From Candidatus Magnetominusculus sp. LBB02 (GTDB lineage Bacteria; Nitrospirota; Thermodesulfovibrionia; Thermodesulfovibrionales; Magnetobacteriaceae), in assembly GCA_022321325.1 (NCBI GenBank), contig JAKOEO010000022.1:1-39040 (forward strand): 39,040 bases of DNA. Reading direction: 5' to 3'. Position 1 is the stretch's first letter; each line of letters begins with the position of its first letter. Shown here piece after piece: positions 1-39,040 of this stretch. The notes beneath the pieces are model-generated. The model ran no database searches. It saw only the letters and a program-made list of their open reading frames with translations, and was not told where the DNA came from. The translations under genes were made by a program, and so were the position numbers.

Positions 1-1
1 A

Positions 2-1336
2 CGCAAACATGCCGAGGAACGGCTGAAACAATTGGCCCACTTCGATATGCTTACCGGCCTGCCAAACCGCTCACTCTACGAAGACCGCCTCAAACAGGCT
101 ATTCTTCTGGCCAAGAGGAATAAGACTAACTTTGCAGTCATGTTTTTAGACCTTGACAAGTTCAAATATGTAAACGACACGCTGGGGCATCATATGGGAG
201 ACCTGCTCTTAAAGGAAGTATCAGCCAGGCTCAGGGACTCTGTCAGAGAATCAGATACTGTTGCACGCATGGGGGGCGATGAGTTTCAAATCCTTCTAAA
301 TAAAATAAATAGACCGGCAGACGCCGTCAGTATTGCCGAGAAAATAGTAGCGTCCATAAACGAGCCGTTTGTCCTGGATGGGCAGCAGTGCAACATTGGC
401 GTCAGCATCGGCATAAGCATATTCCCGGACAACGGTGACGACATAGAGCTGCTCACTAAGAACGCCGACATGGCAATGTATCACGTAAAAGAGCATGGGA
501 AAAATGGATATAAGTTCTATGACTCCTCTATGGAACTTGTAATCCTGGAAAAGATAAACCTTGAGAAGGCTCTGGCTACGGCGCTTAAGCAAGATGAGTT
601 CACGCTTCACTACCAGCCGCAGATAGATATCAAATCTGGCAAGCTCGTCGGATGCGAGGCGCTTATCAGATGGCAGCACCCTCAGATGGGACTAGTCTCG
701 CCTGCCAGATTTATCCCGTTGGCCGAGGAGATAAATCTTATATCTCCAATCGGCGAGTGGGTTGTGCATACGGCCTGCAACCAGAACAAGCAATGGCAGC
801 AGCACGGCTTCACGCCGCAGCGCATCGGCGTAAATCTCTCTGCACACCAGTTCAAAGACCCAATGCTTGCAAAAAAGATAACCGCCATGCTCGCCGCCAC
901 AGAGATGGATCCTAAATATCTCGATATTGAAATAACTGAAAGCGGCTTGATGCAAAATGTCGAGCTAAGCATACAGACAATGAACGAACTGCGCAGCCTC
1001 GGCGTAAATATCTCTGTTGATGATTTCGGCACTGGATATTCGTCGCTGATATATTTGAAACGCTTCCCGATTGACATATTAAAAATAGACCAGAACTTCA
1101 TAAGAAACTGCACGGAAGACCCGTCTGACGCCGTAATCACGTCAACAATAATATCAATGGCCCATAGTCTTAATATCAAGGTAATAGCCGAGGGTGTTGA
1201 GACATTGGCGCAGCTGGAGCTGCTCAGGATTTTTGGGTGCGACGAGGTTCAGGGCTATATATTCAATAGGCCGGTAAACGCAGACGAATTCACTGCGCTG
1301 CTGCATGAGGAACATATTTTCAAGCTGATTGACTAG
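2..1336 (+). CDS. GGDEF-EAL diguanylate cyclase/phosphodiesterase, 5' end outside window
   Basis: Makes and/or breaks cyclic di-GMP, the second messenger that switches between motile and sessile life. The frame is open from base 2 with no stop, so the N-terminus (probably a PAS or other sensor) lies outside the window. The residues before the first recognised domain (EERLKQLAHFD) are the usual linker from a PAS/PAC module into GGDEF. The GGDEF domain has an intact MGGDEF signature, with an RESD inhibitory I-site exactly five residues before it. The EAL domain has EALIRW, NLSAHQF, EITESGLM, DDFGTGYSS, KIDQNFI and AEGVET, so all usual metal and catalytic motifs are present. Both activities look possible; the net direction cannot be read from sequence. 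Nearby cheV fits a motility theme. Confidence 0.95.
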   Translation, partial: RKHAEERLKQLAHFDMLTGLPNRSLYEDRLKQAILLAKRNKTNFAVMFLDLDKFKYVNDTLGHHMGDLLLKEVSARLRDSVRESDTVARMGGDEFQILLNKINRPADAVSIAEKIVASINEPFVLDGQQCNIGVSIGISIFPDNGDDIELLTKNADMAMYHVKEHGKNGYKFYDSSMELVILEKINLEKALATALKQDEFTLHYQPQIDIKSGKLVGCEALIRWQHPQMGLVSPARFIPLAEEINLISPIGEWVVHTACNQNKQWQQHGFTPQRIGVNLSAHQFKDPMLAKKITAMLAATEMDPKYLDIEITESGLMQNVELSIQTMNELRSLGVNISVDDFGTGYSSLIYLKRFPIDILKIDQNFIRNCTEDPSDAVITSTIISMAHSLNIKVIAEGVETLAQLELLRIFGCDEVQGYIFNRPVNADEFTALLHEEHIFKLID

Positions 1337-1342
1337 TGCCTG

Positions 1343-1374
1343 AAAAAACCGCCTTGTGCAAACCGCACAAGCGG
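1343..1374 (-). terminator. Rho-independent terminator for the minus-strand orf67
   Basis: On the minus strand a 10-bp G+C-rich stem (arms 1349-1359 and 1365-1374, one bulged base, 5-nt loop) is followed at once by six U (A-run 1343-1348 on the plus strand). It lies just after the stop of the 67-residue gene. It may also stop plus-strand transcription leaving the GGDEF-EAL gene, though there is no U-tract on that side. Confidence 0.75.
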
Positions 1375-1387
1375 CAGCCGCGTTCTC

Positions 1388-1591
1388 TTAAACGTATATG
1401 TTAACGCGTGTGCCAGTGCCCTCAGGGTTTGGGTTGAAGGGCGGCGTTGACAGCGCGCGCAGCTCATCGTTTGTTGGAACAGAGTTGACCAGCTTCAAAG
1501 CCATAACGCCATTAAAGCGCTCCACATCCAACGCCTTTGACATCATTGTTACGGCTGCGGCATAGCTGCCGCCATCCACAGGATTTGACAT
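1388..1591 (-). CDS. Small protein, possibly YjfB-like (putative motility protein)
   Basis: A 67-residue protein of unknown function. It has a short polar N-terminus, a helical centre (AAVTMMSKALDVERFNGVMALKLVNSVP) shortened here to the AAVTMMSKALDVERF and MALKLVNSVP segments, and a proline/glycine-rich tail ending RVNIYV. The size and the helix-then-proline plan recall the small YjfB-type motility family, but I cannot align it and the similarity is weak. A GGGGG Shine-Dalgarno-like run sits a few bases before the ATG. It has its own sigma-70-like promoter overlapping the cheV stop codon and its own terminator, which argues that it is a real gene. The upstream cheV neighbour fits a chemotaxis or motility role. 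Confidence 0.6.
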   Translation of the reverse strand: MSNPVDGGSYAAAVTMMSKALDVERFNGVMALKLVNSVPTNDELRALSTPPFNPNPEGTGTRVNIYV

Positions 1592-1666
1592 AATAACCCC
1601 CAGATATATTAACTTTGCTTAGCGCTGCAGATTAGACTGACTAACGCATCGCCGACTCTGGGCGTC

Positions 1667-1696
1667 ATTATATCATACGCAGTTGGCAGAGGTCAA
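1667..1696 (-). promoter_or_regulatory. Sigma-70-like promoter of orf67
   Basis: On the minus strand TTGACC (1691-1696) is separated by 18 bases from TATAAT (1667-1672). The -35 box overlaps the TGA stop of cheV. The predicted transcript start leaves a leader of about 70 nt before the ATG at 1591. Confidence 0.6.
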
Positions 1697-2643
1697 TTGC
1701 TTTTAGCTATCGAGTGAATTCTGGCTAGTATTTTAGTGGTCAGCTCGTCAGGGCGAAATTTGGGGACAAAATCGTCAGCACCGACTTGTTTGGCCTTTAA
1801 CGTGTTGGATTCGTTGCTCATAGAGCTGTGCAGTGCGATATAAAGCCCGGATAGTTTGGGATTAGACTTAATCTTCCTTGTAAATGTGAAACCGTCCATG
1901 CCGGGCATCTCAACATCAGATATTATCATGGCAAATTTATCAGTGGCGGGGGCGTCGTCTGGCATCTCCTCTAAGAATTTAAGTGCATCTACTGCGCTAT
2001 CCATTGTGACAGTTGACACGCCAATCTTGTCAACAATAGATTTCAACATAATCAGAGCTGATTTTGAATCGTCAACCAGCAGCAGAGTGTAGTCTTTAAG
2101 GTTTACACCAGCTGCCTCTTTTTTGATATTGTCGGCAGACTCATCTGATAGCTCACTATCAACGCCAATCACCTCGGCAATTATTTTTTCGACGTCGAGC
2201 AGTTGAATTGTCTTTCCATCATCGGCATAGGCGAGGGCGACAAGACAGGCCGTTGAGGCCATAGCGGCAGAGGGTTTATGCAGCTCATCCCATCCGCGGT
2301 TAATCAGGACATTTGGAGAGTTGATTAAAAATCCGTGAATCATATTATAGTACTCGCACACGATGATATAGCTTATCGTATTTTTATAGTCAACAGGGGC
2401 CAATTGAAGCGATTCAGATAAATCTATCACAGCGACAGACTTGTCCCTGAAGGATATAGTGCCTTTTACCGCAGGGTGTGAGTGAGGCATTTTTATGACT
2501 TTAGAAGGGCATTCCATGACTTCAATTATTTTAAATACATTAATCGCATACAACTCACCGTCACTAAGATAAAATGTGAGCATTTCCATTTGGCCGGACA
2601 TAGCCAGCGACGACCTCTTCAGTTCTAGCTCATTCATGCTCAT
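1693..2643 (-). CDS. cheV: CheV-type chemotaxis coupling protein (CheW domain plus receiver)
   Basis: Couples chemoreceptors to the CheA kinase and can be phosphorylated as part of adaptation. The 316-residue protein has an N-terminal CheW-like domain (about 15-165, with FYLSDGELYAINVFKIIEVM and IIVCEYYN segments). A C-terminal response-regulator receiver follows (about 180-315): LLVDDSKSA acidic pocket, phospho-acceptor Asp in SDVEMPGMDGF, the conserved LHSSMS Ser/Thr position, and Lys in VPKF. This order and the DVEMPGMDGFT motif are typical of CheV rather than CheY. The ATG at 2643 has a good GGAGG at about 9-nt spacing. A sigma-28-like promoter lies upstream. No other che genes are in the window. 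Confidence 0.93.
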   Translation of the reverse strand: MSMNELELKRSSLAMSGQMEMLTFYLSDGELYAINVFKIIEVMECPSKVIKMPHSHPAVKGTISFRDKSVAVIDLSESLQLAPVDYKNTISYIIVCEYYNMIHGFLINSPNVLINRGWDELHKPSAAMASTACLVALAYADDGKTIQLLDVEKIIAEVIGVDSELSDESADNIKKEAAGVNLKDYTLLLVDDSKSALIMLKSIVDKIGVSTVTMDSAVDALKFLEEMPDDAPATDKFAMIISDVEMPGMDGFTFTRKIKSNPKLSGLYIALHSSMSNESNTLKAKQVGADDFVPKFRPDELTTKILARIHSIAKSN

Positions 2644-2695
2644 AACGCCTCTGCCCTCCTATAAAAGATCTGACTATAATAAATACTACTATATA

Positions 2696-2722
2696 CTGTC
2701 GGCATTTGTACAGAATAATTTA
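2696..2722 (-). promoter_or_regulatory. Sigma-28 (FliA)-like promoter of cheV
   Basis: On the minus strand TAAA (2719-2722) is followed by exactly 15 bases and then GCCGACAG (2696-2703). The known flagellar sigma-28 consensus is TAAA-N15-GCCGATAA, so the -35 core and spacing are exact and six of eight -10 bases match. It is correctly placed about 50 bases before the cheV ATG. Confidence 0.65.
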
Positions 2723-2750
2723 AGCTATTTAGGAAATAGCACGTAAAATG

Positions 2751-2771
2751 ATTTACAAAACGTGTGTAAAT
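2751..2771. promoter_or_regulatory. Short inverted repeat upstream of hsp20, possible operator
   Basis: ATTTACA (2751-2757) and TGTAAAT (2765-2771) form a perfect 7-bp inverted repeat with a 7-bp gap, just before the Hsp20 start. It could be an operator for a stress regulator. It is short and in AT-rich DNA, so chance is possible. Confidence 0.25.
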
Positions 2772-2788
2772 ATTTTAGAGTAATAGTG

Positions 2789-3196
2789 ATGGGAAACAGA
2801 TTTTGGGATGATGCGGACAGACTAACGTTTCTGCGCGAGAGGGCGAATAACCTTTTTCACCATGACGCAGAGGCAGACCTTGCCGCGCGCCGCGCTTATA
2901 CATGGGTACCGCCCTTTGACATATGCGAGATGGATGATGAGATAATCGTAAGGGCCGACATACCCGGTGTTAAAATCGAAGATGTCTCTGTTGAGATTGA
3001 AGGCGATGTCATTTCAATAAGAGGCGAACGCAAACCGGGCTGTCACACCGACAGGGAGTATTTTCACTGTATGGAGAGGAGTTTCGGTCGTTTTCTGAGG
3101 CAGTTTAAACTGCCGGAGGCAGCAAACATAGACGCTATCGAGGTAGTCCTCAAAGACGGCGTCCTCGGTGTCATTATTCCTAAGACCCGCCCTTAA
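2789..3196 (+). CDS. Hsp20/alpha-crystallin family small heat shock protein
   Basis: An ATP-independent holdase that binds unfolding proteins in the cytoplasm. With ATG 2789 it has 135 residues. The N-terminal arm begins MGNRFWDD and is followed by a full alpha-crystallin domain: PPFDICEMDDEIIVRADIPG, SVEIEGDVISIRGERK, FGRFLRQFKLP and the closing GVLGVIIPK that carries the IxI/V-type contact. A GTG nine codons upstream is also in frame. I prefer ATG because the preceding residues do not resemble the family, although neither start has a strong ribosome site. The next gene starts ten bases after the stop, suggesting cotranscription with the phosphoesterase. Confidence 0.9.
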   Translation: MGNRFWDDADRLTFLRERANNLFHHDAEADLAARRAYTWVPPFDICEMDDEIIVRADIPGVKIEDVSVEIEGDVISIRGERKPGCHTDREYFHCMERSFGRFLRQFKLPEAANIDAIEVVLKDGVLGVIIPKTRP

Positions 3197-3206
3197 AGGG
3201 CAGCCG

Positions 3207-3713
3207 ATGCTTATAGGTGTAATTGCCGACTCTCACGACAACATAGCAGCCATCGCAAAGGCGGTGGCGTTGTTTAATATCAGCAATATCAGCTATGTGC
3301 TTCATGCGGGCGATTTTTCTTCCACTGCCGCTTTGGAGGCGTTAAAGGATTTGAATGCGCAGTTTATCGGAGTTTTCGGCAATAACGACGGCGGTATTGC
3401 CACGTATGACGGCGCAGGCCCACTGTCGTTAGAAACCCATGCACGTGGCTTTATCTACAGACAGCCTCACGAATTTATAATTGACGGCAAGAGATTTATC
3501 ATGATTCACGAGCACTTCGATGTGGAGGCCATTGCCGGAAGCGGCCGCTGCGATGTCCTGATATATGGACATACGCACAGGGCGTCGGCCACTGTGATTG
3601 GCAAAACATACGTGTTGAATCCCGGAGAGCTGTGCGGATGGCTGCATGGAAGCGCCACGGCGGCTATTTTTGACACGCGCTCTATGAAGGCGCGCATAAT
3701 CAAGCTGGACTAA
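3207..3713 (+). CDS. YfcE/MJ0936-type metallophosphoesterase
   Basis: A compact 168-residue calcineurin-like phosphodiesterase, probably cytoplasmic, with two metals in the active site. The motif set is complete: DSHDN (D-x-H), GDFSS, GNNDG (GNxD/H), the histidine in MIHEH, and GHTHR near the C-terminus. The family acts on phosphodiesters in vitro, but natural substrates are generally unknown. I chose ATG 3207, which gives the standard MLIGVIADSHDN opening; the in-frame codons before it overlap the hsp20 tail. An AAAGGG lies a few bases before the start. A second phosphoesterase of the same superfamily is at 19078-19806. Confidence 0.88.
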   Translation: MLIGVIADSHDNIAAIAKAVALFNISNISYVLHAGDFSSTAALEALKDLNAQFIGVFGNNDGGIATYDGAGPLSLETHARGFIYRQPHEFIIDGKRFIMIHEHFDVEAIAGSGRCDVLIYGHTHRASATVIGKTYVLNPGELCGWLHGSATAAIFDTRSMKARIIKLD

Positions 3714-3838
3714 ACACATATTTTTAAGGGCGCGGCCGTCGAAATATTTTGCAAAAATTGCTGTGGAATATTTATAATCATATCGCCTTAATTTTGAGAC
3801 GATTCATACATATTAAATTGCAAGGAGGATTTTACAAC

Positions 3839-5044
3839 ATGCCAAAGAAAGTAGCTCTACTGACAGCCGGCGGCCTTGCCCCGTGTCTGAGTTCGGCGGT
3901 GGGCGGGCTTATTCAACGTTATACGGAGATACTGCCCGATACGGAAATCATAGGTTTCACAAACGGCTATGACGGCCTTCTGAGAAAGAATTTCTTAAAA
4001 GTAACGCCAAAGGTAAGAAAATCGGCCTATGTGTTGCAGAATTTTGGCGGCAGCCCGCTGGGCAACAGCCGCGTAAAGCTCTCAAACGTCAAGGACTGCG
4101 TCAAGAAGGGCCTTGTAAAAGAGGGAGAGGACCCGCTTCAGGTAGCGGCGGAGAATCTTAAAGCGCTTGGCGTTGAGGTGCTTCACACCATAGGCGGTGA
4201 TGATACGTCTTTGACCGCGGCTGAGCTTGCGAAATATCTCTACACACACGGCTACAATCTGACGGTAATCGGCCTGCCAAAGACCGTAGATAATGACGTA
4301 ACGCCCATTGCCCAGACCCTTGGGGCCTACACTGCGGCGGAGCAGGGCGCGCGTTTTTTCTTAAACGTGGTGGCCGAGACGTCGGCAAATCCCAAGATGC
4401 TTATCGTGCATGAGGTAATGGGAAGAAACTGCGGCTACCTTACCGCGAGGACTGCGTTTGACTATCAATCTCAGCTGAAAAAGACTGATTTTATAGAGAA
4501 TTTCGGCATTGACAAAGATGTGTATGGGATAGACGCGGTGCTGATTCCTGAGGTTGAGTATGACATGGACAAACTTGCCGACCACCTAAGAAAGAGATTA
4601 GAAAAGAATGACTGCGCAAAGATATTTATCTCTGAGGGGGCAGGTGCGGCGGGCATTGTAAAGGAGCTGGAGTCAAAGGGGCTTGAGGTACCGCGCGACG
4701 CCTTTGGCCATGTCAAGCTGGACAAGGTAAACGTAGGGCAGTGGCACGCCGATGTGCTGCTGGAAAAGACGAAGGCTGGAAAGGTGCTGGTGCAAAAGAG
4801 CGGCTATTTCGCGCGTGCGGCAAGGCCGAACAGTCAAGACATAATGCTTATTAAGTCAATGGTAGATATGGCTGTGGAGATGGCGCAAAAGGGAGTGCCG
4901 GGCATAATAGGGCACGACGAGGAGCGTAACGATGTGTTAAGGGCGATAGAGTTTGAGAGAATCAAAGGCGGCAAACCCTTCAACCCGGAGACAGGCTGGT
5001 ACAAAACCCTCCTAAAAGAGATAGGCCAGCCCGATTTGACATAA
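3839..5044 (+). CDS. pfp: Pyrophosphate-dependent 6-phosphofructokinase
   Basis: Interconverts fructose 6-phosphate and fructose 1,6-bisphosphate using pyrophosphate in place of ATP. This makes the glycolytic step reversible and energy-sparing. It has 401 residues from ATG 3839, which follows a strong AAGGAGG. An in-frame start about 90 bases upstream lacks a ribosome site and gives unrelated residues. Diagnostic motifs are GGDDTS, where the second Asp marks PPi use (ATP enzymes have Gly), and LPKTVDND, where Lys replaces the Gly of ATP enzymes. MGRNCGYLTA is the substrate loop. A G+C-rich hairpin follows the stop. It stands alone, with no other glycolytic gene beside it. Confidence 0.92.
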   Translation: MPKKVALLTAGGLAPCLSSAVGGLIQRYTEILPDTEIIGFTNGYDGLLRKNFLKVTPKVRKSAYVLQNFGGSPLGNSRVKLSNVKDCVKKGLVKEGEDPLQVAAENLKALGVEVLHTIGGDDTSLTAAELAKYLYTHGYNLTVIGLPKTVDNDVTPIAQTLGAYTAAEQGARFFLNVVAETSANPKMLIVHEVMGRNCGYLTARTAFDYQSQLKKTDFIENFGIDKDVYGIDAVLIPEVEYDMDKLADHLRKRLEKNDCAKIFISEGAGAAGIVKELESKGLEVPRDAFGHVKLDKVNVGQWHADVLLEKTKAGKVLVQKSGYFARAARPNSQDIMLIKSMVDMAVEMAQKGVPGIIGHDEERNDVLRAIEFERIKGGKPFNPETGWYKTLLKEIGQPDLT

Positions 5045-5061
5045 GCCAGAGATAAAACAAT

Positions 5062-5087
5062 CCCCCCGCGAAAGCACACGCGGGGGG
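5062..5087. terminator. Strong G+C hairpin between convergent genes
   Basis: Perfect 9-bp stem, CCCCCCGCG (5062-5070) and CGCGGGGGG (5079-5087), with an 8-nt loop. It lies 17 bases after the pfp stop and before the end of the minus-strand deaminase-like gene. No long U-tract follows on the plus strand; on the minus strand it is followed by ATTGTTTTA. It probably works as a bidirectional terminator. Confidence 0.6.
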
Positions 5088-5115
5088 TAAACATTGAAGG
5101 CTTCTTTATAAACCC

Positions 5116-6159
5116 TTAAGTAGTATTGAAGAAACTGTTAAGAATTACCCAGTCGGGGTCTTCCCTAATCTTAGGAATCTCTGCTGAAACAGGCCCGATA
5201 TATTTTTTTCCAGTCGATGCGTAGTAACCTTTGGTTGTAGAGAAATCTATCGGTACGCGTATCAAACACAATTGAGCTATTCTGAGTCCTGCTTTCAATA
5301 CTAAAGGTGTTTCACCCAAATTTCTTAATTCTAACGTTAAGCATCCTCTAAAACCCGCATGGACTGTAGTAGCGGTTGCAATAGTTAAGCCCAGACGACC
5401 CCAGCTTGATCTTCCAAGTACTAAAGCATAATAATCATATGGCAAACATATATACTCCAATGTCGTTGCCAATATAAAATGATGAGGATGTAATATAAAA
5501 TCACCGCCAACCGGAATATGTTTCTTGGTGTAGAACTTCTCTAAAGGCATTTGACTGGCTGAAGTTTCTTTTTCAGGCGTTAAATGAGTATAATTAGTTA
5601 ACTTATTTAGTAAAAAAGATGTGCCAAGTCTTAAATCTACGGAATTTTGACTATATTGTTCTTTTGGATCAATAGATGGTGTGACGACTAATGGATTTGG
5701 GGTTCCACCTTCTTTATGTATTCTTTTAAGCCATAACGTATCAGCTAGAGAATCATAATTAAGTTTTTGGCAATATCCATCGTTGGATACTTTAACGAAA
5801 TCATATATACTGATGGCATATTTTAAATGGTCAATTAATTTTTTGTGCAGGATTGGTATTTTAGTCTCATCACTCTTTAAGGTTTCTTTGTAAAAATCGC
5901 TATGTTCTTTATAGTGCTTACCGTGGTAATAAATAGACACTGCAGTTACTGCTTCAATCGGAGAAATAACGTCAGGTTTGCTATGGCTAACTGACTCAAA
6001 TGGTGGTCTAAAGGCATTTAGTTCAGGCTCAACTAACTTCCACATTTCATCTAATGGTTTTGACTGCGTAATTTTGAATATAGCGTACACTTTTTCAGCC
6101 ATCTTATTTGAATGCTGTTCTATTTCCTCTATGGTTTGATTCTTGGGAGGCTCTATCAT
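5116..6159 (-). pseudogene. C-terminal half of an IS-split gene: dCTP deaminase/dUTPase-fold domain
   Basis: Remaining 3' part of a gene broken by the IS at 6165-7489; it still has an open frame of 347 residues. About 150 residues of unrecognised sequence lead to a dCTP deaminase/dUTPase-like domain: SVDLRLG, HPHHFILATTLEYICLP, GRSSWGRLGL (substrate Ser/Arg loop), HAGFRGCLTLELRN and GLRIAQLCLI. The Glu of TLEL sits where Dcd enzymes carry the catalytic Glu, so deaminase-type chemistry is possible. HAGF replaces the usual hydrophobic-Asp-Pro-Gly, which is unusual. The apparent start ATG at 6159 is an internal Met of the original gene and lies inside the target duplication. No good ribosome site precedes it, so expression today depends on chance initiation from the IS end. 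Base composition is more AT-rich than its neighbours. Confidence 0.85.
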
Positions 6160-6164
6160 CTTAT
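6156..6164. repeat. Left 9-bp target site duplication of the IS
   Basis: TCATCTTAT directly before the left inverted repeat. It is identical to 7490-7498 after the right inverted repeat, as expected for IS4-family insertion. Confidence 0.93.
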
Positions 6165-7489
6165 CACTGGTGTCCCGTTGTTGAATTGAGAATTTGCTAA
6201 AAACACAATAAAATCATGGTGATAGAGGATATAAAGACTGTAATCGACTTGAATTTTCCGTTATACTATGGTCAGCCAACAACGCAAGTTACAGGAGGAG
6301 AGACCAATGTATACAGGAAAGATGATATTTTCTCAACTAATGAGTTATATGCCGATGCATGAATTTAGGAAGTGTGTAAATCGTTACCAAGGTAATTACA
6401 AGGTTCAGACATTTTCATGTCTAAGCCAGTATTTGACTATGGCGTTTGCCCAGCTTACATATAGGGAAAGTTTGAGGGACATAGAAGCTTGTCTTCGCGT
6501 TCAACAAAATAAGCTATACCACATGGGTATTCAAGGTGACGTTTCTCGAAGTACTTTGGCAAGGGCAAATGAAAACCGTGATTGGCGTATATATGCAGAT
6601 TTTGCTCAAGTTCTGATACAAACAGCCAGAAAGCTATATGCAGACGAAGATTTAGGATTAGAATTGCAGGATACGATATATGCCCTTGACTCCACTACCA
6701 TAGATTTGTGTCTTTCTTTATTTCCTTGGGCTCGCTTTAGGAAACACAAAGGAGCTATAAAGTTGCATACTTTAATAGATTTGCGTGGCAGTATCCCATC
6801 CTTTATTAAAATTACAGATGGTAAAGTCCATGATGTAAACATATTGGATGAGTTAATACCAGAGCCAGGGTCTTATTATGTAATGGATCGTGGCTACCTC
6901 GACTTTGAGCGCCTTTATACCTTAAGTCAGAATTGTGCCTTCTTTGTAATTCGTTCTAAACGGAATACCAAATTTCGCAGGATTTACTCGCACTCAGTTG
7001 ATAAGTCCAGTGGATTGCAATGTGACCAAACGATTGTGCTTACAGGTGTCAACGCTGCAGACGATTACCCAGAAAAGCTCCGGCGCATAAAATACTTCGA
7101 TGCCCAACACAATAAAACTTTGGTATTTCTAACTAATAACTTCGCCCTTTCTGCTTTGATAATCGCTCAATTGTATAAATGCCGCTGGCAGGTGGAGTTA
7201 TTTTTCAAGTGGATAAAACAACACCTACGAATCAAAGCCTTTTACGGGACATCTGAAAATGCTGTAAAAACGCAAATATGGATAGCCATATCAGTCTATG
7301 TGCTTGTTGCCATCATCAAGAAACGCCTAAAGCTGGACATGAGCCTTTACACAATTCTACAGGTTTTGAGTTTATCATTATTCGAGAAAATACCGCTTTA
7401 TCAGGCACTTACAAAATTATACTACAAAGTTGAGGATAGTGTTTCATGGAAACAGTTGTCTTTATTCGATCTATAACGGGACAGCAGTG
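6165..7489 (+). mobile_element. Complete IS4-family insertion sequence, 1325 bp
   Basis: Bounded by terminal inverted repeats: left CACTGGTGTCCCGTT at 6165 and right, read inward, CACTGCTGTCCCGTT ending at 7489. They match at 14 of the first 15 positions and 17 of 20. Flanked by perfect 9-bp direct duplications. It carries one full-length transposase. Perfect duplications and intact ends point to a fairly recent insertion. It interrupts a minus-strand gene whose two halves lie on either side in the same frame. Confidence 0.93.
6307..7476 (+). CDS. IS4-family DDE transposase
   Basis: Catalyses cut-and-paste movement of the surrounding element. It has 389 residues from ATG 6307, which follows AGGAGGAGAG; a longer in-frame start at 6268 has no such site. 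The N-terminal region (MIFSQLMSYMP, FAQLTYRESLRDIEACL) is the DUF4372-type DNA-binding part of this IS4 subgroup. The catalytic DDE set is intact: Asp in ALDSTTID, Asp in YVMDRGYLDF, and Glu in the Y-(2)-R-(3)-E-(6)-K signature of YKCRWQVELFFKWIK. No frameshift or stop was seen, so the element may still be active. The stop lies 13 bases before the right inverted repeat ends. Confidence 0.95.
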   Translation: MYTGKMIFSQLMSYMPMHEFRKCVNRYQGNYKVQTFSCLSQYLTMAFAQLTYRESLRDIEACLRVQQNKLYHMGIQGDVSRSTLARANENRDWRIYADFAQVLIQTARKLYADEDLGLELQDTIYALDSTTIDLCLSLFPWARFRKHKGAIKLHTLIDLRGSIPSFIKITDGKVHDVNILDELIPEPGSYYVMDRGYLDFERLYTLSQNCAFFVIRSKRNTKFRRIYSHSVDKSSGLQCDQTIVLTGVNAADDYPEKLRRIKYFDAQHNKTLVFLTNNFALSALIIAQLYKCRWQVELFFKWIKQHLRIKAFYGTSENAVKTQIWIAISVYVLVAIIKKRLKLDMSLYTILQVLSLSLFEKIPLYQALTKLYYKVEDSVSWKQLSLFDL

Positions 7490-7498
7490 TCATCTTAT
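7490..7498. repeat. Right 9-bp target site duplication of the IS
   Basis: TCATCTTAT directly after the right inverted repeat, identical to 6156-6164. Deleting the IS and one copy joins the flanking half-genes in frame. Confidence 0.93.
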
Positions 7499-8363
7499 CT
7501 ATAAGAGGATTGATGTTATTTAATATGTTTTGTAAACATGTGTTTAAACCATTACCGAAACGTTCTGCCGCCAAAGAACAATCCTTCAGTTTACTGTGTG
7601 AATTAAAAAAACGGCTTACCTCGGAAGGATGACTATCAGTATTATTCTTTGGCTGATAAATATATGGGCAAAACTCTTTAAGCAATGCATAAATGAATGC
7701 AGCTCCAAATAGTTCATACCCTATGTTATCACATACATATTCAGTAATATATGATGCTACCCGCCTTCTTTGATTATATTTCTCTGAACCATGATCGAAC
7801 AAGCTGGGTGCACCAAATATTTGATATAGTTCTTCATCAACTGTACGATTAATGGCATTCATATTTTCCTTGAATGCTATATGTCCTACCTCATGGCCTA
7901 AAATAGATATAGAAGAAACATCATATCCGGCTACTAATGGAATAATAAATACATCTATCTTTACATTGTTATCATTAACAATGTCAGATATATAACTGGT
8001 AATATCAGGTATTACTCCATAATAACTACTATCTTGTGAATGAATAATAAGCACTTTTCTTTGTTCAAAACGAAGGTTACATCTTTCATAACACTCCTTC
8101 ACTAATGGCATAACCCACCATGAGGATTCATTTGGAAGAGCCATTATAAATATATCTATAATTTCCGATATGGTACGAAGTTTCTTTTTTATTGTTATTA
8201 AATCGATGTCGTCAGCGATGTTGTTCCTTTCAATCGTTAGATACGATTTAACCTTATTGCAAACGTCCATCACAAATGGCTGAGGGTCCTGTAAGATCAA
8301 GCCATCAATGATAGCAATTTCTGCATTGATAAACCCATCAGCGATTTCCTTGTAAATGTCCAT
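7490..8363 (-). pseudogene. N-terminal half of the IS-split gene: HExxH metallopeptidase-like domain
   Basis: Remaining 5' part of the interrupted gene. From ATG 8363 it encodes 291 native residues. The frame then runs into the IS and stops at 7422, adding about 22 foreign residues. Around residue 157 it carries LGHEVGHIAF, an HExxH zinc site, and about 47 residues later EYVCD. The pattern HExxH plus ExxxD is that of gluzincin/M48-like peptidases, so E208 is the likely third zinc ligand. No membrane segment or signal peptide is evident, so it would be cytoplasmic. A GTG at 8372 directly touches the upstream stop, but ATG 8363 has AGGTG at 6 to 7 bases and is preferred. The partner gene upstream is cotranscribed and probably translationally coupled. 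Confidence 0.82.
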
Positions 8364-8372
8364 TGATTGCAC

Positions 8373-8828
8373 CTATAATGTTATTGGATTTATAATAAGG
8401 TCTTTGCTCGCACTCTCACTTGTGCTAATCGTATGCATTGCATATCTAATTAATTTCAATGACAGCTCCTTATCGCCATCTGTTATCGGTTCGTTTAATT
8501 GTAAACAGTCTATAACTTTCTTTAAGCTGTTTATAAAGTCAGCGTCACTATTATCAACTCTTAGATTGTTGTGTGCCGTTTCTATTGCGTCAGAAAGCTC
8601 CAAGGCAGATGATTCAGTTATATTACCAACGCTATAAAAACTGTATATTATCATATCCTTGGTCAATCTATCAGATTGACATATTTCTATGGATTTATTA
8701 ATCAAAGTATAGTCCGCCGAAGTCATGTTAACCCCTTCTCTATTTTGCAATTTATGCCTTAATTTATTTAACGCCGACATCGCCACTGTATTCCGAGCAC
8801 CACTTTCAATAAGGCTCATATATGACAT
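8373..8828 (-). CDS. Small helical protein of unknown function, partner of the IS-split gene
   Basis: A 151-residue protein that I do not recognise. It is predicted mostly helical, rich in Ser, Asn and Leu, with no membrane segment, no Cys cluster and no known catalytic motif. The ATG at 8828 has a strong GGGAGG and a near-consensus promoter about 50 bases upstream. Its TAG stop is followed directly by a GTG and, nine bases on, by the preferred ATG of the metallopeptidase/deaminase-like gene, so the two form a tight operon. By position it could be a regulator, inhibitor or immunity partner of the downstream protein; that is inference only. It is intact although its partner is broken. Confidence 0.7.
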   Translation of the reverse strand: MSYMSLIESGARNTVAMSALNKLRHKLQNREGVNMTSADYTLINKSIEICQSDRLTKDMIIYSFYSVGNITESSALELSDAIETAHNNLRVDNSDADFINSLKKVIDCLQLNEPITDGDKELSLKLIRYAMHTISTSESASKDLIINPITL

Positions 8829-8880
8829 TCCAACCTCCCGTAAGTAACTATTTTCAATAGCTCACCAACTGCTACGTTTT

Positions 8881-8910
8881 ATCATAGCATAGATATCTCT
8901 CTATTATCAA
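8881..8910 (-). promoter_or_regulatory. Sigma-70-like promoter of the orf151/split-gene operon
   Basis: On the minus strand TTGATA (8905-8910), an 18-base spacer, then TATGAT (8881-8886). Each box differs from consensus by one base. The leader to the ATG at 8828 is about 45 nt. Confidence 0.6.
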
Positions 8911-8993
8911 CATACAAAAAAAGGTGTCAAGCCAAGATAGAAATGTTTTCCGCTTGCCTTGCAATCTTCTGTAAATAGATATACTAGCGTTGT

Positions 8994-10139
8994 CTAATTA
9001 TCTACACCGCTTTCAACCATGTTCAGATTCCTCTGTGCAACATGGAGATTGCTCTTTGTGCGGGCATAGTCGGCGGGGTATTTGTCTTCTGTCCAGACTT
9101 TTAGCGCCTCTTTGTATGCCTCTGTCGCTTTGGCCAGATTTGCCTCTTTATCCTGTAGCTGCGAGAGTTTCCTGTAGGCAACGCCCAAGTTGTTTTGCGT
9201 CTTTGCGTAATCGGCGGGATATTTCTCGATGGTTCTAACTCTCAACGCCTCCTTATATGCCTCAATCGCAAGGTTTAGATTGTACTCCTTGTCCCGTGCC
9301 TCTGCCAGATTCCTGTACGCAGTGCCTAAATTATTCTTTGTCGCCGCGTAATCGGTTGGATAGTCATCGTAGGTTCTAAAGCGCAGCGCCTCCATATACG
9401 CCTCAATCGCGAGGTCTAGGTTACTCTCCTTGTCGCGCACTTGCGACAGGCCGGTATAGGCGTTTCCAAGATTGTTTTGCGTTATAGCGTACTCAATGGG
9501 AAAGTCGTCGTCGTTTCTGATTACGATAGCCTCCTTATATGCCTTAATCGCAAGGGTTAGCCTCTCTTCTTTTCCGGCTGTCTCTGACAGAGCCTGATAG
9601 ACATTTCCTAGGCTGTTTTGCGTTGCCGCATACTCAGTAGGCACCCTTGCGGTCTCGTCTACTTTCAGCGCCTCTTCGTATGCCACTGCCGCATGGTTTA
9701 AATTCGCTTCTTTGTCGCGAATCTTTGACAGGCACTGCCAGGCATTTCCAAGGCGATTTTGTGTTGATGCGTAATACTCCGGAAACTTCCTAATTGACCT
9801 GTCTGAAAGCGCATCTTCAAACGCGGCTATAGCGTGGGCGAGATTGTCTTCTTTGCCGCTTATTAAAGACAATGTATAATAGCAGCAGCCCTCATCATGC
9901 CGCAGGCGCGCGCGAAGTGGCGCGTTTTTATTCAGAGAGGGATTGCTTAATAATTCATGATATACGCCCAGGGCCTCAAGCGGTTTGATTTCCTGAAGCT
10001 CCTCCGCATTGATAATGCTGGCAACAAGCGCCGAGGTCTCCGCATTCTTTTTGGAACGATACCGCAGGTAAAGCATTATAACACCTGTCAATATGGCTGC
10101 TATGCCTATTGCGGTATAGACCTCTGCTACGCCGCCCAT
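8994..10139 (-). CDS. Membrane-anchored tetratricopeptide repeat protein
   Basis: A 381-residue scaffold protein. One hydrophobic segment (about residues 7-25, IGIAAILTGVIMLYLRY) followed by RSKK suggests a signal anchor. The rest is at least five consecutive 47-residue TPR-like units, with a degenerate unit before and a partial one after. The unit pattern is YPxxYAxTQNNLGNAYxxLS, then DKExNL, then AIEAYKEAL. The long 47-residue unit and the TQNNLG motif are typical of a TPR subclass used for protein-protein contacts. The repeats are also visible as near-141-bp repeats in the DNA, so copy number may change by recombination. The partner is unknown; it is not clearly in an operon with its neighbours. 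Confidence 0.88.
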   Translation of the reverse strand: MGGVAEVYTAIGIAAILTGVIMLYLRYRSKKNAETSALVASIINAEELQEIKPLEALGVYHELLSNPSLNKNAPLRARLRHDEGCCYYTLSLISGKEDNLAHAIAAFEDALSDRSIRKFPEYYASTQNRLGNAWQCLSKIRDKEANLNHAAVAYEEALKVDETARVPTEYAATQNSLGNVYQALSETAGKEERLTLAIKAYKEAIVIRNDDDFPIEYAITQNNLGNAYTGLSQVRDKESNLDLAIEAYMEALRFRTYDDYPTDYAATKNNLGTAYRNLAEARDKEYNLNLAIEAYKEALRVRTIEKYPADYAKTQNNLGVAYRKLSQLQDKEANLAKATEAYKEALKVWTEDKYPADYARTKSNLHVAQRNLNMVESGVDN

Positions 10140-10259
10140 CTTGTCAGCCCATCAGTCCTCTTTGCCATTTACGGCGCCTCCAAACGCTTGTTATAACCTC
10201 TAAGCGCTCAAATACTAACATAACTCTATGGGGCGTTGCAACGGGGAGGGCGCGCCGCC

Positions 10260-10484
10260 AGGGCAAACGCATTAGAAAAATAAAGCTGAAATTACCTATG
10301 CAAGTACACCATCTTGGCCCAGTCAGTCATTCCGGCTTGTCCGGAATCTTCCCTAATCTTTCCTTCTGAGGGTTTTAAACGATGATTTTGCCTAACTCGG
10401 AGGCATAAGGACAGATTCCGGACAAGCCGGAATGACGACATTAAGAGAAAATTTATGGTGCAATTCTCTAATGCGTTTGCCCTA
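10260..10484. mobile_element. MITE-like element A, about 225 bp, with terminal and internal inverted repeats
   Basis: Non-coding element between the TPR gene and the MFS gene. The outer inverted repeat AGGGCAAACGCATTAGA is perfect over 17 bp (10260-10276 and 10467-10483). It is flanked by an 11-bp direct repeat GGCGCGCCGCC (10249-10259 and 10485-10495), which looks like a target duplication. Inside is a second perfect 24-bp inverted pair (10326-10349 and 10413-10436); each arm contains TTCCGG-CTTGT-CCGGAA and can fold by itself. No ORF of note. Related copies are at 35651-35725 and 37714-37872. Confidence 0.7.
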
Positions 10485-10505
10485 GGCGCGCCGCCTGCCG
10501 CATAG

Positions 10506-10535
10506 TTGCGGCAATGCCTTCTGTCAGTGTATAAT
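10506..10535 (+). promoter_or_regulatory. Promoter placed to give a leaderless MFS mRNA
   Basis: TTGCGG (10506-10511), 18-base spacer, then a perfect TATAAT (10530-10535). The GTG start is only seven bases after the -10 box, so transcription should begin at or next to the start codon. No Shine-Dalgarno sequence is possible in that space. Confidence 0.55.
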
Positions 10536-10542
10536 CCAGTCT

Positions 10543-11778
10543 GTGAAGGACAACCAAAGAACTGGTTTTAGTAAGGATGTACTGTCGGTCGCTGTGATAG
10601 TTGCCGCCCTTGGGTATTTTGTTGACATCTATGACCTCCTTCTGTTTGGCATTGTGAGGGTTCAGAGCCTCAAGGATATTGGGGTAGCGCCGCAGGAGAT
10701 ATTAAATCAAGGGATTTTCATTCTGAACATGCAGATGGCCGGTATGTTTATAGGAGGTTTTCTCTGGGGGGCGCTTGGCGATAAGAGGGGCAGGGTGAAG
10801 ATCCTCTTTGGCTCTATATTCCTGTACTCGGCGGCCAATATTGCAAATGCCTATGTGCACTCCACGGCTGCCTATGCGCTTTGCAGGTTTATTGCCGGCG
10901 TAGGACTGGCAGGTGAGCTTGGCGCCGGTGTGACGCTTGTGCTTGAGAATTTGCCCAGGGGCGTCAGGGGATATGGGACTATGATTGTTGCCACTGTTGG
11001 CGTGCTAGGCGCTGTGCTGGCTAATTATATCGCAAAGACTTTTGACTGGAAGGCGGCATATCTGATAGGCGGCGGCCTCGGCATGGCTCTGCTTCTGATG
11101 AGAATTGGCGTTTATGAGTCAGGGATGTATAAGCAGATAGTGTCAGAAAATATCAGCCGTGGAAATCTGCTTATGTTGTTTACCAACAGGCATCGTTTTT
11201 TCAAGTATATGAAGTCCATTATGATAGGGCTTCCGATATGGTTTTGCGTGGGAATACTGATCTTTCTCTCGCCTGAGTTTGCTAAGGCGATGAGCATATC
11301 TGGTACGATAAGCGCCGGTGAGGCGGTTCAGTACTGTTATATAGGGCTTGCCGTTGGGGATTTTAGCAGCGGCATGTTAAGCCAATACCTGAGGAGCAGG
11401 AAAAAGGTTGTGCTGTTGTTTCAGATACTATGCGCCGCCGCGGCGGCCGGGTATTTCATGCTTAACGGGGTGAGCAGCGCGGTATTTTACGTGTTTTGCG
11501 GGCTGATTGGAGTTGCCGCAGGGTATTGGGCGATATTCATAACCGTAGCGGCTGAGCAGTTTGGCACAAACATACGGGCAACTGTGGCCAGCACCGTGCC
11601 AAACATCATACGCGGCACGGTGATACCAATTACGGCGGCCTTCCAGTTTCTAAGAGGCTACATAGGGATTGTCAACGCCGCTGCTGTGGTTGGAGCAATA
11701 TGCCTTATGATTGCCTTTTATTCATACTACCGCCTTGATGAGACATTTGATAAAGACCTTGATTATGTGGAGACGTAG
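10543..11778 (+). CDS. MFS transporter (sugar/metabolite:H+ symporter type)
   Basis: A 411-residue inner-membrane transporter with about twelve hydrophobic helices. The N-terminal half carries GYFVDIYDLLLFG in helix 1, the loop 2-3 signature GALGDKRGRVKILFG (a GxxxDrxGRkxxl form), and FIAGVGLAGELGAGVTLVLENLP in helices 4-5. These resemble the metabolite:H+ symporter and sugar porter groups, where Asp in helix 1 takes part in proton coupling. The substrate cannot be read from sequence. The only plausible start is GTG 10543; the frame upstream has no better start, and the -10 box lies seven bases away. It stands alone beside a MITE. Confidence 0.85.
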   Translation: MKDNQRTGFSKDVLSVAVIVAALGYFVDIYDLLLFGIVRVQSLKDIGVAPQEILNQGIFILNMQMAGMFIGGFLWGALGDKRGRVKILFGSIFLYSAANIANAYVHSTAAYALCRFIAGVGLAGELGAGVTLVLENLPRGVRGYGTMIVATVGVLGAVLANYIAKTFDWKAAYLIGGGLGMALLLMRIGVYESGMYKQIVSENISRGNLLMLFTNRHRFFKYMKSIMIGLPIWFCVGILIFLSPEFAKAMSISGTISAGEAVQYCYIGLAVGDFSSGMLSQYLRSRKKVVLLFQILCAAAAAGYFMLNGVSSAVFYVFCGLIGVAAGYWAIFITVAAEQFGTNIRATVASTVPNIIRGTVIPITAAFQFLRGYIGIVNAAAVVGAICLMIAFYSYYRLDETFDKDLDYVET

Positions 11779-11943
11779 AATATTCCCTTCTTTTTAGGTA
11801 CCAAAATGGTTTTCAAATTCCTCTTTAGTTCATTTACTATGACTACTACAACTTTGCATTGATTCAAAAGACTATGAGGGTAACTTTGGTAAAGGAGGCA
11901 GCCACGTTGGGTATATTGAGGAAATATTGTCTTTTATGTCATA

Positions 11944-13407
11944 ATGCAATCCATGAACCAGCTATTTTATGGCGATAACTTATATATACTAAGAGAACAT
12001 ATCGCCGATGGTTCGGTTGACCTTATTTATCTTGACCCACCGTTTAACTCAAAAGCCGATTACAATATATTATTCAAAGAGCAGACAGGGGAATCATCTG
12101 GCGCACAAATAACCGCATTTGAGGATACATGGCACTGGAACGAGGAGGCAGAACGGACTTTTCAAGATATTGTAGATACCGCACCAGCCAATGTTGTAGA
12201 AATGATGACCGCATTCAGGAGGTTTGTCGGACTAAACGATATGATGGCATATCTAACTATGATGTGTGTTAGGTTGGTTGAGCTTAAACGAGTATTGAAA
12301 AATACAGGCACTATCTATCTACATTGCGACCCTACGGCAAGCCATTATCTAAAAATACTCATGGATGCGATATTCGGTAAAAAGAACTTTAGGAATGAGA
12401 TTGTATGGTGTTATCGGGGAGCAGGCTATCCTAAAAAAGATTTTGGCAGGCGGCATGACATAATATTCCGATATTGTAAGTCTTCAGACTATATTTTTAA
12501 CCTTGATGATGTAAGAGAGGAATATGCTGAAGCAACAAAGGAAAGGTTCAAACATCATATCGGCAATATCAGAAATGGAAGAGATTTTGGAACTCAATCT
12601 TTGAATCCTCTCGGAAAACAACCTGATGATTGGTGGCAGATTCAACCAATTGCACCGTCATCAGGAGAGAGACTTGGCTATCCTACTCAGAAACCTGAAG
12701 TGCTGTTAGAAAAAATAATGCTGGCATCATCAAATGTGAATGATACGGTTCTTGACCCATTCTGCGGCTGTGGGACAACGATAACAGCCGCGCAAAGGTT
12801 GAAACGTCAATGGATAGGCATAGATATAACTCATCTTGCTACTAACCTTATCAAGAAACGATTAAAAGATGTGTTTGACCTTGAGCCTAAAAAAGGTTAT
12901 CTTGTCATCGGAGAGCCAGAGGACTTGACCGGTGCAGAAGAGCTTGCGAATCAAAACCGTTATCAATTTCAGTGGTGGGCGCTGTCTCTTATCAATGCCC
13001 GTCCATATGGAGATAAGAAAAAAGGTAAGGATACTGGTATTGATGGGTATATCTATTTCAATGAAGATATGGGCAAAGTAGCTAAGGGCATTGTGTCTGT
13101 GAAGAGCGGTACAGTGGCTGTTAAGGATATTCGGGATTTAGGACATGTGATGGATAGAGAACAAGCGCAACTTGGTATACTCGTCACATTAAAAGTGCCT
13201 ACACGGGATATGAATAAAGAAGCGGCAGGCAAGGGGTTGTACCGTTTTCAACTCACAAATAAAGATTATGCACGAATTCAAATATTGACGATTGAAGACT
13301 TATTCAACGGCAAGAAGCCTGATATCCCGTCAATTTATCAGCTTTCTACATATAAGAAAGCCGATGCCGTTAATCCAGTAAATGGCACGCTTGATTTTCA
13401 GGAATAA
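11944..13407 (+). CDS. DNA methyltransferase fused to an Mrr-like nuclease domain
   Basis: A 487-residue protein. The N-terminal part is a beta-class amino-methyltransferase: YLDPPF at about 29-34 comes first, then the target-recognition region, then the AdoMet-binding DPFCGCGTT at about 271-279. This predicts N6-adenine or N4-cytosine methylation. After about residue 330 there is a PD-(D/E)xK-like segment, TGIDGYIYF (Asp 367) and IVSVKSG (Lys 387), resembling the Mrr restriction fold. The usual Glu/Gln two before Lys is Ser here. I believe related fusions also have VSVK, so loss of activity should not be assumed. No separate restriction or specificity gene is beside it. Start is ATG 11944, with ATG 11953 as alternative; no strong ribosome site. 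Confidence 0.87.
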   Translation: MQSMNQLFYGDNLYILREHIADGSVDLIYLDPPFNSKADYNILFKEQTGESSGAQITAFEDTWHWNEEAERTFQDIVDTAPANVVEMMTAFRRFVGLNDMMAYLTMMCVRLVELKRVLKNTGTIYLHCDPTASHYLKILMDAIFGKKNFRNEIVWCYRGAGYPKKDFGRRHDIIFRYCKSSDYIFNLDDVREEYAEATKERFKHHIGNIRNGRDFGTQSLNPLGKQPDDWWQIQPIAPSSGERLGYPTQKPEVLLEKIMLASSNVNDTVLDPFCGCGTTITAAQRLKRQWIGIDITHLATNLIKKRLKDVFDLEPKKGYLVIGEPEDLTGAEELANQNRYQFQWWALSLINARPYGDKKKGKDTGIDGYIYFNEDMGKVAKGIVSVKSGTVAVKDIRDLGHVMDREQAQLGILVTLKVPTRDMNKEAAGKGLYRFQLTNKDYARIQILTIEDLFNGKKPDIPSIYQLSTYKKADAVNPVNGTLDFQE

Positions 13408-13469
13408 AATTCAAACTGAGACACTACCCAATTTCTCCCCCATGCTTCGCTATTTCTTTGCGATTAGTG

Positions 13470-13475
13470 TATAAT
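13470..13475 (+). promoter_or_regulatory. Likely -10 box for the lepA operon
   Basis: A perfect TATAAT 51 bases before the lepA start. The best -35 candidate, TTCGCT at 18-base spacing, is poor. It is the only good -10 in the 119-bp gap before the long co-directional gene run. Confidence 0.4.
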
Positions 13476-13526
13476 AGGGGTTTACCAGTGGATATGCCGT
13501 AAGTATGAAATGGACGACGACAGAAT

Positions 13527-15320
13527 TTGTTAACTGAAAATATAAGAAACTTCTCTATAATCGCGCACATTGACCACGGCAAATCTACGCTTGCCGACAG
13601 GTTCTTAGAGCTTACCGGCGCTCTTAGCCGTAAAGAGCTGACTAAGCAGGTGCTTGACTCGATGGACCTCGAAAAAGAACGCGGCATCACCATCAAGGCC
13701 CATGCCGTCAGGATTATCTACGAGGCCGAAAACGGCGTCAGTTATTTCCTCAATCTTATTGATACACCCGGACATGTGGACTTCTCATACGAGGTATCAC
13801 GCAGCCTTGCCTCCTGCGAGGGCGCCCTTCTGGTGGTTGACGCTACACAGGGCGTTGAGGCGCAGACGCTTGCCAATACGTATCTTGCCCTCGACCATGA
13901 CCTTGAACTCCTGCCCGTTATAAATAAAATAGACCTGCCGCAGGCCGAGCCTGAACGCGTCGTGGCGCAGATAGAGGAGGCCATAGGGATTGATTGTTCT
14001 GAGGCGCTGATGGCCTCTGCAAAAAGCGGTATGGGCGTAAAGGAAATCCTCGAGGCCATTGTCAAAAAGGTGCCGCCGCCAAAAGGAGACATGGCACTGC
14101 CGCTTAGGGCTTTGATTTTCGATTCATGGTTTGACAGCTACAAGGGCGTTATCGTCATGGTCAGGGTCTTTGACGGCACGGTCAAAAAGGGTACGCAGAT
14201 TAAGATGATGTCAACCGGCAAGGTGTTTGAGGTAATTGACGTGGGGGTGTTTACGCCAAAACTTCTACTGACGGAGGCCCTTGGCCCTGGCACGGTTGGA
14301 TTTATCTCGGCAAATATGAAGACGGTGGGGGATACGAAAATAGGGGATACTATAACCTACGCCCAGGGCGCTGCCACTTTGCCGCTTCCCGGTTACAAAG
14401 AGATTAAGCCTATGGTGTTTTGCGGCGTCTATCCCACAGAGACGCACGAATACGAAGAGCTGAAAGACGCCCTTTTAAAGCTCGGCCTCAACGATTCCTC
14501 GTTCAGCTATGAGCCTGAGACCTCCACCGCGCTGGGGTTTGGCTTCAGGTGCGGCTTCTTAGGTCTGCTCCACATGGACATTATAAAGGAACGGCTTGAG
14601 CGCGAGTTTAATCTGTCGCTTCTGAACACCGCCCCTACAGTTATATACAGGGTCACAAAAAACGGCGGCGATATTGAATTAATAGATAATCCAACACAAC
14701 TACCTGAGAGTTTTGTTAAAATAGAGGAGCCGTTTATTCTGGCTACGATTTTCGTGCCGGAGAAATTCGTTGGAAACATCTTTGACTTGTGCCAGGAAAA
14801 AAGAGGTACGCAAAAGGAGTTTACATATTATGGCAAGGACAGGGTGATGGTGGCATATGAACTTCCCATGAACGAGATACTGTGGGATTTCTTCGATAGA
14901 CTGAAGTCTATATCGAAGGGCTATGCCTCGATGGACTATGATTTCATAGGCTATCGCGACGCCGACCTGGTCAAGCTCGATATTCTGATAAACGGCAAGG
15001 CCGTTGACGCCCTTTCTCTTATCGTACACAAGGACAAGTCCTACTATAAGGGACGGCAAATTGTCGAAAACCTGCGCAAAGTCATAGAACGCCAGCTCTA
15101 TGAAATCGCTATACAGGCGGCCATAGGCAGAAAGATAATAGCCAGAGAATCCGTCAAGGCAATGAGAAAAGACGTGCTGGCCAAGTGCTACGGCGGCGAT
15201 ATTACGAGAAAGAGAAAGCTGCTGGAAAAACAAAAGGAAGGGAAAAAGAGGATGAAACAAATAGGCAACATAGAGATACCGCAAGAGGCGTTTTTGGCCG
15301 TTATGAGGGTTGATAAGTGA
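13527..15320 (+). CDS. lepA: Elongation factor 4 (LepA)
   Basis: A ribosome-associated translational GTPase that helps assembly and back-translocation under stress. The 597 residues match the family length of about 600. G motifs are intact: AHIDHGKST (G1), DTPGHVDF (G3) and NKIDLP (G4). The hallmark C-terminal domain is present, including [20 protein letters not shown] and [20 protein letters not shown]. The start must be TTG 13527, because it gives [19 protein letters not shown] and no ATG is in frame nearby; no good ribosome site is visible. The stop overlaps the start of lepB, the classical lepA-lepB arrangement. Confidence 0.95.
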
Positions 15321-15934
15321 AAAAAACCGTCTACAGGGAATACTCAGAGGCAATTGTTACAGCGCTCCTGCTGGCCCTTTTCATACGCGCGTTTGTGATA
15401 CAGGCATATAAAATCCCGTCAGGCTCAATGGAGACAACCCTGCTTGTGGGAGACCAGCTGCTGGTTAATAAGTTCATCTACGGCGTAATGATTCCTTTTA
15501 CCGAGATAAAGATATTCACGTTCAACCAGCCCAAAAAGGGCGACATCATAGTGTTTAAATACCCTGAGGACCTAAACCGCGACTTCATAAAGCGCGTCAT
15601 AGCGGTTGGCGGCGATGTTGTAGAGGTGGTGGATAAAGAGGTCTATGTAAACCATGAAAAGTTAGTGGAGCCGTTTATTCAACACACTGATACGTCAATG
15701 AGAAACGGCATTCCGCCGCGCGATAACATGGAGCCGCGGCGCGTACCGCCTGGCAAATTCTTCGTCATGGGCGATAACCGCGACAACAGCCAGGACAGCC
15801 GCTTCTGGGGCTTCGTTGACCAGAACCTTATTCGCGGCAAGGCGTTGATTATCTATTGGTCATGGGACAATGCTAAAGAGCTACGCTGGTATGAACATAT
15901 CAGATTTAATCGTATAGGGAGGCTGATAAAATGA
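15317..15934 (+). CDS. lepB: Signal peptidase I
   Basis: Removes signal peptides from secreted proteins at the outer face of the inner membrane. It has 205 residues with one N-terminal transmembrane helix (about 12-30). The catalytic Ser is Ser37 in IPSGSMETT and the general base Lys is Lys92 in [23 protein letters not shown] is the conserved box near the C-terminus. It starts with GTG at 15317, overlapping the lepA stop by four bases, so translation is coupled. It is short, lacking the extra insertions of enterobacterial LepB, as in many non-gamma bacteria. Confidence 0.95.
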
Positions 15935-16287
15935 TAAAAGTATTGAAAAACGAAGACGGCGGGGGTTTTAAGGCAATCTTTATGATAGCCTTGACGTTGG
16001 CGGCGTTGTACTCAGGATATATGTTTGCAACGCCCTACTTCAAACACAACACGATGACGTCGGAGGCAAAGGAGATAGCGAGGCTGGGGCAAGAAAAAGA
16101 GAAAACCCTTGAGCTGGTAAACGAAAAGGTCAAGGAGCTGGGAATCCCGGTAGAGAAAGATAAGATAGCGGTAACATACGACAGGGAAAAGAAGATTGTT
16201 ACGATAAAAATGGCATGGAAAGTTGAGGTCAACCTGATGGGATTCTATAAGAAAACCCTTGATTTCAAGGTTGACGTAAAGGAATAA
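15931..16287 (+). CDS. Single-pass membrane protein, DUF4845-like position and size
   Basis: A 118-residue protein with a short N-terminus carrying EDGGG, one transmembrane helix (about 14-34, FKAIFMIALTLAALYSGYMF), and a charged outer domain with a Lys/Glu-rich helix and two beta-like strands (KIVTIKMAWKVEVNL, KTLDFKVDVKE). In many proteobacteria a DUF4845 protein follows lepB, and the plan here is similar; I cannot confirm the family. The ATG overlaps the lepB stop (ATGA). The topology resembles a pilin-like or SPase-associated anchored protein, but its function is unknown. Confidence 0.75.
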   Translation: MIKVLKNEDGGGFKAIFMIALTLAALYSGYMFATPYFKHNTMTSEAKEIARLGQEKEKTLELVNEKVKELGIPVEKDKIAVTYDREKKIVTIKMAWKVEVNLMGFYKKTLDFKVDVKE

Positions 16288-16289
16288 CC

Positions 16290-16934
16290 ATGTTTACCGG
16301 CATTACGCTATCCATAGGCGAGGTGGCCTCGCTAAAAAGGAAACACGGCGTAACCGAATTGGCGGTCGTTGATACGGTTGTATCGAAAGATGTGCAGATA
16401 GGAGACAGCGTCTCTGTAAACGGCGTATGCCTTACGGTAGTGAAAAGGGAAGGAGACAGGATGTATTTCGATATGTCTGAGGAAACCCTGAAAAGCTCCG
16501 GGGCAGGGGCGCTTACGCATGGCGCAAAGGTCAACCTTGAGCCGGCTATGTCGGCAGGAGGCAGGTTCGGCGGGCATTTTGTTACGGGACATATAGACGG
16601 CACGGGGGTTATAGAATCAAAACGCGCGGCAGGCGGCGGCGTTTTGGAGATATTTATAGAGTCCCCGCCTGTGATTCAAAAGTATATCGTAAAGAAAGGC
16701 TCCGTTGCGGTTGACGGCGTCAGCCTGACGGTTTCCGACGTCAGTGTGGGCGGGTTTTCTATTGTCATAATCCCCCATACGTCATGCGTAACAACGCTTG
16801 GGTTAAAGAATCGCGGCGACAGCGTAAATCTTGAGACAGATATTATCGGTAAGTATGTAGAGAAATTTGTGGCTGCGTATAGCGGCGGCGGTAATTTACT
16901 AAATAAACTAAGAGAGGAAGGATTCGCACGATGA
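16290..16934 (+). CDS. ribE: Riboflavin synthase, alpha chain
   Basis: Converts two 6,7-dimethyl-8-ribityllumazine molecules to riboflavin plus a pyrimidine. The 214 residues form the two homologous lumazine-binding halves: MFTGIT and [13 protein letters not shown] in the first, [12 protein letters not shown] in the second. [17 protein letters not shown] joins the halves and carries the catalytic His/Gly region. The family start is usually MFTGI(I/V); Thr here is a mild variant. It begins two bases after the preceding stop and overlaps ribBA by four bases (ATGA). The numbering ribE/ribC varies between organisms. Confidence 0.94.
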
Positions 16935-18148
16935 GCGCAAAGCATTCGTTTAACACGATAGTGTCAGCGATAAAGGATATAGAGGAAGGAAAGATGGTAA
17001 TCCTCATAGACGATGAGGACAGGGAAAACGAGGGCGACCTCTGCATTGCCGCAGAGAAAATTACCCCTGATGTGATTAACTTCATGGCCAGGTACGGCAG
17101 AGGGCTGATTTGCCTGAGCCTGACCCCTGAGAAAGTCGAACAGTTGAACCTACCTATGATGACAAGCAACAATACCTCATCCTTCGGCACGGCCTTCACG
17201 ATATCCATAGAGGCCAGAAAGGGCGTGACAACGGGCATCTCAGCCCACGACAGGGCAAAGACAATAATGACCGCAATAAATCCGGACTGCCGTCCGGAGG
17301 ACCTCGCAAGCCCCGGTCATGTATTCCCGCTGCGCGCAAAGCCCGGCGGCGTTTTGCAAAGGGCAGGCCAGACTGAAGGTTCCGTAGATCTTGCAAAACT
17401 TGCCGGCCTTGTCCCCGCCGGCGTGATATGCGAGATACTTAACGAAGACGGCACTATGGCCAGAGTGCCGGAGCTTATGGAGTTTGCTTCGAGACACCAA
17501 CTAAAAATAATAACCATAGAAGACCTTATCGAGTACAGGCTCAAAAATGAGAGGCTGATAAGAAGGGTGGCCAATGTAAACTGTCCGACAAGATACGGCG
17601 GCGACTTCAGGGCCATAGCGTATGAAAACGCCGTTGATGAAAATGTCCACGTTGCCCTGATAAAGGGCGATATCACTGCCGAAGGGCCGGTACTGGTCAG
17701 GGTGCACTCTGAGTGTCTGACCGGCGATGTGTTTGGTTCAAAGCGGTGCGACTGCGGCCAGCAGCTGCAAAAGGCAATGGAGATAATAGACAAAGAAGGA
17801 CGCGGCGTGATACTCTATATGAGACAGGAGGGGCGCGGAATTGGCCTCGCAAATAAACTCAAGGCATATGAGCTTCAGGACAAGGGCCTTGACACCGTAG
17901 AGGCCAACCTTGAGCTTGGCTTCAAGGACGACCTCAGAGACTACGGCATAGGGGCGCAAATACTTGTTGACCTCGGTATTAAGCAAATTGCCCTGATGAC
18001 AAATAATCCGAGGAAAATCGTCGGCTTAGACGGTTATGGCATTGAAATAGTGAAGCGGGTTGCCATTGAGGTCACACCGTGCGATAAGAACATGGTTTAC
18101 CTGAAGACTAAAAAGAAAAAAATGGGACATATCCTGGATAAAGTCTAA
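16931..18148 (+). CDS. ribBA: Bifunctional DHBP synthase / GTP cyclohydrolase II
   Basis: Supplies both precursors of riboflavin. The N-terminal half (about 1-205) makes 3,4-dihydroxy-2-butanone 4-phosphate from ribulose 5-phosphate; it has [16 protein letters not shown] metal-binding acids, and SPGHVFPL and [11 protein letters not shown]. The C-terminal half (about 210-405) opens GTP; it has the zinc cysteines in [15 protein letters not shown] and the [14 protein letters not shown] motif. The 405-residue length is standard and both active sites look complete. It lies between ribE and ribH. The pyrimidine deaminase/reductase ribD is not in the window, so the pathway is completed elsewhere. 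No FMN-riboswitch-like leader lies before the cluster. Confidence 0.95.
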
Positions 18149-18163
18149 ATAAAGGAGAGCGCA

Positions 18164-18625
18164 ATGAAGATTTTGGAAGGAGACATAAACGCAAAGGGTT
18201 TTAGATTTTGCCTTATAGTAAGCCGGTTTAATGATTTCATAACAGGCCGTCTGCTTGAAGGGGCAGTTGACGCCCTCACAAGGCATGGGGCTGATAGTTC
18301 CGATATATCGATAATAAAAGTACCGGGGTCGTTTGAGGTGCCGCTGATTGCAAAGAAAGCGGCTGAGTCAAAGTCATACGACGCGGTTATCACGCTTGCG
18401 GCAATAATACGCGGGGCAACGCCTCACTTTGAATATGTGGCGGCAGAGGCGTCAAAAGGGATAGCTGCGGCTTCGATGGACACAGGCGTGCCCATAAGCT
18501 ACGGCATAATTACCTCAGACACCATAGAACAGGCAATTGAACGTGCCGGGACAAAAAGCGGCAACAAGGGATGGGATGCGGCAATGACGGCAATAGAAAT
18601 GGCTAATCTTATGAAGAAACTCTAA
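18164..18625 (+). CDS. ribH: 6,7-dimethyl-8-ribityllumazine synthase
   Basis: Condenses DHBP with the ribitylamino-pyrimidine to give lumazine. It forms the capsid-like 60-mer or a pentamer. The 153 residues are family length. Motifs: [27 protein letters not shown] (substrate loop), [15 protein letters not shown] with the catalytic-site His, and [13 protein letters not shown]. The ATG follows AAAGGAG. It lies 15 bases after ribBA and 12 bases before nusB, the common ribH-nusB order. Confidence 0.95.
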
Positions 18626-18637
18626 TCCCAGCCACAT

Positions 18638-19078
18638 ATGACGCGAAGACAAGCCCGTGAATATGTTTTACAGAGTCTGTTTCAATATGAATTTACGAAG
18701 TCTGTGGCCTCAACCGCAGAGATACGGCAGAGGCTTGAGTATAAGTCCCCGTCAGACGATATAATTGAATTCATAGAGGACCTCATAGGAGGGGTAATTA
18801 AACATTTGAAGGAAATTGATGAGACGATTCAGTCGGTCTCAAAAAATTGGGAGCTGCAGAGGATTGCCTCCGTAGACCGCAATATTATCAGATTTGCCGT
18901 GTATGAATTACTCTACAGGGCGGATATTCCAGCTGCGGTTACTATTAATGAGGCTGTGGATATTGCAAAGAGGTATTCAACCCTTGAGTCCTTTTCGTTT
19001 ATAAACGGGATATTGGATACAATTGCGCACTCCAATGCCGTCGGCGGCGACGTTAAACAGCGCAGAGAGCAGAGATAA
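18638..19078 (+). CDS. nusB: Transcription antitermination factor NusB
   Basis: All-helical RNA-binding protein that, with NusE/S10, binds boxA in rRNA leaders. The 146-residue protein has the typical MTRRQAREYVLQSLFQYEF start, NWELQRIASVDRNIIRFAVYEL in the middle, and PAAVTINEAVDIAKRYSTLESFSFINGILD near the end. No strong ribosome site; it is probably coupled to ribH. Its TAA stop shares the A with the next ATG. Confidence 0.94.
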   Translation: MTRRQAREYVLQSLFQYEFTKSVASTAEIRQRLEYKSPSDDIIEFIEDLIGGVIKHLKEIDETIQSVSKNWELQRIASVDRNIIRFAVYELLYRADIPAAVTINEAVDIAKRYSTLESFSFINGILDTIAHSNAVGGDVKQRREQR

Positions 19079-19806
19079 TGGCGCCATACGCGGTAATCTC
19101 AGATGTGCACTCAAACCTGCATGCCCTGCTTGCGGTTATCGAGGACATAGAAGTCCGCGGCGTCAGTGACATATACTTCTGTGGCGATATAGTGGGCTAC
19201 GGCCCAAGGCCGAATGAGTGCATAGATATCATAAAGCGGCGCTGCAAGGTGTTGATTGCCGGTAACCACGACTGGGCGGCAGTAGGATATACCGAAACCG
19301 AGTATTTTAATGAAAACGCTATGGCTGCCATCGAGTGGACGCGTCAGACACTGTCCGATGAGCATATGGATGATATAAAGGAATTTAAGCTCTTTAAGTC
19401 TGACCCTGAGATAAACGCATTTTTTGTTCACGCCACGCCGAAAGACCCCGACCAATGGGACTATCTCTTTTCTCTGTCGAATGCGGCTGTGAATTTCAAG
19501 AGTTTTAAACAAAAACTATGTTTCGTAGGCCACAGCCACACGCCGGTTATAATAGAAATGGACAGCGCCGGCAATATGTCAACAGCATGGGACAGGACTG
19601 AGATGCAGGAGGCAAGCCGCTATATAGTAAACGTGGGAAGCGTCGGGCAGCCGCGCGACGGCGACCCGCGCGCCTCATATGCGCTTGTCAGCGGCGCTGA
19701 AATTTTGTTAGTCAGAGTACCATATGATGTTGACAAGACTCAGCAGGAAATGGCGGAGGCCAAACTGCCGGTAAGGCTCATTGAGCGCTTGTCCTATGGA
19801 CACTAA
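19078..19806 (+). CDS. Calcineurin-like metallophosphoesterase
   Basis: A 242-residue two-metal phosphoesterase of the YfcE/DUF2436-like group, often described as a diadenosine tetraphosphatase-like or serine/threonine phosphatase-like protein. Motifs: SDVHSN (D-x-H), GDIVGYGPRPNECID, AGNHDWA, VHATP, and VGHSHTP with VNVGSVGQPRDGDPRASY towards the end. All metal ligands are present; the substrate is unknown. The start codon overlaps the nusB stop by one base, so it is in the operon. It is longer than the 168-residue relative at 3207-3713. Confidence 0.88.
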   Translation: MAPYAVISDVHSNLHALLAVIEDIEVRGVSDIYFCGDIVGYGPRPNECIDIIKRRCKVLIAGNHDWAAVGYTETEYFNENAMAAIEWTRQTLSDEHMDDIKEFKLFKSDPEINAFFVHATPKDPDQWDYLFSLSNAAVNFKSFKQKLCFVGHSHTPVIIEMDSAGNMSTAWDRTEMQEASRYIVNVGSVGQPRDGDPRASYALVSGAEILLVRVPYDVDKTQQEMAEAKLPVRLIERLSYGH

Positions 19807-19829
19807 ACTTACGCAGAAGGAGTAACAAT

Positions 19830-21128
19830 ATGATAGAGCGATACACGAAAAAAGAGATGGGACGGCTGTGGACGCTTGAGGCCAAGTACAAGAAGTGGCT
19901 TGAGGTTGAGTTGGCCGTATGCGAAGCGTGGGCGCAAAGGGGGGAAATCCCCGCCGAATCGCTTAAAGTTATTAAAGAACGGGCGGACTTTGACGTTAGC
20001 CGTATAGACGAAATAGAGGCCGAGGTCAAACACGACGTTATCGCCTTTCTGACCAGCGTTTCAGAACATGTAGGCCCTGAATCAAGATATATTCACAAGG
20101 GTCTTACGTCATCCGATATTTTAGATACGGCAAATGCCTTGCTCCTGCGCGACGCGGCGGACATAATCATAGGCGATATAAAGGCGCTGATGGAAGTCCT
20201 TAAAACGCAGGCATATGAATATAAAAATACGCGGTGTATAGGGCGAAGCCACGGCATTCACGCCGAACCTATGGTTTTCGGCCTGAAATTTGCGCTTTGG
20301 TACGAGGAGATGCAGAGAAACCTCGGCAGAATGGACAGTGCGCGCAAGACGATAAGCGCTGGAAAACTCTCCGGGGCGGTAGGGACATTCTCCAGCATTG
20401 AGCCTGAGCTGGAGACTATAGTGCTTGAGAAACTTGGCCTTGTCCCCGAGCCGGTGGCTACACAGATAGTGCAGCGCGACAGGTATGCGGAGTTTATGAC
20501 AACGCTTGCCATAGTGGCAGCTACAGTGGAGAAAATTGCCGTAGAGATAAGGCACCTTCAGCGCACAGAGGTGCGCGAGGCAGAGGAGCCATTTACCGTC
20601 GGCCAGAAAGGCTCATCCGCAATGCCTCATAAACGCAACCCTATAGGAAGCGAAAACCTCACCGGCCTTGCCCGCGTTGTGCGCTCAAATGCGATGGCCG
20701 CCCTTGAGAATGTCGCCCTATGGCATGAGCGCGACATCAGCCACTCCTCAGTGGAAAGGATTATTATTCCTGACAGTACAATACTTGTTGACTATATGCT
20801 TGTGCGCCTGAGGGGAATCCTGTCCAAGCTAGTCGTCTATCCGCAGGTTATGCTAAAGAATCTTAACTTAAGCCACGGGCTTTATAATTCGCAGAAGGTG
20901 CTCCTTGCGCTTGCCGAGGCGGGAATGACCAGAGAAGACGCCTATGCGGAGGTTCAGCAAAAGGCTATGGAGTCCTGGGCGGCAGGCCTGGACTTTAAGG
21001 AGCTGTTGCAAACCGCCGAGGCTGTTAAGACGTATATTGCCGATGGTGCGCTTGATAAGTTGTTTGCCCTGGACGACTACCTCAAGCATGTTGATTTCAT
21101 ATACAACCGCGTCTTTGGCGAGAAATAG
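19830..21128 (+). CDS. purB: Adenylosuccinate lyase
   Basis: Catalyses two fumarate-releasing steps in purine synthesis, SAICAR to AICAR and adenylosuccinate to AMP. The 432 residues are typical of the short bacterial form that opens MIERYTKKEMGRLW. The superfamily signature GSSAMPHKRNPIGSENL carries the catalytic flexible loop Ser. HKGLTSSDILDTANALLLRD and GRSHGIHAEP carry the conserved His residues. ATG 19830 follows AAGGAG. It sits 23 bases after the phosphoesterase; the histidine kinase follows by 30 bases. Confidence 0.96.
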   Translation: MIERYTKKEMGRLWTLEAKYKKWLEVELAVCEAWAQRGEIPAESLKVIKERADFDVSRIDEIEAEVKHDVIAFLTSVSEHVGPESRYIHKGLTSSDILDTANALLLRDAADIIIGDIKALMEVLKTQAYEYKNTRCIGRSHGIHAEPMVFGLKFALWYEEMQRNLGRMDSARKTISAGKLSGAVGTFSSIEPELETIVLEKLGLVPEPVATQIVQRDRYAEFMTTLAIVAATVEKIAVEIRHLQRTEVREAEEPFTVGQKGSSAMPHKRNPIGSENLTGLARVVRSNAMAALENVALWHERDISHSSVERIIIPDSTILVDYMLVRLRGILSKLVVYPQVMLKNLNLSHGLYNSQKVLLALAEAGMTREDAYAEVQQKAMESWAAGLDFKELLQTAEAVKTYIADGALDKLFALDDYLKHVDFIYNRVFGEK

Positions 21129-21158
21129 CATAGCTGGCTCACGGGAGAAATACTGAAA

Positions 21159-22748
21159 ATGATTAACAATGAGCATGACGATAATTTTTCTATAGCGGAC
21201 TACGCCCCCGTATTCATATGGACTTCCAACATCTATGGAGAGCGCAGATATTTCAACAGGGTCTGGCTGGACTATACCGGCAGGTCAATCGAAGAGGAAC
21301 GCATGGGCAAGTGGATGGAAGGCATTCATCCTGACGACTATGCCAACTACTGCGAATCATTCAATGAAGCGCTGTCGTCCCTTGTCCCGTTTAAGGCCGA
21401 GTACAGGCTCAGGCGCAAGGACAATGTCTATCGGTGGATTTTGGACACCGGTACCCCGCGATACAACGCCGGAGGCACGTTTATAGGTTATATTGGCTCA
21501 TGCGTGGGCATTACAGAGCGTAAGCAGATGGAGGATGAGCTTATACGAAGCAACTCTATGCTGAAATCCCAGCAGGAAGCCTCGATAGACGGCATTGTGT
21601 TTCTTGACGAGAATCAAAACATATCGGGTTTCAACGGCCTGTTTTGTCAGATGTGGGATTTACCGGCCAGTTTGTTGACTAATATGGATGGCAGTACGCT
21701 GTTAGAGCTGCTCAAGACAAAGCTGCAAAACCCGAAAGGGCTGATCACATGCGATGGCTCTGCAGGCGCCACAGAGGCCAATGCCAAAGACAGCAGCGCC
21801 GCTATCGTTATGAAAGATGGCCGTATATTTTCACAGCATTCGGCCTGCGTAACCTCACAGGAAGGGGGAAACTATGGAAGAATTTGGCACTTTAGGGATA
21901 TTACATGGCGCACTAAAATTGAAAATGAACTCAGGCTAAAGACAAAATCCCTTGAGGAGCTTGCAGCCCATCTCGAAGAAAGGGTAAAACAAGAGGTCGA
22001 AGAGAGATTAAAACAAGAGAAGATCCTCGTCCAGCAGGCGAAAATGGCCTCAATGGGCGAGATGATTGAGGCAATCACCCACCAGTGGCGCCAGCCCCTG
22101 AACTCTCTGAGTCTGGTTGTTCAGGACCTTGCCGAGGCATTTGCCAATGGAGAGTGCGATAAGCAATTCATTGAAGAGGCCGTTTCAGACTCAATGCAGC
22201 AAATTGACTACATGTCAAGGACGATAGACGATTTCAGGAACTACTTCAAACCGTCTAAGGCAAAAGAGACCTTCGATGTTGTCCTTGCCATCAAAGAAGT
22301 GCTTTCCATCGCATGGGGACAACTCAAAATACACTCTATCTCAATCCTGATAAACGGCACAGTATATGACCCGAACAGTTCGGCGGATTTCGCAGGGTAT
22401 TTTGTAACTACATACAAAAATGAATTCAAACAGGCACTTCTTAATATAGTCAATAATGCAAGAGACGCCGTTAAGGCAGCTCCAAAACCCAGAGAGATTT
22501 CATTTTGTCTGTCAGCCGCCGACAATGTATTAACCATAAACGTCAGCGACACGGGCAGCGGCATCCCCGGTGAAATATTGGATAAAATTTTCTCGCCGTA
22601 TTTTACGACAAAAGAAGACGGCAAGGGTACCGGCATCGGCCTCTACATGTCTAAGATGATAGTAGAAAACAATCTGTCAGGAAAGATATATGCCTCTAAT
22701 TCAAAGGCCGGGGCGTGCTTTACAATAGAACTTTCTATTGAACCTTAG
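21159..22748 (+). CDS. PAS-PAS sensor histidine kinase
   Basis: A 529-residue, apparently soluble two-component sensor with no transmembrane segment. PAS domain 1 (about 10-120) ends in [16 protein letters not shown] domain 2 (about 135-250) ends in [13 protein letters not shown] coiled coil (about 255-295, rich in EER/EQE) leads to the H-box, with His308 in [15 protein letters not shown]. The HATPase domain has NNARDAV (N), DTGSGIPGE (G1) and [10 protein letters not shown] (G2). The HQWRQPL form is common in stand-alone kinases of delta/epsilon lineages and Nitrospirota. No response regulator is adjacent, so the partner is elsewhere. It is at the end of the lepA-purB run and may be read from it. 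Confidence 0.92.
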
Positions 22749-22754
22749 TTAGAA

Positions 22755-22772
22755 GCGCCGAAAGGGCGGCGC
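22755..22772. terminator. Hairpin between convergent genes
   Basis: GCGCCG (22755-22760) and CGGCGC (22767-22772) with a 6-nt loop, seven bases after the kinase stop and before the end of the minus-strand secreted-protein gene. There is no U-tract, so termination would be weak or Rho-assisted. Confidence 0.35.
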
Positions 22773-22829
22773 CGGTAAAACCATTGATTTAAGTATTATC
22801 GCAGGCTGCCGGCGCACTAACCATGTCTA

Positions 22830-23420
22830 TTAGTCGTCAAAAAGGTCTTTCTGCTTTTCCCCGCCGCATAGTTTAATCAGATGTTTTAACGCCTTAGCGG
22901 CCTGCGCTGCCTTTGCTTCGGTCTCGCATTGGAAATAACCGTAGTTTTGCATGTTTTCCGAGTTATACTTATCATCCGGCCTCTCAACGACAAATTTGAC
23001 GTGGGGTTTTTCGTCTTTGGTAGCATAGCTGACGCTGTTGGCTATGAGACCGAATTTGGTGCCGTTTGTGGATGGCCATATGCCGTTATTAGTGCTTTCC
23101 GGGTTTAACTTGTCTAATGGGGCATAGCGCCTGTGCATATATTTGCCGTCATTGCTTTTGGTCTCGGAAATAAACATACATCCTTCAAGATACACATTGT
23201 CTTTAGTTTCGACATTATCGTTATCAACAGTGCATCTTTCTTTAATATAGGCAAATGTTTCCTCTTTAGATATCTTCTTTTTTGTTTTTTTGGCCGGAGT
23301 CGGCGTCTCATCGTCATAATCTGACGCGCTAAAGCAAGGCGATGACAGGCTTAGCGTCAGGACGGCTGCGGTAATTAAAATAAATAACCAGTTAAGCGTT
23401 CTTCCCTTCGAGTAAATCAA
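22830..23420 (-). CDS. Secreted protein of unknown function
   Basis: A 196-residue protein not recognised. The N-terminus (about 1-30) is a clear signal peptide with a basic start, a long hydrophobic core and a likely cut after CFSA. A short Asp/Glu and Pro/Lys-rich linker follows (DDETPTPAKKTKKK). The mature part has five cysteines, in CTVD, GCMFIS, FQCETE and LCGGE plus the signal-region Cys, and a SYATKDEKPHVKFVVERPDD segment. The start is TTG 23420, supported by a strong GGAGGG seven bases before it; no ATG fits. It ends facing the histidine kinase. Probably periplasmic. Confidence 0.72.
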   Translation of the reverse strand: MIYSKGRTLNWLFILITAAVLTLSLSSPCFSASDYDDETPTPAKKTKKKISKEETFAYIKERCTVDNDNVETKDNVYLEGCMFISETKSNDGKYMHRRYAPLDKLNPESTNNGIWPSTNGTKFGLIANSVSYATKDEKPHVKFVVERPDDKYNSENMQNYGYFQCETEAKAAQAAKALKHLIKLCGGEKQKDLFDD

Positions 23421-23477
23421 TGCTGAACCCTCCTGTGTGAGATATAACCCGCTATTGCGGCATATCTCTGCTCATTA

Positions 23478-23494
23478 AGCCTTCAAAGAAGGCT
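23478..23494 (-). terminator. Small hairpin after mnmE
   Basis: AGCCTTC (23478-23484) and GAAGGCT (23488-23494) form a perfect 7-bp stem with a 3-nt loop, between mnmE and the secreted-protein gene. The U-tract is missing. It may mark the end of the divergently placed units or affect the secreted-protein leader. Confidence 0.3.
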
Positions 23495-23537
23495 CAATAT
23501 AGTAGCATGAAATAGTGGCCGGTAGTCAATAGCCATC

Positions 23538-24971
23538 TTATTTCCCTATACAAAAATTGCTGAATATCTTGTCGAGGATATCGTCTGTGGTTACTGCGCC
23601 TGTGATTTGGCCAAGCGCGTTCAGGGCGTTTCGCAGCTCAAGCGCGGTTATTTCAAATGGATTATCAGCAAGCAGACGGGCATTTGCCAGTGCCTCCGCC
23701 GCCTCGTCAAGTGCGGTTTTATGTCTTAGATTTGTTACGATTATACCCTCTGCCGCATCAGAGGAGCTGCCGCCAAGGGCATGGCTGTATATGGTTCCTT
23801 CTAATTTATCGAGGCCGGCCCCGGACAATGCCGAGATATTGACAATATTAACGGCACAGTTTCCGCCTTGTTGATTTGCGGCGTCTCCGTACTTATCAAT
23901 TATAAAATCGTTTGAGTAAGCGGTCTTTTTATCGGACTTGTTGACAGCTATAATTGTTGCTTTGCCTCTGGTATGCCTAAGAATTTCCTCATCCTCCGAG
24001 TCAAGCAGGGCGCTGCCGTCAAAGACAGCGATGACTATATCTGCGGCCTCTATTGCGGCAATGGAACGGCTAATGCCCTGCGCCTCGGCAATGTCCGCGC
24101 AATTCCTTATTCCCGCAGTATCCACTATCCTCACAGGAAGGCCGTTAATGTTTATGGTCTCTTCGATGGTATCTCTTGTTGTGCCTGGGTTCGGCGTTAC
24201 AATGGCCCTGTCTTTTTGCAGCAGGGCGTTTAACAATGAGGACTTGCCGACGTTCGGTTTGCCTGCGATTGCGGCCATGAGGCCCTCGCGATAGAACCTG
24301 CCAAATGAGTATGATTTTGCAAGCGTCCTCAAGGCTGACAGCAGTGCGTCAATCCTGTCAACCAACAGAGCCTTCTCCGGCAGTGCGATGTCGTCTTCCG
24401 GGAAGTCAATCTGCGCCTCCACCTCTGCGCAAATCGAGATAAGTTCATTCACAATGGGCGCAAGGGCAGAGGACAGTCCGCCGCGAAGCTGTGCAATCGC
24501 CATCCTGCCGCTGCCTTCTGTGGCGGCATTAATAACATCCAACACGGCCTCGGCCTCGACAAGGTCTATCCTGCCGTTTAAAAACGCGCGCATGGTGAAC
24601 TCGCCGGGTGCGGCAAGCCGCGCCCCCGCCTTTAGCGCTGCCTCAAGCGTCTTGCTTACTGTAAGCAGGCCGCCGTGGCAGTTAATCTCAACGACATCCT
24701 CCGCCGTGTAGGACCTCGGTGAGCGCATTACGCTTACCAGTACCTCGTCAATTATATTTGGCGGCGTGACGGCGGTTTTTTCGGCAGACCCAATGTCGGC
24801 TATAAATCCATAGGCCATTGTAAACGATGGCATCGAGGCGATTTTTTTGGGGCTTTGGAAAATTCTCTCTGCCACGCTTATGGCATTCGCGCCGCTTATC
24901 CTGACGATGCCTATGCCGCCCACACCGGGCGCAGTGGAGACGCCTGCTATGGTGTCATCTGGATGGCGCAT
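23538..24971 (-). CDS. mnmE: tRNA modification GTPase MnmE (TrmE)
   Basis: With MnmG, installs the 5-carboxymethylaminomethyl group on wobble U34 of certain tRNAs. It has 477 residues. The N-terminal folate-binding part has TIAGVSTAPGVGGIGIVRISG. Then come helical segments and the G domain with GKPNVGKSSLLN (G1), PGTTRDTIEE (G2), DTAG (G3) and NKSD (G4). The family C-terminal FCIGK, whose Cys is needed for function, closes the protein. It overlaps the 3' end of cobA/hemD by 17 bases, so it is in the same transcript as serS-hemC-cobA/hemD. mnmG is not in the window. Confidence 0.96.
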   Translation of the reverse strand: MRHPDDTIAGVSTAPGVGGIGIVRISGANAISVAERIFQSPKKIASMPSFTMAYGFIADIGSAEKTAVTPPNIIDEVLVSVMRSPRSYTAEDVVEINCHGGLLTVSKTLEAALKAGARLAAPGEFTMRAFLNGRIDLVEAEAVLDVINAATEGSGRMAIAQLRGGLSSALAPIVNELISICAEVEAQIDFPEDDIALPEKALLVDRIDALLSALRTLAKSYSFGRFYREGLMAAIAGKPNVGKSSLLNALLQKDRAIVTPNPGTTRDTIEETININGLPVRIVDTAGIRNCADIAEAQGISRSIAAIEAADIVIAVFDGSALLDSEDEEILRHTRGKATIIAVNKSDKKTAYSNDFIIDKYGDAANQQGGNCAVNIVNISALSGAGLDKLEGTIYSHALGGSSSDAAEGIIVTNLRHKTALDEAAEALANARLLADNPFEITALELRNALNALGQITGAVTTDDILDKIFSNFCIGK

Positions 24972-26490
24972 GTGACAAAGCGCGTGAAGCCTCAGAGATT
25001 ATGGCCGCAACCAGGGCGTCAATAGACGCTGTCTCCGGCATTATTGAAACGGCAAGACCGGCCTTTTCAACGGCCTTTTTTGTTACAGGGCCGATGGCGG
25101 CTATTTGCACATCTCTTAGCAGTTCTGCGCCCTCGCCGCCAATGATTTCCATGAGATTATTAAATGACGACGCACTTGTAAACGTGGCCATAGAGATCTT
25201 GCCTTCTCTTAAAAAGCGCTCAAGCCTTTTAGCGTGCGCTTGTGGTCTTATCGTCTTGTAGGCTGCCGGGGTATCAATATGGCCGCCTGACTGTCTGACA
25301 GCGTCAGGGAATGCCTCGCGCGCCTTCCCGGCCCTCGGCAGAAGAAATCTCTTACCTCTTATCGAGCCATTTTTTGTAAACATTGCAATTAACCCCTCGG
25401 CGTTAAACTCCTCCGGCACGGCTTCTGTTATCAGCCCATAGCCCCTCATGGCCTCTGCTGTTTTTTCCCCAATGGCGCACAGTTTTATTCCCCTGAGGTC
25501 TCGTATGTCCTTATTTTTTTCGATGAGGCGGTTAAAGAAATACTTAAAGCCGTTTGACGATGTTATGATTATCCAGTCATAGGTTTCAATATTGGCTATT
25601 GCGGCGTCAAGGTCGTCATATGAGTCGGGCGCGACGGTCTTTATGGTTGGAAAGTCGAATATCTCCGCCCCCATCTCCTCAAGCGGCGCGTAGTCCTCGG
25701 TATATTGCCTTGTGATAAGGATACGCTGCCCAAAGAGTGGTTTTTTCTCATACCAGTTCAGGGCGTCTCTAAGGCCAACGGTGTTGCCCACTACCATGAC
25801 GGCTGGCGGCCTGATTTTATTGACCCTTGCCTTATCAGAAATATCCTGAAGCGCAGCCGTCACCGTCATCTGGTCTGGGCGGCTGCCCCATCGAATCACA
25901 GCGGCAGGGGTCAGGGGGTCTTTCCCGTGTTTTATCAGATTTGATGTTATGTATTCTAAATTCTTAACGCCCATCAGAAAGACCAGCGTATCAAAACCAC
26001 TGGCGATAGCAGGCCAGTTTATCTTACTGTCCTTTTTTGCCTCGTCTTCGTTGCCGGTTATTACTGCAAAAGACGATGAGAGCCTGCGATGCGTAAGGGG
26101 TATTCCTGCGTATGCGGGGACGCTTATAGCCGACGTGACGCCGGGGATTATCTCAAACTCAACGCCGTTTGAGACTAAGAGTTCAGCCTCCTCGCCGCCG
26201 CGCCCGAAGACGAACGGGTCGCCGCCTTTGAGACGGCAGACGGTCTTTCCCTCAAGGGCTTTCTTCAGCAGAGAGGCGTTTATCTCGTCCTGCGTCATCT
26301 CATGCCTTCCACCGCGTTTTCCCGCGTATATCAGCTCCGCCCCCTCTTTAGCCAGATTAAGCAGCCGGCTGTTTACGTGAAAGTCATAGACAATGACATC
26401 CGCCTTCCTGATACACCTGTGCGCCTTTAGCGTCAGAAGGCCAATGTCGCCAGGACCTGCCCCAACAAGAAAGACTTTACCTGCGTTCAT
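24955..26490 (-). CDS. cobA-hemD: Fused uroporphyrinogen-III C-methyltransferase / uroporphyrinogen-III synthase
   Basis: The N-terminal half (about 1-245) is an SUMT: VGAGPGDIGLLTLKAHR, YAGKRGG and RLKGGDPFVFGRGGEEA. It methylates uroporphyrinogen III towards precorrin-2, feeding sirohaem, B12 or haem d1 routes. The C-terminal half (about 265-510) is a HemD-type synthase that closes and inverts the ring; FTSASSFNNLMEI and IAAIGPVTKKAVEKAGL are typical. The fusion channels the product of hemC next door. I chose ATG 26490 (MNAGKVFLVGAGPGD) because GGGAGG precedes it; the frame extends 17 codons further without support. It overlaps hemC by 14 bases. Confidence 0.95.
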   Translation of the reverse strand: MNAGKVFLVGAGPGDIGLLTLKAHRCIRKADVIVYDFHVNSRLLNLAKEGAELIYAGKRGGRHEMTQDEINASLLKKALEGKTVCRLKGGDPFVFGRGGEEAELLVSNGVEFEIIPGVTSAISVPAYAGIPLTHRRLSSSFAVITGNEDEAKKDSKINWPAIASGFDTLVFLMGVKNLEYITSNLIKHGKDPLTPAAVIRWGSRPDQMTVTAALQDISDKARVNKIRPPAVMVVGNTVGLRDALNWYEKKPLFGQRILITRQYTEDYAPLEEMGAEIFDFPTIKTVAPDSYDDLDAAIANIETYDWIIITSSNGFKYFFNRLIEKNKDIRDLRGIKLCAIGEKTAEAMRGYGLITEAVPEEFNAEGLIAMFTKNGSIRGKRFLLPRAGKAREAFPDAVRQSGGHIDTPAAYKTIRPQAHAKRLERFLREGKISMATFTSASSFNNLMEIIGGEGAELLRDVQIAAIGPVTKKAVEKAGLAVSIMPETASIDALVAAIISEASRALSHAPSR

Positions 26491-27421
26491 AGACCTCCCG
26501 CAATATATCGCCCGCGCCCTGCCCGATGAGATCCTCGGCAAGCATTACCCCTAAGCTTGCCGAATCATTAGCATCGCCTTTAATATCGCCGCGAATCATC
26601 CTGCCGCCGTCAACGCTTCCGACGAGGCCGGAAATATAAATCTTTCCGCTGTTACTAAGCGTTGCATAGGCCGCTATGGGAACTTGGCAGCCGCCCTCAA
26701 GTCTCTTTAAAAATGCCCGTTCGGCGAGCACGCAGACCGCCGTTGCTTCATGACTCAAACGCTTGACAAGGGCATTTATGAGCTTATCTTTTGATTGCCC
26801 ACAGTCTGCCCTGCATTCTATGCCGATAGCGCCCTGCCCAATTGCGGGCAGGCTTATCTCAACGGGCAGCATCTCGGTTATCCTGCCCTCTACAGCGAGT
26901 CTTTTCATGCCGGCTGCCGCGAGGATTATTGCGTCGAACTCTCCATCGTCAAGTTTTCTCAGGCGTGTGTCGAGGTTTCCCCTTAGCGCAATTATATTTA
27001 GATGCGGTTTTATGCTTAGAAGCTGGCAGGAGCGCCTTAGACTGCTTGTACCCAGCTTTGCCCCGTCGGGCATGGCGTCAAAACTGCTTATGCCCTGTCT
27101 GCCTATGAAGGCGTCGCGCGGGTCTTCACGCTCACATATCGCAGCAAGGTGAAGGCCGTCGGGAAAATCCACCGGCACGTCTTTCATGCTGTGGACTGCT
27201 ATGTCAGCGCCGCCATTGAGAAGCGACTCCTCTATCTCCTTGACGAAAAGTCCCTTGCCGCCGACTTTTGAAAGCGGCACGTCGAGAATCTTATCTCCTG
27301 TAGTCTTAATAATCTTTAGATTTACAGAAAGCCCTGGCTCAAGCCGCTCAATCTGCCCTTTCACCCATTCAGCCTGCCAAAGCGCCAGCTTGCTGCCGCG
27401 CGTTCCAATTGTGATTTCCAT
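26477..27421 (-). CDS. hemC: Hydroxymethylbilane synthase (porphobilinogen deaminase)
   Basis: Links four porphobilinogens into hydroxymethylbilane. The 314 residues match the family. Motifs: TRGSKLALWQAEWV at the start, HSMKDVP, KLGTSSLRRSCQL in the substrate-binding region, ALRGNLDTRL, and GGCQVPIAAYA, whose Cys anchors the dipyrromethane cofactor. It lies 15 bases after serS and overlaps cobA/hemD. With the next gene it covers the steps from porphobilinogen to precorrin-2; hemA, hemB and hemL are not present here. Confidence 0.96.
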   Translation of the reverse strand: MEITIGTRGSKLALWQAEWVKGQIERLEPGLSVNLKIIKTTGDKILDVPLSKVGGKGLFVKEIEESLLNGGADIAVHSMKDVPVDFPDGLHLAAICEREDPRDAFIGRQGISSFDAMPDGAKLGTSSLRRSCQLLSIKPHLNIIALRGNLDTRLRKLDDGEFDAIILAAAGMKRLAVEGRITEMLPVEISLPAIGQGAIGIECRADCGQSKDKLINALVKRLSHEATAVCVLAERAFLKRLEGGCQVPIAAYATLSNSGKIYISGLVGSVDGGRMIRGDIKGDANDSASLGVMLAEDLIGQGAGDILREVYERR

Positions 27422-27436
27422 TGAGTTGTCCTCAGA

Positions 27437-28723
27437 TTATTTGATGACTTCAATACCCATGTACGTCCTGAGGACGTCGGGAATGACTACTGAGCCGTCT
27501 TTCTGCTGGTAGTTCTCTATAATAGCGGCCACAGTCCTGCCAATGGCAAGCCCTGAGCCGTTTAGCGTGTGTACGAATTCTGTGCCCTTTTTATCAGCCC
27601 GCTTAAAGCGGATTTTAGCCCGCCGCGCCTGAAAATCCTCAAAATTTGAACAAGATGAGATCTCCCTGTAGCGCGTCTGCCCGGGAAGCCAGACCTCTAT
27701 GTCATATGTCTTTGCCGCAGAGAACCCGATGTCTCCGGTTGAAAGCAGCATCACCCTGTATGGAAGGCCAAGCTGCTCAAGAATATCTGCCGCGTCTGCC
27801 GTGAGGCCCTCAAGCTCGTCGTAGGAGTGCTCCGGCTTGACGAATTTGACCAGTTCAATTTTATTAAACTGGTGCTGCCTGATAAGCCCGCGCGTGTCCT
27901 TGCCGTAGGAGCCGGCCTCGCGCCTGAAACACGGCGTATATGCGGTATAGTAGATAGGCAGTTCCTCTTCTTTGAGGATTTCCCCGGCGTGAATATTCGT
28001 TACCGGCACCTCGGCGGTGGGGACGAGATAAAACTCCGGGTCTGCCGTGCGAAACAGCTCCTCTGCGAATTTTGGAAGCTGCCCTGTGCCTGTCATACTC
28101 TGCCGATTGACCAATATTGGAGGAAATATCTCCTTGTAGCCGCGTGCGCCGTTATGGTCAAGCATGAAGTTCATAAGTGCGCGCTCAAGACGCGCCCCGT
28201 GCCCCTTCATAAGCGCAAACCGCGCCCCTGCTATTTTGGCCGCCCTGTCAAAATCAATAATATCAAGCGTCTTAGCAATGTCCCAGTGGTTTAGCGGGGT
28301 GAAGTTGAACTGCCGCGGTTCGCTCCATCGTCTAATCTCAACGTTAGCCGTTTCGTCTTTGCCAATGGGGACGGTGGCGTGGGGGATGTTTGGTATAATC
28401 ATCGCAATGGAGGCAATTTTGTCCTCTGCCGCACTTATGGTCTCTTCGAGCGACTTAATTGTGTCTGAGACTACCTTCACCTCTGCGGTCTTGTCTTTTG
28501 TCGTATCAATGTTGTGGTCAGACTTGAGTTGAAGCTTTCTCATCATGCCGATTTCCTCGGAGATGATATTGCGCTGACTTCGCAGCTCATCAGCCTGCTG
28601 CTGAAGCCGCTTGCGCTCATCTTCAAGTGCAAGAAGCAAATCAATGTCTATTGTATAATTTCTGAGGCGCAGAGCCTCTTTGACAAAGTCAGGATTCTCA
28701 CGAATGAACTTAATATCCAGCAT
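27437..28723 (-). CDS. serS: Serine-tRNA ligase
   Basis: Class II synthetase that charges tRNA-Ser and tRNA-Sec. It has 428 residues. [21 protein letters not shown] is the standard start, followed by the long coiled-coil arm (about 30-110, [17 protein letters not shown] and onward). Catalytic motifs are TAEVPV (the TxE motif), [22 protein letters not shown] (motif 2, here cut to [15 protein letters not shown]) and [19 protein letters not shown] (motif 3). There is no ribosome site before ATG 28723. A perfect TATAAT ends five bases before the ATG, so the mRNA is probably leaderless. It heads the serS-hemC-cobA/hemD-mnmE operon. Confidence 0.96.
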
Positions 28724-28728
28724 TCGCT

Positions 28729-28734
28729 ATTATA
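28729..28734 (-). promoter_or_regulatory. -10 box giving a possibly leaderless serS mRNA
   Basis: TATAAT on the minus strand, five bases before the serS ATG. Initiation six to seven bases after the box would fall on the start codon. No convincing -35 box is seen at 17-18 bases. Confidence 0.4.
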
Positions 28735-28853
28735 CAACAAAACCGAGACCAGATGGTAGGTAAATTTACAAAATACCTTGTCAGCGCCAGTTTAATGGTC
28801 GTCATAGTATCAAGGCCATATCAGACAGGCCGTGCCACAAGTGTATACTAAGG

Positions 28854-28895
28854 GGCACAATCGGATTTCCAGAGCGCCGACAGACCGTTTGTGCC
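28854..28895. other. Stem-loop within a 419-bp non-coding AT-rich gap
   Basis: The gap 28724-29142 separates divergent serS and the unknown membrane-protein gene. It has no coding frame I would support. Its one clear structure is an inverted repeat, GGCACAATCGG (28854-28864) and CCGTTTGTGCC (28885-28895), 10 of 11 pairs, with a 20-nt loop. It is not placed as a terminator for either gene and could be a regulatory site or an element remnant. From 28900 on the sequence is strongly AT-rich. Confidence 0.35.
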
Positions 28896-29079
28896 ATAAT
28901 TTATTAGTAAATTATATAATTATGGTAACATCCATAAGACCACTAATTTCTTTAAATATATTGAAATTCAGATGACAACGCAATTATATCTGTAGACAGC
29001 CAATGCAAATAATTATGATATCAATGTAACATATCAGAATAATTAAATATAATAGATAGTGGATAATGTAAATAAAATA

Positions 29080-29111
29080 TTGACAATAATGAGTTTATGG
29101 TATAGTATAAT
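29080..29111 (+). promoter_or_regulatory. Probable promoter of the 390-residue membrane protein
   Basis: A perfect TTGACA (29080-29085) and overlapping -10 candidates TATAGT (29101-29106, 15-base spacer) and TATAAT (29106-29111, 20-base spacer). Neither spacer is ideal, but both boxes are good and the start codon is about 30 bases on. Confidence 0.5.
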
Positions 29112-29142
29112 CGCAAGAAAATGAATATTTAAGGAGTTTATT

Positions 29143-30315
29143 GTGGAACAAAGAGACAGGTGGTTTGATTCACTTAAAATTATGTTGCAACCGATGCCTA
29201 TTTGGACACCAGACACTGCTGCCGTAAAGAAGAAAGCAAAAGAAGATGATGAGGCAAAAAATAAGTTATCACTTCTCCATGAACTATACATAGAACTACT
29301 TGGCAGCCTGATACCTGGACTTTTCACGGTGATTTTTGGAGGAGCCTTGATCTGTCTGATGTTAATGCCATTGGGTTACACGTTGTTCAATGGGATTATT
29401 TTGACTAAACAAGAACTTAAAGGAATCTTTGAATTTCTCAAGGCTCTACATTGGGAGGTTGGTGTAGCCACCGTTGTATCTGCATATGTGATAGGCGCTG
29501 CCTTTTTTCGTCAGGACCCCAAAAAGCCTGATGCCTTTAGCTCTCTTTATGTCTGGATGAAATCGAGTAAAGAAGAACGAAACGGCTTGGCTGTCCAGTC
29601 TCAGAAGAATCTGGATGCAATAAGTGACACTGCCGCAGCTAAAAGGATAAAAAAATGCTCAAGCTATCATTTTTATACCCGTTGGGAAAAATGCATCAAG
29701 GAGTTGGGCCTTGATACACAGTTTCCATATTATCATATTCGCTGTTACCTTGCCGCCAGAGGACTCAATCACCTCGTTCAACTAGTGCCATGGTGTCCTC
29801 TCTGTTCAGAGACAAAGGGCTGCCGAACTAAAATGTTTATTAATATTTTGAAGATACGTCTGCTTTCTTTTTTCCCAAACTTATCGCGTGATGTTATCAG
29901 GAATGAAGCCCATGTGAGACTATCCACGTCAGTTTGGTATGTATCCAGTGCGCTTGCACGTGTATCTTTATTTTCTATAGTTGTTTCATCAGTGGCTATA
30001 GTTCCGTTATTTGTAAGACTACTGATGGGAAAACTCTCTTATATTCTTACAAAAGAAATCGGATTTCTATTTTTTGTTTCATATTCCTTTGCTGTATTAC
30101 TGCTTCTATTATGTTTTTTCATGCGGCGCCATCTTGGCAGATGCGTTCATTATATGCGCGTAAGGGAGGTAATTTACGTATTGGAGGCCGCCTATTTGGC
30201 TTTAAAGACAGACAAAACGCTTCTTGATGACATAATCAGCAAAGATAATGGTTCAGAGAACAAGCTCAATGACTGTAATTTCTGTCGCAAGATCAACAGG
30301 GCTCCTTCAACTTGA
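29143..30315 (+). CDS. Four-helix membrane protein of unknown function
   Basis: A 390-residue protein that I do not recognise. Hydrophobic helices lie at about 50-80, 97-120, 275-300 and 305-332. This gives two hairpins around a hydrophilic middle (about 120-270), which carries FPYYHIRCYLAARGLNHL, VPWCPLCSETKGC (a C-x2-C with nearby Cys) and NEAHVRLSTSVWY. A second C-x2-C (CNFC) is near the C-terminus. The GTG start is supported by AAGGAG six bases before it. The DNA is more AT-rich than the flanking operons and it stands alone next to a broken hicB, so it is likely acquired. Such isolated membrane proteins are often defence or effector genes, but nothing here proves that. Confidence 0.7.
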   Translation: MEQRDRWFDSLKIMLQPMPIWTPDTAAVKKKAKEDDEAKNKLSLLHELYIELLGSLIPGLFTVIFGGALICLMLMPLGYTLFNGIILTKQELKGIFEFLKALHWEVGVATVVSAYVIGAAFFRQDPKKPDAFSSLYVWMKSSKEERNGLAVQSQKNLDAISDTAAAKRIKKCSSYHFYTRWEKCIKELGLDTQFPYYHIRCYLAARGLNHLVQLVPWCPLCSETKGCRTKMFINILKIRLLSFFPNLSRDVIRNEAHVRLSTSVWYVSSALARVSLFSIVVSSVAIVPLFVRLLMGKLSYILTKEIGFLFFVSYSFAVLLLLLCFFMRRHLGRCVHYMRVREVIYVLEAAYLALKTDKTLLDDIISKDNGSENKLNDCNFCRKINRAPST

Positions 30316-30321
30316 GCAGTT

Positions 30322-30500
30322 TCAACTACGGAGAGGGGACAGATTTATTGATCTGTCCTCTAAGTGCAGAGAAATCGCGTCCTTGATATTTTCACAACCG
30401 ACGTGTCGCCCTGCGTGTAGCAGCCTTGAAGTTCCGGGCAGAACGCGTAACAGCCATCGCTGTCCTTTTCGGTTACCACTGAAAACTCATATTTGCTCAT
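30322..30500 (-). pseudogene. hicB: Frameshifted HicB-like antitoxin relic
   Basis: From ATG 30500, with GGAGG at good spacing, the frame reads MSKYEFSVVTEKDSDGCYAF, then CPELQGCYTQGDTSV, the strongly conserved HicB N-terminus. It then loses frame and stops at 30360 after 46 codons. In the next frame the expected continuation ENIKDAISLHLEDR appears, ending at 30322. The usual Y-E-E-A-L-like codons between GDT and ENIKDAI are missing, so a small out-of-frame deletion explains it. No hicA toxin is beside it. HicB normally neutralises the HicA mRNA interferase. Confidence 0.8.
30334..30361. terminator. Hairpin after the membrane-protein gene
   Basis: Arms 30334-30344 and 30351-30361 pair over 11 bp with one G-U, loop TTATTG. 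It lies 19 bases after the stop of the plus-strand membrane-protein gene, inside the hicB relic. There is no U-tract, so function as a terminator is uncertain. Confidence 0.35.
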
Positions 30501-30558
30501 CGCTCGGCCTCCAATCTATATAAATTATACAATTTGGCATGGTTTTTTGGTAAACCAC

Positions 30559-31587
30559 TTATCTAACCGCGGCGATTATTCCCTCAAACTCCTGCTTGCT
30601 TTTCGCTATGTCGTACTTTTTTGCCGTTATAAGGCCGTTTTCTTTGATAGTGTTTCGCAGTTCGTGGTTTGAAAGGGCACTTAGCAGCGTCCTTTTGACG
30701 GCCTCTGCGTTTGGCTCTGAAATGAAGGCGTCATAGCCGCCCGTTACGAATGAGACCGTGGGGGTGGTCAGTACCGGCAGGCCGCAGGCCATCGCCTCAA
30801 GCGGGAATAGTCCAAACCCCTCGTGGCGCGATGGGTAGAGAAATACGTCGGCACTGCTTAATATTCGCCGCAGCTCCTCATCCTGCGGTCTTCCAAACTG
30901 CCTCGTCTTTAACTTAAACTCCACAGGGCTGCCGCATACCCAGACCTCCGCCTTGTCCTTCATCTCCGCTGCTATGTCGTTAAGTACCGTTATGGTTATA
31001 TCGAATCCCTTTCTGAAGACATCGCCGCGCGACAGTACCACTATCGCCGCCCGTCCGTGTTTTTCCCTGATGAGCGCGTCATCGCGTTGGTAAAAAAAAC
31101 GCCGGTGATCTATGCCAAGCACTACTGTTTTGAGCTTATCATGCCCAGCGCCGAATTTCTCTTTTAATATCGCCGTAAGCATCTCCGATATAGATATACT
31201 AAACGCCTCGCGGCGTGAGTAATATATCCTATATAAGAGATCAACCGCCGCCTGCTGAATTTTTGTTTCATAATACAGCGAATCATAGGCCTGGGCAAGA
31301 TATATCACGCGGTTTCTTAGCCCAAGCGGCACGGCAAGGTGTATGATATCCACAAACACAATGTCATAGGGCAGTCGTCTTATAGCGCCGCTTAGTATCG
31401 TCCCTATCGGCGTGGGAAGTTTGATGTATTTAATTTTAATAGACGGCTCAAGCGCAAACACCGTATCAAGCACATTAAGGCAAAACGTTACGTCATACCC
31501 CGATACGGCAAGATGATTGGCATATTCGATAACCGCCCTGTCACCGCCGCGGTTTCTTAGCGAATATCTGTAAAAACATACCCTCAT
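30559..31587 (-). CDS. GT4-family glycosyltransferase
   Basis: A retaining GT-B glycosyltransferase of 342 residues that transfers a sugar from a nucleotide or lipid donor, probably at the cytoplasmic membrane face. The N-terminal Rossmann domain opens MRVCFYRYSLRNRGGDRAV. The C-terminal domain has VVLSRGDVFRKGFD (a glycine/lysine phosphate-binding region) and the E-x7-E signature in HEGFGLFPLEAMACGLPVL. I prefer ATG 31587, which overlaps the upstream stop (ATGA); 24 further codons are open upstream but lie inside the UbiA gene. It is the last gene of the glycosylation cluster. The acceptor is unknown. Confidence 0.88.
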   Translation of the reverse strand: MRVCFYRYSLRNRGGDRAVIEYANHLAVSGYDVTFCLNVLDTVFALEPSIKIKYIKLPTPIGTILSGAIRRLPYDIVFVDIIHLAVPLGLRNRVIYLAQAYDSLYYETKIQQAAVDLLYRIYYSRREAFSISISEMLTAILKEKFGAGHDKLKTVVLGIDHRRFFYQRDDALIREKHGRAAIVVLSRGDVFRKGFDITITVLNDIAAEMKDKAEVWVCGSPVEFKLKTRQFGRPQDEELRRILSSADVFLYPSRHEGFGLFPLEAMACGLPVLTTPTVSFVTGGYDAFISEPNAEAVKRTLLSALSNHELRNTIKENGLITAKKYDIAKSKQEFEGIIAAVR

Positions 31588-32438
31588 CAGTGAATAAGCC
31601 GCGTGTATCTGATTACGCCGACAAACAGGAGCCAGCCCATTACAGTAATGGCAAGCCACCTGTCGCCGGTCATGGCGTCAGTAGGGTCGCCGCGGCCAGC
31701 CTTTGCCAGCATCAGGTATCTGAAAAGTCCAAACGTTACTACGGGAACGGTGTATATAAAATTCTTATATTGCTCTATCGTGTATGTGGCGTAAAAGACA
31801 AGGGCTGCCGCTGAGGTAATCAGCAGGATGTCGTTAAGCAGCGCGGGCGTAAAGCCTAAGAGGCTTTCCCTGTGGTCTGAGGCATGTTCATTGAGCAGTT
31901 TTATCTCGCCTATTCGCTTTCCAGTTGCCAACATCAGGGAAATCATAAACATCGAGAGAAATAGCCAGTCAGAAATAGCCACATTAAATGCCGCACCACC
32001 GGCCATGACCCGCAAGACAAAGCCGGAGGCTATGCAAAATATGTCAAGCACTGCAGTGAGCTTAAAGTACATGGAATACAACGCCTGTATTGCTATATAC
32101 GCAATCAGATATGCAAGAAACCCGCTGTCTATATAATATGCCGCCACCGTTGAGGCAATAAGAAACGCAATGGCCAGCATTGTGGCCGTTGACACAGAGA
32201 TAGCCCCGGCGGCAATCGGCCTGTGCTTTTTCTGCGGGTGATGACTGTCGGCATTTCTGTCGGCAATGTCGTTAAGAATGTAGGAGGCGCTTGCCGCCAG
32301 TGAAAACGCGGCAAATGCGGCCGGGGCGCTGCGCAGCGTCCCGCTGTCAAGCAGATGCCCGCCAAAAAACGGCCCGGCAAACAGGAACATGTTCTTAACC
32401 CAGTGCTTTGGCCTGATTAGTCTTATAAAATTATTCAT
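31587..32438 (-). CDS. UbiA-family prenyltransferase, decaprenyl-phosphate phosphoribosyltransferase-like
   Basis: A 283-residue integral membrane enzyme with seven to nine helices. It starts MNNFIRLIRPKHWVKNMFLF, typical of the phosphoribosyl-polyprenyl-phosphate synthase branch (mycobacterial Rv3806c group) rather than quinone enzymes. The first Asp-rich motif is NDIADRNADSHHPQKKHRPI; a second is weak, around GKRIGEIKLLNEH. Members of this branch join PRPP to polyprenyl phosphate, the first step to lipid-linked pentoses such as arabinofuranose. Reductase and epimerase genes (DprE1/E2-like) are not in the window. It overlaps the GT4 gene by one base. Confidence 0.85.
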   Translation of the reverse strand: MNNFIRLIRPKHWVKNMFLFAGPFFGGHLLDSGTLRSAPAAFAAFSLAASASYILNDIADRNADSHHPQKKHRPIAAGAISVSTATMLAIAFLIASTVAAYYIDSGFLAYLIAYIAIQALYSMYFKLTAVLDIFCIASGFVLRVMAGGAAFNVAISDWLFLSMFMISLMLATGKRIGEIKLLNEHASDHRESLLGFTPALLNDILLITSAAALVFYATYTIEQYKNFIYTVPVVTFGLFRYLMLAKAGRGDPTDAMTGDRWLAITVMGWLLFVGVIRYTRLIH

Positions 32439-32442
32439 AGCC

Positions 32443-33819
32443 TCAATCTATCTGCACATAATACCTTATTATTATTACAAATAGCGCTAGTAACAATGAA
32501 AATATCAGATATGCCCCCAAAACCAGCTCAACCACGCGGCGCCGCCCTATGAGACCGCCCAACATGCTGCCGCCCGATAAGATAAACAGAAGCGGCATCA
32601 GCGGTATCACATAGCGAGGCTGCAGGCCGTCAATGTAGGGATTGCCAACCGGCGTCCAGATAAGATACTCTGACGTGGAAAACACAAAGACGCATGACAG
32701 GACTGCCGTGAGGATTATCGCCCGTCCCATTGCTGTAAGCCTGATAGCACCGGGGCTTCCTAATACCGCCGCCCCCGCTAATACGCCCACATAGGAGACC
32801 TGAAAAATCTCAGGCATATTCGTATCCAGCCAGCCCATCTTCCCCACAACCGTAAACCAGCCAAGCTGCAACTGCCGGACAATTGTCCTGATAAATGTCA
32901 GTACGTATGTGACAGGATGCCCCAAGACATAGCTTAACTGCCTCTGTGGCGATACATCAAGACCATGATTATATGCAACTACAAGATAGCCCACCTTTGA
33001 CGACCACCAGAGATTCAGCGTGAGATTCGTTATGAATAATATAGCAAAGGCCGCTATGTAGTGCCTTATCGAGGGAAAATAATGCTTTGGTATCAGAAAA
33101 AAGCATAATAACAGCGGGAAATACGCGTGTTTTGACATCGTCAGCGGTATGGAGATTATTAATATAGAAAGTAAACTTGCCATCAGACGTTCCTTGTCTG
33201 AGGCCGCCTTTAAAAGTACGGCGCTAAATAAAAAACATATGGCGTTTGTAAAGGCATCTGCCGACAGTGACGCCCCCTGAAACAGCGACAATGGCATCAG
33301 GGCAAGAAACACAAACAGCCATTTATAGGCGGGTACTGTCCTGACTGACAGATACATAAGCGCAATCCACACAAAGAGATTGGCAGCCCTGCCTACATAG
33401 ACCAGACCAAGCACCGTCAATCCCATATGCCGCCCCGCATAGATAGCCACGGCCTGCGGCACAAACGGCACGGGGCTATAGAGTACCGTGTAGTGAAAGT
33501 TGATAAACACCCTGCGGTGGCCGTCAATAGGGGTCTTAAACGCCTCGATTATCTCGCTGATTTGCTGTTTATTTTCAGGATGGCCGGGGATGTCCTTAGA
33601 GACTAATTGTGCCGTTTTTATAAGTGATTCGGGCAGCATACCTCCAACATCGCCCCCGCGCCTTTGCGCTAAGACCGTGCCCTCTGACAGTTGATATGAG
33701 CGGTAGAAGTGGTTTGTCTCATCAGGGGCCTCAAAAGGCGGCACTGCGGCAATAAACAAGACACCAAAGACAATGGCTAAGCATAGAAAGACCCTTTCAG
33801 GCCGCATTTCGGCATTCAC
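32443..33819 (-). CDS. DUF2142 polytopic membrane protein, probable lipid-linked-sugar glycosyltransferase
   Basis: A 458-residue membrane protein with about ten to twelve helices. The first outer loop has PPFEAPDETNHFYRSYQLSEG, the DUF2142 signature; its D-E-x-x-H resembles the acidic loop of GT-C enzymes. The family occurs in O-antigen and cell-surface polysaccharide clusters and is thought to transfer sugars from polyprenyl donors, though activity is rarely shown. Start is GTG 33819, overlapping the stop of the upstream paralogue (GTGA), or ATG 33807. It ends five bases before the UbiA gene, so all are in one transcript. Confidence 0.85.
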   Translation of the reverse strand: MNAEMRPERVFLCLAIVFGVLFIAAVPPFEAPDETNHFYRSYQLSEGTVLAQRRGGDVGGMLPESLIKTAQLVSKDIPGHPENKQQISEIIEAFKTPIDGHRRVFINFHYTVLYSPVPFVPQAVAIYAGRHMGLTVLGLVYVGRAANLFVWIALMYLSVRTVPAYKWLFVFLALMPLSLFQGASLSADAFTNAICFLFSAVLLKAASDKERLMASLLSILIISIPLTMSKHAYFPLLLCFFLIPKHYFPSIRHYIAAFAILFITNLTLNLWWSSKVGYLVVAYNHGLDVSPQRQLSYVLGHPVTYVLTFIRTIVRQLQLGWFTVVGKMGWLDTNMPEIFQVSYVGVLAGAAVLGSPGAIRLTAMGRAIILTAVLSCVFVFSTSEYLIWTPVGNPYIDGLQPRYVIPLMPLLFILSGGSMLGGLIGRRRVVELVLGAYLIFSLLLALFVIIIRYYVQID

Positions 33820-35609
33820 GGCTGCCGCCTCCGCTCCGTTGCGGTTTCAATGTTTTTAGAAATGATTTCAGCGATATTGCCTCTATTTGGCGCACGGCGC
33901 AGAGCCTCTTTGAAATTTGATACGGCCTCATCGCGCTGCCCCATTTCTTTGAGAATAAGGCCCTTTTGAAAATACAACTCCCAGATGTCGGGCGCAGCCG
34001 CAATGCCTTTGTCTATATAGCTAAGTGCGTCCTCATATCTTTTCAGCCCTATTAGCGACATACCTATGTACTTGTATATTAGAATATTGCGTGGGGCGAT
34101 TACCAATGCCTTTAGAAAAAACTCGCCCGCCACATCATAGTTTCTTTGCTTTAAGAATGAAATCCCAAGTTTAAGCACGGGCATCTCGCCCTCTTTGTCC
34201 CAGTATGGAAGGGATTTCTCGAAATAGGGTTCGGCCTCGGCCTTTAAACCCTTGATAGTCAGCGCGCTCCACATGTTGAAATTCAGGCCGGGATAATCCG
34301 GCATGACAGCCAGTGCCGTTTTAAACTCTTCTATCGCCTCGTCTGTCCTTCCTGTTGACAACAGATGCGTACCGTAGAGGTTATGAGCGAGGTAGTTATT
34401 TTCTGTCACCTCGATAGCATGTTTAAATAACGTGCCGGTGTCGTGCCAGTAAGCGGTCTGCTTGTATGTCAAAAACGACATGACAATAACTACGCAAATG
34501 CCGATGACCAATGCGATGGTTCTATATTTTCTAAACAAGTCATAAACGCCCCATGAGGCGGTTATAAAAAGTCCCACAAATGGAATGTACGCATAGCGGT
34601 CTGCCACAGGGGCCGCGCTGACCTGAACAAACTGAAGCACGGGTATAAGCGTTACGACAAACCATGCCCATCCGGCTAAGACATATGGACGGGACTTTCT
34701 TAACCAAACGGCAGCCGCCGTCAGAGCCGCAAGGGCAAGTAAAGACAGCGCAAGCGGCCACACCGAGCTTATCTCTTTATACGGGTAAAACACGCACAGA
34801 TTAACCGGCCAAACCGCCTTCCCCAAATATGTAACATAGGAAAGGGCGGCGCTTGCCAGACGAAACGCTATGGATGATTCATTGACGCCCGCAACCGCGT
34901 CATTTTTGGCCTGCCCATAAATCGTCAATATGCCGCTCAGAAGAGAAAGCGCAAAAAATGGCGTCTTCTCTATGATTAACGGCATCATTTTAGTTTTGTT
35001 TGTAACCCTGCCAAGCGGCCAAAAATCAAGAATAAGCATCACAATAGGCAAGGTTACGGCCATCGGCTTTGACATAAGCGCCAACATAAAACATAACATC
35101 ACAATAATATATCGTCCTGCCGCAGGCCCCCGCACGTAATGCACATAGGCGGAGGCGGTGATAAACCACCAGAGCGCACAGAGCACGCTTTTCCTCTCAG
35201 ATATCCACGCAACAGACTCCACATTTATAGGATGCACCGCAAAGGCCGCCGCCACAAATGCGCTCTGCCAGAGCTCCCCGGTTGCATATCGCAGGAATAG
35301 AAACAGCGCGGCAGCGGCCCCCATGTGAATTATGAGGCTGACAACATGAGGCCCACATGGATTAAGCCCAAATAACTCTATATCAGCCATATGCGAAACC
35401 CATGTAAGCGGGTGCCAGTAGGAGAAATAGGATGTCTTCAACGCCCACATGAGGCTGTCTATGGTGATGCCGCCCTGTATATTGTAGTTGTCTATGACAT
35501 ATTTATAGTCGTCATAGTTTACAAAGCCGCAGTCTTTAACTCTGAAATAAGCCGCGAACACGACAAGACAAAGGGCAAGGATAACGGGCATGTTCTTATT
35601 GGCGGTCAT
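33816..35609 (-). CDS. Tmtc-like membrane glycosyltransferase with C-terminal TPRs (copy 2)
   Basis: A 597-residue GT-C-type protein. The N-terminal part (about 1-380) has ten or more helices. The loop after helix 1 carries NYDDYKYVIDN (the acidic catalytic-type loop), then WHPLTWVSHMADIELFG and AVHPINVESVAWISERK. The C-terminal part (about 400-590) has four to five TPR units. This plan matches the TPR O-mannosyltransferase-like family; the bacterial substrate is unknown. I chose ATG 35609 (MTANKNMPVILAL). The longer frame to 35621 starts inside the adjacent MITE. Restoring the site before MITE insertion puts this ATG one base after the upstream stop. It is a paralogue of 35818-37629. Confidence 0.88.
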   Translation of the reverse strand: MTANKNMPVILALCLVVFAAYFRVKDCGFVNYDDYKYVIDNYNIQGGITIDSLMWALKTSYFSYWHPLTWVSHMADIELFGLNPCGPHVVSLIIHMGAAAALFLFLRYATGELWQSAFVAAAFAVHPINVESVAWISERKSVLCALWWFITASAYVHYVRGPAAGRYIIVMLCFMLALMSKPMAVTLPIVMLILDFWPLGRVTNKTKMMPLIIEKTPFFALSLLSGILTIYGQAKNDAVAGVNESSIAFRLASAALSYVTYLGKAVWPVNLCVFYPYKEISSVWPLALSLLALAALTAAAVWLRKSRPYVLAGWAWFVVTLIPVLQFVQVSAAPVADRYAYIPFVGLFITASWGVYDLFRKYRTIALVIGICVVIVMSFLTYKQTAYWHDTGTLFKHAIEVTENNYLAHNLYGTHLLSTGRTDEAIEEFKTALAVMPDYPGLNFNMWSALTIKGLKAEAEPYFEKSLPYWDKEGEMPVLKLGISFLKQRNYDVAGEFFLKALVIAPRNILIYKYIGMSLIGLKRYEDALSYIDKGIAAAPDIWELYFQKGLILKEMGQRDEAVSNFKEALRRAPNRGNIAEIISKNIETATERRRQP

Positions 35610-35818
35610 ACCAAGTTGCAACCATAGAGGTAGAGATATTTGAAAATTCTGTCATTCCGGCTTGTCCGGAATCTGTCTATGCACATCATCCAGCCAAAAA
35701 AAGATTCCGGACAAGCCGGAATGACAGAAATGGGGCCGGAATGACGACAGGACAAGGCATGTGAAGACGAGGTTTTGGGTGTGAGAGATAATCTACTTAT
35801 ATGGATGCAACTTGGTAT
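35608..35818. mobile_element. MITE-like element B, 211 bp, between the two glycosyltransferase paralogues
   Basis: Terminal inverted repeats of 19 bp, 18 matching: 35608-35626 begins ATACCAAGTTGCA and 35800-35818 is its complement. The terminal TA dinucleotides fit a TA target duplication of the IS630/Tc1-mariner kind. Inside is the same perfect 24-bp inverted pair as in element A (35651-35674 and 35702-35725), plus a third partial copy of the half-site around 35732-35743. No ORF. Its two ends overlap the stop codon of the upstream gene and the start codon of the downstream gene. Confidence 0.72.
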
Positions 35819-37629
35819 CACCTATCACCTCGCGCTGAGTCTAAAATGGCCAGTTTGCCCTTAGCCGGTTCATAGTTTGGATTAAGGGCAAGTGTTTCTC
35901 TGAATGCGGAGGCGGCCTCAGAGACCCTTCCTAAGGCCAACAACGCAAGGCCCTTGTTAAATACTATCTCCCACATGCGGGAGTTTATGGCAAGGCCGCC
36001 GTTGAAATACGAAAGCGCCTCCTCGTTCTTCCCTATTGACATGAGGGCAAGCCCCATGTAGTTTATCGTATCAAGTTCTTTTGGGGCAATCTCAAGGGAT
36101 TTCCTGAAATATAATATGGCCTCTTCATAGCGTTTCTCTTTCATGTAATCAATGGCAAGGAGTTTATACAGATGAGGCTGCCTGCCCTCTTTCCAGTATG
36201 GCAGCGACTTGGCATAGAATTTCCTTGCCTCGTCGTTCCTGCCCAGATATGTCAGCGTACTCCATGCGTTGAAATTAAGAAGCGGGTCATCGGGCATCAC
36301 CTCAAGCCCATCGTAAAACTCTTTGAGCGCCTCATCGAATCTGTTTTGCTTTAGCAGGTGGACGCCGTAACTGTTGTGGGCAGCGTAGTTGCTTTGTGTA
36401 ACATCGAGGGCGTGTTTGAATAGCGTGCCGGAGTCTCTCCAGTAACCAACCTGCCTCCACGTAAAGGCGCTGAAAATAGCGGTAATCAAAATAGCGGTTG
36501 AGATAAACAGTGTATTAGAGCGGCGGCACCCCCTCTCTAATACATCCCACAACCCCCATGAGCACATAGTAAATATCCCAATCAACGGCACATAGGCATA
36601 GCGGTCAGCCATAGGGGCAAGCCCGACCTGAACGATTTGAATCACCGGCGCCATAGTCCCCATGTACCAGAACCAGCCCACAATAAGATAAGGACGGTTC
36701 TTTCTCATAACAAAGGCGGCAGTCGTGATGGAAATCAAAAGCAGGGCTGAAGCGGCGGCAGGCCAAAGTGATTTAATAGGGCGATAGGGATAGAAAACGG
36801 CCAAATCGGTGGGTGCGGCCATTTTGCCGATGTATGAGACATAGGAGGTGAGGGCGCTAAGTATTCTGGTCTTAAGAGGAAGCTGTTCAAAGCCGGCAAT
36901 TGAGTCACGCTGTGCGTATAGTGTGATAAAGATAAACAGGGCGGCAAAGAAAAAAAACGGGAGTTTTTCAACTACCAGCCGCTTGACGTCAGCCCTTGAT
37001 GTGAGCCGCCTCAACGGCCAATAGTCCAGCAGCAGGAGCGTAAAGGGAAAGGTGACCAGCATGGATTTAGACATTAGCCCTAGGATGAGCAGCACAAGCG
37101 CTGCCGCATAATACGCCCTCAAAGGCCGCCCCAAGGTATTCCGCCTTGCATATGCGGCATAGGCGCACAGGGCGGCAATCCAGAAAAATGTTGACAGTAC
37201 GTTCTTCCTGTCAGAGACCCATGCAACCGACTCCACATTCAAAGGATGCACTGCAAAGACTGCGGCCACAAAGGCGCTGCTTAGCGTATTTCGAGTCGTG
37301 AAATATAGAAACAGGAATAACATCACAACACTAAAAGTGTGGATAATAACGCTGGTCATATGCGCCCCGGCGGCGTTTGTCCCATAGAGTTCCACATCGA
37401 GCATATAGGAAGCCCACGTAAGCGGAATCCAGTTTGAGTCATACGTGTGTGTAAATGCCCACGCAATCCCCTTCCACGTCAGCCCTTCCATCACATGGTA
37501 GTTTTCCAACACCTCCACGCCGTCGTCATAGCTGACAAAGCCATTGTTAAGAACTGGCAGATAAACAAGGCAGGACAGCGCCGCAAGCAGTAGGCAGATT
37601 AATATTATATGGCTGCGTTTATAGTTCAT
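35818..37629 (-). CDS. Tmtc-like membrane glycosyltransferase with C-terminal TPRs (copy 1)
   Basis: A GT-C-type protein of 603 residues from ATG 37629 (MNYKRSHIILICLLL). An ATG at 37680 would add 17 residues; neither has a clear ribosome site, so the start is uncertain. Helix 1 is followed by SYDDGVEVLENYHV (acidic loop), then WIPLTWASYMLDVELYG and AVHPLNVESVAWVSDRK, in the same order as the paralogue. The C-terminal part has four to five TPRs (for example YEEAILYFRKSLEIAPKELD). It probably adds a sugar from a polyprenyl donor outside the membrane, with the TPRs holding the acceptor or a partner. It is the first gene of the cluster. Confidence 0.86.
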   Translation of the reverse strand: MNYKRSHIILICLLLAALSCLVYLPVLNNGFVSYDDGVEVLENYHVMEGLTWKGIAWAFTHTYDSNWIPLTWASYMLDVELYGTNAAGAHMTSVIIHTFSVVMLFLFLYFTTRNTLSSAFVAAVFAVHPLNVESVAWVSDRKNVLSTFFWIAALCAYAAYARRNTLGRPLRAYYAAALVLLILGLMSKSMLVTFPFTLLLLDYWPLRRLTSRADVKRLVVEKLPFFFFAALFIFITLYAQRDSIAGFEQLPLKTRILSALTSYVSYIGKMAAPTDLAVFYPYRPIKSLWPAAASALLLISITTAAFVMRKNRPYLIVGWFWYMGTMAPVIQIVQVGLAPMADRYAYVPLIGIFTMCSWGLWDVLERGCRRSNTLFISTAILITAIFSAFTWRQVGYWRDSGTLFKHALDVTQSNYAAHNSYGVHLLKQNRFDEALKEFYDGLEVMPDDPLLNFNAWSTLTYLGRNDEARKFYAKSLPYWKEGRQPHLYKLLAIDYMKEKRYEEAILYFRKSLEIAPKELDTINYMGLALMSIGKNEEALSYFNGGLAINSRMWEIVFNKGLALLALGRVSEAASAFRETLALNPNYEPAKGKLAILDSARGDR

Positions 37630-37713
37630 AATAACATTGTAAAGGCCGTCAAGCGGCTTATAATAACATAATTCCGCCATTTGATGGGTGTTATCGCTGG
37701 ATGATAAAGCAGT

Positions 37714-37872
37714 GAACGCATTAGAAATTAGATAGAAATTGCCTATGCAATCTTTCTGGCTTTTCCCTCTGCGTCATTCCGGCTCGTCCGGAATCTTCCT
37801 TTGATTGGTTGTTTCATGATGATTTTGCATATCCTGAGGCATAAGGACAGATTCCGGACAAGCCGGAATGAC
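37714..37872. repeat. Degraded copy C of the MITE A-type repeat
   Basis: It starts GAACGCATTAGA like element A and then shares the GAAATT(A/G)CCTATGCAA segment. It has the internal 24-bp inverted pair (37773-37796 with one substitution, and 37849-37872) and the GATGATTTTGC and GAGGCATAAGGACAG segments of copy A in the same order. The far terminal repeat is not visible, so it is truncated. It lies in the non-coding gap upstream of the glycosylation cluster. Confidence 0.65.
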
Positions 37873-37990
37873 AAAATTGAGGATGGAATGACAGACTAAG
37901 AAAAGGACAGGTCAGGAATCATTGCAACTTCTTATGAAAACTTGTTTTATCAGTCAGAACAAATTTACCGTGCTGCCATGTGCAGTTGTT

Positions 37991-38017
37991 ACCAAACTTC
38001 TTTTCCAACAGGATGCC
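37991..38017 (-). pseudogene. Stray copy of a mazE 3' end
   Basis: The 27 bases match 38795-38821, the last codons of the MazE-like gene, at 26 positions. On the minus strand they read HPVGKEVW then a stop. The rest of 37873-38105 has no convincing gene; a 15-bp palindrome, CCCCTCT-T-AGAGGGG, is at 38031-38045. It is probably the leftover of a second mazE-type cassette. An ORF across this stretch (37919-38122) reads another frame and is not supported. Confidence 0.5.
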
Positions 38018-38105
38018 TAAAATAACACACCCCCTCTTAGAGGGGTATATCTTAAGTCCGGCGGTCTTGACAAAGGGGTACACTTTATTAATACCAAGAC
38101 TTAAA

Positions 38106-38372
38106 TTAATACACCTCGTCATGAGAGCCTATGTTGAGCAAGCGAATTGTGTCGTCTGACACTGTGAACACTATGCGAATATCGTCAGTCACAGAACACG
38201 CATATCTATCACTTAGATCGCCAGACAGCTTATGCGTTTTTAAAGGCTGTGCAAAGGGATTCTCGCGCAAGAGGTTTAATGCCTTCAAGATTTTAGCCTC
38301 TAATGACGGCGATTTCTTTGTGATTTTCGATGACTGCCGTAAAAAGCTGCTTTTAGGAATTAATCCCGGCAA
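38106..38372 (-). CDS. RelE/YafQ-type mRNA interferase toxin
   Basis: An 88-residue RelE-superfamily toxin, expected to cut mRNA on the ribosome. The sequence follows the family through PSLEAKILKALNLLRENPF, LKTHKLSGDLSDRYACSVTD, DIRIVFTV and the very typical C-terminal LLNIGSHDEVY. The basic and aromatic active-site positions (Lys/Arg, His-Asp near the end) are present. TTG 38372 is the likely start; it lies one base after the antitoxin stop and gives a normal length, so translation should depend on the antitoxin. A change from the usual MYxL(I/V)F opening (here MPGLIPKSS) makes the extreme N-terminus slightly doubtful. Confidence 0.85.
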   Translation of the reverse strand: MPGLIPKSSFLRQSSKITKKSPSLEAKILKALNLLRENPFAQPLKTHKLSGDLSDRYACSVTDDIRIVFTVSDDTIRLLNIGSHDEVY

Positions 38373-38373
38373 G

Positions 38374-38610
38374 CTACTCTGTCCAATTCCTTATAGCTTC
38401 CATGACTTCTTCAGCAGTATCGCAAATTATAGAGTCAGGTTCTTGTTCAGCGGCAAGCGTCTCAGCAACAAACTCATTATGCCTACGTTCTCTATCGGCC
38501 TGAGAAGCTATAAAGGCAACGATAGACGCAATGGTTTCAGGTGCCAGCCCTTTCAGCATTTCGTTGATACGTTCAATTTCATGGTCATTGGCCGTCATTG
38601 CTTCAGTCAT
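38374..38610 (-). CDS. Antitoxin of the RelE/YafQ-like pair
   Basis: A 78-residue acidic protein directly before the toxin. It is helical (ERINEMLKGLAPETIASIVA, FIASQADRERRHNEF) with an acidic tail (EQEPDSIICDTAEEVMEAI) that would wrap the toxin. I do not recognise a DNA-binding motif such as Phd/RelB ribbon-helix-helix with certainty. The one-base gap to the toxin start is the main evidence for the role. The ATG at 38610 has only a weak ribosome site. Confidence 0.75.
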   Translation of the reverse strand: MTEAMTANDHEIERINEMLKGLAPETIASIVAFIASQADRERRHNEFVAETLAAEQEPDSIICDTAEEVMEAIRNWTE

Positions 38611-38634
38611 ATTAAAAGTATATCATAAACAGGG

Positions 38635-38799
38635 TTAAAAGACAAATATGAGCGGACTGCCCAAGCCAACCTTTGCATTGTATTTTTTGGGGGAAATGAC
38701 AATCTCTGGCCGCCTGCCTGCGTGTTCATGTCCAAGTTGGGGATTAAAGGAAAGCCACACACAGTGGCCGCGGTCAGGGATATAACCAGTAACTACCAA
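38635..38799 (-). pseudogene. mazF: Truncated mazF toxin
   Basis: From TTG 38799, overlapping the mazE stop as in real mazEF pairs, the frame reads MVVTGYIPDRGHCVWLSFNP, then QLGHEHAGRRPEIVISPKKY, then NAKVGLG. This is the conserved first half of MazF, including the G-H-E-x-A-G-R-R-P loop with the catalytic Arg. After about 46 residues the match ends and the frame stops at 38635; the normal length is about 110. The second half, with the conserved Thr/Ser of the CPIT-like motif, is gone. It is shorter than 60 codons, so it is easy to miss. Confidence 0.8.
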
Positions 38800-39023
38800 A
38801 CTTCCTTTCCAACAGGATGCCCGAAACTAAACTCCTCGTGCCGGTTTTCTTCTGTAACACCGTTTACAAGTTTATCGAGGGTTTCTTTGACTGGCTCAAT
38901 AACAATCTTTCCCTCAAGCTCCTTTATCTCTACTTGAGTGCCGCTGGACATGTAAAGATTCTTTGCTATAGCCTGTGGAATTATGACTGCAACGCTGCCG
39001 CCCCAATTTATCGTCTTAATCAT
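38793..39023 (-). CDS. mazE: MazE-like AbrB/SpoVT-fold antitoxin
   Basis: A 76-residue swapped-hairpin DNA-binding antitoxin. MIKTINWGGSVAVIIPQAIA and KNLYMSSGTQVEIKELEGK are the AbrB-type domain. The tail (LVNGVTEENRHEEFSFGHPV) is the usual MazF-binding extension, ending GKEVW. It is intact although its toxin partner is truncated, so it may be an orphan repressor or neutralise a MazF encoded elsewhere. The ATG is 17 bases from the window edge, so the promoter is not visible. Confidence 0.83.
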   Translation of the reverse strand: MIKTINWGGSVAVIIPQAIAKNLYMSSGTQVEIKELEGKIVIEPVKETLDKLVNGVTEENRHEEFSFGHPVGKEVW

Positions 39024-39040
39024 GTATTTATATTACCATA

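Follow-up and report, generated by a model that had tools for sequence, protein, structure and literature searches.

A non-autonomous, MITE-like transposon of 209 bp has very probably entered a GTGA overlap between the stop codon of one gene and the start codon of the next, duplicated the TGA on which it landed and regenerated a start at the same codon. It probably changes the expression of the second gene, and it would have been moved by an insertion sequence (IS) with an IS630-like transposase. The element lies in what we call the window, the whole 39,040-nucleotide stretch of DNA that was analyzed, between two genes of a minus-strand run. The features on which the argument turns are the following.

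35818 to 37680, minus strand: upstream gene, 620 amino acids with C-terminal TPR repeats, stop codon TGA at 35820-35818
33816 to 35609, minus strand: downstream paralog, 597 amino acids counted from the ATG at 35609, C-terminal TPR repeats
33816 to 33819, minus strand: GTGA in which the stop of the downstream paralog overlaps the start of the DUF2142 gene that follows it in the run
35609 to 35817, minus strand: MITE-like element, TACCAAG...CTTGGTA, 209 bp
35609 to 35632, plus strand: terminal inverted repeat TACCAAGTTGCAACCATAGAGGTA, 24 bp
35794 to 35817, minus strand: terminal inverted repeat TACCAAGTTGCATCCATATAAGTA, 24 bp
35647 to 35729, no strand assigned: inner hairpin, arms 35647-35681 and 35695-35729 of 35 nt each, 91% complementary
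35606 to 35608, no strand assigned: one TCA of the target-site duplication, read as TGA on the gene strand; its T and G are bases 2 and 3 of the new ATG
35818 to 35820, no strand assigned: the other TCA of the target-site duplication, likewise TGA on the gene strand, where it serves as the upstream gene's stop codon

The proteins encoded by the pair are 47% identical. They had been described as paralogous glycosyltransferases; paralogs they are, and the enzymatic label is not borne out, as Pfam and NCBIfam matches in both are limited to the C-terminal TPR repeats. We take their membrane part to be GT-C/TMTC-like. Further downstream on the same strand are genes for DUF2142, UbiA and glycosyl transferase group 1 proteins. 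Elsewhere in the window a transposase-like open reading frame (6268-7476), presumably of IS4 type, overlaps at its 3' end a convergent frame (7422-8372).

The element is MITE-like: it is short, bounded by terminal inverted repeats, multi-copy and flanked by a target-site duplication, and it is non-coding, with no open reading frame of at least 80 amino acids inside its 209 bp in the program-made list. Its RNA has a predicted folding energy of -99 kcal/mol, and none of 200 shuffled sequences was equally stable. No Rfam family matched anywhere in the window, and a promoter scan found no outward promoter in the element. That such an element should sit exactly at the tight junction of these tandem genes was the original prediction, and it is borne out by the inverted repeats and by a 241-bp query that matched 104 stretches of the window's own genome, some of them in the inner palindrome only. 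Its ends do meet the stop and the start, as proposed; its extent, given earlier as 35608-35818, we correct to 35609-35817.

A pattern built from the 24-base ends matches 49 times in this genome (G000), against none for the reversed control pattern, and the family's ends occur in six of the seven genomes of the genus, abundantly in G000 and G005. Exact matches among named genomes came to six stretches, all in Nitrospirae MAGs (nDJH13bin15, nDJH8bin6 and nDJH14bin7), in a search from which the window's own record was possibly excluded. The copy in the window appears to belong to a subfamily older than a recent burst of 181-bp copies, since its nearest aligned relative, C76, is 93.1% identical to it (other comparable copies, 83.4-90.4%), whereas the 181-bp copies C121, C61 and C16 are identical to one another in the alignment. 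Contigs end within about 60 bases of element ends at C118 (both ends), C54, C72, C13 and C116 of G000; these repeats therefore interrupt the assembly, and some copies escape it. Two further pairs of the inverted core CATTCCGGC..GTCCGGAAT occur in the window, at 10328-10434 and 37775-37870. The second pair lies 5' of the upstream gene, ends near a degenerate CATTGCAACTTCTTATG and may be a degraded copy of the 209-bp element. A second repeat family (L018, L019, L021, L022 and L024) carries the same inner palindrome between different ends, with a recurrent ATAGTGCGTTTGCC or ATAGTGCGTTCGCC, which suggests mosaic elements with exchangeable cores.

As the flanks of its copies show, the family duplicates three base pairs, TNA, when it inserts. 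Immediately outside ACCAAG the ends read T-N-A-T: across 54 ends, T stands at position -4 in 50 and A at position -2 in 53, and the base between them varies freely. Were TA the duplicated sequence, N would be independent on the two sides of a copy. It is not, which points to duplication of TNA. Identical direct-repeat triplets flank 17 of the 21 two-ended copies that have no more than one end mismatch (12 in G000, five in other genomes of the genus); the four that differ are L007, L009, L126 and L132, and L007 resembles the loss of one base. Under a looser pairing of ends, 29 of 40 pairs have TNA on both sides and 18 of those 29 match, where 0.28 per pair is expected (p 1.4e-4), with some of the 11 unequal pairs being chance pairings.

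An empty site tells the same story. In G003 a sister copy of 151 bp (L121:1374-1524), with the same ends and a different inner palindrome, sits between two membrane-complex genes, in the stop codon of the first; this host gene is Oxidored_q2-like (under the curated cut-off), and the gene directly after it is Proton_antipo_M. The occupied site reads CTGAGGGAGGATAACTGA, then the 151-bp element, then TGACACTGTGGG; the empty site in G004, whose ortholog of the host gene encodes a protein 100% identical to that of G003, reads CTGAGGGAGGATAACTGACACTGTGGG. The sister copy is absent from that site in all six other genomes of the genus. Because the G004 site has TGA once and no TA, TGA was the duplicated sequence and the terminal TA belongs to the element. 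Something similar is seen where a candidate partner IS on contig C62 interrupts another IS630-like gene: the uninterrupted paralog reads GGCAGTCAGTCC and the interrupted gene GGCAGTCA followed by TACC, a comparison that is one-sided, the right flank being rearranged. The end of the IS abuts TCA there, and the uninterrupted paralog has no TA at the site, so TA did not come from the target.

These are the observations that the original prediction has to face. Read as an IS630-type MITE, the element would have duplicated TA, as that prediction held, between genes formerly one base apart (TGA-T-ATG). Most copies do have TA at either end, the candidate transposase resembles those of IS630, and ISY100, of the IS630 group, inserts almost exclusively at TA and duplicates it according to the available text of its description (PMC2170065); the TA model also leaves a spacer of 19 nt, nearly matching the 20 nt seen in G003 and G004. 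Set against the single TGA at the sister copy's empty site, the 17 matching triplets and the paralog without TA, we consider TA duplication extremely unlikely. The one-base gap goes with it, for excision of the element with one TCA yields a GTGA overlap, and the empty TGATATG junction sought in relatives is seen in none of the three junctions that could be read.

For the junction itself, three more features are needed.

35607 to 35609, minus strand: new ATG start of the downstream gene, made of the A at the element's end and the TG of the duplicated TGA
35589 to 35591, minus strand: inner in-frame ATG at which the downstream gene could alternatively start; G003, G004 and G006 share it
35828 to 35831, minus strand: Shine-Dalgarno-like GAGG near the 3' end of the upstream gene, separated by 6 nt from the rebuilt GTG

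TCA flanks the element on both sides (35606-35608 and 35818-35820) as a direct repeat. With the element and one TCA removed, the gene strand reads AGGTGACC (a longer rebuilt stretch is GCGCGAGGTGATAGGTGACCGCCAATAAGAACATGCCC), which on our reconstruction is a GTGA stop/start overlap, in frame. The rebuilt downstream frame is TAG GTG ACC GCC AAT AAG AAC ATG CCC and the upstream gene ends in AGG TGA. An in-frame TAG stands right before GTG, so translation of the rebuilt allele began either at GTG or at the inner ATG.

We propose that the non-autonomous, TNA-duplicating element entered the TGA triplet of this overlap between two paralogous operon genes at a time when the upstream ...AGG TGA and the downstream GTG ACC GCC would have shared the same bases. 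One copy of TGA would have stayed behind as the upstream stop codon. The other would now be preceded by the element's terminal A in place of the old G, giving ATG ACC GCC; the start would thus have been regenerated at the same codon, GTG becoming ATG, with neither protein altered. The ATG at 35609 is thereby still a plausible present start. It is no ancestral one, since it replaces GTG at the same codon, and the original prediction, in treating it as such, mistook what the insertion made for what had been there before. Predicted pairing with the anti-Shine-Dalgarno sequence is strongest for the rebuilt GTG with its GAGG, at -7.2 kcal/mol, the values for the ATG at 35609, the inner ATG at 35591 and a TTG at 35621 being -2.2, -2.8 and -0.9 kcal/mol. 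In a near-identical strain the TNA model predicts the empty junction AGGTGACCGCC; the contrary junction would be AGGTGATATGACC.

The orthologous junction could be read in three of the six other genomes of the genus (G003, G004 and G006), at 68-69% protein identity; G001 and G002 were left out since their contigs end inside the upstream gene, and G005 since its best match is a 49% paralog. The element is absent from the junction in all three. In G003 and G004 the stop is TGA and a conserved ATGCCG follows after 20 nt; an in-frame TTG overlaps that stop (TTGA). G006 has TAG, then 10 nt to ATGCCG, with an in-frame ATG overlapping the TAG by 11 nt. From stop to conserved ATG the spacers are therefore 20, 20 and 10 nt, against 14 nt in the rebuilt allele, and by this comparison the tightness of the junction seems conserved among relatives and its exact spacing does not. 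We know of no near-identical empty allele of the window site, the relatives being only about 68-69% identical in protein.

The GTG start belongs to the reconstructed part of our account, and the inner ATG at 35591, 14 nt past the TGA, could always have been the start. The genes would then have been parted by a short spacer, and the new ATG at 35609 would be incidental or would add six residues. G003, G004 and G006 all keep this ATG but not the residues preceding it. We think the idea unlikely all the same: GAGG lies 24 nt from the inner ATG and 6 nt from the GTG, each of the three relatives has an in-frame start that overlaps the stop, and the next pair in the gene run is also joined by GTGA. 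The original prediction had named a longer spacer in relatives as evidence against itself, and the spacer is indeed longer if the conserved inner ATG is the start; if relatives use their stop-overlapping starts, coupling before the insertion was stronger than that prediction held.

What would an insertion into a GTGA overlap do to the second gene? GAGG is now 218 nt from the ATG at 35609. The insertion would uncouple translation of the second gene, with its ribosome-binding-like GAGG left behind upstream. In the predicted fold of the empty allele GAGG is paired (unpaired 0.01), as might be expected of a site that the upstream ribosome opens. The element is also the new leader of the downstream gene, and the earlier suggestion that its hairpin could affect transcription is upheld by the stability of the fold (z -8.98) and by one further feature.

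35696 to 35722, minus strand: terminator-like site, a 7-bp stem (35722-35704), a C and then seven T (35702-35696)

On the sense strand its stem is ATTCCGG/CCGGAAT. Three terminator-like sites fall in a 601-bp region, against 0.5 in shuffles, and this one has the longest run of T; the seven T are found in the window copy alone of 12 comparable copies, the other 11 having TTCTT and then T or C. Through termination at the stem and its seven T, or through double-strand cleavage, the hairpin would lower or change expression of the second and later genes. The element thus probably disturbs the switching-on of the second gene, and we infer that expression of this gene and those after it is reduced or altered.

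Two other outcomes deserve a hearing. In the first, the insertion is silent, the transcript reading through and the second gene being translated, uncoupled, from the ATG at 35609 or at 35591. Both genes are still intact and the family is many-copied in the genome; the terminator-like site with its seven T, the very stable fold and the want of a Shine-Dalgarno sequence before the present starts make us doubt it. In the second, the folded element would be translationally transparent, its terminal stem holding GAGG and the new ATG together at its base as a split ribosome-binding site, so that ribosomes finishing the first gene would go on to start the second across 209 bases. In the predicted fold of the occupied allele the stem joins the two sides and the flanking helices persist around it, but GAGG and ATG are unpaired to only 0.41 and 0.34 on average. 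The likeness is to genes 38 and 25 of phage T4, where a hairpin stands between the Shine-Dalgarno sequence and the AUG; in the available text of that work (PMC3014915) 22-27 nt are bridged and the effect was tested, whereas in the window the 218 nt and the bridge are predicted and the AUG lies in the base of the stem. Transparency strikes us as very improbable. If true, TNA-duplicating, TA-ended elements could enter XTGA overlaps without a change of protein or full loss of coupling.

The candidate for moving the element is the C62 IS mentioned above. It is 1134 bp long (G000:C62:2336-3469), with inverted ends TACCAAGTAGCAATCATACAGGTA and TACTAAGTTGCTATCTGATAGGTA that show one mismatch at one end and four at the other when set against the IUPAC pattern for MITE ends. 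It encodes HTH_33/HTH_Tnp_Tc3_2 and DDE_3 parts in separate frames (PF13358, PF13592 and PF01498). The C62 copies are frameshifted, one shift lying at a run of eight A and a second breaking the frame. The outer triplets at other IS ends are mostly TNA; the sole other two-ended copy (G014) has unequal ones, TAA and TCA. A full, intact copy with both flanks was not found. Queried with the transposase, six of 395 sampled genomes of the phylum gave matches, all of the same family; the transposase search of the genome itself used DDE_3 only. With ends so nearly identical, we infer that the element moved in trans by means of such an IS, which would be the autonomous partner.

By its DDE_3 and HTH domains the partner resembles the IS630/Tc1-mariner group. 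The MITE family differs from ISY100 in duplicating TNA where ISY100 duplicates TA (PMC2170065, available text), and this, in the company of an IS630-like transposase, is the unusual point. We have accordingly not filed the element as an IS630-type TA element. TNA duplication occurs in parts of IS5. A partial precedent within the IS630/Tc1-mariner group comes from the eukaryotic Fot elements of the pogo type, which show TAA duplications in the available text of PMC7386202. L098:1-9000 consists of head-to-tail units of 2034 bp with one IS630-like element inside another IS630-like gene, either a true amplification or an effect of assembly. In two different IS630-like transposase genes there, the frame changes at a TTTAAAAAAAATTC run common to both, perhaps by programmed frameshifting. 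The genes next to the nested elements are presumably IS66-like.

Stop codons do not appear to be specially sought out. In five insertions the triplet coincides exactly with the stop codon of an open frame at least 160 codons long, among 94 listed TNA-flanked ends that count both ends of an insertion and take in some chance matches: the one in the window, one at a C77 phosphoglucomutase, G003:C88, G005:C130 (no Pfam match) and G008:C34 (gyrase-A-like, an IS). About 8% would be expected without targeting, stop codons making up 26 of the 324 permissive TNA sites in the window (298 intergenic plus the 26 stops) on a gene list hand-chosen from the open reading frames. Four pairs of same-strand neighbors in the window have a four-base overlap (GTGA or ATGA), and with a few dozen insertions, no targeting has to be assumed for one of them to hit such an overlap. 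The insertion is unusual for its clean outcome and not for how often such hits occur.

Known systems come close in parts. The Chunjie MITE of Geobacter uraniireducens, 235 bp long, is inserted in a phosphate uptake operon and is likewise a MITE within an operon with many copies of variable length; the available text (PMC10969869) mentions no stop/start overlap or regenerated start, and the likeness is one of description, not of ends or duplication. Copies of QMITE1 in Coxiella overlap the last bases of genes, one by 3 bp; the available text (PMC5896051) describes no overlapped start, and here too the likeness is by description rather than by ends or duplication. Our search, within one open library of papers, found no MITE in a stop/start overlap of operon genes (one unrelated review), nothing on an IS630 family with a 3-bp target-site duplication, and a single unrelated paper on MITEs in Nitrospirae.

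The junction thus offers a base-level route by which a transposon could separate overlapping operon genes and leave both proteins unchanged. The target triplet would be the stop codon itself, its duplicate would become most of a start codon, and the element would add the missing A, so that an XTGA overlap hit by a TNA-duplicating, TA-ended element becomes XTGA plus ATG(A). The logic extends to ATGA, GTGA and TTGA overlaps alike, which makes it a concrete prediction for genome surveys. It also indicates that Nitrospirae harbor an IS630-like lineage with elements that, it seems, duplicate TNA and not TA.
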